Shown here one piece after another: positions 1 through 64,000 of a stretch of DNA of 64,000 nucleotides. Each line of letters starts with the position of its first letter. The stretch's first letter is position 1. The notes beneath the pieces are model-generated. The model worked only from the letters and a program-made list of their open reading frames with translations, ran no database searches and had not been told where the DNA came from. The position numbers and the translations under genes are program-made. Source of the DNA: Cyanobacteria bacterium SIG26 (lineage in GTDB: Bacteria > Cyanobacteriota > Vampirovibrionia > Gastranaerophilales > Gastranaerophilaceae); NCBI GenBank assembly GCA_015152555.1, contig SUTS01000011.1, positions 22,111 through 86,110 on the forward strand, written 5' to 3'.

Positions 1-744
1 GTCTTGGTACCAAATTCTTACATTTCCGCTTGCGTTAAAGATACCCTTTTTTTGATTGTATTCTTGGTATGATGATTTTAAAACTAATTTTGCTCCGTCA
101 TCCATTAATGCGTTTGATGTGGTATTTCCGTATGCTGTTAAATTTCCGCTTGCAGCTTCATATACAAATTTATCCGCATAAGATTCGTTGTTTTCTTGTT
201 TAACTCTTGCGTTACCGGTTAAAACAAGTTTTTTTAAATCTCCGCTTTTATCTGTTGTAATTTCTGCACTATTTGAAAATGTTTCAATATCTTTGTATAA
301 CATTGTAACTGCACCTGTTGCGGTCATTACGTTTGTTGATGTGTTATATTCTTGTACATCTGCGTTAATAACTACTATAGGGGTCTTGCCTTCAAATACG
401 ATTGATTGTGTGTCACCTTCAGCTCGTACTGTTTTATTTATCAATGAAACTTTTAAGATATTTGCTTTAACTTCTCTTTTTTTATTTTTTTTGATTTCAA
501 AAGCGTAAGGTTTATCATAAAACGTTGCAGTATCTAATTTTTGATCTTTTGTCATATTTACATCTGCAGTATCACCAATAACCTTTAAATCATCAATCGT
601 AACTTTAACGTCTCCGTCAAATTTAATCTTGTTGTCCGATTCGTGAAATGTTTGATTTTTAGATTCAATAATTAAATCGGATGCACTTACAGCTAATCCT
701 GTTAATAATACTAATGATACCAATCCAACTAATAATTTTTTCAT
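1..744 (-). CDS. lptA: LptA/OstA-like LPS transport protein (3' end outside window)
   Basis: This minus-strand reading frame is open from the ATG at 742-744 to base 1 (248 codons, no stop), so its C-terminus lies outside the window; the ORF track misses it because no stop is included. The product begins with a signal peptide (MKKLLVGLVSLVLLTGL..., likely cut near AVSAS) followed by two beta-rich OstA/LptA-type stretches (DNKIKFDGDVKVTIDD, then NVMTATGAVTMLYKD and GIFNASGNVRI). LptA family members form the periplasmic bridge carrying lipopolysaccharide from LptC to the outer membrane. Start codon and lptC stop are separated by one base, so translation is probably coupled. Family assignment is firm; exact equivalence to E. 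coli LptA is inferred, as this copy is longer. Confidence 0.82.
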   Translation of the reverse strand, partial: MKKLLVGLVSLVLLTGLAVSASDLIIESKNQTFHESDNKIKFDGDVKVTIDDLKVIGDTADVNMTKDQKLDTATFYDKPYAFEIKKNKKREVKANILKVSLINKTVRAEGDTQSIVFEGKTPIVVINADVQEYNTSTNVMTATGAVTMLYKDIETFSNSAEITTDKSGDLKKLVLTGNARVKQENNESYADKFVYEAASGNLTAYGNTTSNALMDDGAKLVLKSSYQEYNQKKGIFNASGNVRIWYQD

Positions 745-745
745 A

Positions 746-1327
746 TTATTTTTTATCCTCATAAACTTTTGAAACCGTGTTGCCAACTATTTTGAAGCTG
801 TCATAACTTGGACTTATAATAATTTTATCTGCGGTTGAAATAAGTTCTTTGCCTTTTTGTATTTCAACGTGCCCTTCTGCGATAATCGGTGATTTTGAAT
901 CAAACCAATGTAATTTATCAGCTTTTAGAGTGATACCGTCTTTTAATGCAATGAAGGTGTCTTCATGTAATATAATATCACCTTTTTTTTGATTATACGT
1001 ACCTTTTGATGATTCAAAACTCATTGAAACTTCATTATCTTTATAAAAATTACCGATAACTTTGTTTAATTGCGCGTGACCTAATGTACTATCCCATTTG
1101 CCGGTCTCTCCATATATTTCCCAGAATTTTTGATCATCTTTTGTTTCAGTTAAAATTACACCGTTAACCAAAGCTTCTTGTTGATCACTTTGTATGGCAA
1201 GTTGTTTTCTGTTAAAATCGTGGGTTATTATTCCTGCGGTTATAAATGCCCAAGCCAATATTCCACCTAATGTCAATGCAATTATTAAATATAAACGTTT
1301 TTTCTTTGGTAATTCTTTTAAATTCAT
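746..1327 (-). CDS. lptC: LptC-like LPS export protein
   Basis: 193 aa, matching the usual LptC length. One N-terminal membrane segment (about residues 13-32, LYLIIALTLGGILAWAFITA) anchors a periplasmic beta-jellyroll-type domain containing the LptC/OstA-like pattern (WEIYGETGKWD, GTYNQKKGDIILHEDTF, KLHWFDSKSPIIAEGHVEI). LptC takes lipopolysaccharide from the LptBFG ABC transporter and passes it to LptA. The gene lies one base upstream of the lptA-like gene and 39 bases behind the antiporter gene, on the same strand, so the four minus-strand genes probably form one operon. lptB/F/G are not in the window. Confidence 0.82.
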   Translation of the reverse strand: MNLKELPKKKRLYLIIALTLGGILAWAFITAGIITHDFNRKQLAIQSDQQEALVNGVILTETKDDQKFWEIYGETGKWDSTLGHAQLNKVIGNFYKDNEVSMSFESSKGTYNQKKGDIILHEDTFIALKDGITLKADKLHWFDSKSPIIAEGHVEIQKGKELISTADKIIISPSYDSFKIVGNTVSKVYEDKK

Positions 1328-1366
1328 AACATAATTCTAGCACAAAAAGGGGTAAAATCAACGAAT

Positions 1367-2677
1367 TTATCCCAAAATTGCAACAGCAAATATTGCGGCA
1401 GCAATTAATGCAATGTTATAATGTAAGAATGTTGGAATGCAGGTATCCCAAATGTGATTGTGTTGGTTATCCGCGTTCAAGCCGGCTGTTGGGCCAAGTG
1501 TTGTATCAGATGCCGGCGAACCAGCATCTCCAAGTGCAGCAGCCGCTGCCAAAACGATTATAATTGACGGTATGCTAAATCCTAGTTTTAAGCAAATTGG
1601 AACGTATAATACTGCCAAAATCGGAATTGTACCAAATGATGTTCCTATACCCATTGTTATAAAAAGTCCGATAAATAACATTAAAAATGTTGCAAGAATT
1701 TTACTGGACATCATATATGGAGTTATCGAATTGACAAGGGTATCAATTCCTCCGGTGGCTTTCATTACACTTGCAAATCCTGCAGCTACAAGCATTACAA
1801 ATGCTACATAACCCATCATTCCGACACCTTCGTTAATTAATTTATCCATTTTTTTGTGGTCGATTGCTTTAAACCCAAAAATTACTGCCAAGCCGATTAG
1901 TGCACCTAAAGGCAATGAATTTGTCCATAATTGAACCCCTAAGGTTATTATTGCTGCTAATAAAGTGATATAATGATTTTTGTTTAGGGATAATTCAGTA
2001 TTATTATCAATTTCTTTTATTTCATTGTTGTTATAAATTCTTGGCTTGCGATAGCTTATAAAAATTGCTATCAAAAATCCTATCAGCATTGCAAAACCTA
2101 ATATCCAAGTGGATTTCCAGATATCGTTTTTTGCGACCTCAACCCCATTTGATAATAGGTTTTCTGCAATTAATCCCTGAAAAATCAAGCCAAAACCTGC
2201 AGGAATGACGATATACGGTGCTTTTAGACCAAAAGCTAACCCACATGCAACCGCACGTCTGTCAAGTTGCAATTTGTTCATAATTCCTAACAAAGGCGGT
2301 ACAAGTATTGGAATAAATGCGATATGAACAGGAATTAGGTTTTGAGAAAGTATTGCAATTCCTGTAAGAATTAATATAAGTACAAATTTTTTTGATTGAA
2401 TTGCTGTGGCAATTTTTTTTGCTAAGATTGGTGCCAATCCCGTATGCGTCATTGAAGCTGCAAAAGCTCCAAGTAAAATATAACTTAGTGCTGTTTCCGA
2501 ATTATCTCCCATACCGTGTATAAATATGTTCATCACTTCAGATAGGTTTATTTGTCCTATTAGTCCTCCTACTACAGAACTTATAATTAATGCTAATAAT
2601 ACGTTTATTCTGCATAGACATAATATACAAAGTAAAATTACTGATATAACTATAGGGTTTGTTAATAATTCAATCAT
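1367..2677 (-). CDS. Na+/H+ antiporter family protein (YuiF/NhaC-like)
   Basis: 436 aa integral membrane protein with about ten to twelve hydrophobic segments across its whole length. The C-terminal stretch LGDAGSPASDTTLGPTAGLN followed by HNHIWDTCIPTFLHYN is the signature block of the YuiF-type Na+/H+ antiporter family (ion transporter superfamily). Members exchange sodium for protons or transport small solutes such as amino acids; the substrate cannot be read from sequence. It follows the unknown gene at 2692 with a 14-base gap and precedes lptC by 39 bases. A role in ion homeostasis is the family-level call only. Confidence 0.78.
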   Translation of the reverse strand: MIELLTNPIVISVILLCILCLCRINVLLALIISSVVGGLIGQINLSEVMNIFIHGMGDNSETALSYILLGAFAASMTHTGLAPILAKKIATAIQSKKFVLILILTGIAILSQNLIPVHIAFIPILVPPLLGIMNKLQLDRRAVACGLAFGLKAPYIVIPAGFGLIFQGLIAENLLSNGVEVAKNDIWKSTWILGFAMLIGFLIAIFISYRKPRIYNNNEIKEIDNNTELSLNKNHYITLLAAIITLGVQLWTNSLPLGALIGLAVIFGFKAIDHKKMDKLINEGVGMMGYVAFVMLVAAGFASVMKATGGIDTLVNSITPYMMSSKILATFLMLFIGLFITMGIGTSFGTIPILAVLYVPICLKLGFSIPSIIIVLAAAAALGDAGSPASDTTLGPTAGLNADNQHNHIWDTCIPTFLHYNIALIAAAIFAVAILG

Positions 2678-2691
2678 TTTTATTTCCTAAT

Positions 2692-3402
2692 TTACTTAAT
2701 TACAATATCAAAGCAAGGATAAGCTTTTGTGCAGCCCTCTAATCGTTGAAGTCTGATTTCAACGCTATCACTTACACTGAATTGGTTTGAGTATTGGCCA
2801 ATTTGCATTTTTTTACTGTCGTTTGGAATAATATAATATTTGTAAAAATCTTCACCAATGTCATTTATCACTATAAATTTGTTTTGTTTTTTTGTCATTT
2901 TGTAGGTGTTATTGCCGTTTATTAAATCTGAAATTTTGATTATTTTGTAATTGTTGAATAAAGTTTCTATTTCACTAATTTCTAACTCTCTTGGTACAAA
3001 TTTCACACCATTGAATATTAGTTCATAATATTCAAAGTTTTTTGGAAAGTATGAATACAGTTTAGTTCCTTTTAAAAATTCTTGACTTCCTTCACCTACC
3101 CAAACATCTTCTTTAGGTACTTGGGCATTTCCTGTTAATAGTTGATATGTTGTGTAGCCTCCGTTACCCTCAAATCCTTTGACCTGTAATATGATTTCTT
3201 CTTTAGATAATTCGTCATCATTTTTGTGGTAATTACGCCATTCGTGTTTATTCATGTTAAAGGTCCAAATTTTTTGACCGAATCTAGGATAAACTGAATA
3301 CTGTTTTTTTAAACTGTTTTCATCCGGACTGATTAGTAAAATTACTAAAAATTGTATGATTAAAAGGATTACGACTGCGCCAAATATGTAACGTTTTTTC
3401 AT
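2692..3402 (-). CDS. unknown membrane-anchored protein
   Basis: 236 aa. I do not recognise the family. There is an N-terminal membrane anchor or uncleaved signal (YIFGAVVILLIIQFLVILLI, residues 5-24) and a polar extracytoplasmic part with two cysteines close to the C-terminus (CTKAYPC). It is the first gene of the presumed antiporter-lptC-lptA operon, with a 14-base gap to the antiporter, which suggests an envelope role (inference). A possible promoter and an intrinsic terminator lie in its 160-base leader (see 3504-3561), so expression may be controlled by attenuation. Confidence 0.7.
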   Translation of the reverse strand: MKKRYIFGAVVILLIIQFLVILLISPDENSLKKQYSVYPRFGQKIWTFNMNKHEWRNYHKNDDELSKEEIILQVKGFEGNGGYTTYQLLTGNAQVPKEDVWVGEGSQEFLKGTKLYSYFPKNFEYYELIFNGVKFVPRELEISEIETLFNNYKIIKISDLINGNNTYKMTKKQNKFIVINDIGEDFYKYYIIPNDSKKMQIGQYSNQFSVSDSVEIRLQRLEGCTKAYPCFDIVIK

Positions 3403-3503
3403 ACTGCCTACCTGTTATTTATCTTGATAAACATACAATATCACAAACGGATTTATCTTTCAGTAAAATTGGAATTTAATCTATTATGGGTAATCATTTT
3501 ATT

Positions 3504-3561
3504 AAAAAAAAGAGCCTAAAAATAGGCTCGTTGGAATTAAGAATAGCTGGAAGTATGAAAA
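3504..3561 (-). terminator. leader terminator or short sRNA upstream of the lpt operon
   Basis: On the minus strand GAGCCTA-TTTT-TAGGCTC (3512-3529) is followed by eight T, a good intrinsic terminator. It lies upstream of the 3402 start codon and downstream of a minus-strand TATAAT (3568-3573), so a transcript starting near 3561 would stop after about 58 nt. Either it is an attenuator for the downstream operon or the end of a small RNA. No annotated gene on that strand precedes it. Confidence 0.55.
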
Positions 3562-3623
3562 AGATTAATTATATTAAACGATTTACATATATTTAAATCT
3601 ATTAGTTATCTGGGTAGTTTTTT

Positions 3624-3629
3624 TATAAT
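3624..3629 (+). promoter_or_regulatory. -10 box very close to the GT9 start codon
   Basis: TATAAT ends only 11 bases before the ATG at 3641, with a weak TTAGTT 16 bases upstream of it. Transcription would start about 5 bases before the ATG and no Shine-Dalgarno sequence is present, so the mRNA is probably near-leaderless. Confidence 0.5.
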
Positions 3630-3640
3630 ATAATGTTGTT

Positions 3641-4636
3641 ATGAAAGATGAAAAACGAATACTTGCAATTAATTTTGGTGGGATTGGTGATGAGATTTTC
3701 TTTTTGCCTACACTGATTTCGTTGAAAAAAGAGTATTCGAATTCTTTTATAACTTTAGCTTTAGAGCCACGTAGTAAGAGTGTAAAAGATTTAACAGACG
3801 TAATAGATGATTTATTGTTAATTGATGTAAAAGGTAAAAATAAGTATCTAGAATTATTGAAGCTTGTTTTCAAATCTCGTCAAGGTAAATATGATATTGT
3901 AATTTCATCCGGAGGGAACAAATTAATAAGTATTTTATTATTTATGACGGGTATAAAAGTTCGTTGTGGTTATAATACAGGAAAGTTAAGTCAAATGTTG
4001 CTTACACACGCAATGCCTCTTAATAAAAAACAATATGCTTGTGCAATGTATCATGACTTGATTAGAAATCTTACAAGATATAATACAGAACTGCCACAAA
4101 TTAATATTCAACGGAAAGTAAAAACATCAAATTCTGTTTTGATTCATCCCGGGGTTAGTAAAATTAGTGTACAAAAGAAATGTATCAAAACTATTCCTGC
4201 ACAAACTTGGGCAAAGGTAATTGATTTGTTGGTAGCAGAAGGAAAAAAAGTAATGCTTGTTGGCGGTCCGGATGATAAAGAGTGTATTGAAACTATTTTA
4301 AATACAGTGCGAACTCAAAATTTTGATAATTTGTACGGAACGACAAAAAGTTTGACTGATTTAGCCGAACTGATTTCATCGGCGGATAAATTTTTATGTT
4401 CTGATTCTGCACCACTTCATGTTGCAGTTGCTTTAGGTGTTAAAACGTACGTGATTTTTGGACCGACCGATGATAAAACACTTATACCGCAAAGTGAGGA
4501 TATTGTTGCGATTAAGGCCGATGATAATTGTGCGTTAAAACCTTGTTTGTGGGCTAGTCGGCAAACGACTTGTGAACATTTAGAATGTTTAAAAATATCT
4601 GCTTCAAAAATAGTCAGTGTTGTGTTATCAGACTAA
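3641..4636 (+). CDS. glycosyltransferase family 9 (heptosyltransferase-like)
   Basis: 331 aa, typical length for GT9. The N-terminus (ILAINFGGIGDEIFFLPTL) has the family's GxGD motif. The C-terminal half carries the nucleotide-sugar part: VLIHPGVSK, VMLVGGPDDKEC, the acceptor-site-like block FLCSDSAPLHVAVALG and VIFGPTD. Family members transfer ADP-heptose or similar sugars to the LPS inner core at the inner membrane. It is divergent from the lpt operon, which fits a role in LPS assembly, though the sugar and acceptor cannot be read. There is no clear ribosome-binding site. The opposite-strand ORF 3583-3873 is a shadow. Confidence 0.82.
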   Translation: MKDEKRILAINFGGIGDEIFFLPTLISLKKEYSNSFITLALEPRSKSVKDLTDVIDDLLLIDVKGKNKYLELLKLVFKSRQGKYDIVISSGGNKLISILLFMTGIKVRCGYNTGKLSQMLLTHAMPLNKKQYACAMYHDLIRNLTRYNTELPQINIQRKVKTSNSVLIHPGVSKISVQKKCIKTIPAQTWAKVIDLLVAEGKKVMLVGGPDDKECIETILNTVRTQNFDNLYGTTKSLTDLAELISSADKFLCSDSAPLHVAVALGVKTYVIFGPTDDKTLIPQSEDIVAIKADDNCALKPCLWASRQTTCEHLECLKISASKIVSVVLSD

Positions 4637-4735
4637 TTTTAAGTTTTGTAACAATAATTGTAACTTACGCAAAAATGCCGAAAAAAAATACTTTATATAC
4701 ATGTAGGTATGTAGTGTGAAAGGCAATGCGTTTTT

Positions 4736-5365
4736 ATGGCATTCAGCAATGTAGCAACAGTTGGTTTTGTTTTTAGAAATGGCGACAAAGTTTGTAATGG
4801 TGAAGTCGGCAGAACACCTGTTCTTGTCGGACAAGCTGTGAACGCTGTTAAAGCCGGTGCCGAGCTTAATAATGGCGTAGGACGTACTGCTCAGGTTGTT
4901 ATTGATACGTGTGACAATGTTGCAAAAGCTGATAAATTATTTAATGGTTTAGGAAAAGTTGTTAAGTTTGCTAGTAATAATGTTAATACATTGATCTGTG
5001 CATCAAGCGGATTGAAAGTTTTTTTAGCAAAAGATGAGGATAAGCAAAGAACACTTATTACTGAGGGTGGAACATTGGGTGGAATGTTCCTTGCTGAAGG
5101 TTGGATGAAAAAGAACTTAAATGGGATTTTAACGAAATTATCAATAAGTGGGAAATGGGCTCCGATTGTAAAAGGTTTAATTTTTATAGCTGGTTCAATC
5201 GGTGCATCAACATTGGGTAATATCGTTGGTGAAAAAACTACAGATATTATTGAAATTCCTTTGGGTAAAGAACAAAGAGAAGCATATTATCTTAAAAAAG
5301 CGCAAAAAGAAATGAAAAACACAAAAAATCCAATGACTTATCAGCCATTGGATTACAAAGCTTAA
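4736..5365 (+). CDS. unknown protein with C-terminal hydrophobic segment
   Basis: 209 aa. Not recognised. The N-terminal half is rich in small residues (VKAGAELNNGVGRTAQVV). A hydrophobic, glycine-rich segment lies near residues 140-165 (APIVKGLIFIAGSIGASTLGNIVG) and could span or dip into a membrane. The charged tail ends in PLDYKA. The upstream signal is weak: AAAGG at about 4719 lies 12 bases before the ATG. Codon use matches its neighbours and the frame is open throughout, so it is likely real. It may be a lineage-specific protein, and nothing in the context gives a function. Confidence 0.65.
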   Translation: MAFSNVATVGFVFRNGDKVCNGEVGRTPVLVGQAVNAVKAGAELNNGVGRTAQVVIDTCDNVAKADKLFNGLGKVVKFASNNVNTLICASSGLKVFLAKDEDKQRTLITEGGTLGGMFLAEGWMKKNLNGILTKLSISGKWAPIVKGLIFIAGSIGASTLGNIVGEKTTDIIEIPLGKEQREAYYLKKAQKEMKNTKNPMTYQPLDYKA

Positions 5366-5446
5366 AAAAATCTTAATATTTGCCCACAATATTGTATTTT
5401 GTAATATAATTTATATGTTAGATTAGGGAAATTAGAGGGTATAGTT

Positions 5447-6346
5447 ATGGCTTTAAGATATGATTGCGGGGAAGTTATTACAGCGATGGTTACGCCAATG
5501 ACTAAAGGTGGCGCAATTGATTATGATAAAGTTGAGTTTTTGGCAAGTCATTTGTTAGAAAATGGAAGTGATGCTATTTTGGTTGCGGGAACAACCGGTG
5601 AAACTCCGACTCTTACAAATGAAGAGGAAATAGAGTTATTGAGTTCTGTCAAAAGAGCCGTTGCAAATAAGGCGAAAATTATTTTAGGTGCCGGTTCAAA
5701 TTCTACCGCGTCAGCGATTGAATATTCTAAATTTGCTCAAAAAGAGGGTGTAGATGCGATTTTATCTGTTGTACCTTATTATAACAAACCTAATCAAAAA
5801 GGTATGATTGAACATTTTTCGGTAATAGCGGAATCTACGGATTTGCCGATTATTTTATATAATATCCCTGGTAGAACAGGTGTTAATATGTTACCTGAAA
5901 CGGTTGCTCATTTAGCTGAAAAATATGATAATATTGTTGGTTTAAAACAAAGTTTTGCGGATATGGATGCGGTTACCGAACTAAAAATAGCGTGTCCTGA
6001 AAACTTTGTTATTTATTCCGGGGATGATAGTTTAACTTTACCGATGTTATCATTAGGTGCACATGGTGTTATTTCTGTGGCATCTCATTTGTTTGGTAAA
6101 GAAATTAAATCTATGATTAGAAATTTCAAGTCAGGAGAATTGATTGCAGCAAGAAATATGCATAAAAAATTGTATCCTGTATTCAGACAATTATTTATGG
6201 CTCCAAATCCTGTACCTGTAAAAGCTGCGTTGGAGTATAAAGGTTTGATTGAAGCCGTGGTAAGAAAGCCTTTGGTTCAAATGAATGATGAGGAAAAGGC
6301 TACTTTATTTAAAGTTATTGATGAGGTAAAAGTTGAATTAAGTTAG
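5447..6346 (+). CDS. dapA: 4-hydroxy-tetrahydrodipicolinate synthase
   Basis: 299 aa TIM-barrel enzyme that condenses pyruvate with aspartate semialdehyde, the first committed step to diaminopimelate and lysine. Visible active-site features are the GTTGETPTL block (Thr49-Thr50), the PYYNKPNQKG tyrosine block, the YNIPGRTG arginine loop and the Schiff-base lysine in IVGLKQS (about Lys167). Length is standard. A TATAAT at 5405-5410 with a poor TTGCCC upstream may be its promoter, and GAGGGTATAGTT precedes the ATG. The other pathway genes in the window, dapF and dapB, are at separate loci. Confidence 0.96.
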   Translation: MALRYDCGEVITAMVTPMTKGGAIDYDKVEFLASHLLENGSDAILVAGTTGETPTLTNEEEIELLSSVKRAVANKAKIILGAGSNSTASAIEYSKFAQKEGVDAILSVVPYYNKPNQKGMIEHFSVIAESTDLPIILYNIPGRTGVNMLPETVAHLAEKYDNIVGLKQSFADMDAVTELKIACPENFVIYSGDDSLTLPMLSLGAHGVISVASHLFGKEIKSMIRNFKSGELIAARNMHKKLYPVFRQLFMAPNPVPVKAALEYKGLIEAVVRKPLVQMNDEEKATLFKVIDEVKVELS

Positions 6347-6428
6347 TAAGGCTACTTATTTTAATTTGATTTTGACGTAGAATTATAAAAAAGAAAGTAA
6401 TAGTTAATATTTATAAGAGGGTAGAAAA

Positions 6429-7760
6429 TTGAAAAACAAATTGATTATGTTTTGGGCGATTATAGCAATTGTGATTGCGTGCGTAATCACAATTTATAAA
6501 GTGCCTACAAAACTTGGTTTGGATTTAGTTGGTGGTTCAAGGATTATGCTTGAAGCTCGCACAACTGATTCTGTCAGAAAAATCACACCTGAGGTGATGA
6601 GTAGATTGAAAGTTGCGATTGATAATCGTGTTAATAAGCTTGGTGTATCTGAAACAAGTGTTGCCCAAGTCGGTGAAAAAAGGTTATTGGTAGAAATTCC
6701 TAACGTTACTGATTTAAAAGAAGCAGAAGCGTTTTTAGGTAAAACCGCATTGTTGGAATTTAAACAACCTGTTTTAGATGACAATAAACAGCCTAAAAGG
6801 GATGAAAAAGGTTTGATGATTTGGGAGTCTACAGGTTTAACCGGTGAAGATTTAAAATCTGCGGCGATTGGTTCAGATCAAACCGGTCAATGGACTGTAT
6901 CGTTAGAATTTAATGGCAATGGCGCTAACAAATTTGCTGAATTAACCCAAAAATTAGTTGGTCAACAGATGGCTATTTTCTTTGATGGTGAAGAAATATC
7001 AGCACCGGTAATTCGAGAAGCTATTTTTGGTGGTCGTGCAGAAATTTCGGGTGGTAGCAGTGGTTTTGCTTATGAAGAAGCAGAAAAAATGGTTAATTTA
7101 TTAAATGCCGGTGCGTTACCTGTTCCATCTGAAATTATCCAAGAAAATACAGTAGGACCTACTTTAGGTGCAGATAGTATTGAGAAATCAAAATTCGCAG
7201 GTATTTTAGGTGTTGGGTTAGTAATGTTATTTATGTTGCTATACTATAGATTGCCTGGTTTGATTGCGGATTTGGCATTAGTTGTTTATGCTTTAATTTT
7301 ATTTGCTTTATTCAAAATTATTCCTGTTACATTAACATTGGCAGGTATTGCAGGTTTCATTTTATCAGTCGGTATGGCTGTAGATGCTAATATTTTGATT
7401 TTTGAAAGAACAAAAGAAGAATTAAGAGCCGGTAGAAATTTATTTACTGCAATTAATTCAGGGTTTGATAGAGCGTTTACAAGTATTTTCGATTCAAATA
7501 TGACAACAGTTTTGGCTTGTGTAATTTTGTATTACCTAGGCACAAGTGTTGTAAAAGGTTTTGCATTAACTCTTGCAATCGGTGTAATTGTGTCAATGTT
7601 TACGGCAATTGCGGTTACTAAAAACTTTATGCACTTAGTATTTGGTACAGGTGAATTGAAATATCCTGCTTTGTTCGGACTTAAGAAAGATGAACTTGGC
7701 AAGGCTTATGAAGTTACAGAAACAAAACGTGAAAAAGCTCGTTTTGGGGTATTAGACTAA
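6429..7760 (+). CDS. secD: protein translocase subunit SecD
   Basis: 443 aa. SecD works with SecF and SecYEG to drive late steps of protein export using the proton motive force. The N-terminal membrane helix is followed by the GLDLVGGSR motif, the periplasmic P1 region (LLEFKQP, VGQQMAIFFDGEEISAPVI), and a five-helix RND-type membrane domain with GMAVDANILIFERTKEE. The start is TTG at 6429, preceded by AAGAGGGTAG; no better ATG is near. It is shorter than E. coli SecD (615 aa) because the periplasmic region is compact. secF follows after 24 bases. Confidence 0.95.
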   Translation: MKNKLIMFWAIIAIVIACVITIYKVPTKLGLDLVGGSRIMLEARTTDSVRKITPEVMSRLKVAIDNRVNKLGVSETSVAQVGEKRLLVEIPNVTDLKEAEAFLGKTALLEFKQPVLDDNKQPKRDEKGLMIWESTGLTGEDLKSAAIGSDQTGQWTVSLEFNGNGANKFAELTQKLVGQQMAIFFDGEEISAPVIREAIFGGRAEISGGSSGFAYEEAEKMVNLLNAGALPVPSEIIQENTVGPTLGADSIEKSKFAGILGVGLVMLFMLLYYRLPGLIADLALVVYALILFALFKIIPVTLTLAGIAGFILSVGMAVDANILIFERTKEELRAGRNLFTAINSGFDRAFTSIFDSNMTTVLACVILYYLGTSVVKGFALTLAIGVIVSMFTAIAVTKNFMHLVFGTGELKYPALFGLKKDELGKAYEVTETKREKARFGVLD

Positions 7761-7784
7761 GGGAAAGTAAAGAGGTAAATAAAA

Positions 7785-8759
7785 ATGTTTAATTTAAATA
7801 AGAGTATACATGTAGTTAAATATAGAGTTGTTTGGATGTGTTTGTCTGCACTGTTATTAATCCCTGGGATTATTGCAATGGTGTATTCAATGATTACATA
7901 TCCTACACACTCTCCGGTAAAAGTGGGTATTGATTATACCGGTGGTACTATATTGCAATATGGTGTATCTGAGGCTATTAGTAATGAAGATGTTGCAAAA
8001 ACAAGAGAAGGTTTATCTGAAATTGGTGTTCAAAACCCTTATATTCAGATTTTAAATGTAAATCCGACTGAAGAAAATAAAAATATTAAATCAATTATTT
8101 CAATCAGAACTAAGTTTATTGATGAAACTTCAAATGAAGCGGATGATATTACTGCAGTTGTTCAAAAAGATTATAATGGTGCGGAATTAATTCAAGTAAG
8201 TTCTGTTGGGGCAACTTTGGGTAATGAATTGTTTAAAATGTCAATTATTGCTTTAGCTTTGGCAATTATAGGTATGATTGTATATATTTCATTTCGTTTC
8301 AAGCTTGAATATGCATTGGCAGCAATTTTAGGTTTGGTGCACGACGTATTATTTGTAGTGGGTATATTTTCAATTTTGGGTATTTTTTGCGATGTACAAA
8401 TTGACGGCTTATTCTTGACTGCAATTTTGACAGTTATTGGTTTTTCTATTAACGATACGATTGTAACTTTTGATAGAATTCGAGAAAACTTAAGATATTA
8501 CGGTAAGAAAATGTCTTTTGGTGAAATTGTTGATGCTTCTGTAAATCAAACATTGACAAGAAGTATTAATACTTCATTGACTGTATTTATAACATTAGCA
8601 GCATTGTATTTCTTTGGTGGTGTAACTACAAAAGATTTTGTGTTAGCAATGATGTTAGGTGTATTAGTGGGTGTTTATTCAAGTATCTTCTTCTGCAGCA
8701 TGTTAGTTGATATGTGGGAAGAAAATAAAATGAAAAAAGCTGCACAAAAAGCATCATAA
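7785..8759 (+). CDS. secF: protein translocase subunit SecF
   Basis: 324 aa partner of SecD. It begins with a membrane helix and the D1-type motif VGIDYTGGTILQY, followed by a short periplasmic part and the RND-type membrane domain with TVIGFSINDTIVTFDRIREN, the SecF signature. AGAGG stands before the ATG. secD-secF form one transcription unit that ends at the strong hairpin at 8768-8807. Confidence 0.95.
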   Translation: MFNLNKSIHVVKYRVVWMCLSALLLIPGIIAMVYSMITYPTHSPVKVGIDYTGGTILQYGVSEAISNEDVAKTREGLSEIGVQNPYIQILNVNPTEENKNIKSIISIRTKFIDETSNEADDITAVVQKDYNGAELIQVSSVGATLGNELFKMSIIALALAIIGMIVYISFRFKLEYALAAILGLVHDVLFVVGIFSILGIFCDVQIDGLFLTAILTVIGFSINDTIVTFDRIRENLRYYGKKMSFGEIVDASVNQTLTRSINTSLTVFITLAALYFFGGVTTKDFVLAMMLGVLVGVYSSIFFCSMLVDMWEENKMKKAAQKAS

Positions 8760-8767
8760 ATCCTGTT

Positions 8768-8807
8768 AAAAAGGCGGCTCGGGATTATTCCCGAGCCGCC
8801 TTTTTTT
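8768..8807 (+). terminator. intrinsic terminator after secF
   Basis: AAAGGCGGCTCGGG-ATTATT-CCCGAGCCGCC followed by TTTTTTT. The stem is GC-rich and perfect, and an A-run on the other side lets it also serve the converging minus-strand gene at 8822. Confidence 0.93.
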
Positions 8808-8821
8808 ATATTTTGCTTAAA

Positions 8822-9196
8822 TTATTCTTCGTCTTCGTCGGCTTCACTTTTTTTGATTTGTTTAACAACCATTTGAGCCATTTCTTTTGCAATAACTTTT
8901 TGGGTATCTGCAGGACAGTTTTGAAGCATATTCATTGCGGTTCTAAGTGTTGTGTCAATGTCGTACCAACGGCCTCTTCTGTTGTCGTCCAGTCCTGATC
9001 CAACTGCGCTTATAATATCATCTACTGCTTCAAATTTTTCATCCTCAATATTATGTTCAATTATAATTTTTATTAGATTTAGCGCAACGCGAATTTGTGT
9101 TTGATCATCTGATTCCTCTAAGGTTTTAACTGCTTCTGATAAAACAGGATCTTTATCATACCAACGTCTGTATTGATTTGAATATTCTTCTTTCAT
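8822..9196 (-). CDS. small acidic protein with internal RWYDxD repeat
   Basis: 124 aa. Family not recognised. It contains an internal duplication: YRRWYDKDPVLSEAVKTLEE near residue 9 and RGRWYDIDTTLRTAMNMLQN near residue 79, both in predicted helices. The C-terminus is very acidic (SEADEDEE). No membrane segment is visible, so it is probably cytosolic. AAAGGAGATACGAGT precedes the ATG and gives a good ribosome-binding site. It converges on secF. Its promoter region carries a dyad over the -10 box (9219-9231). Function unknown; the duplicated motif could be a dimerisation or binding unit (inference). Confidence 0.75.
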   Translation of the reverse strand: MKEEYSNQYRRWYDKDPVLSEAVKTLEESDDQTQIRVALNLIKIIIEHNIEDEKFEAVDDIISAVGSGLDDNRRGRWYDIDTTLRTAMNMLQNCPADTQKVIAKEMAQMVVKQIKKSEADEDEE

Positions 9197-9218
9197 ACTC
9201 GTATCTCCTTTACTATAA

Positions 9219-9231
9219 TGCTATTATAGCA
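9219..9231 (-). promoter_or_regulatory. extended -10 inside a 13-bp dyad
   Basis: On the minus strand TGCTATAATAGCA is a perfect inverted repeat around one central base, and it contains TGC-TATAAT, an extended -10. It lies about 25 bases upstream of the 9196 start codon. A regulator binding the dyad would cover the promoter. Confidence 0.5.
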
Positions 9232-9335
9232 ATTTTTTTCGATTGTGCAAGGGGGGTAAATTATAATAACGGGGTAATATAAATTATCTTTTATTGTAAA
9301 TTAAATCAAATTAGAGCATCGTTATAGATGTAGAT

Positions 9336-9626
9336 TTACCCCTGTTTGAAGGTGACGCCTTTTGTTCCTTTTGGGTAGCGCCAATTTATGGCTTTTTTTT
9401 CACAAGCGACTCTACAAGCCCCGCATTCTAAGCAGTTTTCATAATTTACTATTAATTCTTGTTTTTCTTCGTTCCATTCATAAACTTGAGCAGGGCAAAT
9501 GTATGTACAGTTTTTTGATTTGCAAGTTTTACATTTTTCAATATCCGGAATTAGATGAGAGTCTGTGTCCGGTGAGTATTTAAGTGTGTATAATTTTTTG
9601 TCTATGTTCATATTAAAATACTCCAA
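9336..9626 (-). CDS. fixX: FixX-like ferredoxin
   Basis: 96 aa. Two cysteine clusters, CKTCKSKNCTYICP and CLECGACRVACEKKAINWRYP, match FixX-type ferredoxin-like proteins that work with the flavoprotein FixC to pass electrons to quinone. The second cluster has the CxxCxxC...C spacing for a 4Fe-4S centre. The start codon lies inside the end of fixC (19-base overlap), so the two are translationally coupled. fixA/fixB (electron-transfer flavoprotein subunits) are not next to it. The electron donor is therefore unknown here. Confidence 0.85.
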   Translation of the reverse strand: MEYFNMNIDKKLYTLKYSPDTDSHLIPDIEKCKTCKSKNCTYICPAQVYEWNEEKQELIVNYENCLECGACRVACEKKAINWRYPKGTKGVTFKQG

Positions 9627-10906
9627 ATAAGTTTAATTATTGCGCCGATATCTTTGAATAATTCGCTAATTTTTCTGTCAGTAAAAATGCTTTTTATAAA
9701 ATTCCAATAATTTTGGCGTTTAGGAATACTGTTCACTGAGGTGAACATTTCGAAAAAAGCATTGATTTTGCAAAGATAATAGCTTAAAAAAGCTTTTTTT
9801 CTTGTTTCAATCACGCTGAATAAATCTTTGTATGTTTTCATATCCTTTAGTACAAATGATTTTTGTAATTTTTTTTCATATTCAGATAATTTTTCTTTAG
9901 AATAATCTCCGATATTTATAGCATTAATGATTGTTTCGGCAGCAAGTTTACCACTGATGAGAGCAAGGTTGGTGCCTTCCCAATGCAAGTTATTTACCAG
10001 CATTGCAGCATCTCCGACAACAAGAACTCCATTATCCGTGAGTTGAGGTATTTTTTTATAGCCACCTTCTGGTATCATGTGCGCGGAATATTCTTTTAAT
10101 TCTCCGCCTTGAATAAGGGGTGCGATTGTCGGATGTTGTTTTAGTCTTTCCAGTAAGTCGAATGGACGTAATCCTTTTTCTACGAGCTCATTAATTGTTA
10201 TACCAAGTCCGATAGTTATAGAATCTTTGTTAGTATACATAAATCCAAGCCCGAGCATTCCAAGCATTGGACCTCCAAAAATTTCAATGATAGCTCCCTC
10301 ATCATCTTTGAGTCTAAATCTTTGGTTAATGGTTTCTTTGTTTAATTTAATAACTTCTTTAACGCTGAGAGCTAAATCGTGCGTTGAAAAATCTTTTCTT
10401 AAACCTATTTGTTTTGCCAAAAGAGAATTTACTCCGTCAGCTAAAACAACAATGTTTGCATAAAAATCCTCTAATTCGGTTTTAATTCCTATAATTTTGT
10501 TGTTTTCTTTAATTAGTTCACGGACGACTGTTTCTTCAACCAAATAAACACCGGCTTTTCTGGCTTCATCAGCCGCCCATCTGTCGAATTTGCCGCGGAT
10601 TACGGAATAACTTGTGTTATCGTCTTTACGATATGTTATTGTGGTTGAATCTTCTTCGCCCAAAATTGCAAAATTATGCTCTACTGTACGTCTTTCTATA
10701 GGTGCCTCGGTTTCAAAGTTAGGGAATATTTCTTTTGTAGGTTGAGTATATATTGCTCCTCCAAAAACATTTTTACTTCCCGCAAAAAGTCCTCGTTCAA
10801 TTAGGACCACTTCTTTACCGGCTCTAGCAAGTGTAATTGCACAGGCAATTCCTGCAGGTCCTGCTCCTACAACTATAACGTCTGTTTGGTTTTCTTTTTT
10901 AAGCAT
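9608..10906 (-). CDS. fixC: FixC-like electron-transfer flavoprotein-quinone oxidoreductase
   Basis: 432 aa from the ATG at 10906. The FAD-binding Rossmann motif VVGAGPAGIACAITLARAGKEVVLIERG is at the N-terminus. Further FAD contacts are VLADGVNSLLAKQIG and GVLVVGDAAMLVNNLHWEGTN. The family (FixC/ETF-QO-like, geranylgeranyl-reductase superfamily) oxidises an electron-transfer flavoprotein and reduces quinone at the membrane. The ORF track starts at a TTG five codons earlier, but GGAGAGA lies exactly between that TTG and the ATG, so the ATG at 10906 is the better start. It overlaps fixX by 19 bases. Confidence 0.88.
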   Translation of the reverse strand: MLKKENQTDVIVVGAGPAGIACAITLARAGKEVVLIERGLFAGSKNVFGGAIYTQPTKEIFPNFETEAPIERRTVEHNFAILGEEDSTTITYRKDDNTSYSVIRGKFDRWAADEARKAGVYLVEETVVRELIKENNKIIGIKTELEDFYANIVVLADGVNSLLAKQIGLRKDFSTHDLALSVKEVIKLNKETINQRFRLKDDEGAIIEIFGGPMLGMLGLGFMYTNKDSITIGLGITINELVEKGLRPFDLLERLKQHPTIAPLIQGGELKEYSAHMIPEGGYKKIPQLTDNGVLVVGDAAMLVNNLHWEGTNLALISGKLAAETIINAINIGDYSKEKLSEYEKKLQKSFVLKDMKTYKDLFSVIETRKKAFLSYYLCKINAFFEMFTSVNSIPKRQNYWNFIKSIFTDRKISELFKDIGAIIKLIWSILI

Positions 10907-11000
10907 AAAATCTCTCTCCAATGATTATTATACCTTAAAATAAAGACGTTGTGAAGAGCCATTATGCTGTTATGTTAGGGTTATATATTTGAATTTACGC

Positions 11001-11084
11001 AAAAAAAAAGCTTCTAAAGAAGAAGCTTCCTTGGAATCTGTTACAATTCCTCGTGTAAAGATTAGTAGGTAGAAAGTAGAAGGT
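11001..11084 (-). ncRNA. candidate small RNA or leader attenuator upstream of fixC
   Basis: Reading the minus strand, TATAAA (11096-11091) could start a transcript near 11084. This would contain a hairpin GGAAT/ATTCC (11033-11050) and end in AGCTTCTTCTTTAGAAGCT followed by nine T (11001-11028). The transcript would be about 84 nt. It ends 95 bases before the fixC start codon, so it is either an independent small RNA or an attenuated leader. Based only on sequence pattern. Confidence 0.42.
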
Positions 11085-11250
11085 AGTAATTTTATATAAA
11101 TGATAATTTATATATCGTTCTTATATACTAATAAAGTATTTTTGATATAGATAATTGCTCAAATCGTCTAAATTGTTTACAAAACTTAATATAGTAAAAC
11201 CCTCATGTAGTCATGATTTAGGCTAGATGTGGGGTTTAAAATGTTGTTAG

Positions 11251-11279
11251 TTGAAAAAAAACTTTTACCAAATTATAAT
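11251..11279 (+). promoter_or_regulatory. sigma70-type promoter for coaD
   Basis: TTGAAA (11251-11256), a 17-base spacer and TATAAT (11274-11279). This is one of the best-matching promoters in the window. It ends 22 bases before the coaD ATG at 11302. Confidence 0.75.
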
Positions 11280-11301
11280 TAAGACAAACAAGGGGAATTT
11301 T

Positions 11302-11781
11302 ATGAAAATTGCGATATATCCGGGGAGTTTTGATCCTATCACTAAAGGTCATTTGGATATTTTGAAAAATGCGGCCGGAATTTTTGATAAAGTAATCATT
11401 GCTGTTGCTCATAATGGTGAAAAAAAAGGTTTTTTGTCGGTCAACGAGCGTGTTGAGTTGATCAAACAAAGTGTTAATGGTCTTGAAAATGTTGAAGTTG
11501 ATGCATTTGAAGGGTTAACAATTGAGTATGCAAAAAAGCACGGTGCGGAGATTTTAATTAGAGGATTGCGAGCTGTTTCAGATTTTGAATTTGAAATGCA
11601 ATTATCTCAGACAAATAGTGCATTATGTGAAGATATTAAGACAGTGTTTCTTACAACAAAACCAAAATACAATTTTATTTCATCAAGTACAATTCGAGAA
11701 ATTTTAAATAATAATGGTGATATTTCAAAATTTGTTCCGGAACCTGTATTTGAATATTTAAAAAATAAAGGGAGAGAATAA
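11302..11781 (+). CDS. coaD: phosphopantetheine adenylyltransferase
   Basis: 159 aa from the ATG at 11302, the family's normal length. It catalyses ATP + 4'-phosphopantetheine to dephospho-CoA, the penultimate step of coenzyme A synthesis. Visible motifs are the nucleotidyltransferase loop YPGSFDPITKGHLDI (TxGH motif) and the C-terminal ISSSTIRE. The ORF track extends 17 codons upstream, but AAGGGGA just before 11302 and the fit to the family fix the start. Its stop TAA overlaps the next ATG by one base (TAATG), so the downstream gene is coupled. Confidence 0.95.
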   Translation: MKIAIYPGSFDPITKGHLDILKNAAGIFDKVIIAVAHNGEKKGFLSVNERVELIKQSVNGLENVEVDAFEGLTIEYAKKHGAEILIRGLRAVSDFEFEMQLSQTNSALCEDIKTVFLTTKPKYNFISSSTIREILNNNGDISKFVPEPVFEYLKNKGRE

Positions 11782-12161
11782 TGGAGTTTGATACACCGAA
11801 AATTATTAAAGACTTAGAATTTAAAATAGAAACGAGTTACTCTCTACCGATTTTTAGAGGATATAAAGCCGTTGACAAACGTGGAGTTGAGCAGATAATT
11901 GATACTATTTATGCGACATTACCGGAAGATGTTAAAAAAGCAAGAGAATATCTTCAGACTGTTAATTATGAAATAAAAAATACTGAACAAAGAAGTAAAG
12001 TGTATGATTTTTTAAATAAATTTGAGTTATTTATTGAAAGAGCTGTGCCATTTGCAAATTTTGTAATCATAAATATCAAAGAAACTGAAAATTTAATTAA
12101 AGAAATCACAAATAATCTACCTGAAGAATTAACAAAAGTAAATGTCATAAAAAAACAATAA
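11781..12161 (+). CDS. unknown protein, paralogue of the following DivIVA-like gene
   Basis: 126 aa. Family not named. Its central block VDKRGVEQIIDTIYATLPEDVKKAREYLQ aligns clearly with VDKKEIETLIDGIYSALPPEVQEARLFLK of the next gene, so the two share a domain of about 50 residues. Unlike its neighbour it lacks the long coiled coil. The start overlaps the coaD stop (TAATG), which ties its expression to coaD. No membrane segment is seen. It may partner or regulate the larger protein (inference). Confidence 0.75.
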   Translation: MEFDTPKIIKDLEFKIETSYSLPIFRGYKAVDKRGVEQIIDTIYATLPEDVKKAREYLQTVNYEIKNTEQRSKVYDFLNKFELFIERAVPFANFVIINIKETENLIKEITNNLPEELTKVNVIKKQ

Positions 12162-12199
12162 AACATGTTAAAATATGTAATTACATGGTGAAATATTAT

Positions 12200-12228
12200 T
12201 TGACAATTATTTTTTGCTTATGTAATAT
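12200..12228 (+). promoter_or_regulatory. promoter for the DivIVA-like gene
   Basis: TTGACA (12200-12205), 17-base spacer, TAATAT (12223-12228). A second TATAAT lies a few bases further on. The start codon is at 12265 with AAAGGGATAAGGG upstream. Confidence 0.6.
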
Positions 12229-12264
12229 ATATAATATAAAATGTGAAAGGGATAAGGGATTAGC

Positions 12265-12813
12265 ATGCCACAAAACGGAGTGTATGATTTACTAAAGATG
12301 TTAGAAATAGCCTTGGATGAAGGTTATTCTGTTTTAAAATACACTATAGTAGACAAAAAGGAAATTGAAACATTAATTGACGGTATTTACTCAGCGTTAC
12401 CGCCTGAAGTTCAAGAAGCGAGATTGTTTTTGAAACGTAAAGAAGAAAGAATAAACGAAGTTCAACAACAAGCTGCAAAGATTTTGCAAGACGCTCAAGC
12501 AGAAGCAGACAGAAAATTGTCAGAATCTGATCAGTTGAAGGCGATTGAACGTGAAGGTATCAGAATTAAAAATGAAGTTGTTGAAGATTGTGAAAAGATT
12601 AAACATATAGCTTTGCAGGATGCTGAAAATATAAGACTTCAAGCAACAGAAGAAGCTATGAAAATCAGAGAAGGTGCAGAATTATACGCAGAACAAGTTT
12701 TAACAAGCTTGGAAGGCAATTTAGCACAACTTCAACAAGTTGTTAAAAATGGTCAAATTTATATGGAACAGTTGAGAGCAGATTCAAATAATAGATATGC
12801 TTCTCATCGTTAA
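12265..12813 (+). CDS. DivIVA/ATP-synthase-b-like coiled-coil protein
   Basis: 182 aa. An N-terminal domain (VDKKEIETLIDGIYSALPPEV) is followed by a long charged coiled coil (about residues 55-165: RKEERINEVQQQAAKILQDA, ...DAENIRLQATEEAMKIREGAE). The pattern resembles DivIVA-type and F0F1 b-subunit-like proteins that sit beside coaD in some cyanobacteria. DivIVA proteins scaffold cell pole or septum machinery, but that role is inference here. No membrane helix is seen, which argues against a true ATP-synthase b subunit. The gene ends at an intrinsic terminator. Confidence 0.72.
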   Translation: MPQNGVYDLLKMLEIALDEGYSVLKYTIVDKKEIETLIDGIYSALPPEVQEARLFLKRKEERINEVQQQAAKILQDAQAEADRKLSESDQLKAIEREGIRIKNEVVEDCEKIKHIALQDAENIRLQATEEAMKIREGAELYAEQVLTSLEGNLAQLQQVVKNGQIYMEQLRADSNNRYASHR

Positions 12814-12834
12814 TTAGAAGTCGATAAAAAATAC

Positions 12835-12865
12835 AAAAGCGGGGCCAAGAATAGCTCCGCTTTTT
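12835..12865 (+). terminator. intrinsic terminator after the DivIVA-like gene
   Basis: AAAAGCGGGGC-CAAGAATA-GCTCCGCTTTT with one G-U pair, followed by a T-run. It separates the coaD cluster from the ribosomal block. Confidence 0.85.
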
Positions 12866-12933
12866 GTTTAAAAAGTTTACAATTGGATTGCAATTTATTT
12901 TGTTTGCGTTAAAATCATGATATAAGCCGAAGG

Positions 12934-12958
12934 AGAATGTGTTAATCACATTCTTTTT
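12934..12958 (+). terminator. terminator-like hairpin in the rpmG leader
   Basis: AGAATGTG-TTAAT-CACATTCT followed by TTTTT. It lies just after a TATAAG box (12921-12926) and 40 bases before the rpmG ATG. Transcripts starting from that box would begin at the base of the hairpin, so it may act as an attenuator or as a 5'-end stabiliser. Confidence 0.5.
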
Positions 12959-12999
12959 AAATAGCAAAGAAATAAGTAAAAGATAAAGGAAATAAAACA

Positions 13000-13167
13000 A
13001 TGGGTATCAAAGGAAAAAATGACAGAATGGTAGTTTTAGCATGTGAAGAATGCAAAGAAAGAAACTACACAACAACAAAAAACAAAAAGAACCACAAAGA
13101 AAGAATGGAACTTAATAAATATTGTCCAAAATGCAAAAAAACAACTGCACACAAGGAAACCAAGTAA
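13000..13167 (+). CDS. rpmG: 50S ribosomal protein L33
   Basis: 55 aa, too short for the ORF track. The sequence [20 protein letters not shown]...[17 protein letters not shown] is a typical L33 of the zinc-binding (C+) type, with CEEC and CPKC pairs. AAAGGAAATAAAACA precedes the ATG. It leads the conserved block rpmG, tRNA-Trp, secE, nusG, rplK, rplA. L33 is part of the large ribosomal subunit near the E site. Paralogues without the cysteines exist in some bacteria under low zinc; none is seen here. Confidence 0.95.
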
Positions 13168-13210
13168 CCAATTTTTCTAAAAAGTGTACTGGGGAGAAAT
13201 TCCCCACTAT

Positions 13211-13283
13211 GCGTCCTTAGTTCAGTTGGTAGAACGTCGGTCTCCAAAACCGGATGTCGAGGGTTCGAGTCCTTCAGGGCGCG
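13211..13283 (+). tRNA. tRNA-Trp (CCA)
   Basis: Acceptor GCGTCCT pairs with AGGGCGC (one G-U), D-arm TTAGTTCAGTTGGTAGAA, anticodon loop CTCCAAA with CCA at 13244-13246, and T-loop TTCGAGT. Discriminator G; the 3' CCA is not encoded. It sits between rpmG and secE, a common bacterial arrangement, and is probably cotranscribed with them. Confidence 0.97.
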
Positions 13284-13310
13284 AGTTTTATAAAATAAAA
13301 GGATTATAAA

Positions 13311-13502
13311 ATGAGTCAAGCAGTAGAAGCAATTAAAACGTATTTTAAAGGTGTAAAAACAGAATGGGGCAAAGTAAGTTGGCCGGAAAGAAGACAAGTT
13401 CTTTTTGAAACAGTGTTTGTCGTATTTATTGTAATTGTGTTCACTGCTGCGATTTATTTAATGGATTTAATATTCAAAGGTATACTTAGCCTAATTAAGT
13501 AG
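13311..13502 (+). CDS. secE: preprotein translocase subunit SecE
   Basis: 63 aa, the short single-helix form of SecE. The amphipathic region FKGVKTEWGKVSWPERRQV precedes one membrane helix (VFVVFIVIVFTAAIYLMDLIF), matching the family motif EWxKVxWP. SecE clamps SecY in the translocation channel. The gene lies between tRNA-Trp and nusG, its usual place. Confidence 0.95.
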   Translation: MSQAVEAIKTYFKGVKTEWGKVSWPERRQVLFETVFVVFIVIVFTAAIYLMDLIFKGILSLIK

Positions 13503-13531
13503 AAATTAAGCATAAATGATGAAGGTGGCTT

Positions 13532-14170
13532 ATGACTAAAAAAGAAAAAACAATGGAAGAACAATTGAACGAAGATATTTTAGCAGAACAAGCTCAGGCT
13601 GAGGCTGAAGAAATAGCTGCGGCAGAAGCAAAAGAAGCTAAGAAAAACCAAAAAAGATGGTACATTGTTCACACATATTCAGGATACGAAAATAAAGTTA
13701 AGGTAAACTTAGAAAAACGTATTGAATATATGAATATGGGCGATAAGATTTTTAGAATAGAAGTTCCGCAAAAAACCGTAACTCAAATGAAGTCCGGTAA
13801 AAAACAGGAAAAAGAAGAAAAAATCTTCCCAGGCTACGTTCTAGTAGAAATGATTATGGACGAAGATAGCTGGTATGTAGTAAGACACACTTCAGGTGTA
13901 ACAAAATTTGTAGGTTCAGCTAAAAAACCTATTCCAGCGCGTGAAAGTGAAATCAAAAAGATTCTTCACAGATCAACATCACAAGTTGAAAAGATTGAAC
14001 TTGATGTTAAAGCAGGTGATAAAGTTAGAATTATTTCAGGTCCATTTGCAGACTTTGATGCGGATATTATTGAAGTTTATCCTGATAAATCTAAACTTAG
14101 AGCAAATGTTTCAATTTTTGGTCGTGAAACGCCAGTTGAATTGGAATACAAACAAATCAACAAATTATAA
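13532..14170 (+). CDS. nusG: transcription termination/antitermination protein NusG
   Basis: 212 aa. The NGN domain starts at about residue 42 (RWYIVHTYSGYENKVKVNLEKRIE) and contains KIFPGYVLVEM and VRHTSGVTKFVG. The KOW domain is at the C-terminus (VRIISGPFADFDADIIEVYPDKSKLRANVSIFGRETPVELEY). An extra acidic N-terminal tail of about 40 residues (EEQLNEDILAEQAQAEAEEI) precedes the NGN domain. NusG binds RNA polymerase and couples it to ribosomes or Rho. AAGGTGG is before the ATG. The overlapping frame 13941-14216 is a shadow. Confidence 0.95.
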   Translation: MTKKEKTMEEQLNEDILAEQAQAEAEEIAAAEAKEAKKNQKRWYIVHTYSGYENKVKVNLEKRIEYMNMGDKIFRIEVPQKTVTQMKSGKKQEKEEKIFPGYVLVEMIMDEDSWYVVRHTSGVTKFVGSAKKPIPARESEIKKILHRSTSQVEKIELDVKAGDKVRIISGPFADFDADIIEVYPDKSKLRANVSIFGRETPVELEYKQINKL

Positions 14171-14174
14171 TAGT

Positions 14175-14254
14175 GTTAACCCTTCGGGAAAACTGAGGGA
14201 ATTAACAATAAGTTAGTACAAATAATGTGGAAGGGACGCCCCCGTTTGAACCAC
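14175..14254 (+). promoter_or_regulatory. structured leader before rplK
   Basis: Two elements: an imperfect stem from GTTAACCCT to AGGGAATTAAC (14175-14206), and GTGG...CCAC (14227-14254) enclosing GGACG/CGTTT. The second element closely matches the one before rplA. In many bacteria L1 binds the rplK-rplA leader to repress its own operon, so an L1 site is a plausible reading (inference). Confidence 0.45.
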
Positions 14255-14268
14255 AAAAGGAGAAAAAA

Positions 14269-14694
14269 ATGGCAAAAAAAGTAGTAGGAAAAATCAAGCT
14301 TCAAATCGAAGCAGGTAAAGCAAATCCATCACCACCAGTTGGTCCTGCATTAGGTCAACACGGTGTAAACATCATGGATTTTTGCAAACAGTTTAACGCT
14401 AGAACTGAATCACAAGCTGGATATATCATTCCGGTAGTTATCGATGTATATGAAGACAAGAGTTTCACATTCATCGTAAAATCACCACCAGCTCCTGTAT
14501 TGATTAAAAAAGCATTAAATATCAGTAAAGGTTCAGCAACACCAAACAAAGATAAAGTTGCTGAAATTACAAGAGCACAATTAGAAGAAATCGCAAAAAT
14601 CAAAATGAACGATTTAAATGCAACAACAATGGAAGCAGCAGTAAAAATGATTGCTGGTTCATGCAGAGCGATGGGTGTTACAGTTGTAGACTAA
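14269..14694 (+). CDS. rplK: 50S ribosomal protein L11
   Basis: 141 aa from the ATG at 14269, normal L11 length. Begins [40 protein letters not shown], the L11 signature, and ends in the RNA-binding C-terminal domain ([12 protein letters not shown]). L11 forms the GTPase-associated centre of the ribosome. The ORF track starts 14 codons earlier at a GTG, but that stretch is the structured leader, and AAAGGAG sits just before 14269. Confidence 0.96.
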
Positions 14695-14699
14695 TAAGA

Positions 14700-14728
14700 T
14701 GGAAGGACGCAAGTCCGTTACTACCACG
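14700..14728 (+). promoter_or_regulatory. structured element before rplA, similar to the rplK leader
   Basis: TGGAAGGACGCAAGTCCGTTACTACCAC: a GGAC-GCAA-GTCC hairpin with a GNRA loop inside TGG...CCA. It aligns with TGGAAGGGACGCCCCCGTTTGAACCAC upstream of rplK. It overlaps the region just before the rplA ribosome-binding site AAAGGA. Confidence 0.45.
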
Positions 14729-14743
14729 AAAGGAAAATAAAAA

Positions 14744-15466
14744 ATGGCAAAAGTTACAAAAAAACAAAGAAAAATGCAAGAAATGCTAGAAGGTTTCGCA
14801 CAACCATCTACAGCAGTTGATGCAATAAAAAAATTACAAGAAATTTCAAAAGAAGTTTCAAAATTCAATGAAACAGTTGAATGCCACATGCGTTTAGGTA
14901 TTGACGTACGTCAAGCAGATCAACAAATCAGATCAACAGTAGTATTACCAGCAGGCTTAGGAAAAGAAGTAAGAGTTTGTGTAATTGCGAAAGGTGCAAA
15001 AGCAACCGAAGCAACAGAAGCAGGCGCAGAATTTGCTGGAGCAGAAGAAATTATTGATAAAATTTCTGGCGGTTGGTTTGAATTTGATACATTGATTGCT
15101 ACACCGGATTGTATGGGTATGTTAGGTAAATTAGGTAGAGTATTAGGTCCAAAAGGCTTAATGCCAAACCCAAAAACCGGTACTGTTACGATGGATATTG
15201 CAAAAGCAGTTAAAGATGCAAAAGCTGGTAAAGTAGAATACAGAGCAGACAAACAAGGTATGATTCACTGTCCAATTGGTAAAATTCAATTCTCAGAAGA
15301 AGATCTTGTTAAAAACTATGCTACATTAGCAGATGCTGTATTGAAATCAAAACCATCTTCAGCAAAAGGTACATTCGTTAAATCAGTTTACTTATCAACT
15401 ACAATGGGTCCTGGTATCAAATTAGATCCAAAAACATTTGCAGCTGAAGTAAAAGAATTAGTGTAA
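14744..15466 (+). CDS. rplA: 50S ribosomal protein L1
   Basis: 240 aa. Contains the L1 motifs [56 protein letters not shown] and [18 protein letters not shown]1 forms the mobile stalk of the large subunit at the E site and commonly represses the rplKA mRNA. A strong terminator follows; rplJ and rplL, which usually come next, are absent from the window. Confidence 0.96.
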
Positions 15467-15486
15467 TTACCTAATTAAAAGCATTA

Positions 15487-15520
15487 AAAAAGACCTTGAG
15501 AATTTCTCAAGGTCTTTTTA
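15487..15520 (+). terminator. intrinsic terminator ending the rplKA operon
   Basis: AAAAGACCTTGAG-AATTT-CTCAAGGTCTTTTT. Perfect 11-bp core stem with A and T runs on either side, so it can also act on the converging minus-strand gene at 15592. Confidence 0.92.
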
Positions 15521-15591
15521 TTTACAATTATATTATAAGGGCACGAAATATATAATTGTCAAAAACCTAATACTTATGTGTATAGCTAGAA

Positions 15592-15864
15592 TTAAGCTAT
15601 ATAGCAAACATGAGGTTTTGGAAGTTTGTCTTTATAAACCATTTCACCTGTACGCCAATCATATACTGCAGGGCGTTCTTCTTTGGCTATCGGATGAGGT
15701 TTATCATTTTTACCAACTTTCATATTTCCACTAATTCCACCTTGTTCTGGTAAATCACAACCTACTGCTGGAACTAATTTTTTCAAGAAATCAGGTCTTT
15801 TATCTGAAGTTCCATCATTTCTTGGGGCAAAACTTGTTGATATTGGCATAATTCCTAAAGACAT
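15592..15864 (-). CDS. small unknown protein
   Basis: 90 aa. Not recognised. It begins MSLGIMPISTSFAPRNDGTSDKRPDF and ends KPHVCYIA; there are two cysteines, many prolines, no membrane segment, and a WRTGEMVYKDKLPKPH stretch. AAAGGTAGGTAGTT before the ATG is a reasonable ribosome-binding site, which supports a real gene. It converges on rplA. It could be a lineage-specific peptide; no function is proposed. Confidence 0.55.
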   Translation of the reverse strand: MSLGIMPISTSFAPRNDGTSDKRPDFLKKLVPAVGCDLPEQGGISGNMKVGKNDKPHPIAKEERPAVYDWRTGEMVYKDKLPKPHVCYIA

Positions 15865-16057
15865 AACTACCTACCTTTCTTTTTTTTCTTTTCGGGGATA
15901 AACTTGACTTTTAGTATTCGTATTAAATCATTTTTTTTAGAGATTTTGCTATTAAGCTTTACAAATTCATTTTATTTGTTACAATAATTAACATAAGGGT
16001 AGGCGATAATCACCCACAGAAACGACAGTTTCTAACTAACATAAATAAGGGCGATTG

Positions 16058-16100
16058 GCACTCTGCCGAACGAGAACAATTAAGTATTGTTCGAGTGAGA
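16058..16100 (-). repeat. palindromic element P, copy 1
   Basis: On the minus strand: TCTCACTCGAACAATACTTA then ATTGTTC and TTCGGCAGAGT. It splits the 5' fragment of the tRNA-Val sequence. Confidence 0.8.
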
Positions 16101-16147
16101 GGGGTAGCGCACCTGTTAGAAACGACAGTTTCTGGCATATAGTGTAC

Positions 16148-16220
16148 GGGCGATTGGCGCAGTTGGTAGCGCACCACATCGACATTGTGGGGGTCACGTG
16201 TTCGAGTCACGTATCGCCCA
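16148..16220 (+). tRNA. tRNA-Val (GAC) with C at position 33
   Basis: Acceptor GGGCGAT/ATCGCCC, D-stem GCGC/GCGC, anticodon stem CCACA/TGTGG, loop TCGACAT with anticodon GAC (16181-16183), and T-arm ACGTG-TTCGAGT-CACGT; discriminator A. All stems pair perfectly. The base before the anticodon, nearly always U33, is C here. The CCA end is not encoded. A terminator follows at once. Confidence 0.93.
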
Positions 16221-16281
16221 AATAAGGAGGAAGTTAAAACTTCCTCTTTTTTTATACGTGACGAGAACACACAAGGCGTGA
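16205..16281 (+). repeat. 77-bp direct repeat, copy 1 (contains tRNA-Val 3' end)
   Basis: Identical to 16375-16451 except for one base (G at 16264, A at 16434). It starts inside the T-loop of tRNA-Val, so the last 16 bases of the tRNA plus the terminator and 34 further bases are duplicated 170 bp downstream. Confidence 0.92.
16227..16253 (+). terminator. intrinsic terminator after tRNA-Val
   Basis: GAGGAAGTT-AA-AACTTCCTC followed by seven T. An identical copy lies at 16397-16423 in the second direct repeat. Confidence 0.85.
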
Positions 16282-16374
16282 GCCTTGTCTTGTTCGAACG
16301 AGGAGCGAGCAGAGGGCGAAAGGCGGGGCGTTGAGACCCGACTGCAGACCCGTTTATTGCGAGCGACTCAAGAC

Positions 16375-16451
16375 AGTCACGTATCGCCCAAATAAGGAGG
16401 AAGTTAAAACTTCCTCTTTTTTTATACGTGACGAAAACACACAAGGCGTGA
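16375..16451 (+). repeat. 77-bp direct repeat, copy 2
   Basis: Second copy of the tRNA-Val 3' end, terminator and flank. The 93 bp between the copies is GC-rich and contains GGGCGAA (16314), which could pair with the repeated ATCGCCC, but no full tRNA can be folded. Confidence 0.9.
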
Positions 16452-16474
16452 ATATTGTTAATATTCATACATAA

Positions 16475-16506
16475 TAAAAAAAAGAACCTTAAAGGTTCTT
16501 TTTTTA
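16475..16506 (-). terminator. bidirectional terminator between tRNA-Val region and the ACT gene
   Basis: AAAAAGAACCTT directly joined to AAAGGTTCTTTTT, with A/T runs on both sides. It ends the minus-strand symporter-ACT operon. Confidence 0.85.
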
Positions 16507-16529
16507 CTATATATAACTAAAATTTGCAT

Positions 16530-16811
16530 CTAAATTTTGTGCATATTATCAACAATCTCTTTTTTCTGAACCCAGATTTCCATACCTAATTTTTGTCCAG
16601 TTGAAGTAAGCGCCTCTTTAATATCCTTAAAAGAATATTGAGAGTTTGCGATATTACACAACATGAACATTACAAAATGTCCTTGCATAAGTGTTTGTTT
16701 GATATCTTCGATATTAACGTCATATTTAGCCATAACTGTAGTTACTTCAGCAACGATACCTACTTTATCTACACCTGAAACTGTAACAATAATTTGGTTA
16801 GCAATTGTCAT
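16530..16811 (-). CDS. ACT-domain protein (UPF0237 type)
   Basis: 93 aa, a single ACT domain plus a short tail: IIVTVSGVDKVGIVAEVTTVMAKYDVNIEDIKQTLMQGHFVMFMLCNI. ACT domains bind amino acids or other small ligands and regulate metabolism; this stand-alone form resembles the UPF0237 family. Its ATG overlaps the stop of the upstream alanine/glycine symporter gene by one base (TAATG), so the two are coupled. A role sensing an amino acid carried by the symporter is a reasonable inference. Confidence 0.82.
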   Translation of the reverse strand: MTIANQIIVTVSGVDKVGIVAEVTTVMAKYDVNIEDIKQTLMQGHFVMFMLCNIANSQYSFKDIKEALTSTGQKLGMEIWVQKKEIVDNMHKI

Positions 16812-18442
16812 TAGTTACCTCCGTTTAAAATACCTTTATCATCAACGGTAGCAGTTTCTGCAACCGGAGTTGGCTCAACTATTTCTAAGGATTCGGAATG
16901 CCACTTTTTATAAATCAATTTACCTAGATTGTGTCTTTGGCAATAAGCTTTAAGTTCTTTTTTAACTTCAGGAGCTAAGATATAAAGAACAATAACGTTT
17001 GGCACACACATAGCAACCATCATCGCATCAGTGATATTGATAATAGAATCAACATTCATCGCAGAACCAATAATGATAAATAAACAATAAATAATATTAA
17101 ATGTTAATACACGTTTTTTACCTTCACCGAGTAAGAAAGTCCACGCTTTTTGACCGTAATAAGCCCAAGAAATCAAAGTAGACATCGCAAATAAAACAGC
17201 GATAATAGATAGAATGATTGGGAAGAAAGATATTACGGATTGGAAAGCTGCAGATGCAAGTTCAATTCCATTAGGGTTAGGAGTTATACCAGCATGTCGA
17301 GCGGCTTCAACCGTAGCGACAGCAGGTTTCCATGCTCCGGTTACAACAATTACAACAGAAGTAAACAAGCATAATACCCCGGTTAAGAAAGTTTCCAATA
17401 AAGCAACAAACCCTTGAGAAACAGTTTCTTTAGTTTGAGCAGCCGCATAAACAATAGCCGCAGCCCCAGTACCAGCTTCGTTAGATTGAACAGAGCGTCT
17501 TAAGCCTAAAATCAAAACTCCCAAAAATCCAACAGAAACTGCTTTAGGAGAAAAAGCTTCTTGTAAAATTAAGCCTAAAGCTGCAGGAATACCTTTTATA
17601 TTAACTAACATAACTATTAATCCGGAGATAATATACAATAAACACATTGCAGGAGTCAAAATTGTAGTAACTCTTGCGATACCTTTAATACCACCCATTA
17701 CAACCAAACCAATAAGAATAGCAGCGATAGTACCGACAATCCACGCATAACCGTGTAAAATACTACTTTCACCACCTGTAATAAAAATTAATTGATGAGC
17801 AGTTTGATTGATTTGAATCATATTACCACCAGTAATACCGCCACCAATACAAAGTATAGCGAAAAGTACGGATAAAGGTTGACCTAATTTTCTCAACCCT
17901 TTTCTTGTTAAACCGTGAGCGATATAGTGCATTGGTCCGCCCGAAACTGAACCATCGAGGTTAAATCTTCTATATTTAACAGCCAAAGTAGCTTCAACGA
18001 ATTTAATTGACATACCTAAAATTGCACCTGCGAAAATCCAAAATGCAGCACCAGGTCCACCGAGCGAAATAGAAATTGCAACCCCTGCAATTGACCCAAT
18101 ACCAATAGTTCCTGATAAAGCAGTAGCCAAAGCTTGGAATGAAGAAACTTCACCACAATCATCACCTTTTTCACCAGGTTTAATAATTAAATCAATAGCG
18201 TGTTTGAAACCCCAAGCTGCAATACCTCTGTAATAGAACGTGAAGAAAATCCCTGCAATAAGAATCCATAATACGATAATAGGAATTTCCATATTAAAGA
18301 TTTTAATTGGGAAAAATATAAATTTAGCGATGGCATCTGTAACAGGCGCAATATTTTTATCGATAAATTGGTCAACGTTCATTGCCCAAACACTTTGCAT
18401 ACTGCACAGTAGCATCATTAAAAAAGTTAAAAATTTCTTCAT
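16811..18442 (-). CDS. alanine/glycine:cation symporter (AGCS family)
   Basis: 543 aa membrane protein with about eleven hydrophobic segments. Family marks include FQALATALSGTIGIGSIAGVAISI, GGPGAAFWIF, VSGGPMHYI and SNEAGTGAAAIVYAAA. AGCS carriers import alanine or glycine with Na+ or H+. The N-terminus carries an extra signal-like segment (KFLTFLMMLLCSMQSVWAM) before the first conserved helix. Upstream on the minus strand there is TATAAT and a small hairpin GGTTTACC/GGTAAGTAGCC followed by TTTTT, so leader control is possible. It is coupled to the ACT-domain gene. Confidence 0.93.
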   Translation of the reverse strand: MKKFLTFLMMLLCSMQSVWAMNVDQFIDKNIAPVTDAIAKFIFFPIKIFNMEIPIIVLWILIAGIFFTFYYRGIAAWGFKHAIDLIIKPGEKGDDCGEVSSFQALATALSGTIGIGSIAGVAISISLGGPGAAFWIFAGAILGMSIKFVEATLAVKYRRFNLDGSVSGGPMHYIAHGLTRKGLRKLGQPLSVLFAILCIGGGITGGNMIQINQTAHQLIFITGGESSILHGYAWIVGTIAAILIGLVVMGGIKGIARVTTILTPAMCLLYIISGLIVMLVNIKGIPAALGLILQEAFSPKAVSVGFLGVLILGLRRSVQSNEAGTGAAAIVYAAAQTKETVSQGFVALLETFLTGVLCLFTSVVIVVTGAWKPAVATVEAARHAGITPNPNGIELASAAFQSVISFFPIILSIIAVLFAMSTLISWAYYGQKAWTFLLGEGKKRVLTFNIIYCLFIIIGSAMNVDSIINITDAMMVAMCVPNVIVLYILAPEVKKELKAYCQRHNLGKLIYKKWHSESLEIVEPTPVAETATVDDKGILNGGN

Positions 18443-18580
18443 CTTCTATCAATCCTTTCAAGTTCATAAAAAGGCTACTTACCTTAGGGTAAACCAACCA
18501 TAATTACTAAAATTATAGCAGAAACATGCCGGCAAAGCCGTTAGATAGAACATGTTGTTACTATCTGTTACATAAAACCA

Positions 18581-18610
18581 AAGCGGCGGGCTGATTACAC
18601 AGCCCGCCGC
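18581..18610 (-). terminator. intrinsic terminator after the SNF2 gene
   Basis: On the minus strand GCGGCGGGCT-GTGTAATC-AGCCCGCCGC followed by TTTGGTTTT. GC-rich perfect stem 90 bases past the SNF2 stop codon. Confidence 0.85.
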
Positions 18611-18701
18611 AAAAATATTTAATTCTCAAATATAATTAGTAATTGATTTTCCAACCATCATATTTAAGTTTTATGTTTTTTATCATACTAGCGCTTTATA
18701 G

Positions 18702-21677
18702 TTATGCTGATAAAGTAAATATTTCGTAAATTTCTTCATCAGTAAGCTCTGTAATAATTTTTTCACCTTCGTAAACTGCTAAATCTGCCAACTCTTTTTT
18801 AGATTTAAGCATTTCATCAATTTTTTCTTCAAAAGTACCCAGAGTTATCATACGGTGAACCATTACATTTTTGTCTTGACCAATACGGTATGTACGGTCA
18901 GTTGCCTGATCTTCAACGGCCGGATTCCACCATAGGTCATAGTGTATCACGTTAGTTGCACTTGTTAAGTTCAACCCTGTACCGCCTGCTTTTAATGATA
19001 AAATCATAACTTTGCAATTCTCATCAGTCTGGAATTTTTCAATTAATTCTTCACGTTGAGGGACTGTCAAACTACCGTGGAAAAATAGCGGTTCGGTGTT
19101 GCATTCTTGAGAGATTACATTACATAAAATGTCGCCCATCTCTTTGTATTGTGTAAAGATAAGTGTTTTTTCACCGTTATCAATAATACTTTGCACTAAA
19201 TCAATACATTTTTCCATTTTGCCGGAAAGTTCTCTACCCATTTCACCAGATTTCAAGAACTGATATGGGTGGTTACAAATTTGTTTTAATGCCGTAATAA
19301 GTTTAAAGATATTACCACGTCTATTAACACCGGTAAATCCGCTGATTTTTGTCATCATTTCATTAAGTGTTTTTTCATATAAAACAGCCTGAGCTTTTGA
19401 CAAGTAGCAATATTCATTAAGTACCATTTTTTCAGGTAAGTCTGAAATAACATTTTTATCAGTTTTTAAACGTCTTAAAACAAATGGAGAAATTGACATC
19501 CTCAATTTGCTCGCTCTAGTATGCTCTTTGAATCTTTCAATAGGAATTGCATAACTTTTTTGGAATTCCCTTAAAGAACCTAAATAACCTTTATTAATGA
19601 AATCAAATATACTCCACAATTCAGTTAATCTATTTTCAACAGGAGTACCGGTCATTGCAATTTTTACATCAGATTTCAACATCTTAATTGCAAGAGTTTG
19701 TGCCGTATCAGGGTTTTTGATATTTTGAGCTTCGTCAACAATAATTACGTTCCAAGTGTGTTTTTTTAATTCTTCAACATCAATTCTCATAATGGCATAA
19801 GTTGTTAGAATTACGTCGTGATTTATATCAAGCTGTCTATCCGCACCGTGATAAATTGTTGCATCAAGATTTGGAGCAAATAATTGTAATTCTTTCATCC
19901 AGTTACCCATCAACGTTGTAGGGCAAATTACAAGAACCGGTTTTTTAAGTTTGCCTTCTTCTTTCATTTTTAAAAGTAAACTTATAACTTGAATTGTTTT
20001 ACCTAACCCCATATCATCGGCCATACATGCACCAAAGCCTTTTGATACGTTTGTCCATAACCATTTTAAACCAATTTCTTGGTATGGTCTTAATTCCCCA
20101 TTAAGATCTTTTGGTATAGTCATATCAACCGGTTTTGTAAAATCAGAAAGAACTCTTGCAAATGCTGCATCGTAATCAAAATCATATTGATCTATTTGAC
20201 CTGATAATGACGCGTGGATAAGTTCCATTCTGGACATGGACTTGAAGTTTGCTTTTGCAATTTGTTCAAAAATCTTTTTGCTTTCATCTTGGTCAATCAA
20301 TACATATTTATTTTTGTATTTAATTAATCCGTTATTGTTTTCAAGTAGTTTTTGGTATTCTTCCATAGAAATTTTTTCGTTGCCGATAGCAATTTCGTAC
20401 GTGAAGTCTAATATATCGTCTAATGATAGTTTTGAAGATGATGTTTGGTTATTGATTAAATCTGACAAATCACCTGAACGAGACTCTTTAACTTTTGCAT
20501 TGATTGAAGCTCTTGGTATAACGATATTAGCTAATTCTTTAGGTAAGACTACTTCAATTTGTGCTTTTTGTAAATAATATGCTGTTTGAGTAATGATTTT
20601 ATAAACTTCGTTTAAGTTAAAATCAAGATACAATTTATCTTCATCTTCAAACAAATCTTCCAGTTCAGGCATATAACGCAATGCGTAATTTAATTGTTTT
20701 TCAATGATTCGAGAAATATCTGATGCTTTTGCGCCAAAAACTTCTTCATCAGTATAAAGCTTATCAATCAATACACTTTCATCAGTTTTTCTATTCTTAA
20801 TATGTACTTTCAATCTAAATATTTCGTCTTCTTGTTTTTCTATTTTGAAAAATGGGATAACATCATATTTGCCAAGATACAATTCATCAAACCACTGAGC
20901 AAAGCTTTCTGCTAAATCCTTACCCTTCAATACTGCACGTTGTTCCAAATCTTTTAACAAATATGTGCCAGATTTTACATCTTTAAATCTGTACATTTTT
21001 ATACCCAAGAATTTGTATATTACGTAATTTAGATACGTATAAATGAATTCGTATACAAAATCTTTAGGTTTTTCACCTTCGATAAACAAATCTTCTGGCA
21101 TACATTCTTCAAATTGATTGATAATACGTGCCATTTTTTGATTGTTAATAATTGGCTCATAAACGATTCTAAACATTTGATTGTAACGTTTTACAGTTGG
21201 TATAAAATATAATTTCTCAATTAATTTCATTACAAAATATGTTAATTTATTCAGATAAATAAACGTTGGACTTAAATCATCCAAGTCCACAACATTCCCA
21301 AATCCACCAAAATAATCCATCACCAAATCCCAAGCCATAAAATATCCAACCTTATCGCCTAAGACTTCTGACTTAAATCTAAACAAAGAGCCTTTTGATT
21401 TCAAATAATATTGAAAATTGTTTGTTGGAGTAACAAAGAAAGATAATTTTCCAGCTTTATTGATTAAATGAAAATGAGTATTTCTTGTTGGAGGATTTGG
21501 ACTCAAAAATATTCCTGCAAATTCATCTTCTATGATTTGATAAATCATACTCAAAGTATAACGAAAATCCTTATTTTTAAAATTTTCCGGATTTTCACTC
21601 AAATTAAAAAACAACTCATCTACATTATTCTTTTTAAACGAAAAATCAATATCTAAATTTTCAATTTTATTTGTCAT
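18702..21677 (-). CDS. SNF2-family helicase-like ATPase
   Basis: 991 aa from the ATG at 21677. The N-terminal 480 residues are the poorly characterised bacterial SNF2 accessory region. The C-terminal half has all helicase motifs: ACMADDMGLGKTIQV (Walker A), VIIVDEAQNIKN (DEAQ), AMTGTPVENRL, MILSLKAGGTGLNLTSA and WWNPAVEDQATDRTYRIGQDK. These proteins translocate on DNA or remodel DNA-protein or RNA polymerase complexes; the target is unknown. The track's start at 21701 lacks a ribosome-binding site, while AAAAAAGGTAAAAAT precedes 21677, so I use the latter. Confidence 0.93.
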   Translation of the reverse strand: MTNKIENLDIDFSFKKNNVDELFFNLSENPENFKNKDFRYTLSMIYQIIEDEFAGIFLSPNPPTRNTHFHLINKAGKLSFFVTPTNNFQYYLKSKGSLFRFKSEVLGDKVGYFMAWDLVMDYFGGFGNVVDLDDLSPTFIYLNKLTYFVMKLIEKLYFIPTVKRYNQMFRIVYEPIINNQKMARIINQFEECMPEDLFIEGEKPKDFVYEFIYTYLNYVIYKFLGIKMYRFKDVKSGTYLLKDLEQRAVLKGKDLAESFAQWFDELYLGKYDVIPFFKIEKQEDEIFRLKVHIKNRKTDESVLIDKLYTDEEVFGAKASDISRIIEKQLNYALRYMPELEDLFEDEDKLYLDFNLNEVYKIITQTAYYLQKAQIEVVLPKELANIVIPRASINAKVKESRSGDLSDLINNQTSSSKLSLDDILDFTYEIAIGNEKISMEEYQKLLENNNGLIKYKNKYVLIDQDESKKIFEQIAKANFKSMSRMELIHASLSGQIDQYDFDYDAAFARVLSDFTKPVDMTIPKDLNGELRPYQEIGLKWLWTNVSKGFGACMADDMGLGKTIQVISLLLKMKEEGKLKKPVLVICPTTLMGNWMKELQLFAPNLDATIYHGADRQLDINHDVILTTYAIMRIDVEELKKHTWNVIIVDEAQNIKNPDTAQTLAIKMLKSDVKIAMTGTPVENRLTELWSIFDFINKGYLGSLREFQKSYAIPIERFKEHTRASKLRMSISPFVLRRLKTDKNVISDLPEKMVLNEYCYLSKAQAVLYEKTLNEMMTKISGFTGVNRRGNIFKLITALKQICNHPYQFLKSGEMGRELSGKMEKCIDLVQSIIDNGEKTLIFTQYKEMGDILCNVISQECNTEPLFFHGSLTVPQREELIEKFQTDENCKVMILSLKAGGTGLNLTSATNVIHYDLWWNPAVEDQATDRTYRIGQDKNVMVHRMITLGTFEEKIDEMLKSKKELADLAVYEGEKIITELTDEEIYEIFTLSA

Positions 21678-21715
21678 ATTTTTACCTTTTTTAAAACTCA
21701 TCCAGCAATTGCTTG

Positions 21716-21746
21716 AAAGACGTTAAGCAAAAGCTTAACGTCTTTT
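21716..21746 (-). terminator. hairpin terminator between gpmI and the SNF2 gene
   Basis: AAAGACGTTAAGC-AAAA-GCTTAACGTCTTT, a perfect 13-bp stem just after the gpmI stop. The T-run is short, so termination may be partial and allow some read-through into the SNF2 gene. Confidence 0.7.
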
Positions 21747-21756
21747 CGAATATTAT

Positions 21757-23283
21757 TTATTTAATTAACGATTGACCAGTCATTTCTTTTGGTTGATCAA
21801 TACCAAACAACTGCAACACAGTTGGCGCAACATCACACAAAGCACCAGTTTCTCTCAACTCTAATTCTTCTGGAGCATTAATCATCACAAATGGAACTTC
21901 ATTTGTCGTATGCGCAGTTTGAGGTTTGCCTGTAGATTCATCAACCATAGTTTCTGAATTACCGTGATCAGCAGTTAGTAACATAACAATATCTTTTTCT
22001 TTACAAGCTTTTGCGATTTTGCCAACACATTTATCAACTACCTGACAAGCTTTTGCAGCAGCTTCGATATCGCCAGTATGTCCTACCATATCAGGGTTTG
22101 CAAAATTTACCAAAATAAACTGATATTTGCTATCATCAATTGCTTTTAATACATTTTCGCAAACTTCAAAAGCGCTCATTTCAGGTTGCAAATCGTATGT
22201 CGCAACTTTTGGAGACGCAACTAAGACTCGGGTTTCGTGAGGCTGAGGTTCATCAATTCCTCCGTTAAAGAAAAATGTTACGTGTGCGTATTTTTCAGTT
22301 TCTGCTGTTCTGAATTGATTTATTCCATTCGCTTCCAAAACATCACCTAAAATATTCACTAATTTTTCTTTAGGGAACGCTACAGGGTATGTAAATGTCG
22401 CTTCGTAACTTGTCATTGTTGTGTATAAAATGTTTTTCAAAACTTTTTTTCTGTCAAAGCCATCAAAATCAACAAAATTCATTGCTTTAGTAATTTCTCT
22501 TGCTCTATCAGGTCTATAATTAAAGAAAATTATCGAATCATTATCTTTGATTCTAGATTCTTCACCACCTATTACTGTTGGTAACACAAATTCGTCATTT
22601 TCGCCTTTAGCGTATGAATTTTTAACACCTTCAATAGCAGTTGCTGCGTGCTCGCCTTCACCTAACAATAGCGCGTTATAACCCTTTTCAACTCTATCCC
22701 AACGATTGTCTCGGTCCATTATGTAGTAACGGCCGATTACTGTTGCAATTGGAGGCAAGTCGTATTTTTTAAGCTCGTTTTCCACTATTTCTAAATATTC
22801 GCAAGCACTCGCTGGTGGCGTATCACGACCATCTAAAAATGCGTGTACATACACTTTTGTTAATCCACTTTCTGATGCCATTTTGATTAATGCCAATAAA
22901 TGATCCAATGATGAGTGAACTCCACCTGTTGAAACCAAACCATAAATATGTAAGCTTGAATCATTTTTCTTTGCATGTTCAATTGCTGCCAAAAATCTTT
23001 CATTTTTGAAAAAGCTACCATCTTTAATAGCATTATTTATCTTTGATAAATCTTGATATACAATTCTACCTGCACCTAAATTCAAATGGCCAACTTCGGA
23101 ATTCCCCATTTGGCCTTCTGGCAAACCAACGTTTTCACCATCAGCTTTAATTTTAATAAACTTTTCTTCTTTTTCTAATTGTGGAACATAAATTGGGTGT
23201 GCCAATTTTGTCGCATCATATTTTTCTGAACCGGTTGAAATACCCCAACCATCCATAATACATAGCAATACTCTTTCTGCCAT
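21757..23283 (-). CDS. gpmI: 2,3-bisphosphoglycerate-independent phosphoglycerate mutase
   Basis: 508 aa, full length. Interconverts 3- and 2-phosphoglycerate in glycolysis using two Mn2+ ions and a phosphoserine intermediate. The catalytic serine is Ser62 in GQMGNSEVGHLNLGAGR. Metal and substrate motifs include CIMDGWG (Asp11), HAFLDGRDTPP, RYYIMDRDNRWDR, NFANPDMVGHTGD and LLTADHGNSE. GAAGGGATTAAAA precedes the ATG. It is transcribed ahead of the SNF2 gene with a hairpin in between. Confidence 0.97.
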   Translation of the reverse strand: MAERVLLCIMDGWGISTGSEKYDATKLAHPIYVPQLEKEEKFIKIKADGENVGLPEGQMGNSEVGHLNLGAGRIVYQDLSKINNAIKDGSFFKNERFLAAIEHAKKNDSSLHIYGLVSTGGVHSSLDHLLALIKMASESGLTKVYVHAFLDGRDTPPASACEYLEIVENELKKYDLPPIATVIGRYYIMDRDNRWDRVEKGYNALLLGEGEHAATAIEGVKNSYAKGENDEFVLPTVIGGEESRIKDNDSIIFFNYRPDRAREITKAMNFVDFDGFDRKKVLKNILYTTMTSYEATFTYPVAFPKEKLVNILGDVLEANGINQFRTAETEKYAHVTFFFNGGIDEPQPHETRVLVASPKVATYDLQPEMSAFEVCENVLKAIDDSKYQFILVNFANPDMVGHTGDIEAAAKACQVVDKCVGKIAKACKEKDIVMLLTADHGNSETMVDESTGKPQTAHTTNEVPFVMINAPEELELRETGALCDVAPTVLQLFGIDQPKEMTGQSLIK

Positions 23284-23409
23284 TTTTAATCCCTTCTTTT
23301 TCTCTGCACGTTAGAAAAATTTTATCAAGAACATATCCCAAAAACAAGAGGGTGAGGGGTGAATATTCTTATTGTTTTTTGGTTCATTTTTAATCTCTTG
23401 TATTTATGT

Positions 23410-23415
23410 TAAAAT
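23410..23415 (+). promoter_or_regulatory. extended -10 promoter of dapF
   Basis: TGT-TAAAAT, an extended -10 (TGnTAAAAT), 25 bases before the dapF start codon. The same TGTTAAAAT or TGTTAAACT string stands before the helicase at 46870 and before secA, suggesting a recurring promoter type. Confidence 0.5.
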
Positions 23416-23440
23416 TAGATGAAAAAGTATGAGGGAAATT

Positions 23441-24280
23441 ATGAATAACACAATTAAAGTTACAAAAATGCAGGGTTGCGGAAATGATTTTGTAGTATTA
23501 GATTATGAGGAATTTGAAAAAGCTAATCTACCGATGGATGAACTTGCAAAAAAGTTATGTGACAGAAATTTTGGTATTGGAGCAGACGGGATGATAATTC
23601 CTGATAAAACTCCAAATGGCTTAACAGATATTGCTTGGCATTTTTATAATTCAGATGGAACCACTGCGCAAATGTGTGGAAATGGTATGAGATGCTTTGC
23701 AAAATACGTATATGATAAAAAACTTGTTAATAAAAAAGAGTTCAGCGTTGAGACCTTAGCAGGAATTATTAAACCTCAAATACTTGAGGATGGTAATGTC
23801 AAAGTAAATATGGGTACTCCAATTCTTCAAGATGAAAAAATCCCGTTTAATGGTGAAAAAGTAATTAAAATTAAAGACAAGGAATTTGAAATTACACCGG
23901 TTTCTATGGGGAATCCGCATTGCATAATTTTTACTGACGAAGATCCTATGTATTTGGCGCAAAATTATGGTCCAGATATTGAAAAACACCCATATTTCCC
24001 TGAAAAAACCAATACGGAATTTGTAAAAATAATTTCTCGTCGAGAAATTGATATGCGAGTTTATGAACGCGGTTGCGGCATCACACTAGCTTGCGGTACT
24101 GGAGCATGCGCAAGTGTAGTTGCTTCTGTTTTAAATAACTTAACAGAACAAAACGTAAAAGTTAATTTACTTGGTGGGGCTGTAAACATTGAGTGGAGCG
24201 GAACTCGCGAAAACCCAAGTGAAGATATTTTTTTAATAGGTCCTGCAAATTATACTTTTACTGCAGATTACATGTTGTAA
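23441..24280 (+). CDS. dapF: diaminopimelate epimerase
   Basis: 279 aa from the ATG at 23441. Converts LL- to meso-diaminopimelate for lysine and peptidoglycan. Both catalytic cysteine blocks are present: NSDGTTAQMCGNGMRCFAKY and ERGCGITLACGTGACASV. The opening KMQGCGNDFVVLDY is the family N-terminus. The ORF track starts four codons upstream, but GAGGGAA lies between that ATG and 23441, which makes 23441 the likely start. It is followed after 65 bases by the rpsF-ssb-rpsR genes and may be cotranscribed with them. Confidence 0.95.
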   Translation: MNNTIKVTKMQGCGNDFVVLDYEEFEKANLPMDELAKKLCDRNFGIGADGMIIPDKTPNGLTDIAWHFYNSDGTTAQMCGNGMRCFAKYVYDKKLVNKKEFSVETLAGIIKPQILEDGNVKVNMGTPILQDEKIPFNGEKVIKIKDKEFEITPVSMGNPHCIIFTDEDPMYLAQNYGPDIEKHPYFPEKTNTEFVKIISRREIDMRVYERGCGITLACGTGACASVVASVLNNLTEQNVKVNLLGGAVNIEWSGTRENPSEDIFLIGPANYTFTADYML

Positions 24281-24345
24281 ATATTTGTTTTTTCATGATA
24301 TGATTGAAACATACACTAGAGAAATAGTAAAAGGAGAAAGATAAA

Positions 24346-24645
24346 ATGAAAAATTACGAATTATTAGCTATATTCAAACCTAATTTGGATGCAGAAGAAG
24401 TTGATAAAGCTATCGAAAAATTGAACGCACAAATCACTGAATTCGGTGGAAATGTTGTTTCTACTGATAAAACTGGTAGAAAAAAACTTGCTTATGAAGT
24501 TCAAAGCTTCAGAGATGGTTTCTTTACTACAACTATTTTAACATTACCTGCAGATAAAGTTGCTGAATTCAAAAGACAATTGAGATTAAACGACAGCGTT
24601 CTTAGAACAATGTTTATGGAAGCATCTGAAAAAGCTTCTGTTTAA
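24346..24645 (+). CDS. rpsF: 30S ribosomal protein S6
   Basis: 99 aa. Starts MKNYELLAIFKPNLDAEEVDKAIEKLNAQI and has the S6 core GRKKLAYEVQSFRDGFF and LRLNDSVLRTMF. S6 binds 16S rRNA together with S18. AAAGGAGAAAG before the ATG. Gene order rpsF-ssb-rpsR is the classic bacterial arrangement. Confidence 0.96.
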   Translation: MKNYELLAIFKPNLDAEEVDKAIEKLNAQITEFGGNVVSTDKTGRKKLAYEVQSFRDGFFTTTILTLPADKVAEFKRQLRLNDSVLRTMFMEASEKASV

Positions 24646-24686
24646 TTAAGTCAATAGATTATCCGTTAGAATAAAGGAAGTTTAAA

Positions 24687-25097
24687 ATGTCAATAGCAAA
24701 AGCAGTAGTTACAGGAATAGTTTATAAAACACCTAAAACAGGATATACTCAAAATAATGTTGCAGTTTCATCATTCGTTTTAAATGTTGGAACTCAAGAA
24801 GAAATTCTTGTAAGAGTTATATCAAAAAGACAATCCTTAGAATCTGTAGTTTCATCTTTAGCTAAAAACCAAAAAGTTTTAGTTGAAGGTAGACTGCAAA
24901 ATGGTGTTAGCAAAATGGATGACGGAACAGAAAAACGTGTTTTCGAAATTGAAGCATCAACAATTGAATTGATGGGTGCATCTGGTTCTTCATCTGATAG
25001 CAGTGACGACGGTGACATTTTGACTTTTGGTGATATGGATACATCATCAAGTGTTGATGCTGATGTTTTGATGGATGATGAAGAAGTTCCATTCTAG
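24687..25097 (+). CDS. ssb: single-stranded DNA-binding protein
   Basis: 136 aa with one OB-fold (residues about 1-95: VVTGIVYKTPKTGYTQNNVAVSSFVLNV, VLVEGRLQNGVSKMDDGTEKRVFEIEA). A Ser/Asp-rich linker (GSSSDSSDDGDI) follows, ending in the acidic tip MDDEEVPF that recruits partner proteins. It coats single-stranded DNA in replication and repair. It lies between rpsF and rpsR as usual. The OB fold is divergent from E. coli SSB but the overall layout is standard. Confidence 0.94.
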   Translation: MSIAKAVVTGIVYKTPKTGYTQNNVAVSSFVLNVGTQEEILVRVISKRQSLESVVSSLAKNQKVLVEGRLQNGVSKMDDGTEKRVFEIEASTIELMGASGSSSDSSDDGDILTFGDMDTSSSVDADVLMDDEEVPF

Positions 25098-25193
25098 GAA
25101 TAAAGCACTATTGTCATTCTGATTGGAACGAAAAATCTAACAAATAAAAATAAAAGTACACAAAATATAAGGCTAGAAAGGCAAATTAAGAAA

Positions 25194-25421
25194 ATGGCAA
25201 GACAAGAAGATAAGAAAAAACGTAAAAATTGCAGTCTTTGTGCTGATAAAGTTGAATCTATCGATTACAAAGATGCTGCAAAATTAAAAAGATACTTGAC
25301 AGAAGCTGGTAAAATTATTCCTCGTAGAATTACCGGCAACTGCGCAGCTCACCAAAGAATGATTGCAAAAGCAATCAAAAAAGCTAGAGAAGCTGCTATT
25401 ATTAGTTACGTTTTTGACTAA
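25194..25421 (+). CDS. rpsR: 30S ribosomal protein S18
   Basis: 75 aa. Begins MARQEDKKKRKNCSLCADKVESIDYKDAAKLKRYLTEAGKIIPRRITGNCAAHQRMIAKAIKKAREAA, a canonical S18 of the cysteine-containing type (CSLC...C). Last gene of the rpsF-ssb-rpsR unit, with a terminator 14 bases after the stop. Confidence 0.96.
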   Translation: MARQEDKKKRKNCSLCADKVESIDYKDAAKLKRYLTEAGKIIPRRITGNCAAHQRMIAKAIKKAREAAIISYVFD

Positions 25422-25434
25422 TAAAAAGACAGAG

Positions 25435-25471
25435 AAAAGCGGCGGGTGTTATTTAACACCCGCCGCTTTTT
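25435..25471 (+). terminator. intrinsic terminator after rpsR
   Basis: AAAAGCGGCGGGTGTT-ATTT-AACACCCGCCGCTTTT, a perfect 16-bp stem with flanking A and T, so it can serve both converging units. Confidence 0.93.
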
Positions 25472-25495
25472 AATTATTTATCTATCAAAGAAAAA

Positions 25496-25813
25496 TTAAA
25501 TTTCCTCGACTAGTAAATTATGCATTATGAAGTTTTTGTATTCAAGATAATCAATTTCTTTGTTATTATCAACATCGTATCTATCAAATTCATCAGATAA
25601 TTCTTGGATTTTTATCATCAATGCGTCCGGAGATTCTTTATCAAGAGATTTAATATCATTTAATAATAATTTTATAAAGCTTGCCATCCATTCATTTTTT
25701 GTTATGGTGTAACTTTTATCTGTATCATAGGTCAAAAAATCTTTTGCAATTTCTTCGTCAGTGAGACGTCTAAAACCGTTTGGAATATCATCTTTTTTTG
25801 TAATTATAAACAT
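25496..25813 (-). CDS. EF-hand calcium-binding protein
   Basis: 105 aa. Two complete EF-hand loops are visible: DTDKSYTITKNE (about residues 30-41) and DVDNNKEIDYLE (about residues 79-90), each with acidic or polar ligands at positions 1, 3, 5 and Glu at 12, separated by a helical linker. No signal peptide, so probably cytosolic. EF-hand proteins bind Ca2+ and act as sensors or buffers. It is the last gene of a three-gene operon, 11 bases after the HEAT-like gene, and may give that protein complex a calcium response (inference). Confidence 0.85.
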   Translation of the reverse strand: MFIITKKDDIPNGFRRLTDEEIAKDFLTYDTDKSYTITKNEWMASFIKLLLNDIKSLDKESPDALMIKIQELSDEFDRYDVDNNKEIDYLEYKNFIMHNLLVEEI

Positions 25814-25824
25814 AAGCTATTCTC

Positions 25825-26994
25825 CTATATCGCACAAATTATATTTTTTATATCCTCATTTTGAACAGAAGATAATGCCAACTCTTTATCTTGTTGTGTT
25901 AATTCATTCATTCGTTTCAATATTTCTACTGATTTTAAAACAACTGTAGGATTGTTTGAATCTAATAGTGCACGTACATTTTCGGCACAATTTGTTAGTT
26001 CTAATGCTGTATAAACAAATTCGCTATCTTCATATAATTCTTCATCAATATAAGCATTCAATGCTTGTGTATTAATCGATGATAGTAATTTTTTTATTTC
26101 TAGGATTTCTTGTTTGGTTTCTTTGGTTTCATCAAACAGATATTCATCATTTTCGGTTAAGGTTTCAAATTTGTCTTTCAAGTTTGCTAAAACTACCGCA
26201 ATTTGAGAATCTAATTCTTCATTAATAAGTTTTTCAAGAATTTCATACAAATTAAAATCAAAAACTTGTGACAAACCTAAAATTTCGCCTAATCCATTGG
26301 TGATGTGGTTTAAAACATATAGTGCATCTGTTTTGCTTGTATTATATAATGAAAACCAATCTGTTAGGTACAGAACTTCACCGGCAAAATTTTCAGCCAT
26401 AGATGATTTTTTCATCGAGTCAATGATTTTGTTTACCGCTTCTTTATTCCCGTAAGAAACTAAAAATCTTACTGCATCTAATTTAATAAAATCGTCTGCG
26501 TTATCAAGCATTGCAATGGCTTGTTCGTAACAAGAGTTGTCACCTAATATTGCTAATGTAGATGCGCAATTTGAACTTAAATATGTATCGTCATCATAGG
26601 CGTATTCTTTTAATAAATCTATTGCTAATGGATCTTGTATGTATGAAAAATACTTCGCGCAGTATGTTTTTTCTGAAGTATTACCGTTTTTAAATATTTC
26701 TAATATTTCATCTGTTAAATCTTCGTTTGAAAATTTTACCAGTGTTGATACAATAAATTCTTCGTAGGATGGTGAATAATATTTCAAAAGGCTTAACAGG
26801 TTTTTATAATTAGAAGAATTGCAACATTTTTCCAATCTTGTCGCAACGTTTTGTTTAACAAAATCAAACAAAAAATCTTCCTTTTCAACTAATTCTGCGA
26901 AAAGTGCAACATCCGGTTTATTTATAAGACTACAAGCCACAGGTTCAAAATCTTTCGGATTTTTACCTGTCAATTTCTTTAAATCTTCGCTCAT
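25825..26994 (-). CDS. HEAT-repeat-like helical protein
   Basis: 389 aa, wholly helical in appearance with repeated HEAT-type units, for example DPLAIDLLKEYAYDDDTYLSSNCASTLAILGD and YEQAIAMLDNADDFIKLDAVRFLVSYGNKEAVNKII. There is no membrane segment or catalytic motif. HEAT solenoids usually mediate protein-protein contacts. The gene lies 13 bases behind the SLOG gene and 11 bases before the EF-hand gene. Acidic overall. Its partner is unknown; operon context points to the SLOG and EF-hand proteins. Confidence 0.75.
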   Translation of the reverse strand: MSEDLKKLTGKNPKDFEPVACSLINKPDVALFAELVEKEDFLFDFVKQNVATRLEKCCNSSNYKNLLSLLKYYSPSYEEFIVSTLVKFSNEDLTDEILEIFKNGNTSEKTYCAKYFSYIQDPLAIDLLKEYAYDDDTYLSSNCASTLAILGDNSCYEQAIAMLDNADDFIKLDAVRFLVSYGNKEAVNKIIDSMKKSSMAENFAGEVLYLTDWFSLYNTSKTDALYVLNHITNGLGEILGLSQVFDFNLYEILEKLINEELDSQIAVVLANLKDKFETLTENDEYLFDETKETKQEILEIKKLLSSINTQALNAYIDEELYEDSEFVYTALELTNCAENVRALLDSNNPTVVLKSVEILKRMNELTQQDKELALSSVQNEDIKNIICAI

Positions 26995-27007
26995 AAGGAC
27001 AACCTTA

Positions 27008-27652
27008 TTAATCTAAGTAAAATACTGTAATAACTTTATGACCTTCTTCAGCATATTGAACAGCATTATGTAGAGTTTTACTTGTATGAGACAAGAAACA
27101 AATTAATTGATTACATTCATCAATAATTTCTCTGTTACAAACTCTTGATGCATCAGCTAATGTCATCATTGCGCGGTCTGAATGTTCAATAATATTAGGA
27201 ACACCAATAAGTTGATCTTGAACGTCTGATGGTTGTTGACCAATTGTTTGAGGTAATATAACGCACAGTTTGTCAGGGTTAGCTTTCATCGCACCGCGAA
27301 TAGCTGCAGCGTTTGTACCTGAAGATCCGCCAGATGTAATAATTGTGTTACCTTGCATAACAAGCGCGGTTGAAAGTGTTTCAATCATTTGTTGGTGAGT
27401 GATTGGAAGATTTCTACTACCGATGATTGCGATTTTCTTTGCTGATTGTTTAATTGTTGCAAGTTCCATTGCCAATTCATCAACCGTGTTTGGAGCGTCT
27501 GATTTAACTGTGTCTAAATCTTCATCAATTGGAACTACTATTGATCTTTGTAAATCATCATTGTTGTTTTCGTCTGTACTTAATAAAATTTCCATATCAC
27601 TGTCTGTCATTTTTTCTTTTACCTTCTTGATTGCATTAATTACATTTTTCAA
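27008..27652 (-). CDS. SLOG/DprA-like Rossmann-fold protein
   Basis: 214 aa. After an acidic N-terminal region of about 70 residues comes a Rossmann-like domain: KIAIIGSRNLPITHQQMIETLSTALVMQGNTIITSGGSSGTNAAAIRGAMKAN, then KLCVILPQ and EGHKVITVFYLD. The pattern GSR...TSGGSSGTNAAAI is that of the SLOG superfamily, which includes DprA (recombination mediator) and nucleotide-sensing proteins. It is much shorter than DprA and has no winged-helix domain. First gene of a tight operon with HEAT-like and EF-hand genes, divergent from pcrA whose start is 45 bases away. Ligand and role unknown. Confidence 0.78.
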   Translation of the reverse strand: MKNVINAIKKVKEKMTDSDMEILLSTDENNNDDLQRSIVVPIDEDLDTVKSDAPNTVDELAMELATIKQSAKKIAIIGSRNLPITHQQMIETLSTALVMQGNTIITSGGSSGTNAAAIRGAMKANPDKLCVILPQTIGQQPSDVQDQLIGVPNIIEHSDRAMMTLADASRVCNREIIDECNQLICFLSHTSKTLHNAVQYAEEGHKVITVFYLD

Positions 27653-27696
27653 CTATGCTTAATTATAGCATATTTTTTTTGATTTGGGAAGAGGTC

Positions 27697-30273
27697 ATGG
27701 AAAATCTATTAGAAAATCTTAATAAGGAACAAAAAGAAGCGGTTAAAACAACACAAGGGCCTTTATTAATACTAGCCGGAGCAGGTTCAGGCAAAACAAA
27801 AGTTTTAACGACATGTATTGCTTATATGATTAAAAATGGAGTTAAGCCTCGTAATATTTTGGCTGTAACTTTTACCAATAAAGCAGCTAAGGAAATGAAA
27901 GAGCGTATTGGTAAAATTTTGGGTGAAGATACTGTTAAATATATGTGGGTAGGTACTTTTCACGGAATATGCGGTAGAATTTTAAGAGAAAATATTGACA
28001 AATATAATACAGCAACCGGAAAACACCTTGATAAGAATTTTACGATTTATGATGATTCTGATACTAACCAAATAATTACAAGAATAATTAAGAAACTTAA
28101 TCTTGATGATAAAGTTTATCCGACAAAACTTGTAAAATCTGTTATTTCAAACGCAAAAAACAAAATGCAAGATGCAACTACTTTTGCGACTTATGCAAGA
28201 GATTTTAAATCACAAAGGATAGCTTCAATTTATGAAGAATATGAAAAATCTTTGAATAATAACAATGCAATAGATTTTGATGATATGTTGTTATTAACCG
28301 TAAAATTACTTGAACAAAATAAAGAAGTTCGTCAGCAGTATTACGACAGATTTCAACACATTTTGGTTGATGAGTATCAAGATACTAACTTGGCTCAGTA
28401 CAATCTTGTTAATATGTTATATACAAATCTTTCAAAAGATATACCGGATTCTCGTTCGTTATGCGTTGTAGGTGATGTTGACCAGTCAATTTATTCTTGG
28501 CGTGGTGCGGATTATACGATAATCATGAATTTCCAAAAAGATTATCCGAAAACAAAATTGATTAAATTGGAACAAAATTATCGTTCAACAGCACATATTC
28601 TAAATGCTGCAAACGCGGTTATTGAAAACAATAATGAGCGTGTTGAAAAAGTTTTATATTCAAATAAAGGTGAAGGCGAAAAATTAAGCTATTATATCGC
28701 GGATGACGAGGCAGATGAGGCTAATTATATAGCATCTAATATTAAACGTAATGCAGGCGGTAATTATAATCAATTTGCGATTTTATACAGAACAAATAAC
28801 CAATCACGTGCATTAGAAGAAGCTTGTATGGCAGTCGGTATTCCTTATAAAATATACGGCGGTACTAAATTCTATGACCGTGCAGAAGTTAAAACCGTAC
28901 TTTGTTATTTGAAACTTATTAATAATACCGATGATTCTCAAAGTTTGCGCCGTGTTATCAATGTACCTAAGCGCGGTATTGGCGAAACAACTGTTAAAAG
29001 TCTTGCTGATTTTGCAAATTCTAAAGAGATTAGTCTATATGAGGCTATAAAAATTTGTGAGGATTCCGGAATTGCTCCAAAAACTCGTTCCAAATTAAAA
29101 GATTTTGCAGAACTTATTAATAAGTTCAAACAAGCAAAAGAGTCATATTCATTAAAGGAATTTGTTACTTTAGTTATTGAAAAATCAGGTTATTTGGCAG
29201 AATTACAAGCAAAAGTTGCTGTAAATCCGGATTTTCAAGATGATATTAACAACTTACAAGAGCTTGTAAACGTAGCGGAAGAATTTGTACCGGAAGAACA
29301 AGATAATATTTTGGGCGAATTTTTACAACAAGTAGCATTAGTTTCAGATTTAGATTCTATGGAAGATGAATCAAATAATGTAACAATGATGACCTTGCAT
29401 GCTGCAAAAGGTTTAGAGTTTCCTACAGTATTTATTGCCGGCATGGATGAGGGTATTTTCCCTAGTCAAAGAACATTACAAGTGCCTTCAGAAGTAGAAG
29501 AAGAACGTAGATTAATGTACGTTGGGATTACACGTGCAGAAGAAAAACTCTATTTAGTTTCTGCAAAACGTCGCCAAACTTGGGGTGAATTTCGTTATTA
29601 TAACCCATCGAGGTTTATGGAAGAGATCCCTCAAAATCTTATTGAATCTTTTGAATCAGAGGGCTCATATAGTCGTTTGTCAACATTTAGAAGTGCAGTT
29701 ACTAAAGCTAAAGAATCTTACGCAAAATCTGATTCTGATGGATATGTAAAACCTTCTACAGGATTTGGTGCAAATTTTGTTGCGCCTCAAAAACGAGGTT
29801 TAGCATCTTCTTCGTCGAATTCAAATTCGGCAAGTTCATTTACTGCAAACCGTAGTAATTATAATAGTGCAAGTTCTAATTATACTCGTTCAAGTTATAC
29901 AAAAAGTAATTACCCGAATAATAGAACGCCACAACGTACTATTCTTGTAAAATCAGCGGCAAATAAAAAGCGTGAAGAAGAAAAAATTGCGGCATTTTTC
30001 CAAGATAATGCAATAAAAAGAATGGCGGAAGAACGTCGTCAAAGACTTGCTGCAGAACAACGTCAATCAGAAGAACGAGAACAGCAACGTAAAAATTCTA
30101 CAATTATTGAAGACGTTTATTCTGTCGGTCAACGCGTTTTTCATCAGCAGATGGGTGTCGGGCATATTACTGATGTAATGAATATCGGTGAAAGTGTTAT
30201 GTACACTATTGACTTTGGCAAGTTAGGTAAAAAAGCAATGGATGCTTCTTATGCAAAACTTAAAAAGTTTTAG
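27697..30273 (+). CDS. pcrA: UvrD/PcrA-type DNA helicase
   Basis: 858 aa from the ATG at 27697 (GGGAAGAGG upstream; the track's 14 extra codons lie across the promoter). All superfamily I motifs are visible: LNKEQKEAV (Q motif), LAGAGSGKTKVL (Walker A), TFTNKAAKEMKERI, VDEYQDTN, VGDVDQSIYSWRGAD, LEQNYRST, MTLHAAKGLEFPTVFI and VGITRAEEKLYL. It unwinds DNA 3'-5' in repair and replication restart. A low-complexity Ser/Asn-rich linker (about residues 690-750) precedes the C-terminal Tudor-like domain (VYSVGQRVFHQQMGVGHIT) that in PcrA binds RNA polymerase. Confidence 0.95.
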   Translation: MENLLENLNKEQKEAVKTTQGPLLILAGAGSGKTKVLTTCIAYMIKNGVKPRNILAVTFTNKAAKEMKERIGKILGEDTVKYMWVGTFHGICGRILRENIDKYNTATGKHLDKNFTIYDDSDTNQIITRIIKKLNLDDKVYPTKLVKSVISNAKNKMQDATTFATYARDFKSQRIASIYEEYEKSLNNNNAIDFDDMLLLTVKLLEQNKEVRQQYYDRFQHILVDEYQDTNLAQYNLVNMLYTNLSKDIPDSRSLCVVGDVDQSIYSWRGADYTIIMNFQKDYPKTKLIKLEQNYRSTAHILNAANAVIENNNERVEKVLYSNKGEGEKLSYYIADDEADEANYIASNIKRNAGGNYNQFAILYRTNNQSRALEEACMAVGIPYKIYGGTKFYDRAEVKTVLCYLKLINNTDDSQSLRRVINVPKRGIGETTVKSLADFANSKEISLYEAIKICEDSGIAPKTRSKLKDFAELINKFKQAKESYSLKEFVTLVIEKSGYLAELQAKVAVNPDFQDDINNLQELVNVAEEFVPEEQDNILGEFLQQVALVSDLDSMEDESNNVTMMTLHAAKGLEFPTVFIAGMDEGIFPSQRTLQVPSEVEEERRLMYVGITRAEEKLYLVSAKRRQTWGEFRYYNPSRFMEEIPQNLIESFESEGSYSRLSTFRSAVTKAKESYAKSDSDGYVKPSTGFGANFVAPQKRGLASSSSNSNSASSFTANRSNYNSASSNYTRSSYTKSNYPNNRTPQRTILVKSAANKKREEEKIAAFFQDNAIKRMAEERRQRLAAEQRQSEEREQQRKNSTIIEDVYSVGQRVFHQQMGVGHITDVMNIGESVMYTIDFGKLGKKAMDASYAKLKKF

Positions 30274-30328
30274 TGTGGGATAATAATTAACTTTTCATTA
30301 ATTTTTCATTATTAATATATATTTATGT

Positions 30329-30334
30329 TAAACT
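30329..30334 (+). promoter_or_regulatory. extended -10 promoter of secA
   Basis: TGT-TAAACT, 37 bases before the secA ATG at 30372, in the AT-rich spacer after pcrA. No convincing -35 box, as expected for extended -10 promoters. Confidence 0.4.
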
Positions 30335-30371
30335 AAAATCAATAATAGTAAACTTGGAGAGGATATTAATA

Positions 30372-33026
30372 ATGATAAAAATGTTACTAAAACTTTTGGG
30401 CGATCCTAATGAAAAGAAAGTTAAAGCAATGATGGGGATTGTTGAGCATATCAATGCCTTAGAACCGGAATTTGCAAAACTTACGGATGAGGAATTAAGG
30501 GCTAAAACTCAAGAGTTTCGTAATATTTTGGCAAAACGACCTACTTCTAAGAATTTTAAAGAAGATTTGAGATTAGAAAAGGAAGCTTTGGATAAATTAT
30601 TGCCAGAAGCTTTTGCCACAGTTAGAGAAGCTGGTAAACGTGTTTTAAATATGCGCCATTTTGATGTTCAATTAATTGGCGGATATTTCTTACATAATGG
30701 ACATATTGCGGAAATGAGAACAGGTGAAGGTAAAACTTTGGTTGCGACTTTACCTGCATATTTGAATGCTTTAACTGGAAAAGGTGTTCATGTAGTAACA
30801 GTAAACGATTACCTCGCAAAACGTGATAGTGAATGGATGGGAAAAATTTATAAGTTTTTGGGTTTAACTGTTGGTGTTGTTTTATCTAATGGTGAGAATG
30901 CGAGAAATTTTCATGTAAAGCGTGATGCATATCAGTGTGATATTACTTATGGTACAAATAATGAATTTGGGTTTGATTATTTGCGTGATAATATGGCCGG
31001 AGCTGAAGAAATGCTTGTTCAGCGTCCGTTTAATTATGCTATTATTGACGAAGTTGACAGTATTCTTATCGATGAAGCTCGTACTCCGTTAATCATTAGC
31101 GGTCGTTTAGCTCAATCTGCCGAAACATATAAAATGATGGCAAAAGTGGCACCTCAACTTACAAAAGAGGTTGATTATACCGTCGATGAGAAAAATAAGA
31201 ATGTTATTTTAACCGAAGATGGTATTGATAGAGCTCAAGAACTTATCGGAGTTAAGGATTTATTTGATATTCAAACTCAGTATGCTCACCATTTGTTACA
31301 AGCATTAAAAGCAAAAGAATTATTTGTTAAAGATACAGATTATGTTGTAAGAAATGGCGAAGTAATGATTGTTGATGAATTCACCGGTCGTTTAATGGAA
31401 GGTCGCCGTTGGTCAGATGGTTTACACCAAGCCGTTGAAGCAAAAGAAGGGGTTGAAATTCAAGATGAAACTCAAACATTAGCAAGCATTACGTATCAAA
31501 ATTTATTTAGATTATATCCAAAGCTTTCCGGCATGACAGGTACTGCAATGACTGAAGAAGCAGAATTCGGCAAGATTTATAATCTTGAAGTTACTGCTAT
31601 TCCGACAAACAAGCCTGATATCAGAATTAATTATCCGGATGTTATTTATAAGTCTGAGGTTCAAAAATATTTGGCTGTGGTCGATGATATTGTAGAGCAA
31701 TATAAAATTGGTCGACCGGTTTTAGTTGGTACAATTAGTATTGAAAAATCTGAGTATGTGTCTGCGCTGTTAAAACAACGTGGAATTAGACATAATGTGT
31801 TGAATGCAAAACATCACGAAAGAGAAGCTTATATTATTGCACAAGCCGGTCGAGTTGGTGCAGTTACTATTGCAACAAACATGGCAGGTCGCGGTACGGA
31901 TATTTTATTGGGTGGTAATGCGGAATATCTTGCTAAAGCTGAATTGGAAGATAAAGGTGTTGATGAAAATACTGAAGGGTATGAACAAATTAAAGAAGCG
32001 ACTTTGGCTAATGCAAGAGCGATAACAGAAGAAGAACACGCTAAAGTTGTTGAGTTAGGCGGTTTACATGTTATCGGCACAGAACGTCATGAATCTCGCC
32101 GTATTGATAATCAATTAAGAGGTCGTGCAGCACGTCAAGGTGACCCTGGTTCTACAAGATTTTTCTTATCTTTAGAAGATAATTTGATGAGAATATTCGG
32201 CGGTGAAAAAATAACTCAATTAATGACTGCGTTAAATGTTCCTGAAAATATGGCAATTGATCATCCGCTTATTACAACAAGAATTGAATCAGCTCAAAAG
32301 AAAGTTGAAACTTTCCATTTTGATATGAGAAAAACAGTTCTTGAATATGATGATGTTATGAATATTCAGCGTGAAAAATTCTATCGTCAGAGACGTAAAG
32401 TTTTGGCTGGACAAGGTTTGCAGGACGATATTTATTATATGATGGAATGCGAAGTTGATAGGCTTATGAGAAGTTTTATTTCACCTGAGCAAAAGGTTGA
32501 AGAATATGTTTATGAAGATTTGCAAACAATGATTAAAGAGCTTCACTCTACAGTTCCTCAATTATCTTCGTTTGAAGTTTCAGATATTCAAAATATGCGT
32601 TTTGAACCTATGTATAATAAAATAAAAGATTTTGTCATTGATGCGTACAAATCTCACGAAATTGGTATTATTAATTTTTATAATCAAGTTGTGCAAGATT
32701 ATAATGCGGGTTATGAATTACAAGAACCGTTTAAAAATAATATAGTAAGACAACTTGAAAAAGATGTATTATTAAAGGTTGTTGATAATAAATGGATTGA
32801 TCATTTGCATAATATTGATATGTTGCGTGAAGGTATCGGGTTAAGGGCTTATGGTCAAAAGGATCCATTAATTGAATATAAAAAAGAAGCTTATGATTTG
32901 TTTAACAGAATGATGTCAGAAATTCAAAGTGAAACGGTAAAACATTTGTTCAGAACAAGATTTGGTGTTCAAGTTGTGAATAATGGTGTACCTGTTGATG
33001 ATATTGATGATGAAATTTCAGAATAA
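30372..33026 (+). CDS. secA: preprotein translocase ATPase SecA
   Basis: 884 aa from the ATG at 30372. The track's TTG start six codons earlier overlaps the ribosome-binding site GGAGAGG, so the ATG is preferred. Motifs: GEGKTLVATLPAYLNAL (Walker A), TVNDYLAKRD, YGTNNEFGFDYLRDNM, IDEVDSILIDEARTPLIISG, GTISIEKSE, TNMAGRGTDILLGGN and RQGDPGSTRFFLSLEDNLMRIFGG. SecA drives protein export through SecYEG. The usual C-terminal zinc-binding cysteine motif is absent; the protein ends in VPVDDIDDEISE. Confidence 0.96.
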   Translation: MIKMLLKLLGDPNEKKVKAMMGIVEHINALEPEFAKLTDEELRAKTQEFRNILAKRPTSKNFKEDLRLEKEALDKLLPEAFATVREAGKRVLNMRHFDVQLIGGYFLHNGHIAEMRTGEGKTLVATLPAYLNALTGKGVHVVTVNDYLAKRDSEWMGKIYKFLGLTVGVVLSNGENARNFHVKRDAYQCDITYGTNNEFGFDYLRDNMAGAEEMLVQRPFNYAIIDEVDSILIDEARTPLIISGRLAQSAETYKMMAKVAPQLTKEVDYTVDEKNKNVILTEDGIDRAQELIGVKDLFDIQTQYAHHLLQALKAKELFVKDTDYVVRNGEVMIVDEFTGRLMEGRRWSDGLHQAVEAKEGVEIQDETQTLASITYQNLFRLYPKLSGMTGTAMTEEAEFGKIYNLEVTAIPTNKPDIRINYPDVIYKSEVQKYLAVVDDIVEQYKIGRPVLVGTISIEKSEYVSALLKQRGIRHNVLNAKHHEREAYIIAQAGRVGAVTIATNMAGRGTDILLGGNAEYLAKAELEDKGVDENTEGYEQIKEATLANARAITEEEHAKVVELGGLHVIGTERHESRRIDNQLRGRAARQGDPGSTRFFLSLEDNLMRIFGGEKITQLMTALNVPENMAIDHPLITTRIESAQKKVETFHFDMRKTVLEYDDVMNIQREKFYRQRRKVLAGQGLQDDIYYMMECEVDRLMRSFISPEQKVEEYVYEDLQTMIKELHSTVPQLSSFEVSDIQNMRFEPMYNKIKDFVIDAYKSHEIGIINFYNQVVQDYNAGYELQEPFKNNIVRQLEKDVLLKVVDNKWIDHLHNIDMLREGIGLRAYGQKDPLIEYKKEAYDLFNRMMSEIQSETVKHLFRTRFGVQVVNNGVPVDDIDDEISE

Positions 33027-33038
33027 ATCTCTTAGGTT

Positions 33039-33854
33039 ATGGAAGACAAAGTTCTTATAAAATATTTTAAAAGTTTAGGTATAGAGGTTCACACCTCTAC
33101 CAAAGCTCGTGGTCATCAAGGTTTTTATACACATAATAGAATTGATATCTCTAAGAATGTTTCTCAACAGAGAATGGTACCGGTTTTATTACATGAATTT
33201 GCGCATTATATACATTCTCAGATTGAGCCTGATATGATGAAAACAGGTGGAAGTTTGGATGTCTTATTTGATGTGAATGATTCTGAAAAGTATTATGAAG
33301 AACTGTTGTTGGTAACTAATTTTGTGGATAAGCATTCTAAATTTGAAAAGTTAGAGCAGCATAAAATGATTGCAAAATCTAAGGTTTTAGAATATGAAAA
33401 TGTTATTAAAAATAAATATCCTAAATTTATGCGTTCTAAAAAATTTAAAGAATTTGATAAATATATAAAAGGCTCAAAGGCAAAATATTTATTAAAATAT
33501 GACAGAATAAAATTGGTATCAGGTTTGTTATTCAAAACGGTTGAAGTTTTAACAATTGATAATTTAGAAAAAGATTTTTGTGATATCCCACCGGAGTTTG
33601 CAGCATATATTAGATTAAAATCTTGGCAGAAAAAACAAACTCGTATATCTACTAAAATAAATAAGTTAAAAAAATATTATCAAAAGCCGGCAGAATTGTT
33701 CGCAAGACTAGTTGAGGGACTATATTTAGATCCTGAATATGTCCAAAAAATAGCCCCTCATACATGTTATAGGTTTTTTGATTTATTAAATCGCGGATAT
33801 TATAAAAATTTATCCGAAGTCTTGGATTTTATTTATAATCCTGTTAATTTGTAA
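33039..33854 (+). CDS. putative zinc metallopeptidase-like protein (HEFAH)
   Basis: 271 aa. The N-terminal third ends in VPVLLHEFAHYIHSQI, a HExxH metal-binding helix in the context seen in gluzincin or ImmA/IrrE-type proteins. A possible third ligand is the glutamate in PAELFARLVEGLYL near residue 225. The middle is a long basic helical region (KSKVLEYENVIKNKYPKFMRSKKF). The gene follows secA after 12 bases and is probably cotranscribed. It overlaps the converging gene by 22 bases at the 3' end. Substrate unknown; whether it is catalytic is inference. Confidence 0.72.
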   Translation: MEDKVLIKYFKSLGIEVHTSTKARGHQGFYTHNRIDISKNVSQQRMVPVLLHEFAHYIHSQIEPDMMKTGGSLDVLFDVNDSEKYYEELLLVTNFVDKHSKFEKLEQHKMIAKSKVLEYENVIKNKYPKFMRSKKFKEFDKYIKGSKAKYLLKYDRIKLVSGLLFKTVEVLTIDNLEKDFCDIPPEFAAYIRLKSWQKKQTRISTKINKLKKYYQKPAELFARLVEGLYLDPEYVQKIAPHTCYRFFDLLNRGYYKNLSEVLDFIYNPVNL

Positions 33855-34345
33855 AAAATATTCCTCATTACAGAAGGTTGTCTGATTTCAGAATATCTTT
33901 GATCAACTCGGGCAAGTTCTTGGCCGACTTGTGTGTATAGATATTGTATAACATCTTCACTGCGTTGTTCTTCGGTATCATATTCTGCGCGTATTTTTAC
34001 AAGTTCATTGTTATCTAAAAATTTGCCGCCACAACTATAACATTCATCAATTTCAATTATTTTTTTAGCACTTGATGAGTTTTTTACCATCTTGGTTCCG
34101 CAATTTGGACAAAATCTGTCAAGTGTTGAGTCAGTTTGTTCAAATTTTTTATCAGAAATCTTTTCCAGAATAACAGAAATATCTTCGTGATTTTCGTCAA
34201 ATTCTTTAAATTCTCTGTTATCAAAATATATTCCACCACAACCTTGTGTACAGATATCAAGGTTAATACCTTCTGATGGTATATAAACTTTTTCCATAAT
34301 TTTGTTACAAGCCGGACAATTTAAAGTTTTTAATGTATCAGCCAT
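33833..34345 (-). CDS. zf-TFIIB-type double zinc-ribbon protein
   Basis: 170 aa. Two zinc-ribbon units: LNCPACNKIMEKVYIPSEGINLDIC...GCGGIYFDNREF near the N-terminus and RFCPNCGTKMVKNSSSAKKIIEIDECYSCGGKFLDNNEL in the middle. This is the zf-TFIIB domain found in small bacterial proteins of unknown role, possibly nucleic acid or protein binding. The helical C-terminal part (RSEDVIQYLYTQVGQELARV) is not recognised. Its 3' end overlaps the metallopeptidase-like gene by 22 bases. Confidence 0.82.
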   Translation of the reverse strand: MADTLKTLNCPACNKIMEKVYIPSEGINLDICTQGCGGIYFDNREFKEFDENHEDISVILEKISDKKFEQTDSTLDRFCPNCGTKMVKNSSSAKKIIEIDECYSCGGKFLDNNELVKIRAEYDTEEQRSEDVIQYLYTQVGQELARVDQRYSEIRQPSVMRNIFYKLTGL

Positions 34346-34489
34346 TTTTACCTACTTTCTTTTTTATAATTCCAGTCTATCATTTATTGTGTGTTTTAAA
34401 TCGTTCATGTACATTATTTTGAGGGTTTTTGTAAATTTTTTTTGTATTAATGCGGGAAATATTGTACAATAAGGTAAAAGGGTAAAATT

Positions 34490-36217
34490 ATGACTAAGAT
34501 AGTAAATAGTATAGAGATGGCTGAAAGTAAAATAAATCAAGCGTTAATATATGTAGATGAGAAAAATTATACTCAAGCGCGCGAACTTATTGAAGAAGCA
34601 TACAAGTTTTTTCAGGATGAGAATTTAATTGATGGAATATCAATATGTTTGAGTTTAATTGCATTTTTAAATTATTCTGAAGATAAGAATGGTTATGAAA
34701 ATGCGTTAGAATTATTAAATGATGCAACATTTATGTCAAAACGTTCAAATAATGAAAGTGCTATATTAATAAATGAATTGATGTTAGGGAATATAAATTT
34801 CTCAGAAAGTAATAAAGATATTGCTTTAATTCATTATAACAATGCTTTAAAAATAGCTGTGGAAGATGATAAATATTCACTTGTAGATACAATTAATACA
34901 AGAATTCGGCAGTTACAAAACGGTATGGATTATTCATTACCGACCAAAAGTGACCCTTTGGTATCACTTGTCAAAATAAGCCGTTCAATTACTGCATTAA
35001 CTGATATTGATGAGTTGCTGCGCGTAATCGCGGAAGAAACAAAAAATGCGATTTCGGCAGACAGATGTACGGTATTTTTATGGGATAAAGATACGGATGA
35101 GTTGTGGTCAAAAGTTGCATTAGGGTTGGACTCTAGTCAAGAGATTAGATTTCCAGCTGATAAAGGTTTGGCCGGATATGTTGTTAAATCAGGTGAAACA
35201 TTAAATATTATTGAAGCTTATGATGACCCGAGATTTAATCCGGAAGTTGATAAGAAAACCGGTTATCGTACAAAGACAATTTTGTGTATGCCTATTATAA
35301 ATAATAATCAAGAAATTATTGGTGCCTTTCAGGTTATTAATAAAATTGATGGTGTATTTACAAAAAATGATGAGGATTTGTTAATTGCGATAGGTGGCAG
35401 TGCAAGTATTGCGTTAGAAAATGCTCAATTATTTGACAAACAACTGCAAATGTATCACGAACAAAAATTGTTATTTGAAAGTTTTATTGATACATTAGCA
35501 ACATCTATTGATGCCAGAGATAAGATTACGGCTGGTCATTCAACTCGTGTTCGTCAATATTCTACTCTTTTAGCTCAAGAAATGAATATGGAACAAAAAG
35601 ATATTGCTCTATTGGAAAAAGCTGCACTACTTCATGATATCGGTAAAATTGGTATAAGAGATTCGGTTTTACAAAAAGACGGCAAGTTGACAGATGAGGA
35701 GTATAAACATATTCAAGAACACGTTAGAATTACACATAATATTTTGAATAAGATTTATATGTCGTCTGATTTTAGAATAATTACTGAAATGGCTTGTTCA
35801 CATCACGAAAAGTGGGATGGTAGCGGGTATTACAGACATTTAAAAGGTGAAGAAATAACCTTGGGTGGTAGAATTTTAGCCGTTGCAGACGTTTTTGATG
35901 CGATTACTTCTAAACGTCATTACCGCGATAAAATGCCGATAGCAAATGTTATTGATATTCTGATGAAAGGTGCAGGTTCTCATTTTGAAGAAAGTTTGGT
36001 AAATATATTTTTATCTGTTCCTGCAAACAAAATTGTTAGAGTCTTTTTATCAGAATCTAATGGGGAAATTAAGCCCGAAGATGAAAGAGTTTTGAGTGCT
36101 CAAAATTTACGCGAAGTTCATCGTTTAAGTACGGCAGAATCTTTAAATGAAAATGAACAAAAAATATTGGATTTATTTAACGCATATTATACAGGTATTA
36201 TGGGTGGGGGTAAATAA
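34490..36217 (+). CDS. TPR-GAF-HD-GYP phosphodiesterase-like signalling protein
   Basis: 575 aa. Residues 1-150 look like TPR helices (ALIYVDEKNYTQARELIEEAY). A GAF domain spans about 165-315 (ALTDIDELLRVIAEETKNAISADRCTVFLWD). An HD-GYP domain spans about 330-530, with HSTRVRQYS, AALLHDIGKIGI (HD), CSHHEKWDGSGYY and GRILAVADVFDAITSKRHYR. HD-GYP enzymes hydrolyse cyclic di-GMP. The name motif is GYY rather than GYP, so activity may be altered. No membrane segment. It leads a cluster with a secreted TPR protein and two response regulators, one base before the next gene. Confidence 0.9.
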   Translation: MTKIVNSIEMAESKINQALIYVDEKNYTQARELIEEAYKFFQDENLIDGISICLSLIAFLNYSEDKNGYENALELLNDATFMSKRSNNESAILINELMLGNINFSESNKDIALIHYNNALKIAVEDDKYSLVDTINTRIRQLQNGMDYSLPTKSDPLVSLVKISRSITALTDIDELLRVIAEETKNAISADRCTVFLWDKDTDELWSKVALGLDSSQEIRFPADKGLAGYVVKSGETLNIIEAYDDPRFNPEVDKKTGYRTKTILCMPIINNNQEIIGAFQVINKIDGVFTKNDEDLLIAIGGSASIALENAQLFDKQLQMYHEQKLLFESFIDTLATSIDARDKITAGHSTRVRQYSTLLAQEMNMEQKDIALLEKAALLHDIGKIGIRDSVLQKDGKLTDEEYKHIQEHVRITHNILNKIYMSSDFRIITEMACSHHEKWDGSGYYRHLKGEEITLGGRILAVADVFDAITSKRHYRDKMPIANVIDILMKGAGSHFEESLVNIFLSVPANKIVRVFLSESNGEIKPEDERVLSAQNLREVHRLSTAESLNENEQKILDLFNAYYTGIMGGGK

Positions 36218-36218
36218 G

Positions 36219-37763
36219 ATGAAAAAGCCGTTAATAACTTCATTATGTGTTTTTTCAATTTTATCTGGTCCGAGTTTCGCGTTTGATTTCACTAAATTAA
36301 AGCCGGTTAATCCTTTAGATAATAATCCGAAAACATATCAAGAAGTGGTTAATCAACCATCTTATGAATTAAAGCGCGGAACTTTAACGAAAAATGCTAT
36401 AAGAAATCAATATACAATTGCGATGGATAAATTTATGCAAAGTAATGTTCGTTCATCTTATCGTGATTTCAAAATATTGATTGAAAATGTTGTTCCGAAT
36501 GATTATGTTTATATGCGCTTAACTCAAGAAATGGCTGCAATTGGGTTTTTTAGCTTGGCAGAATTATCTATGTCAAAAGTTCAGGATAATAAATTATCTA
36601 TTTTGTTAGAAGAAGATGTTAAAAATTATTATTTTCCGAATTATACGTTAACTTTTAAAGATCAAATGTATTTGGCCGAAATTTATTCAAATATTTTATA
36701 TAATGATCAAAGTAAGGAAGCTACGATTGAACTTGTAAAACAGGATAGTTTGTTAGCGGATTCTGATTATGCAAATTATTTGGTTGCTTTTGGTAGTATG
36801 AAAAATGGCGAAATTAAACTTGCTGAAAAATTTATTAATAATGCGATTTCTAAAAATCCGGATAATATTAATTATAAACGTCTTAAAGCTGAGATAATTT
36901 CACAATCTGAGAAACCGCAAGAAGGTGTAAAATTAATAAATAGTTTGAGTTCAGAAAATATTCATACAATTGTTTTCGACAAAGAATTACATTCATCTCA
37001 ACAATATATTTTGTATAAAGCCGCTAAAAATGAATATTGGAAAAAATATCATTTAGCATATTATTATTTTGATGAAAATGAATTAAATAAGGCGTTAAGA
37101 GTTTTGCAGACGGCAATTAGTCCAAAGAAAAATATAAATAAAGATGTCTATACATTAACTTCAAAAGTATATTATGAGATGAAAGAGTTTGAAAAAGCTC
37201 AGGACTATGCCCTTAAAGCTCTTGATATAGAAGCTTCACATCCTGATGCTTTGATTGTTCTGGGGAATATTGCTTTAAGAAATAAAGATTATAAATCTGC
37301 TGAAAATTATTTTAAGAAAGCTATTTCAAAAGACGTAACTTATGTCGCAGATATTAAGTTAGCTCAAGTTTATCAGCATTTGGGTAATATTAAAAAAGCT
37401 AAAGAAATATATTCAAAAGTTTTAAAAATAAGTTCAAAAGCTTATGAGGCTTATTATCAAATGGCATTGCTTGAAAAAGATAGAGAGCTTGCATATCTAA
37501 AAAAAGCTGTTGCAATTAATCCGAATTTTAAAGATGGATGGGTTGATTTAGCAAGATTAGAAATAGATAAAGAATCTTATGACAGGGCGCTTTCTTATTT
37601 AGGTATAGCTAAATATATTGACGAAAACGATCATAGATATTATTATTATTTTGGTTTGGTATTGAAAAATAAGGGCTTAACTGCAGAGGCAAAATCAAAT
37701 TTTGAAAAAAGTTTAAATCTAAACCCTGATTATCAGTTGGCAAAAGAGGAATTAAATATATGA
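36219..37763 (+). CDS. secreted TPR-repeat protein
   Basis: 514 aa from the ATG at 36219; the track's extra 24 codons overlap the HD-GYP gene in another frame. A signal peptide (KPLITSLCVFSILSGPSFA, cut before FDF) sends it to the periplasm or surface. The C-terminal half contains at least six tetratricopeptide repeats (FEKAQDYALKALDIEASHPDALIVLGNIALRNKDYKSAENYFKKAI and so on). TPR solenoids bind protein partners. Its stop overlaps the start of the next response regulator (ATGA), giving tight coupling between an exported protein and a cytosolic regulator. Role unknown. Confidence 0.85.
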   Translation: MKKPLITSLCVFSILSGPSFAFDFTKLKPVNPLDNNPKTYQEVVNQPSYELKRGTLTKNAIRNQYTIAMDKFMQSNVRSSYRDFKILIENVVPNDYVYMRLTQEMAAIGFFSLAELSMSKVQDNKLSILLEEDVKNYYFPNYTLTFKDQMYLAEIYSNILYNDQSKEATIELVKQDSLLADSDYANYLVAFGSMKNGEIKLAEKFINNAISKNPDNINYKRLKAEIISQSEKPQEGVKLINSLSSENIHTIVFDKELHSSQQYILYKAAKNEYWKKYHLAYYYFDENELNKALRVLQTAISPKKNINKDVYTLTSKVYYEMKEFEKAQDYALKALDIEASHPDALIVLGNIALRNKDYKSAENYFKKAISKDVTYVADIKLAQVYQHLGNIKKAKEIYSKVLKISSKAYEAYYQMALLEKDRELAYLKKAVAINPNFKDGWVDLARLEIDKESYDRALSYLGIAKYIDENDHRYYYYFGLVLKNKGLTAEAKSNFEKSLNLNPDYQLAKEELNI

Positions 37764-38407
37764 AGAAGAATTTATTAATTGTAGAAGATCATGAATTAAC
37801 AAGGTTTGGTTTGAAAACAACATTTGAAGATGTTGATTATGTCGATGCGATTTACGAAGCTTCATCTGCAGAAGATGCAATAGAAATTTTTAAAACTAAT
37901 TCAATAGATGTTGTAATTATGGATTTGGGTTTGCCAAATATGAACGGTATTGAAGCTACTCAAGTAATTCGCAATATAAATTCAAATGCAAAAGTTATTA
38001 TTTTAACTTCTCATAATGATGAAAAAGAAGTTTTAAATAGTTTAAAAGCGGGAGCTAATGCTTATTGTTCAAAAGAAATTAATTTGCAAAGACTAGTGCA
38101 GGTTGTTCAGTCTGTAGCTGATGGTGCTGCGTGGTTTGATCCAAGCATCGCACATATTGTTTTACAAGCAACTGCAAATTCTAAAGTCGGAGAACCGGAT
38201 ACAAATTACAAAAATTATGATTTAACAGCGAGGGAAGCTCAAATTTTGAAACTTATGACTGAAGGGCATAGTAATATGGAAATTGCTCAACATCTTGTAA
38301 TAAGTGTAAATACGACTAAAGCTCACGTTGCAAATATTTTGCAAAAACTGGAAGTAGATGATAGGTTACAAGCTGCGTTAAAAGCATTAAAGTACAAAAT
38401 TGTATAA
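37760..38407 (+). CDS. NarL/LuxR-type response regulator
   Basis: 215 aa. Receiver domain (residues 1-120) with VEDHELTRFGL, the phosphorylated aspartate in VVIMDLGLPNMNG, and ILTSHNDEKEVLNSLKAGANAYCSK. LuxR-type helix-turn-helix at the C-terminus (LTAREAQILKLMTEGHSNMEIAQHLVISVNTTKAHVANILQKL). It is a DNA-binding transcription regulator activated by phosphorylation. ATGA overlap with the TPR gene. No histidine kinase lies beside it, so the cognate kinase is unknown. Confidence 0.92.
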   Translation: MKKNLLIVEDHELTRFGLKTTFEDVDYVDAIYEASSAEDAIEIFKTNSIDVVIMDLGLPNMNGIEATQVIRNINSNAKVIILTSHNDEKEVLNSLKAGANAYCSKEINLQRLVQVVQSVADGAAWFDPSIAHIVLQATANSKVGEPDTNYKNYDLTAREAQILKLMTEGHSNMEIAQHLVISVNTTKAHVANILQKLEVDDRLQAALKALKYKIV

Positions 38408-38421
38408 TAAAGGACTTTACA

Positions 38422-39048
38422 ATGACAGACTTAGTGAAAATTCTGTTAGTTGATGACAATCCAAAATTTTTGGAAGATGTTTTGCCGTATTATGGGTATG
38501 AAGTTACTGTAGCCAATGATGGTTCGCGAGCTTTAGAAGTATTAAATTCCGGTAAAACTTTTGATTTGATTTTGTTAGATATAATGATGCCAAAATTAAA
38601 CGGATGGGAAACCTTAAAACAAATCCGTAAAAGCGAAGTTTATGGTGAAATCCCTGTTATAATGTTAACTGCAGTTAATGAAGAACAAAAAATGGTCAAA
38701 GGTTTGAAAATCGGTGCGGATGATTATATCATAAAGCCCTTTGTTTTACCCAATTTATTAGCCAGAATTGAAGCTGTATTACGACGGGCTAAATGTACTT
38801 ATAGCAGAGCTTCACTTCGTAATGTTACAAATAAGCAAAAATGTAATATTAATGCCTTGACTGGGAGAGAAAAAGATGTTTTATTATTAGTTACGCAAGG
38901 TGATAGTAACAAGACAATAGCTGACAAGCTGGTTCTGAGTGAAGTTACTGTTAAATGCCATCTAAATAGTATATTTAAAAAAATGAATGTAACAAACCGA
39001 ACACAAGCTGTATTACTCGCAATGCAGATGAATTTAGTAGAAAAATAA
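38422..39048 (+). CDS. second response regulator: OmpR-like receiver with LuxR DNA-binding domain
   Basis: 208 aa. The receiver (KILLVDDNPKFLEDV, phosphoacceptor Asp in LILLDIMMPKLNGWE, MLTAVNEEQKMVKGLKIGADDYIIKPF) resembles OmpR/PhoB-type receivers. The output domain is a LuxR helix-turn-helix (LTGREKDVLLLVTQGDSNKTIADKLVLSEVTVKCHLNSIFKKM), as in some cyanobacterial regulators. It begins 14 bases after the first regulator. The two may act in sequence or as heterodimers (inference). Confidence 0.9.
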   Translation: MTDLVKILLVDDNPKFLEDVLPYYGYEVTVANDGSRALEVLNSGKTFDLILLDIMMPKLNGWETLKQIRKSEVYGEIPVIMLTAVNEEQKMVKGLKIGADDYIIKPFVLPNLLARIEAVLRRAKCTYSRASLRNVTNKQKCNINALTGREKDVLLLVTQGDSNKTIADKLVLSEVTVKCHLNSIFKKMNVTNRTQAVLLAMQMNLVEK

Positions 39049-39070
39049 ATATATATTTAAGGAGATAAGA

Positions 39071-39601
39071 ATGTTAGATTATACAAAAGAAGAATTATTA
39101 TCTTTGATAGAAAATACCCCAGAAAGATTTAATGAATGGAAGCAAGATAGGGATGATGTTGATTTGAGTGAAGTTGATTTTTCTAATATGATGATTAGGG
39201 AAGTTGATTTTTCAGATGTTGATTTGAATTCAAGTTCTTTTTCTGATTGTAATTTAACATTGGTGAATTTTTATGGAGCAGATTTAACTGCGGTTGATTT
39301 TACGAGAGCTGTAGTCACAGAATGTGATTTTTCAGAAAGTATTTTGACTGGTGCAGATTGTTCGTATGCACAGATGACATATTGTAATTTTACTGATTGT
39401 GATATGGCAGGTACAGTTTTGTCTGAAACTAATTTAACAAGTTCAGATTTGACTGCCGCTGAAAATTTGAGTTCTGCAAGGTACGATGAAGATACTATTT
39501 GGCCTGATGATGATATGATGCCAAATGATTTTGATACGTCTTGTCGCGATGATTTATCTTCATTAAAAGATGATGAAGATATTATGGTTGAAGATTACTA
39601 A
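39071..39601 (+). CDS. pentapeptide-repeat protein
   Basis: 176 aa. A run of about seventeen five-residue units (VDLSEVDFSNMMIREVDFSD, CNLTLVNFYGADLTAVDFTR) forms a right-handed quadrilateral beta-helix between residues 28 and 132. The tail is strongly acidic (DDDMMPNDFD, LKDDEDIMVEDY). Such proteins may mimic DNA (for example gyrase-protecting Qnr) or serve as scaffolds; no Qnr-like features are evident. Last gene of the signalling cluster; dapB follows after 26 bases and may be cotranscribed. Cytosolic, with no signal peptide. Confidence 0.88.
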   Translation: MLDYTKEELLSLIENTPERFNEWKQDRDDVDLSEVDFSNMMIREVDFSDVDLNSSSFSDCNLTLVNFYGADLTAVDFTRAVVTECDFSESILTGADCSYAQMTYCNFTDCDMAGTVLSETNLTSSDLTAAENLSSARYDEDTIWPDDDMMPNDFDTSCRDDLSSLKDDEDIMVEDY

Positions 39602-39627
39602 TAAATTATCTCAAAAAGGAGAAAAAT

Positions 39628-40374
39628 ATGATAAAAGTTGCAGTTTGTGGTGCTTATGGCAAGATGGGCCAAGAGGTTTGTGCCGCAGTTGAAGCCGATT
39701 TAAATACAGAATTAGTTGCTAGAATTGATATTCAAGGCGATGCTTATAGGACTATTGAAGACGCCAAAAAAGATTGTGAAATAGATGTGTTAGTCGATTT
39801 TACACAACCTGCTTCGATTTATGAAAATGCAAAATATTGTTTAAATAATGGGATTAATATTGTAATTGGTACAACCGGATTAAAAGACGAAGAAATCGAA
39901 GAACTTAAAAAACTTTCTGAAACTAATAACACTGGATGTTTGATTGCACCGAATTTTTCTACCGGTGCGGTTTTGATGATGATGTTTTCTCAAATGGCGG
40001 CAAAGTATTTTGATAATGCTGAAATTATTGAACTTCATCATAATCAGAAAAAAGACGCGCCTTCAGGTACTGCTATAAAAACTGCATTGATGATGTCAGA
40101 GGCAAAAGAAAGTTTTAAAAAGGGAAATTGCGCTGAAGTTGAAACTATAGAGGGTTCTCGTGGCGGAACTTCATATTCTGATATTCAAATACATTCTGTT
40201 AGAATGCCCGGATATATCGCGTCCCAAGAGGTTATTTTTGGTTCATCCGGTCAAATTTTTAAAATAAGACATGATTCAATGGACAGAAAATGTTATATGG
40301 GTGGTGTTTTACTAGCGGTTAAACACGTTGCAGCTCATAAAGATTTTATTTATGGTTTAGAAAATATAATGTAA
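39628..40374 (+). CDS. dapB: 4-hydroxy-tetrahydrodipicolinate reductase
   Basis: 248 aa. NAD(P)-binding N-terminus KVAVCGAYGKMGQEVCAAV, DFTQPASIYEN, GTTGLKDEE, and the substrate-binding block IIELHHNQKKDAPSGTAIKTA with the catalytic His-His-Lys. Reduces the product of DapA in the diaminopimelate pathway. AAAAAGGAGAAAAAT before the ATG. Standard length. Its place behind a signalling cluster is unusual but the 26-base gap makes read-through likely. Confidence 0.96.
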   Translation: MIKVAVCGAYGKMGQEVCAAVEADLNTELVARIDIQGDAYRTIEDAKKDCEIDVLVDFTQPASIYENAKYCLNNGINIVIGTTGLKDEEIEELKKLSETNNTGCLIAPNFSTGAVLMMMFSQMAAKYFDNAEIIELHHNQKKDAPSGTAIKTALMMSEAKESFKKGNCAEVETIEGSRGGTSYSDIQIHSVRMPGYIASQEVIFGSSGQIFKIRHDSMDRKCYMGGVLLAVKHVAAHKDFIYGLENIM

Positions 40375-40388
40375 GGATTTGTGGATTT

Positions 40389-40416
40389 TTGCAAAAAAAA
40401 TTGTCCATGATAAGAT
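40389..40416 (+). promoter_or_regulatory. promoter directly abutting der
   Basis: TTGCAA (40389-40394), 16-base spacer, TAAGAT (40411-40416). The -10 box ends six bases before the der ATG and no ribosome-binding site is present, so the transcript would be leaderless. Confidence 0.5.
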
Positions 40417-40422
40417 TAACTT

Positions 40423-41751
40423 ATGAAAAGAAAACCGATAGTTGCAATAGTAGGACGACCAAATGTAGGTAAATCAACTTTCGTCAATCGTTTAGTTGGC
40501 GCAAGACAGTCTATTGTTGATGATTTACCTGGGGTTACTCGTGATAGAATTTATTTTGATGTTGAATGGCAAAATAAAGTTTTTACTGTAATTGATACTG
40601 GTGGTATTATTCCCGGTGATGAAGATGATATTATGGTTTCAATTTTTGATCAGGCTAAATTAGCTTGCGAGGAAGCCGAAAAAATTATTTTTATTGTTGA
40701 TGGACACGAGGGTGTTAACCCTGTTGATTATGATATTGCAAATATCTTACGACAATCAGGTAAACCTATTTTTCTTGCGGTGAATAAATGTGATAATCCA
40801 GATTCTTTAATGATGACAAGTGATTTCTATTCGCTAGCTTTAGGTGATCCTGTAGGTATTTCTGCACTTCACGGAAGTGGTGGTGTTGGTGATTTATTGG
40901 AACTTGTCACAGAAGATTTTGAAATTATCGAAGATGTACAAGAAGATAAACGTATTAGAATTGCGATTGTTGGTCGTCCAAATGCTGGTAAATCTTCGAT
41001 TGTTAATGCTCTATTAAATACAGATAGAGTGATTGTTTCCGATGTTTCTGGTACTACAAGAGATAGTATTGATAGTTATGTTAATTATAAAGACAATGAA
41101 TTTATTATAGTAGATACTGCTGGTATTAGAAAAAAATCTAAAGTCGATTATGGTGTTGAGAAATTTGCGGTTGATAGAGCGATTAGATCTATCAGAGAAT
41201 GTGATGTTGCGCTTTTGGTTATTGATGCAAAAGAAGGTATTTCTGATCAAGATAAAAAGATTTCTTCTATTATTACCGAATCCGGTAAAGGGCTTATTGT
41301 AGCGATAAATAAGTGGGATTTAATTGAAGAAAAACAAGCTAATACTATTAATAAATTTGAAAAAGAATTAGCGGTTGATATTCCGTTTTTGAGTTTTGCA
41401 CCAAAAATCTTTATTAGTGCAGTGACAAAACAACGTTTGGGTCAGATTTTTGAAAAATCTATGGAAGTATATGAGCAATGTACAAAACGTGTTTCTACAG
41501 GATTATTGAATAAGGTTATTAATGAAGCTTATGCCTTAAATCCACCTACAAGTTTTAAAGGTAAACGTTTAAAAATATATTATGTCACTCAAGCTAAAAC
41601 TCAACCGCCAACATTTGTATTGTTTGTGAATAATGAAGAACTATTGAAAGACAGTTACAAACGTTATTTAGAAAACAAATTGCGCGAGGCATTTGGTTTC
41701 TTTGGAACTCCTATAAGAATTTCGGTTCGAGAACGCGGTGAAAAGAAATAA
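40423..41751 (+). CDS. der: ribosome biogenesis GTPase Der (EngA)
   Basis: 442 aa with two tandem GTPase domains: GRPNVGKSTFVNRL with DLPGVTRDR, DTGGI and NKCD in the first, and GRPNAGKSSIVNALL with DTAGIRKK and NKWD in the second. A KH-like C-terminal domain follows (PPTSFKGKRLKIYYVTQAKTQPPTFVLFVN). Der is needed for 50S subunit assembly. It converges on the HxlR regulator with a 5-base gap. Confidence 0.96.
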   Translation: MKRKPIVAIVGRPNVGKSTFVNRLVGARQSIVDDLPGVTRDRIYFDVEWQNKVFTVIDTGGIIPGDEDDIMVSIFDQAKLACEEAEKIIFIVDGHEGVNPVDYDIANILRQSGKPIFLAVNKCDNPDSLMMTSDFYSLALGDPVGISALHGSGGVGDLLELVTEDFEIIEDVQEDKRIRIAIVGRPNAGKSSIVNALLNTDRVIVSDVSGTTRDSIDSYVNYKDNEFIIVDTAGIRKKSKVDYGVEKFAVDRAIRSIRECDVALLVIDAKEGISDQDKKISSIITESGKGLIVAINKWDLIEEKQANTINKFEKELAVDIPFLSFAPKIFISAVTKQRLGQIFEKSMEVYEQCTKRVSTGLLNKVINEAYALNPPTSFKGKRLKIYYVTQAKTQPPTFVLFVNNEELLKDSYKRYLENKLREAFGFFGTPIRISVRERGEKK

Positions 41752-41756
41752 GATTT

Positions 41757-42107
41757 TTATTCCTTAATTCGATGTTTTTCTACAAGTCTAATATATTTTT
41801 TGTAATCTTTTCCCCAATCTTTAAGTGCGTCTAAAACGGGTAGCATACTGTAGCCAATATCTGTTAAGGTGTATTCGACTTTGGGCGGGGTTTGCGGGTA
41901 AACCTCTCGATGTAAAAGTTCTAATTCTTCAAGTTCGCGCAGTTTTGCTGTAAGTACTTTTTGTGTAATTCCTTTAACTGATTTTTTTAACTCATTAAAA
42001 CGTTTTGTTCCTGTTAATAAATCTCTTATAATTAGAACTTTCCATTTGCAGCCAAGCATTTTTAAGGTGGTTTCAATCGGACATTTTGGTAAATCTTTGT
42101 AGTTCAT
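41757..42107 (-). CDS. HxlR-family transcriptional regulator
   Basis: 116 aa winged-helix protein. CPIETTLKMLGCKWKVLIIRDLLTGTKRFNELKKSVKGITQKVLTAKLRELEELELLHREVYPQTPPKVEYTLTDIG is a complete HxlR domain, with the conserved N-terminal cysteine. HxlR regulators respond to oxidants, aldehydes or other small molecules, often controlling a divergent gene. Here the upstream neighbour (aroB) is on the same strand, so its target is not evident; it may act on its own promoter. Confidence 0.93.
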   Translation of the reverse strand: MNYKDLPKCPIETTLKMLGCKWKVLIIRDLLTGTKRFNELKKSVKGITQKVLTAKLRELEELELLHREVYPQTPPKVEYTLTDIGYSMLPVLDALKDWGKDYKKYIRLVEKHRIKE

Positions 42108-42181
42108 AGTTTAAAATCTTTCGGTATCTTTTAGTTACTGTCACGAAATGTATTGTAACACACTGTTTATAAGGAATGCAA

Positions 42182-43267
42182 CTATATTAAGTCTGAAATG
42201 TGTTTTTTTAATTCTTCGAGTGTAAATGAGTATTCTTTTACACTTGCGTATTGGCTAGGCAGTATAAATTTGACGTGTTTGCCCGTTGCTTTTTTATCTG
42301 TTGACATAATTTTTAAAACATTGTTAATATCGAATTTTTTAATAGTTGTATAATTGAATTTTTTGATTAAATCTTCGCAAAGGAAAATATATTGTTTATC
42401 TGTGATATTTAATTTTTGGGCAAGCGTGAGAGCAAAGCGTATTCCTTCGACAACGCAGTGTCCGTGGGTAAATTTTTTATATTTAGTTAGATTTTCTATA
42501 GCGTGTCCGTAGGTGTGGCCATAATTTAAAATTATTCTTAGTCCATTTTCTTTTTCATCTTGTTGAACAACTGCTATTTTTAGTTCAACACACATCTTTA
42601 TTAAATTTTTTAGGGTTAGAATATCTTTTGATAAGATTTTGTCAGTGTGTTCGTTTAAGAAGTTTATCAAATGAGCTTCTTCGTGCGGTTTACAATTTTT
42701 TTCAATAAATCCATATTTAATAACTTCTCCAAGTCCGCTTTTAAATTGTTTTTCGTCAAGAGTTTTTATGAAATTAACATTGATAAAAACTGCTTTTGGT
42801 TGATAAAATGCGCCGATTAAATTTTTGCCATAATTAGAATTTATTGCAACTTTTCCGCCCACAGAACTGTCTGTAGCTGCCAATAGTGTTGTTGGAACTT
42901 GAATAAAATTTATTCCTCTCATATATGTAGAAGCTACAAATCCGGCTAAATCGCCAACAACTCCTCCACCGATTGCAATAATCGCATCTTCTCTTTTTAA
43001 ATTTTTTGATAATGCAAAGTTTAAGATTTTTAAGTAATTTTTATCATTTTTTTGTTCTTCACCATCTTTTAGGATAAATATTTTATCCTTAGGAAAATCT
43101 AAGGTTTTGCCGTATAGTTGATAAACTTTTTTGCTAATAACAATAATATAGTTTTTGTAATCAATTTCATTAAGGATAGATTCTCTTAGGCGTTCTATAT
43201 CGTCATTTTTTATATATATTGGGTAGTTTAGTTCTATACCTTTAATATGTACGGATAAGTTTATCAT
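42182..43267 (-). CDS. aroB: 3-dehydroquinate synthase
   Basis: 361 aa. NAD-binding and active-site motifs: DGEEQKNDKNYL, AIGGGVVGDLAGFVASTYMRGINFIQVPTTLLAATDSSVGGKVAIN, GLGEVIKYG, and metal ligands in NYGHTYGHAIEN and HGHCVVEG. Converts DAHP to 3-dehydroquinate, the second step of the shikimate pathway. Its ATG follows the aroK stop with no gap (TAGATG), so the two enzymes are coupled. Confidence 0.95.
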   Translation of the reverse strand: MINLSVHIKGIELNYPIYIKNDDIERLRESILNEIDYKNYIIVISKKVYQLYGKTLDFPKDKIFILKDGEEQKNDKNYLKILNFALSKNLKREDAIIAIGGGVVGDLAGFVASTYMRGINFIQVPTTLLAATDSSVGGKVAINSNYGKNLIGAFYQPKAVFINVNFIKTLDEKQFKSGLGEVIKYGFIEKNCKPHEEAHLINFLNEHTDKILSKDILTLKNLIKMCVELKIAVVQQDEKENGLRIILNYGHTYGHAIENLTKYKKFTHGHCVVEGIRFALTLAQKLNITDKQYIFLCEDLIKKFNYTTIKKFDINNVLKIMSTDKKATGKHVKFILPSQYASVKEYSFTLEELKKHISDLI

Positions 43268-43765
43268 CTATAAAACTCCTATAATCTCGTTTATTATATC
43301 TTGTGGATTTTTGTCATCAGTGATTATTGTATATGTTGCAGTTTGATAATTTTGCTCTCTATTTGTAAGAATTTCTTTTATATTTTCTATATTCATATTA
43401 CCACAAAGAAGCGGGCGAGATGTATCGTTTTTAACCCTGTTAAAGATGGTTTCGGGTGATGTTTTTAGGTAAATAACAACAAAATTATTCAATAAATAAG
43501 TACGAGTTTTTTCGTTTTCAAAAGCGCCGCCACCAAGAGAGATAATTTGGTTTTCGGGATTACATTTTTTGAGAATAATTTTTTCTTCTAATTGTCTAAA
43601 ATATTTTTCGCCTTTGGTTTTAAATATTTCAGAGATAGTAGTTTTTTCTTGAGATTCTATTAAATTATCTATTTCGAGGATTTGCGTGTTTAATTTTTCG
43701 GCTAATATTTTGCCGATTGTAGATTTTCCGCAACCCATCATACCTGTTAAGACAATTGATTTCAT
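43268..43765 (-). CDS. aroK: shikimate kinase
   Basis: 165 aa P-loop kinase: IVLTGMMGCGKSTIGKILAEKL (Walker A, Lys14), EIDNLIESQEKTTISEIFKTKGEKYFRQLE (shikimate site), ISLGGGAF and NDTSRPLLCG (lid arginine). Phosphorylates shikimate in aromatic amino acid synthesis. First gene of the aroK-aroB pair. Confidence 0.94.
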   Translation of the reverse strand: MKSIVLTGMMGCGKSTIGKILAEKLNTQILEIDNLIESQEKTTISEIFKTKGEKYFRQLEEKIILKKCNPENQIISLGGGAFENEKTRTYLLNNFVVIYLKTSPETIFNRVKNDTSRPLLCGNMNIENIKEILTNREQNYQTATYTIITDDKNPQDIINEIIGVL

Positions 43766-43861
43766 AAATTTATAATAACTTAAATTTACGAAAAAATAAA
43801 TAACTTAATCTTTTTGACTTATTATTTTGCTGGGGTATGATTGGGAAAAGAGGATAGCTTT

Positions 43862-44647
43862 ATGTATAAAAAAATATTAGCATTATTATTTTTGGTAGTT
43901 TTGGCTTGTACGGGTTGCGGGAAGTCAGAAGATGAACTTGTTGTAAACAATTTGTCTGATATAATTGTGCGCGGGAAAATAATTGTTGGGGTTAAGACTG
44001 ATGCATATCCGTTTGGTTATATTGATAATAAAGGTAATTATGCGGGATATGATGTTGCATTAGGTAAATTGATTGCAAAAGGGCTTTTGGGTGATGAAAG
44101 TAAGATTTCGTTTGTACCGGTTACAGCTTCAGATAGGGTTATGAAATTATATTCCGGTGATGTTGATATGTTGATTGCAACAATGTCAGTTACTCCAAAG
44201 CGTCAGGAAATTTTAGATTTTTCACATTCTTATTATACTGCGGGTCAAGCATTACTTGTAAAAAAAGGTAGTAACATTAAGTCTTTAAAAAATTTGAGTG
44301 GCAAGCGTGTGATTATAGTATATGGCTCCACTGCGGAAAACAGTTTGAGAGCGGCCGTGCCAAATGTCGGAATAATTGGATATAAGACGTATCCTGCTGC
44401 CTATCAAGCTTTAAAGGCAGGTAAAGCGGATGCAATAATTTCGGATGATTCAATTTTGTTGGGATTTTCATTAAATGATGATAGTGTTAAATTATTGCCT
44501 AAAAGGTATTCAAAAGAACCTTATTCAATAGCGTTTAGAAAAGGTGATGAATCAAAAGATTTGATAAAGGAAGTTAATAGTATTATAGAGACTGAGACTA
44601 GAAATGGGAATTTAAGACGAATTCAGAAAAGTATGGGAATTCGATAA
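43862..44647 (+). CDS. amino-acid ABC transporter substrate-binding lipoprotein
   Basis: 261 aa from the ATG at 43862. The track's TTG start 7 codons earlier overlaps the ribosome-binding site AGAGGA. A lipoprotein signal (ILALLFLVVLACTGC) with the lipid-anchored Cys ends near residue 20. The rest is a family-3 binding fold: IIVGVKTDAYPFGYIDNKGNYAGYDVALGKLIAK, DMLIATMSVTPKRQEILDFSHSYY, AGKADAIISDDSILL. It should capture a polar amino acid in the periplasm. No permease or ATPase genes are adjacent, so its transporter partner is elsewhere. Confidence 0.92.
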   Translation: MYKKILALLFLVVLACTGCGKSEDELVVNNLSDIIVRGKIIVGVKTDAYPFGYIDNKGNYAGYDVALGKLIAKGLLGDESKISFVPVTASDRVMKLYSGDVDMLIATMSVTPKRQEILDFSHSYYTAGQALLVKKGSNIKSLKNLSGKRVIIVYGSTAENSLRAAVPNVGIIGYKTYPAAYQALKAGKADAIISDDSILLGFSLNDDSVKLLPKRYSKEPYSIAFRKGDESKDLIKEVNSIIETETRNGNLRRIQKSMGIR

Positions 44648-44661
44648 ATTTATAGCAACAT

Positions 44662-44698
44662 TTACCCCTCACCCTAGCCCTCTCCCCAAGGAGAGGGA
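44662..44698 (+). repeat. CCCTCACCCTAGCCCTCTCC-type dispersed repeat with hairpin
   Basis: TACCCCTCACCCTAGCCC followed by the hairpin CCCTCTCC-CCAA-GGAGAGGG. A close copy (TCTCACCCTAGCCCTCTCCC...GAGAGGG) occurs at 54371-54406. It could act as a terminator for the preceding gene but lacks a T-run. Confidence 0.7.
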
Positions 44699-44708
44699 AC
44701 TTTCATAT

Positions 44709-44826
44709 CACTTCCTACAAAATAATTTGCAAAATCCTCAAAACCCTCCAATTGTAACAAAATGTAAATATGAGTTCAAGCAGGCTCAAACCTTGTTATG
44801 CCCTATATGATGTGGTGGGGTGGGGT
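44709..44826 (+). repeat. dispersed intergenic repeat R, copy 1
   Basis: About 118 bp related to 54794-54926: shared strings include AATTGTAACAAAATGT, AATATGAGTT, GGCTCAAACC and TGATGTGGTGGGGTGGGG. This copy lacks three TATGA units present in copy 2. It lies just upstream of the pseudopilin promoter. Confidence 0.85.
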
Positions 44827-44834
44827 GTATTAGA

Positions 44835-44863
44835 TTGTTTTTTATTTCTCGCCATTTTATAAT
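44835..44863 (+). promoter_or_regulatory. promoter of the pseudopilin gene
   Basis: TTGTTT (44835-44840), 17-base spacer, TATAAT (44858-44863), 34 bases before the ATG at 44898, which has GGAGGG in front. Confidence 0.65.
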
Positions 44864-44897
44864 GTATGACAGAGTTGGTATTGATGGAGGGTTATTT

Positions 44898-45680
44898 ATG
44901 TTAAATAAACGTTTTGGGTTTACTCTGGCGGAAGTGTTAATTACGCTTGGGATTGTCGGAATCGTTGCAGCGATGACAGTTCCTACACTAATAAATAATT
45001 ATAAAGAAAAAGTTCGTGTTAATAAATTAAAAAAATCTTATGCAGTTTTAACAAGTGCGTTTAATTTAGCTAAAAATGAATTTGGCGAGGTTGCTCAATG
45101 GGGGTTGCCCGCTTCATCTGATACTCAAAATTACACAATTGCGATTGGGGATAAGTTAAGAACATTTATGAAGGTTGATAGGATATGTTCTACAAGAAAT
45201 GAATTTCAAAAATGTTTTACCGGAGGATATAGTGGGACAAAAGAGTTTAGAAATGGTTTTTTAGATGGTACAGGGCATGCTGGTGCTAGTTACCATTCAT
45301 TTGTTTCAAACGGTATAACTTATGGTATTAGTTCTTATTATAATGATTTATCAAATATAAAGGGGATAAATAAAGTTTATTATGCAGGGATTACGGTATA
45401 TATAGAGCCATATTTGCATGTAAATGCGGGGTATACATATGGCAAAAATGTCTTTCAATTTTTATTGACTGATAAAGGAATATTACCTGCGGGGGATGGA
45501 GATAATCTTCCTGAGGTATGGTATAAATATGTATCACTCCCTTTCAAAGTATTTTGTGTACAACCAAGTGGAAAATTTGGTAGGGGGCAAGGTTGCACCG
45601 ATTGGGTGATTAAAAAGGGAAATATGGATTACTTGAAATGTCCTGAAAAAATTGCCGCAGGAGCTTCCGGTTGTAAGTAA
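44898..45680 (+). CDS. type IV pilin/type II secretion pseudopilin-like protein
   Basis: 260 aa from the ATG at 44898; GGAGGG directly upstream and the short leader decide this start over the track's earlier one. The class III signal LNKRFG is followed by FTLAEVLITLGIVGIVAAMTV with Glu at mature position 5, the prepilin peptidase recognition pattern. The large C-terminal domain has four or more cysteines (ICSTRNEFQKC, FCVQPS, QGCTDW, ...SGCK). Such single pseudopilins are abundant in Melainabacteria genomes. No assembly genes are nearby, so its role in pilus or secretion is inference. Confidence 0.9.
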   Translation: MLNKRFGFTLAEVLITLGIVGIVAAMTVPTLINNYKEKVRVNKLKKSYAVLTSAFNLAKNEFGEVAQWGLPASSDTQNYTIAIGDKLRTFMKVDRICSTRNEFQKCFTGGYSGTKEFRNGFLDGTGHAGASYHSFVSNGITYGISSYYNDLSNIKGINKVYYAGITVYIEPYLHVNAGYTYGKNVFQFLLTDKGILPAGDGDNLPEVWYKYVSLPFKVFCVQPSGKFGRGQGCTDWVIKKGNMDYLKCPEKIAAGASGCK

Positions 45681-45689
45681 ATGGGTTTG

Positions 45690-46793
45690 TTATAATTTGA
45701 AAAATTCTTTGGCTAAAGTAATTTCTTCGGTTTTACTTATTGAAGGATTTTTTAATTTTTCTTTCAAAATATAGTCAAAACATTGTTGATATTTTGGTGA
45801 AGGTTTTATTCCTAATTTTCGCAAATCTTCACCTGTAATTTTTAGTTTAATTTTGCGTAAATTTTCCAAATATTTTGTTGCCATTTTAGGGTTTTTGGTG
45901 GCGAACATTATTATGGATTCAAGGTTTGCGCCTTCAAAGGTTTTATAAATTTTATAATCATTATCCTCAAAATTTTGACAAGATTTTTGCAAATTTTGGT
46001 AATCATTTATAATATTTTTTTCTATTTTTGTTAGTGGTAATTTTTCGATTCCTTCAAAAAGTCCAGCATAAATTATCCAAATGTTTTTTGGTGAATATTT
46101 ATTTATCCAATCTTCTAAATTTATTGTTGGTAGTTCAAATTTTTGTGGTGCGAGAATTTTGTATATTTTATCGTTTACAAATTTTTCGAAAGCAAGCTGA
46201 GAGTTAAGATTAAAAGTTTCCATTAATTCTTTTTTTAATCTTTTATATGACATATCATAGTTTATGTTATTCAAATAATCATTTTGAAGTTTTTTTGTAT
46301 GAGGGTCAAGTTCAAATCCAAAACGTACCGAAAATTTAAGTCCGCGCACAATTCTTGTTGGGTCATCAACAAAACTTTTATCGTGTAAAATCCTGAGAGT
46401 TTTGTTATTTAAATCTTTTATCCCGTCAACAAGATCAATAATTTCTCCTGTTAGTGTGGATTTTGCAAGTGCATTAATAGTAAAATCCCGACGCATAACA
46501 TCTTCTTTTAAACTGCAACCGATATTTTCAACAACGGGTAAGTGTCCTTTGTTTGGATAAATTTCATTCCTTGTTGATGCTATATCTATTTCTTTGTCGT
46601 TGAGTTTAATTCTTACTGTGCCGAATGGTTCATTTATTTGGAGAATTTCGGCATTATCAATAGATTGTGCGAATTTAATAGCGTCACCGACATAAGTTAT
46701 ATCGATGTCAAAACTTTTCTTGTTCAAAAGTTCATCTCTAACGACTCCGCCTATAAAAAATAAGTTTTTATCCTGTATATTGATGATGTTCAT
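45690..46793 (-). CDS. CCA-adding/poly(A) polymerase family nucleotidyltransferase
   Basis: 367 aa class II nucleotidyltransferase. FFIGGVVRDELLNKKSFDIDITYVGDA has the GGxVRD loop and catalytic DxD. VMRRDFTINALA, LVDGIKDLNNKTLRI, DDPTRIVRGLKFSVRFGFELD complete the head and neck domains. The enzyme adds CCA to tRNA 3' ends or tails RNA. Neither tRNA in this window encodes CCA, so a CCA-adding activity is required in this organism and this gene is a good candidate. It converges on the pseudopilin gene. Confidence 0.88.
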   Translation of the reverse strand: MNIINIQDKNLFFIGGVVRDELLNKKSFDIDITYVGDAIKFAQSIDNAEILQINEPFGTVRIKLNDKEIDIASTRNEIYPNKGHLPVVENIGCSLKEDVMRRDFTINALAKSTLTGEIIDLVDGIKDLNNKTLRILHDKSFVDDPTRIVRGLKFSVRFGFELDPHTKKLQNDYLNNINYDMSYKRLKKELMETFNLNSQLAFEKFVNDKIYKILAPQKFELPTINLEDWINKYSPKNIWIIYAGLFEGIEKLPLTKIEKNIINDYQNLQKSCQNFEDNDYKIYKTFEGANLESIIMFATKNPKMATKYLENLRKIKLKITGEDLRKLGIKPSPKYQQCFDYILKEKLKNPSISKTEEITLAKEFFKL

Positions 46794-46842
46794 ACCTTGA
46801 TTTTAACGTAAAATAGTGTAAAATGGAAGATATTAATCTTGT

Positions 46843-46848
46843 TAAAAT
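46843..46848 (+). promoter_or_regulatory. extended -10 promoter of the helicase gene
   Basis: TGT-TAAAAT, 21 bases before the ATG at 46870, with AGAGGGTAAAG as ribosome-binding site. Confidence 0.45.
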
Positions 46849-46869
46849 ATTAGTAGGCAGAGGGTAAAG

Positions 46870-49800
46870 ATGTTACAAGAAGCAACAAAAGCATTAAATT
46901 CGGCATTTAATAATAGTTTTATAAAAAAATTGAGTCAATATTTGCACGATTGTGTGAGAGAAGAAGTTAAAAGTTCAACTTTTAGAAACCTTAAAGGTGA
47001 TAAAGATAATAAATGGATTTTCTTAAAAGAACAAGAAACATTGTTAACTCAAGGTTTGGAATATTTGAAATTGGATGGGTCAAATCCGAATTTAACCGAA
47101 TTGATGTTACAAGGTGTATCAAGCGCTCGTGATAAATATTTAATTTATGGTTATATGTTTTTGGTTGGTCGTAATGGAAAATCAAGACGTGGTGGTAATG
47201 AATTTCTAACCCCGCTTTTGTATGTTCCTTGTAGGCTTGAACGTAATGGCGTTAATATCAATTGTATTTTGCAAGATGAAGTATTGTCTTTAAATACGGG
47301 TGCGTTAGCAGCTTTGTTAAAAAAAGGTGATGACGATGATGAAGTAGATTTGTTTTTGGAAGGAATTTTGGACGTTGTGCCGGAATTGCCTATTACAAAA
47401 GAAAAAATGGATATTTTCTTGACAACATTAAAATCTCTTATCCCTGATATTGAAATAACATCTGACCCATCTGATGTTATTAATGAAGACAATGTTTCTA
47501 AGGATGAAACTCCATCAAAAGATTTGTCAGATATTCAAATTACAGGTGAAAATTTTGATGAAATTATTGATGATGAAATTCAAGAACAAAAGCAAAAAGC
47601 TGCAGTTGGTGATATTAAAAAATTAAGTATTACTTATCAAAGTGGTATTATTTTAACCAAAAGACCGGCTGTAACCGCAGGTGTTTTGCATGAATTGATG
47701 CAAATTGCCGAAAAACCAAGTGGGGTATTTAGAGAAACAACGTTGAGTGTTATTAACGATGAATATACGCAATCTGTAGAAAAAGTGTTTCCGTTAAAGG
47801 ATTCCGATACTCCGTTTTATCCGATAACACCGTTAGCTTTAAGTGATTCTCAAGAACGAGTTATCAAAAATGTTGAACATAATAAATTGATTGCGGTTCA
47901 AGGACCTCCGGGTACGGGTAAATCTCAAACGATTGTTAATTTAGTGGCTCATTTAATTGCAAATGGCAAAACGGTACTTGTTGCATCGAGAATGGATAAG
48001 GCTGTCGATGTTGTTGCTGATAGATTAAATGCTTTGGGTGCACCTTATTTGGCGCTTCGTGCAGGTAGAATGAATTATCAAAAACAATTGAGCTTACAAT
48101 TGCAAGAATTGACATCTGGTAAATTTTCTTTAGATGATGATGTTGACGATTTTATTTTTGCTGATGTAAAAGATATGCACAAGCACCTTGATTGCTTGCG
48201 TGAAACTGAAGAAAAATGTGAAAAAATTATAAAACTTGAAAAAGACTGGCATGATTTGAAACACGAAATCGAGGAACAATCTCTTACTGTTGGAGAGATG
48301 GAGTATATAAAACGTCCGCTTAAAAAATCAGAAATCGATAATGTTAATGATGTTATTAGAGCATTGTCAGATAATATGGAAAAATCAGGATTTTTTGCAA
48401 CATTTGCCAACATGTCAAGTCATAGACAATTAAAGAAAATTTTGGACATAAAAGATTTTGACGTTGAACCAGAAACATTAGATAGATTAAAAGTTGAATT
48501 AGATTTTATTACACAAAAATGGAAGTTAAGAAAAATAGAATCTGATATCCAAAAAATCGGTAATCTTCATGTAATGGTTGAGCAAATTAGACAAATGAAA
48601 CGCAAACAAGGTTCATTGGCTACTAATATTTTAAAAAGTACAAGAAGAGAAGCGCTGAAAGCTTTATTGCGTGATGCCAAGAAAGTAAGACGTATAAAAG
48701 TTCATTCTATGTCTCTTGTTGAGCGTAAGAAAAAGAAAACAAATAGTATTATGGAAGAAGAAGACTTTAGACCATTGCTAGATGCATTCCCTTGTTGGTG
48801 TGTAACGACCTATGCGGTGTCGGATTCTTTGCCGCTAAAACCGGGGATGTTTGATGTTGCAATTATTGACGAAGCCTCTCAGTGTGATATAGCAAGTTGT
48901 TTCCCAATTATGTATCGTGCTAAAAAAACTGTAGTTGTTGGAGATGACAAACAATTACCACATTTGTCATTCTTAGAAAAAGCTAAAGAACAGTCGTTTA
49001 TGAGTCAGTACGGTATTCCTGATAAATATCAATTGATGTGGAAATTCAGAACAAATTCAATGTTTGATTTGGCAGATTATTATTCAATGAATTCTGTTAT
49101 GTTGGATGAACATTTTAGAAGTCTTCCGCCAATTATCAATTTCTCTAACCGTGAGTTTTATAATGATAGAATTCGTGTTATGAAAATGGATTCTCCATTG
49201 GATACGGCAATCGATATTATAAAAGTTCCTGAGGGTAAGGTTGATATGGATGCGACAAGAAACCTTCCTGAAATTGAGGCGTTGGTAAAAACATTACATG
49301 AAATTATAATCGAAGACGAGAGAAAAAATCCTGACAAACCGGTAAGTATCGGTATTATTTCGCCGTTTAGAGCTCAAGTTGAACAACTAAAGATTTCTGT
49401 ACCAAAAGTTTTATCAGATTATATGATTAAAAAGCACCAGATAGAAATTGGTACAGCACATACATTCCAAGGTGATGAACGTGATATCATTTTGATGTCT
49501 TGGGCTTTTGCTAATAATTCTTATCCGCAAAGTGTAACATTTTTACAAAAACCTAATTTGTTCAATGTTGCGATTACTCGTGCAAGACACAAGTGTATTA
49601 ACTTTGTATCTCACGATTTAGAAACAATGCCGGACGGTCATTTTAGGCACTATGTTTCTTATTTGAATTTGTATAAGGAACGCAAAGAAGCTTTAGCTAA
49701 TAATGAATTTGATGAAAATATTTATAAAAATTCATTAGAAAGAGAAATCGCTGATGAGATTAGGAATTTAGATCATACAGTTATGGCAGGTGTTGAAATC

Positions 49801-50007
49801 GCCGGATTAAGTGCTGATTTGGTTGTAGATAATAAATTTATTATTGAAATTGATGGTATGGATGATAGTAAAAAACTTCATCACATGTCTAATATGAAAA
49901 AACAAGCGATATTGGAACGTTGTGGATTTAAGGTAAAACGTATTACATATCGAGAATGGCAATATTCGAAAAAAGCTTGTTTAGATAGGGTTTTAACAAT
50001 TGATTAA
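46870..50007 (+). CDS. superfamily I helicase with C-terminal nuclease-like domain
   Basis: 1045 aa. The N-terminal 280 residues hold a family-specific domain and an acidic stretch. Helicase motifs follow: DSQERVIKNVEHNKLIAVQGPPGTGKSQTIVNL (about residues 325-357), VAIIDEASQCDIASC, VVVGDDKQLPHLSF, DEHFRSLPPIINFSNREFY, IGTAHTFQGDERDIILMSW and NVAITRARHKC. These are UPF1/DNA2-like. The last 90 residues (VEIAGLSADLVVDNKFIIEIDG, then ILERCGFKVKRITYREW) look like a DUF559/Vsr-type endonuclease fold with D...ExD. Such fusions occur in DNA repair or defence; the role here is inference. It stands alone with its own terminator. Confidence 0.88.
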   Translation: MLQEATKALNSAFNNSFIKKLSQYLHDCVREEVKSSTFRNLKGDKDNKWIFLKEQETLLTQGLEYLKLDGSNPNLTELMLQGVSSARDKYLIYGYMFLVGRNGKSRRGGNEFLTPLLYVPCRLERNGVNINCILQDEVLSLNTGALAALLKKGDDDDEVDLFLEGILDVVPELPITKEKMDIFLTTLKSLIPDIEITSDPSDVINEDNVSKDETPSKDLSDIQITGENFDEIIDDEIQEQKQKAAVGDIKKLSITYQSGIILTKRPAVTAGVLHELMQIAEKPSGVFRETTLSVINDEYTQSVEKVFPLKDSDTPFYPITPLALSDSQERVIKNVEHNKLIAVQGPPGTGKSQTIVNLVAHLIANGKTVLVASRMDKAVDVVADRLNALGAPYLALRAGRMNYQKQLSLQLQELTSGKFSLDDDVDDFIFADVKDMHKHLDCLRETEEKCEKIIKLEKDWHDLKHEIEEQSLTVGEMEYIKRPLKKSEIDNVNDVIRALSDNMEKSGFFATFANMSSHRQLKKILDIKDFDVEPETLDRLKVELDFITQKWKLRKIESDIQKIGNLHVMVEQIRQMKRKQGSLATNILKSTRREALKALLRDAKKVRRIKVHSMSLVERKKKKTNSIMEEEDFRPLLDAFPCWCVTTYAVSDSLPLKPGMFDVAIIDEASQCDIASCFPIMYRAKKTVVVGDDKQLPHLSFLEKAKEQSFMSQYGIPDKYQLMWKFRTNSMFDLADYYSMNSVMLDEHFRSLPPIINFSNREFYNDRIRVMKMDSPLDTAIDIIKVPEGKVDMDATRNLPEIEALVKTLHEIIIEDERKNPDKPVSIGIISPFRAQVEQLKISVPKVLSDYMIKKHQIEIGTAHTFQGDERDIILMSWAFANNSYPQSVTFLQKPNLFNVAITRARHKCINFVSHDLETMPDGHFRHYVSYLNLYKERKEALANNEFDENIYKNSLEREIADEIRNLDHTVMAGVEIAGLSADLVVDNKFIIEIDGMDDSKKLHHMSNMKKQAILERCGFKVKRITYREWQYSKKACLDRVLTID

Positions 50008-50012
50008 TAATT

Positions 50013-50048
50013 AAAAGAAGATATACAATAGTGTATATCTTCTTTTTA
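50013..50048 (+). terminator. intrinsic terminator after the helicase gene
   Basis: AAAAGAAGATATAC-AATAGT-GTATATCTTCTTTT, perfect 14-bp stem followed by T residues. Confidence 0.88.
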
Positions 50049-50118
50049 TTTGTACAAACAATATGTTTCGGATAAGATTGTCATATAATACTAGTTGAAA
50101 TAAAGAGGTTTTGAAGTA

Positions 50119-51444
50119 ATGAAAAAAGTCTATATAGAAACAATGGGTTGCCAAATGAATAAATCTGATACTGAACGTATGTTTGGTATGTTGTCACATT
50201 TTGGATATGAACAAACAGATGTCCCTAAAGATGCTGATTTATTAATGATAAATACGTGTTCTATTAGACAATTAAGTGAAGATAAAGCGTATAGTCTCAT
50301 TGGAACTTGGGGTAAGTGGAAAAAATCAAGACCTGAATTAAAAATAGGTTTTTGTGGTTGTGTAGCGCAACAAAAAGCTGAGCAAATTTTTAAACGTGCT
50401 CATTATGTCGATTTTGTTTTAGGTACCCACAAAATATATTCGTTACCTGAAATTATCAAAACAATTGAAGCAGGTGAAAAGATTTGTGTTTGTGATGAAA
50501 CTCATGCTACAGAAGATGATAAAGCTGTTCAATATCCTATAAATCGAGCAAAATCTGTAAATGCCTGGATTCCAATAACAGAAGGATGTAATAACTTCTG
50601 TACATATTGTATCGTTCCTTATACACGTGGTAGGGAGCGTTCAAGACTTCCTGAAACAATTATTAAAGAAGTTCAAGATGCTTTAAATGACGGGTTTAAG
50701 GAAATAACATTATTGGGGCAAAATGTTGATAGTTACGGTAAAGATTTTAAAGATAGAAATTACAGATTGGCTGATTTGTTACGCGAAGTTAATGCTTTAG
50801 ATGGCAAATTTAGAATACGTTTTGTGACCTCATATCCGACAGACATCACTGATGATTTGATTAAAACAGTTGTTGAGTTAGATAAGGTTTGTGAGTATTT
50901 TCATATTCCTATGCAGTCCGGAAGTAGTGAAGTTCTTAAAAAGATGAATCGTCGTTATGATAGGCCGACATATATTGAGATTGCAAATAAAGTTCGTAAA
51001 ATGGTTCCGGATGTTACCATCACAAGTGATTTTATTGCAGGCTTTCCGGGTGAAACTGAAGAACAATTTGTTGAAACTTTGACTGTTATGGAAGAAGTTG
51101 GTCTGGATTATTCAAATACTGCGGCATATTCTCCTCGCGAAAAGACAGTTGCTGCAAAATGGGTTGATAAATATATTGATGAAGATATAAAATTTGAGCG
51201 TTTGGCTCGTTTGAATGAACAAAATAGAAAGTGTTGTCTTGCGTCTAACAAAAAGTTTTTAGGTCGTGAGATGGAAGTTTTGATTGAGAATTTTGAAAAC
51301 CATAAAGGTAAAAACGTTATTACAGGTAGAACAAGAAATAATAAGATTGTTCATATCCCTTGTGATAAAGATATGACCGGTGAATTCGTAAACGTAAAAA
51401 TCGTCGGGGTAAAAACTTGGTATTTAAATGGCGAAATTCAATAG
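50119..51444 (+). CDS. miaB: tRNA-2-methylthio-N6-dimethylallyladenosine synthase
   Basis: 441 aa radical-SAM methylthiotransferase. N-terminal UPF0004 cysteines are in ETMGCQMNKSD, NTCSIRQ and GFCGCVAQQ. The radical-SAM cluster is EGCNNFCTYCIVPYTRGRERSR. The C-terminal TRAM domain is MEVLIENFENHKGKNVITGRT. It adds the methylthio group at A37 of tRNAs reading UNN codons. AGAGG is before the ATG and TATAAT at 50084-50089 upstream. The partner miaA is not in the window. Confidence 0.95.
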   Translation: MKKVYIETMGCQMNKSDTERMFGMLSHFGYEQTDVPKDADLLMINTCSIRQLSEDKAYSLIGTWGKWKKSRPELKIGFCGCVAQQKAEQIFKRAHYVDFVLGTHKIYSLPEIIKTIEAGEKICVCDETHATEDDKAVQYPINRAKSVNAWIPITEGCNNFCTYCIVPYTRGRERSRLPETIIKEVQDALNDGFKEITLLGQNVDSYGKDFKDRNYRLADLLREVNALDGKFRIRFVTSYPTDITDDLIKTVVELDKVCEYFHIPMQSGSSEVLKKMNRRYDRPTYIEIANKVRKMVPDVTITSDFIAGFPGETEEQFVETLTVMEEVGLDYSNTAAYSPREKTVAAKWVDKYIDEDIKFERLARLNEQNRKCCLASNKKFLGREMEVLIENFENHKGKNVITGRTRNNKIVHIPCDKDMTGEFVNVKIVGVKTWYLNGEIQ

Positions 51445-51505
51445 ATTATCTCTATCACTTTAGTTGGTTTATGAAATTAAATAACCCAATAACTTAATAT
51501 AAAGT

Positions 51506-51542
51506 AAACATTTTGGCGCAAAAAATGTTTTTGTGCTATACT
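51506..51542 (+). promoter_or_regulatory. gyrB promoter overlapping a 9-bp inverted repeat
   Basis: Extended -10 TGC-TATACT (51537-51542) with TTGGCG (51513-51518) at an 18-base spacing. Over the -35 region lies AAACATTTT-GGCGCAA-AAAATGTTT (51506-51530), a perfect inverted repeat that could be an operator. Confidence 0.6.
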
Positions 51543-51560
51543 ATAACTATATTTGAGTAG

Positions 51561-54107
<2,547 letters not shown>

Positions 54108-54131
54108 TTTGTAGAAATAGTATTAAAAAGT

Positions 54132-54161
54132 AAAACGACCTTGAGTAATCAGGGTCGTTTT
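54132..54161 (+). terminator. intrinsic terminator after gyrB
   Basis: AAACGACC-TTGAGTAATCAG-GGTCGTTT followed by TATTTGTTTT. Confidence 0.85.
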
Positions 54162-54274
54162 ATTTGTTTTGTAAAATGAGCAGAGGCAAGGGGTATCCCG
54201 ACTCTGGATGGGGTGGGATAAAGGGTGGGGTGATAAGGTTTGCGGGCATGATATGGAAATTACATAAAGTTCCT

Positions 54275-54357
54275 GTCATTCTGAGCGGAGCGAAGAATCT
54301 CTTATTATTTTCTATACAATTTTATGAGATTCTTCGGGCTAAAGCCCTCAGAATGAC
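54275..54357 (+). repeat. 83-bp inverted-repeat element (GTCATTCTGAGC...GAATGAC)
   Basis: Begins GTCATTCTGAGCGGAGCGAA and ends CCCTCAGAATGAC, with inner arms GAAGAATCTC and GAGATTCTTC. The ends are inverted, as in small non-coding mobile-type repeats that are widespread in bacteria. Confidence 0.75.
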
Positions 54358-54454
54358 GGTACCTTCGTATTGACCTCTCACCCTAGCCCTCTCCCTAAGA
54401 GAGGGAAAATTCTGGACCCCTTACTTTTACCCCATCACCCCAACCCCCAGTCTA

Positions 54455-54498
54455 ACTCTCAGCAAAACAATACTTAATTGTTTTGCTTCGGCAGAGTC
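54455..54498 (+). repeat. palindromic element P, copy 2
   Basis: AGCAAAACAAT-ACTTA-ATTGTTTTGCT followed by TCGGCAGAGT. The reverse strand of 16058-16100 in the tRNA-Val locus matches it with the same loop and flanks but altered stem bases. Confidence 0.8.
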
Positions 54499-54672
54499 CA
54501 TCCAGGGAGGGGAGTAATCGTGTCACCCCATACCCGCTCCTTCCCCATCCCCATCCGGGGCAGGGAGTATTCACATCACCCCACCCCTACCCCCTCCCCA
54601 TCCAGGGAGGGGAAATAGAGTCCCATTTGGCGCTGGGAGTAATTACATCACCTCACCCCTACCCCTAATCAT

Positions 54673-54698
54673 GTCATCCTGAACTTGATTCAGGATCT
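54673..54698 (+). repeat. short inverted repeat GTCATCCTGAAC...
   Basis: GTCATCCTGAACTTGATTCAGGATCT: arms ATCCTGAA and TTCAGGAT around CTTGA. The motif is a familiar small dispersed palindrome in bacterial intergenic DNA. Confidence 0.7.
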
Positions 54699-54793
54699 AT
54701 TAAGTTGGATATCAACATCAACCCCTTACCCTATCCTCTTCCCATCCAGGGAGGGGAAATAGAGTCCCATTTTGCGCTGGGAGTATTCACATC

Positions 54794-54926
54794 ACCCACT
54801 TAAAAATTATTTGCAAAACCCTCAAAATATTTCAATTGTAACAAAATGTTAATATGAGTTTAAATGGCTCAAACCCTGTTATAATGCCCTATATGATATG
54901 ATATGATATGATGTGGTGGGGTGGGG
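54794..54926 (+). repeat. dispersed intergenic repeat R, copy 2
   Basis: About 133 bp related to 44709-44826. It has three additional TATGA units before TGTGGTGGGGTGGGG and reads GTTATAATGCC where copy 1 reads GTTATGCC. Confidence 0.85.
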
Positions 54927-55127
54927 CAATCTTTGCATGTGTATAAACTTTATAAGTTAATTGCTATGATGGAATAGATTTAACGATAATAATACTTTGT
55001 TCTCTTATATTTTCCCAATTGTTAATTTTTTGTTTATTTTTTAAGGTTTTTAAAAATTCAGTGTTATAACAATAATATAGAATATTGTCATGCTTTAAAG
55101 AGTATAAAAATTTAAAAAAGGAGATAA

Positions 55128-56978
<1,851 letters not shown>

Positions 56979-57008
56979 TAAGATTAATTTAACAAAATAA
57001 AAATAAGT

Positions 57009-57048
57009 AAGGACAAGACTTTCAAGGTTTTGTCCTTATTTTTTTTTG
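57009..57048 (+). terminator. intrinsic terminator after dnaK
   Basis: AAGGACAA...TTGTCCTT stem enclosing an inner TTTCAAGG loop, followed by ATTTTTTTT. Confidence 0.85.
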
Positions 57049-57133
57049 AATTTCCAACTATAGTAGGATTGAGAAAGCTTGAAACATAATTTATAATATA
57101 TGAATGAAGCTGTAAAATATGAGGATTTGAAGT

Positions 57134-60100
57134 ATGAGTGAAAGAGTTTTAAATAACCAGGTTGTTACCAATGCATTATGTATGGCAGCTGTTGCAGGTT
57201 GCTTGTTTGCAGGCAGTCAAGTTCAGGCTGCAGCACCAAATCAGATTTTAGGTGATAATAGTGCATACAAATATGTTGATGCAACTGATACTGCAAAAAC
57301 CGTAACAACATATTCAAAAAGTGAAATAACAAAGAATTATGACTCAATAACAGGAGAAGAAGTCACTTCAGGTGGAGTTTCAGTTACAATGCCTTCATAT
57401 ACTGCGGAAAAGTATGATGTGAACATTAAAAGTGCAGAATATGGTCATCTTACAGGTTATGACAGTGTTGCAGAATATTCTCTTCCAGATAATATAAGTG
57501 CAGCTACAAATTATAAATTTTATGTAGATAGTAGTAAAAATATGAATCTAAGTAGCAATTACTTTTTTGATGTAACAGAACAGATTACTAAAGATGTCGT
57601 AGGTTCGAATATAACAGCTGGTGGTTGGAGTAGTTCTATAACTGGTTTATATACTTTTAATAGTGGTGGGCATGGTGTAAATAATGAATCTTCAATCAAT
57701 GCTTCATTTGTAAATAATACTGTAAGTAAAACAGGTGGTTATGGTGTTAATGGTGCAGCTATAACTGTTACTGATGGTAGAGTTGAGTTACAAGAAATAA
57801 ATGGTGTGTTTATCAACAATAAAGCTGATGCAACCGGAGCTAGTCAATGGTCAAGTACAGCGTACGGTGGTGCGATATATAATTCGTCACCAAACACGAC
57901 ATATATAACAGGTGATAATATAAAAAGTATAACTGCGGATTTTATTGGTAACCGTGCATTAGCTAACTTAACTGCGCATGGTGGCGCGATTTATAATGGC
58001 GGTGGCAAAATCGGTAATATTAATGGTGATTTTGTTTATAACAGAGCGGAAGCTGGTACTGCTTATGGTGGTGCTATTCATAATGCGAATCCTGCATCTA
58101 AAATCGGTGATATTACAGGTGACTTCTTATATAACAGTGTTTCAGGGCACAATTCTGCTGATATATCAGGTGGTGCGATTTATAATAGCGGTGGCAAAAT
58201 CGGTAATATAACAGGTGATTTTATCGGTAACCATACATCATCTGATGGTACAAACGAACAACGTGGCGGTGCGATTTATAGTTATGATGGTGAAATTGGC
58301 AATATATCAGGTAATTTCATCAATAACTATACTGAAGATATCGGAGCAATGACAAATTATGCCAGAGGTGGTGCAATCCATTTAACATATGGTAAAGTTG
58401 GTGATATTACCGGTGATTTTATTGGGAATAAAGCTAATTGTTGGCAAACTACTTATGGTGGTGCGATTTATGGATATGATGCAGATTTTGGAGCAATAAA
58501 TGGTAATTTTATTGGCAATAAGGCTATATCTGGTCAAGGTACTGCAATGGGTGGTGCGATATTTACCTCAACAACAAATACAACTCCTGGTTTTAAAATA
58601 ATTGATTCCATAGAAGGGAATTTTATTAATAATGAAGCAAGTTCTTATGGGGCAAATGCTGCACAAGGTGGTGCGATTTGGAATAAAGCTACTATTGATA
58701 AAGTACATGGTGATTTTATTGGTAACAAAGCTTATTCGCATGAAGCTAATGCAACAGGTGGTGCGATTTACAACGTAAATTGGTCTAATGAAGCAAAAAT
58801 AGGAGATTTGCAAGGTAATTTCATTGAAAACTCTGTAGAATCATATAAAGCTTCTTCTTCAGGTGGTGCAATATATAATATTGGATCTTTTGGAGAGGGT
58901 AGTTTTAAGGATTCAGTATTCTATAAAAACAGTGCTATTGCTAAAGTTGATGCAAAAGGTGGTGCATTGTATAGCAGTGGTGGTTTCACTACCGGCAATT
59001 TAGAAAATGTTGCATTTGTTGAAAACTATGCTAAATCAAGTGATGGTTATGCTATGGGTGGTGCTATCGCAAATGATGGTTTGCATACAACCGGTAATAT
59101 TAGTGGCTTATTTATTGGCAACAGGGTTGAAGGTTATGATGCATCCGGTGGTGCGATTTATAACAATGTAAATGCTAGTATTGGTAACATTGATGCTGAT
59201 TTTATCGGTAATATTTCTATAAGTGATATTCACAGCGAAATCAAAGTTCGTGGTGGTGGTGCTATTGCAAATAATGGTACTGTTCAAGATATTTCCGGTA
59301 ATTTTGCGGGTAACACTGCTGTTAGAAACTATGGTGGTGGTATATTAAACGTAGGTAAAATCAACAATATTACTGCAGAAAAATTTGAACAAAATGATGC
59401 TGCATATGGTGGTGCGATTGCCAATATTACTGACGGTCAAATCAATGATATTGTAGGTTCAGTATTTTCTAAAAATACTGCAACTTATTACGGTGCTGCA
59501 ATATTTAACCATAAACGTACTACAATTAACAATATTGATGCAACTTTTGTTGAAAACGTTGCAGGTAAAGATGGTGGTGCGATTTGGAACGACACAAGTG
59601 CTGTGATTAATAGAGTAACAGGTGATTTTGTTGATAACGCTGCCGTTTCTGATTTTTATGATACAAAAGGTGGTGCGATTTATAATAACGCATCAGATAT
59701 TACTATTGAAAATTCAGCGTTTACCGGTAACTATGCTAAATCAAAAGGTAAGGCTCAAGGTGGTGCGATTTATTCAAACGGCAACACAACTGTTGTGGCA
59801 AAAGATGGTTACCAATCAGTATTTGAAGGTAACTATGTTGAGGATTCTCTAGGTAAAAGAGATGAAGCAATTTATGTTGAAAAAGATTCAACACTAACAT
59901 TGAAAACTCAAACAGGTGGTCAATTCCATTTTGAAGATTCTATCAATGGTGGCTCAGAATATATCTTAAATATTGAGGGTGATAATTCCGGTAGAGTATT
60001 CTTCAATAATCATGTTAATAATGGACATCTAATTCACAACGGCAATGAAACATTTATTGAAGGTATGCAATATTTCAATAATGCAAACGGTTTGGGTAAA

Positions 60101-61603
60101 AACTCATTGACCATGAATGGTGGTACTTTGAATATTGGTAGTTTAGAATTGCAACCACTTGCACTAAATCATTTTGAAATAAATGGTGGTACTATTAATA
60201 TTAATAATTCAACTGTTGATCTAGTTAATAAAACAATGGGTAGAATTATTGCAGATAGTTATGCTGATGGCCAAGTAAGCGGTGTTGCTACCAGAGCAAC
60301 AAGTGATGCAAAAGTTTATCTTGAAAATATTAATTTATTGAATGATGCAAAAGAAAACGTTACAGCAGTTGCGTTTGCTGATAAATCATTTAAAAATACT
60401 GTTGAATGTCCTGTTACAGAAAGAATTACTCCGATATTCAGATATAGAGTATCTTATGATACATCTAATAAATTCGGACCTGATGGTTACTTCGTATTTA
60501 CAAGAGGAAGTGGTGTAAATGGTTCTTATGGTTCAAGTGCGTACAACCCTGCGATTTTAGCTGGTCCAGTTGCAGCGCAAGTCGGTGGTTATGCGGCTCA
60601 AACTGCGGCATTTGATTATGTCTTTGAACACGCTGATGCGTTTTCTGGTTTGTCTTCAACTGATAAATATGCAATCAGAAACCAAAACAAATATGCGTTA
60701 AGTGAAGGTCGATTGTTCACTCCTGGGGTTTCTGACTTACACAGAAAAGCTTTCTGGGTAAGACCGTATACAAGTTTTGAAAGTATAAGTTTAAATAATG
60801 GACCAAAAGTTGATACAATTTCTTATGGTACTTTAATTGGCGGAGATGGCGAATTAAAAGAGCTTAGAAATGGTTGGGCAACAATTTCAACAGCGTATGT
60901 TGGTTATAATGGTTCAAGCCAAAAATATTCAGGTGTTTCAACTTACCAAAACGGTGGTTTGTTAGGTTTAACTCAAACATTCTATAAAGGTAATTTCTAT
61001 ACAGCATTAACTGCAACTGCAGGTGCAAGTGTTGGTGAATCTCACACTATGTATGGTCAAGATAACTTTACAATGTTAATGGCTGGTGTTGCATCAAGAT
61101 CAGGCTATAACTTTGAATTCAAAGAAGGTAAATATATAATTCAACCAAATTGGTTAATGTCATACAGTTATATCAATACATTTGATTATACAAATGCTGC
61201 TGGTGTAAAAGTTGATTCTGATCCAATGCATGCAATTCAATTAAAACCAAGCTTGAAGTTTATTGCAAATGCTAAAAACGGATGGCAGCCATATGCAAGT
61301 GTTGGTATGGTTTGGAGTATTATGGATCAAACTGATTTTACTGCAAATGGACATAGATTACCTAGCATGAGTATGAAACCATATGTAGAGTACGGTGTTG
61401 GTGTTCAAAAACGTTGGAAAGACAAATTTACTGGCTTCTTACAAGCTATGATAAGAAATGGCGGAAGAAATGGTATTATTTTAACTGCAGGATTCCGTTG
61501 GTCTTTGGGTAAAGAAGGCAAACCGATTGAAAAAGTTGAGAATGGTTCACCCATTAAGTATGGTAAGCATTCAGCTTCAGCTAAATTATTAAAACAATTA
61601 TAA
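57134..61603 (+). CDS. giant Pmp-like autotransporter with GGAI/FxxN repeats
   Basis: 1489 aa. A long signal peptide (TNALCMAAVAGCLFAGSQVQA, cut before AAPNQ) is followed by a passenger with 18 exact GGAI motifs and variants GGAL, GGGI and GAAI, each paired with FxxN motifs such as GDFIGN, FVNN and FINN. This is the beta-helix signature of chlamydial polymorphic membrane proteins. The last 300 residues are an autotransporter beta-barrel (FWVRPYTSFESI ... NGIILTAGFRWSLG). Unusually, about 33 residues follow the terminal barrel strand. It should be exposed on the surface, probably as an adhesin (inference). Monocistronic, with its own terminator. Confidence 0.9.
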   Translation: MSERVLNNQVVTNALCMAAVAGCLFAGSQVQAAAPNQILGDNSAYKYVDATDTAKTVTTYSKSEITKNYDSITGEEVTSGGVSVTMPSYTAEKYDVNIKSAEYGHLTGYDSVAEYSLPDNISAATNYKFYVDSSKNMNLSSNYFFDVTEQITKDVVGSNITAGGWSSSITGLYTFNSGGHGVNNESSINASFVNNTVSKTGGYGVNGAAITVTDGRVELQEINGVFINNKADATGASQWSSTAYGGAIYNSSPNTTYITGDNIKSITADFIGNRALANLTAHGGAIYNGGGKIGNINGDFVYNRAEAGTAYGGAIHNANPASKIGDITGDFLYNSVSGHNSADISGGAIYNSGGKIGNITGDFIGNHTSSDGTNEQRGGAIYSYDGEIGNISGNFINNYTEDIGAMTNYARGGAIHLTYGKVGDITGDFIGNKANCWQTTYGGAIYGYDADFGAINGNFIGNKAISGQGTAMGGAIFTSTTNTTPGFKIIDSIEGNFINNEASSYGANAAQGGAIWNKATIDKVHGDFIGNKAYSHEANATGGAIYNVNWSNEAKIGDLQGNFIENSVESYKASSSGGAIYNIGSFGEGSFKDSVFYKNSAIAKVDAKGGALYSSGGFTTGNLENVAFVENYAKSSDGYAMGGAIANDGLHTTGNISGLFIGNRVEGYDASGGAIYNNVNASIGNIDADFIGNISISDIHSEIKVRGGGAIANNGTVQDISGNFAGNTAVRNYGGGILNVGKINNITAEKFEQNDAAYGGAIANITDGQINDIVGSVFSKNTATYYGAAIFNHKRTTINNIDATFVENVAGKDGGAIWNDTSAVINRVTGDFVDNAAVSDFYDTKGGAIYNNASDITIENSAFTGNYAKSKGKAQGGAIYSNGNTTVVAKDGYQSVFEGNYVEDSLGKRDEAIYVEKDSTLTLKTQTGGQFHFEDSINGGSEYILNIEGDNSGRVFFNNHVNNGHLIHNGNETFIEGMQYFNNANGLGKNSLTMNGGTLNIGSLELQPLALNHFEINGGTININNSTVDLVNKTMGRIIADSYADGQVSGVATRATSDAKVYLENINLLNDAKENVTAVAFADKSFKNTVECPVTERITPIFRYRVSYDTSNKFGPDGYFVFTRGSGVNGSYGSSAYNPAILAGPVAAQVGGYAAQTAAFDYVFEHADAFSGLSSTDKYAIRNQNKYALSEGRLFTPGVSDLHRKAFWVRPYTSFESISLNNGPKVDTISYGTLIGGDGELKELRNGWATISTAYVGYNGSSQKYSGVSTYQNGGLLGLTQTFYKGNFYTALTATAGASVGESHTMYGQDNFTMLMAGVASRSGYNFEFKEGKYIIQPNWLMSYSYINTFDYTNAAGVKVDSDPMHAIQLKPSLKFIANAKNGWQPYASVGMVWSIMDQTDFTANGHRLPSMSMKPYVEYGVGVQKRWKDKFTGFLQAMIRNGGRNGIILTAGFRWSLGKEGKPIEKVENGSPIKYGKHSASAKLLKQL

Positions 61604-61610
61604 AAATAAT

Positions 61611-61640
61611 AAAAGGTGAATTTTTGAATTCACCTTTTTT
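61611..61640 (+). terminator. intrinsic terminator after the autotransporter gene
   Basis: AAAAGGTGAATT-TTTG-AATTCACCTTTT plus further T. It ends 11 bases before the -10 box of the next gene. Confidence 0.9.
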
Positions 61641-61648
61641 ATTATGTG

Positions 61649-61657
61649 TGGTATAAT
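61649..61657 (+). promoter_or_regulatory. extended -10 promoter of the histidine kinase gene
   Basis: TGG-TATAAT, ending six bases before the ATG at 61664. No ribosome-binding site is possible in between, so the mRNA should be leaderless. Confidence 0.6.
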
Positions 61658-61663
61658 CTAAAT

Positions 61664-63472
61664 ATGACAGAGGAGCATAAAGTTAGTTTTACGACACAAA
61701 ACCGCTTAATTATTTTTGGTTTGATATTGAGTACATTGCTAATAATGGCGATTGCTGTATTTGCGTCTGTAAATATACAAAAAAATCTGAATCAGAGTTA
61801 TCAGGATTTTGGACAAATTATATCAAAAATTTTGGCAATTGAGAGTGTTGAGTTAACTAAAGATGCACAAGCTTCTGAAACTTTATCTATTTTAAAAACT
61901 CATTCAAATTCTATTTTAAAATCAAATAAAGACGTTGTTTTTATAGAATTTAGAAATGCTAATGGTGATTTGATATATAAAACAAAAAATAATACTGATG
62001 AAACTTCACAAATACCTAATATTTCAGTAAGTTCACCTATGGTGAATTTGTCGGATAATTCTTCTATTGGGTCTGTGACTGTTGGTCTGTCCGGATCTTT
62101 GGTTGATAGAGTATCTTCGACTACTAGGGCTTCTATATTATTCGTTTTTGTAATTGTATGGTTAGTATTTGCATTTGTTATATTAATTAATACATATTTA
62201 ATTACCAGAGAATTAAGAATTTTGCGTAATGGTGTTCAAAAGATTTCATCAGGTGAATTTGGTTATACTATTGAAGGCGAAGATGTCAGTGATGAAGTTC
62301 AAGAATTGTTCAATTCTTTTAACCAAATGTCTGCGAGATTAAATATATATGAAGAACAAAATATTGAACAATTAACTTTAGAGCGCAATAAATTAGAAGC
62401 TGTTTTAATGAGTATTGCAAATGGGGTTGTCGTTTGTGACAACAATGACAATGTCGTTTTAATCAATAATCATGCCAAAGAGCTTTTAGAACTTGATGCG
62501 GATGAGCTTTTGAATACTAATATACAAGAATATGTTGATACAGAAGGTGAATATTGCTTTAATGATAAAATTGAAGAATATAAAAATCTTTCAATGGAAG
62601 AAAAATCGACAAAACCTATTGTATTTAATGTAACAATTGGTGGAAGGATTTTGAAATCAATTATTTCTCCGATGTTTACGAGAAATCATGATTATTTAGG
62701 TTATATAATTGTTCTGATTGATGTAACTCGTGAAATTGAGATGGATCAAATGAAATCTCATTTTATTTCTAATGTTTCCCATGAGCTAAGAACACCGGTA
62801 ACAGTTTTAAGAAGCTATATTGATACTTTGTATAATTATGGTGATGAGTTTGATGCAGAAACTAAAAAAGAATTTATTTCGACTTTAAATACTGAAATTA
62901 TTAGATTAAATGGCATGGTTAATGATATTTTAGATTTTTCAAGATTAGATTCTAATGCTAAAATCGAAAAATCAGAAAATGATATTTGCCAACTTGTTGA
63001 TTCTTGTGTGTCTCAGGTAGGTGTGTTGTTGAAAGAACATAATTTAAAAATAGAAGTAGAAAAAGAAAATGATATACCATTATTGATTATTAATTATGAC
63101 GCAATATCTAGAGCTTTAACAAATTATCTATCAAATGCTATAAAATATGCGCCACATGACTCTACAATTAAAGTTAGATTGTATAAAGAGTTGGAGGATA
63201 ATCTAGTAACTGTAACTGTTAGAGACGAAGGTATTGGAATTGCTCCGGAGTTTCAAAAGAAAGTTTTTGAAAGATTTTATCGTGTAGAGAACAAAACTCA
63301 TAGTGTAAAAGGCACAGGTCTGGGGTTACATTTGGTTAAAACTACTATTGAAAAACATCATCACGGTCATGTTTTTGTAGCATCTCAAGTTAATTGTGGT
63401 TCAACATTTGGTTTCTCATTACCGATTGATTTGGCTAAGGTAGATGCTGTAAAGTGTGACGAGTTAGTATAA
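61664..63472 (+). CDS. membrane sensor histidine kinase (HAMP-PAS-HisKA-HATPase)
   Basis: 602 aa from the ATG at 61664; the track's GTG start at 61646 lies upstream of the -10 box. Membrane helices at about residues 15-38 and 157-180 flank a periplasmic sensor domain of about 115 residues. A HAMP linker (TRELRILRNGVQKISSGEF), a PAS domain (about 245-350), and the phosphoacceptor His in ISNVSHELRTPVTVLRSY follow. The ATPase region shows NYLSNAIKYAPH, DEGIGIAPEFQKKVFERFYRV and KGTGLGLHLVKTTI. Layout resembles WalK/PhoR-type kinases. No response regulator is adjacent; the signal is unknown. Confidence 0.93.
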   Translation: MTEEHKVSFTTQNRLIIFGLILSTLLIMAIAVFASVNIQKNLNQSYQDFGQIISKILAIESVELTKDAQASETLSILKTHSNSILKSNKDVVFIEFRNANGDLIYKTKNNTDETSQIPNISVSSPMVNLSDNSSIGSVTVGLSGSLVDRVSSTTRASILFVFVIVWLVFAFVILINTYLITRELRILRNGVQKISSGEFGYTIEGEDVSDEVQELFNSFNQMSARLNIYEEQNIEQLTLERNKLEAVLMSIANGVVVCDNNDNVVLINNHAKELLELDADELLNTNIQEYVDTEGEYCFNDKIEEYKNLSMEEKSTKPIVFNVTIGGRILKSIISPMFTRNHDYLGYIIVLIDVTREIEMDQMKSHFISNVSHELRTPVTVLRSYIDTLYNYGDEFDAETKKEFISTLNTEIIRLNGMVNDILDFSRLDSNAKIEKSENDICQLVDSCVSQVGVLLKEHNLKIEVEKENDIPLLIINYDAISRALTNYLSNAIKYAPHDSTIKVRLYKELEDNLVTVTVRDEGIGIAPEFQKKVFERFYRVENKTHSVKGTGLGLHLVKTTIEKHHHGHVFVASQVNCGSTFGFSLPIDLAKVDAVKCDELV

Positions 63473-64000
63473 AATATCATGCAAATTTATTAAAATAATA
63501 AAGTTAAAAATTTTATTTTTATTTTTGCGTATTTTTTAGGAAAACGGCAGCTAATATAAGTAGCTGAATTTCAATAATAATGCAATGTACGGTTGTTTAT
63601 TAAATTATATTAAAATAATTATAATAAATTTAAAAAAAGTACTTGATTTTTATTTTTTTTTGTTATATATTGAAAAACGTGCACAGCGCACAGATAAATT
63701 TTGAAAACCGAATATAAATAGCAAGAAAAAGATTTTTGAAATTTATTAAAAACTACTTGACAATAAAAATTGATGTAGTAGGATAGAGAAACCGAGATAT
63801 AAAGACGGTTTTATATGCCCCGATAGCCAAGCAGTTGAATGAACTGACAGCGTTGGTGGCGACAAATAAGATAGAACATTGAAAACAGAATAGCTGAAAA
63901 CGAGTGTGAGCAATAAGTAATTATTGTAAGCAAATAAAACTTGTTAATTTCGAAAAATGATTCAAGACAAAAAATTCGATAGCGAAAGCTAGCGTAAATA
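63473..64000 (+). promoter_or_regulatory. probable rRNA operon promoter and leader (window edge)
   Basis: No protein gene is seen. TTGACA (63757-63762) with TAGGAT 16 bases on looks like a strong promoter. The string TTGAAAAC(C/A)GAATA, common in the leaders and spacers of rRNA operons, occurs twice (63701-63714 and 63879-63892), and the last bases form a GAAA-loop hairpin (CGATAGC/GCTAGCG). The 16S gene would begin just beyond 64000. This is inference from the leader style; the rRNA itself is not in the window. Confidence 0.5.

Follow-up and report, generated by a model that had tools for sequence, protein, structure and literature searches.

Gene-less palindromic elements recur at tRNA genes of Gastranaerophilales with duplication of the host gene's own end

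Families of small palindromic elements without genes recur at many tRNA genes of Gastranaerophilales; the host gene's own end is duplicated at these insertions, the insertions are polymorphic between species, and a covarying fold is kept. We hold it to be very probable that these are mobile palindromic elements whose arrival goes with duplication of half a gene. Taken as a whole, the data are probably best explained by gene-less palindromic mini-elements that have tRNA loops as targets and are moved in trans, and a mechanism that is trans-acting and uses a DNA hairpin has about an even chance of being correct. A more tentative proposal, which we would sooner doubt than assert, is a bacterial system of gene-less single-stranded DNA (ssDNA) hairpins that would recognize the universal T-loop of almost any tRNA gene (or its D-loop, in a second form) and build the half-gene duplication of its target during insertion, the tRNA being spared.

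The window (the whole 64,000-nucleotide stretch of DNA analyzed) comes from Cyanobacteria bacterium SIG26, whose assembly comprises 1.86 Mb in 21 contigs; its nearest relatives by rplA are Melainabacteria / Gastranaerophilales metagenome-assembled genomes (MAGs), mostly from the gut, with 90-98% identity. An intact tRNA-Val(gac) lies in the window between two gene-less insertions, a 5' hairpin of 43 bp and a 3' palindromic body of ~113 bp (Table 1). The tRNA is recognized by ARAGORN and by Rfam (62.5 bits against a gathering score of 29), and the Rfam search returned no known RNA family other than tRNA. Position 33 is U in nearly all tRNAs; here it is C (anticodon loop TCGACAT), and across relatives it is C in seven and U in six.

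The split 5' copy with its 43-bp insert was already recognized in a first-pass annotation of this DNA, which described it as a copy of the tRNA 5' half. The partial copy is real but comprises only ~11 + 11 nt of tRNA, GGGCGATTGGC before the insert and GGTAGCGCACC (16103-16113) after it. Downstream, the reported 77-bp direct repeat containing the tRNA 3' end and terminator was confirmed with one mismatch and 93 bp separating its copies; the alignment extends to 84 bp at 95%. The repeat begins immediately 3' of the T-loop GTTCGA, and a terminator is present at each copy of the tRNA-Val 3' end. The 3' body joins the T-loop of the partial 3' copy between tRNA positions 58 and 59. The T-arm strand in the second copy of the duplicated end (D) is the pairing partner of the body's inverted T-arm, so that in the DNA fold (z = -2.8) the whole body is one closed hairpin. 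Because a promoter-like site precedes everything and each 3'-end copy has a terminator, the pre-tRNA probably starts near 15992, 5' of the 5' units. The outermost of these seems to be a decayed further unit that shares the 16-nt hairpin AGAAACGACAGTTTCT.

Table 1. Features of the tRNA-Val locus, in window coordinates
Feature	Position	Strand	Basis
Promoter-like TTTACA-16-TACAAT	15958..15985	+	Consensus scan only; upstream of all units
Apparent decayed outer 5' unit: degenerate tRNA 5' end and hairpin AGAAACGACAGTTTCT, core5 missing	about 16001..16048	+	Repeat 16018-16033 / 16118-16133
Copy of first 11 nt of tRNA-Val (GGGCGATTGGC)	16049..16059	+	Sequence comparison
core5 hairpin (43-bp insert) at D-loop position of partial copy	16060..16102	+	>20 related genomic copies
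Remainder of 5' unit: D-arm bases GGTAGCGCACC, hairpin AGAAACGACAGTTTCT (16118-16133), new leader	16103..16147	+	
tRNA-Val(gac), intact; T-loop GTTCGA at 16200-16205	16148..16220	+	ARAGORN, Rfam
D, upstream copy: tRNA 3' end from position 59, trailer, terminator, inverted T-arm start	16206..16262	+	Terminator; 57 bp 100% identical to downstream copy
Inverted T-arm copy (ATACGTGACGAGAACAC), TC -> GA	16254..16270	+	Inverted repeat, 88% over 17 nt
3' element body: hairpin, second GTTCGA (16292-16297), palindromic core3 (16298-16375), terminal CAAGACA	16263..16375	+	R1 match 123 bits; covariation; DNA fold
D, downstream copy, continuing into start of truncated further unit	16376..16452	+	Repeat of 16206-16282, one mismatch

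Units of two types were found. The 3' type runs from the intact tRNA through D (position 59 to the 3' end, trailer and terminator), an inverted T-arm copy in which TC becomes GA and which sometimes includes the acceptor, a hairpin, a second GTTCGA, the palindromic core and CAAGACA to D again. The 5' type consists of the leader with the tRNA's first 11 nt, then core5 at the D-loop, some bases of the D-arm and often another hairpin, followed by leader and intact tRNA; in 19 cases core5 is preceded by the start of the tRNA that follows. Its join varies, lying at the border of D-arm and anticodon arm at Ile and in the D-loop at Thr, and the two Leu(gag) cases continue with the tRNA 5' end in inverted form, the mirror of the inverted T-arm in the 3' type. 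The length of the duplication is not fixed (14-46 bp in the 5' type; about 48-85 bp up to the body in the 3' type, where at some loci likeness remains in the tRNA end only), and some D-arm and T-arm bases within units look inherited from an earlier unit. The units contain no genes and leave no room beside the tRNA for gene cargo or a tyrosine recombinase. Other cargo hairpins fill the 3'-type shell at Lys(ctt) and Arg(cct), and at Lys(ttt) core3 is inverted. In the window's genome, different or inverted cargo separates the copies at other tRNA genes with the 3' duplication (L034, L036, L050 and L029), so more than one insert family uses these sites.

Used as a query against its own genome, the 491-bp locus gave 29 matches. 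The body between the 77-bp copies recurs 3' of tRNA-Tyr, Arg(acg), Arg(tct), Asn (two genes) and tmRNA, and at the tRNA cases the duplicated sequence is the respective tRNA's own end. The 43-bp core5 is also a dispersed hairpin, some of its copies lying in 5' fragments of tRNA-Leu(gag) and, within three tandem 132-bp units, of tRNA-Met. One copy, at 54497 of the window (minus strand), is nested in another dispersed repeat (CCCTGGATGG..GGGGTGATGGGG) that is not next to any tRNA. Independently of any model of the body, 14 of the 36 tRNA/tmRNA genes of this genome have a copy of their own 3' end downstream (a 15th listed match, Asp, was left out as an artefact of a 4-nt query), and 4 of the 36 have a copy of their own 5' end upstream. 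These duplications exceed chance, since middle segments of the 36 genes, used as controls, gave no downstream copies and a single upstream one, which is a real element at Ile, and no duplicated tRNA ends were found at 14 genes of two sister genomes that lack matches to the body.

For wider searches, a covariance model of the 3' body (R1) was built from 12 bodies. Copies per genome range from 0 to 25 among 25 genomes of the genus, and weaker matches occur in 9 of 15 genomes that represent other families of the order; G007 and G010 are examples with zero copies. In a set of 98 genomes from the phylum, R1 was found in 32 of 39 from the same family and in 0 of 59 outside it. Within Gastranaerophilales the element family has a patchy distribution, and among the genomes searched none outside the order had it. 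Scored on locus sequences rather than coordinate lists, 74 of 93 inspected matches are in sense orientation and follow a tRNA or tmRNA, over 20 kinds being represented; this share is biased upward by the tRNA-adjacent training copies. The exact GTTCRA/own-3'-end junction (the slash marking the join) is present in 45 of the inspected matches, and in ~17 more it is offset by a few nucleotides or has GTTCAA-like variants.

Matches in other families are often away from tRNAs, and copies at such places lack the half-gene duplication. Judging by translations, these sites include a prepilin-like gene, the interval between rpmI and rplT, the end of a methyltransferase gene and the inside of other palindromic repeats. 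In L181, L182 and L175, core3 lies at the end of an apparent rpmI, at the C terminus of an apparent cytosine methyltransferase gene and in the 5' part of a prepilin-like gene, and it lengthens or alters the reading frames. Orphan units were seen in L267, L280 and L183, where the right flank is a tRNA 3' end with terminator and no tRNA gene was found in the stretch. Six IMG/VR viral contigs (L314-L319) contain core3 palindromes in or between phage genes, as identified from translations, and in two of these cases the palindrome is nested in another palindromic repeat. Phages may therefore carry the core3 family between hosts; core5 in its tRNA-Val context was not found in the viral contigs searched.

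The bodies are far more alike between loci than the duplicated ends are. The Tyr body is 95% identical to that of Arg(acg) and 86% identical to the window's Val body, whereas D matches its own partner (Val 100%, Asn1 99%, Arg 90%, Tyr 80%) and across loci falls near background. The body has therefore reached tRNA genes that are unrelated, and each target supplied the duplicated end, which did not travel with the body. The orthologous tRNA-Val locus has no unit in L068, the 3' unit alone in L059, L062 and L063, the 5' unit alone in L066, L070 and L071, and both units in L061, L064, L072, L076, L093 and the window; on a tree of 14 taxa this corresponds to at least 4 changes in the 5' state and at least 3 in the 3' state. 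By script comparison, L061 is the sequence of its close relative L059 with exactly 105 extra bp, which end in a 16-bp direct repeat; the two agree at 125 of 128 flanking bases, and the difference fits gain or precise loss equally. Orthologous sites both empty and filled, as expected of miniature mobile elements moved in trans, are thus present; a limited search found no autonomous partner with the same ends. The first-pass annotation had offered two readings of the locus, and the one that saw a site of repeated small insertions is borne out by the dispersed families to which both inserts belong, by the tandem units and by this polymorphism between species.

Among 79 distinct body copies, 95.8% of cells are paired and 23 of 26 pairs change on both sides. 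Double changes number 403, against 107 after shuffling and no more than 69 in slid controls; covariation so far above both means that the fold is real. Tandem G.A mismatches lie between conserved helices of the body. G.T pairs make up 2.7% of standard pairs in the bodies and 8.2% in tRNA stems of the same genome (p = 6e-9, calculated with kinship among copies ignored), and in L071 one hairpin tip is inverted relative to its flanks. Strong covariation with few G.T pairs suggests DNA hairpins, a reading that the inverted tip also favors.

In the mechanism that we propose, the 3' element (core3 family) would join the T-loop exactly between positions 58 and 59 (GTTCGA/RTCC) and the 5' element (core5 family) would do so chiefly in the D-loop. 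Every insertion would bring a tandem duplication of the adjoining half-gene, either the 5' end with leader or the 3' end with terminator, so that one copy is interrupted and one complete tRNA is left. We infer that the element moves as a single-stranded DNA hairpin that becomes joined to the loop of the tRNA; copying of the strand would create both the duplication and the inverted tRNA-arm copy, with catalysis supplied in trans by a host or helper enzyme, and selection would have removed insertions that lost the tRNA. Against this explanation, no enzyme was found, no movement was observed, and the proposal does not say how insertion is coupled to duplication. The variable 3' duplication, the arm bases that look inherited, the training bias of R1, the ambiguity of L059/L061 and the copies away from tRNAs that lack the duplication also weigh against it.

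Among the tyrosine recombinases, reverse transcriptases and Y1/RAYT genes of the relatives examined, no mobilizer was found. A dedicated integrase was rejected, copy number not being tracked (12 copies in G012 and 11 in G021, each with two tyrosine recombinases), and a short integrase 3.5 kb from tRNA-Arg(tct) in L187 shows no link to the element. Reverse transcriptases were set aside, with none in G000, G009, G012, G016 and G022, all of which have 12 or more copies. Y1 genes occur in 17 of 40 relatives and correlate weakly with copy number (rho 0.36, p 0.02, uncorrected). None was found in G002, G009, G015 and G022, which have 12-19 copies, and 19 of 20 Y1 loci lack a nearby R1 match, the match at the remaining one being weak. 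Several of the RAYT genes (L205-L220) are flanked by their own GTAGGTTGGGC..GCCCAAC hairpins; these form a separate, ordinary REP system, and RAYT was rejected as well. The mobilizer is possibly an enzyme since lost, or one acting from core3-carrying phages. In L174 (2122-4297), core3 lies directly 5' of a 694-aa ORF resembling a Mu-type transposase, which is followed by an AAA-type ORF.

Of the rival explanations, we give most weight to slippage and template switching at palindromes during host replication, an intact tRNA being selected for and no dedicated enzyme involved, and even this is unlikely. It would account for the inverted copies of target arms, the inverted tip in L071, the tandem units and the failure of any enzyme to track copy number, but unrelated tRNA genes hold 95%-identical bodies and over 20 tRNA kinds share one T-loop junction, which calls for a transfer step with a choice of target. 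An att-site scar was the other reading of the first-pass annotation: a tyrosine integrase would have placed an island or prophage in the T-loop, and the element would later have left or shrunk with two att copies staying behind. The T-loop position and a repeated tRNA 3' end that starts within the tRNA gene are typical of such sites, and mycobacteriophage Ms6 has its attB in a tRNA T-loop. Ms6, however, requires an identical 26-base core (PMC1762012), and here one body is found at more than 20 tRNA/tmRNA kinds, each with that gene's 3' end; bodies up to 95% identical are flanked by the ends of different genes, at odds with an element-borne attP containing a fixed tRNA end. The body of ~113 bp has no gene within it, genomes with 11-12 copies may have only two tyrosine recombinases, and a mirror 5' type exists in the D-loop. 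None of the loci inspected showed an integrase-bearing element between its copies. We regard a scar as very unlikely.

An RNA element copied through its transcript, by reverse transcription or by RNA joined to tRNA, would suit the strongly conserved fold, the tRNA targets and a duplicated part that extends past the terminator; the scarcity of G.T pairs, a 3' body that lies beyond the terminator, and high-copy genomes devoid of reverse transcriptase make it highly improbable. Movement of the hairpins by RAYT (a Y1 transposase), as for REPs, draws on the weak correlation with copy number, but the genomes with many copies and no Y1 gene, the Y1 loci without R1 matches and the distinct hairpins of several RAYT genes leave it very unlikely. 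Assembly artefact deserves mention in that most genomes here are short-read MAGs, in which repeats of 77-170 bp can be mis-assembled; the same architecture appears in many independent MAGs, at many tRNAs and with diverged copies, and also in a 3-contig genome (G035, L166), and the probability of an artefact is very small.

If gene-less palindromic mini-elements with tRNA-loop targets are confirmed, ~40% of the tRNA genes of one bacterial genome would have been invaded and rescued by half-gene duplication, a rescue route not described in the literature searched. They would show that an element can strike essential single-copy genes without death of the host, explain the tRNA fragments on which annotation can go wrong (PMC9897764 raises this problem), and point to an enzyme or repair activity with tRNA-loop specificity. 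Should the ssDNA-hairpin reading be true, the system would be a counterpart, in logic and not in kinship, of the eukaryotic retrotransposons that target tRNA genes.

Palindromic mini-elements are a kind already known; the tRNA-loop target is unusual, and the half-gene duplication is unexplained. The retrotransposons of yeast and Dictyostelium insert beside tRNA genes using reverse transcriptase and integrase; they share with the present elements the tRNA gene as a safe target, whereas the latter are joined within the loop itself, with neither gene present. Tycheposons are kilobase elements with cargo and recombinases; association with tRNA genes and partial tRNA copies are common to both, but the elements described here are gene-less. 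Rickettsia palindromic elements and the small dispersed repeats of cyanobacteria are, like these, small palindromes dispersed over the genome, and are tolerated in genes and structured regions; they are not known to show tRNA-end duplication or a fixed T-loop junction, both of which are found here. Searches for tRNA-loop-targeting palindromes, Gastranaerophilales repeats and partial tRNAs did not find the arrangement described in the open-access literature. REP/REPIN-RAYT systems (PMC3116915) are similarly small, gene-less, palindromic, present in many copies and probably moved in trans, but in the present case there is no link to a RAYT gene, the target is a tRNA loop and half a gene is duplicated. 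Integrative elements with a T-loop attB, such as Ms6 (PMC1762012), share the T-loop junction, the second tRNA 3' end and the whole tRNA; the elements described here differ from them in having neither genes nor integrase, in occurring at over 20 kinds of tRNA, each time with the end of the gene that was hit, in including the terminator in the duplication, and in possessing a mirror 5' type.
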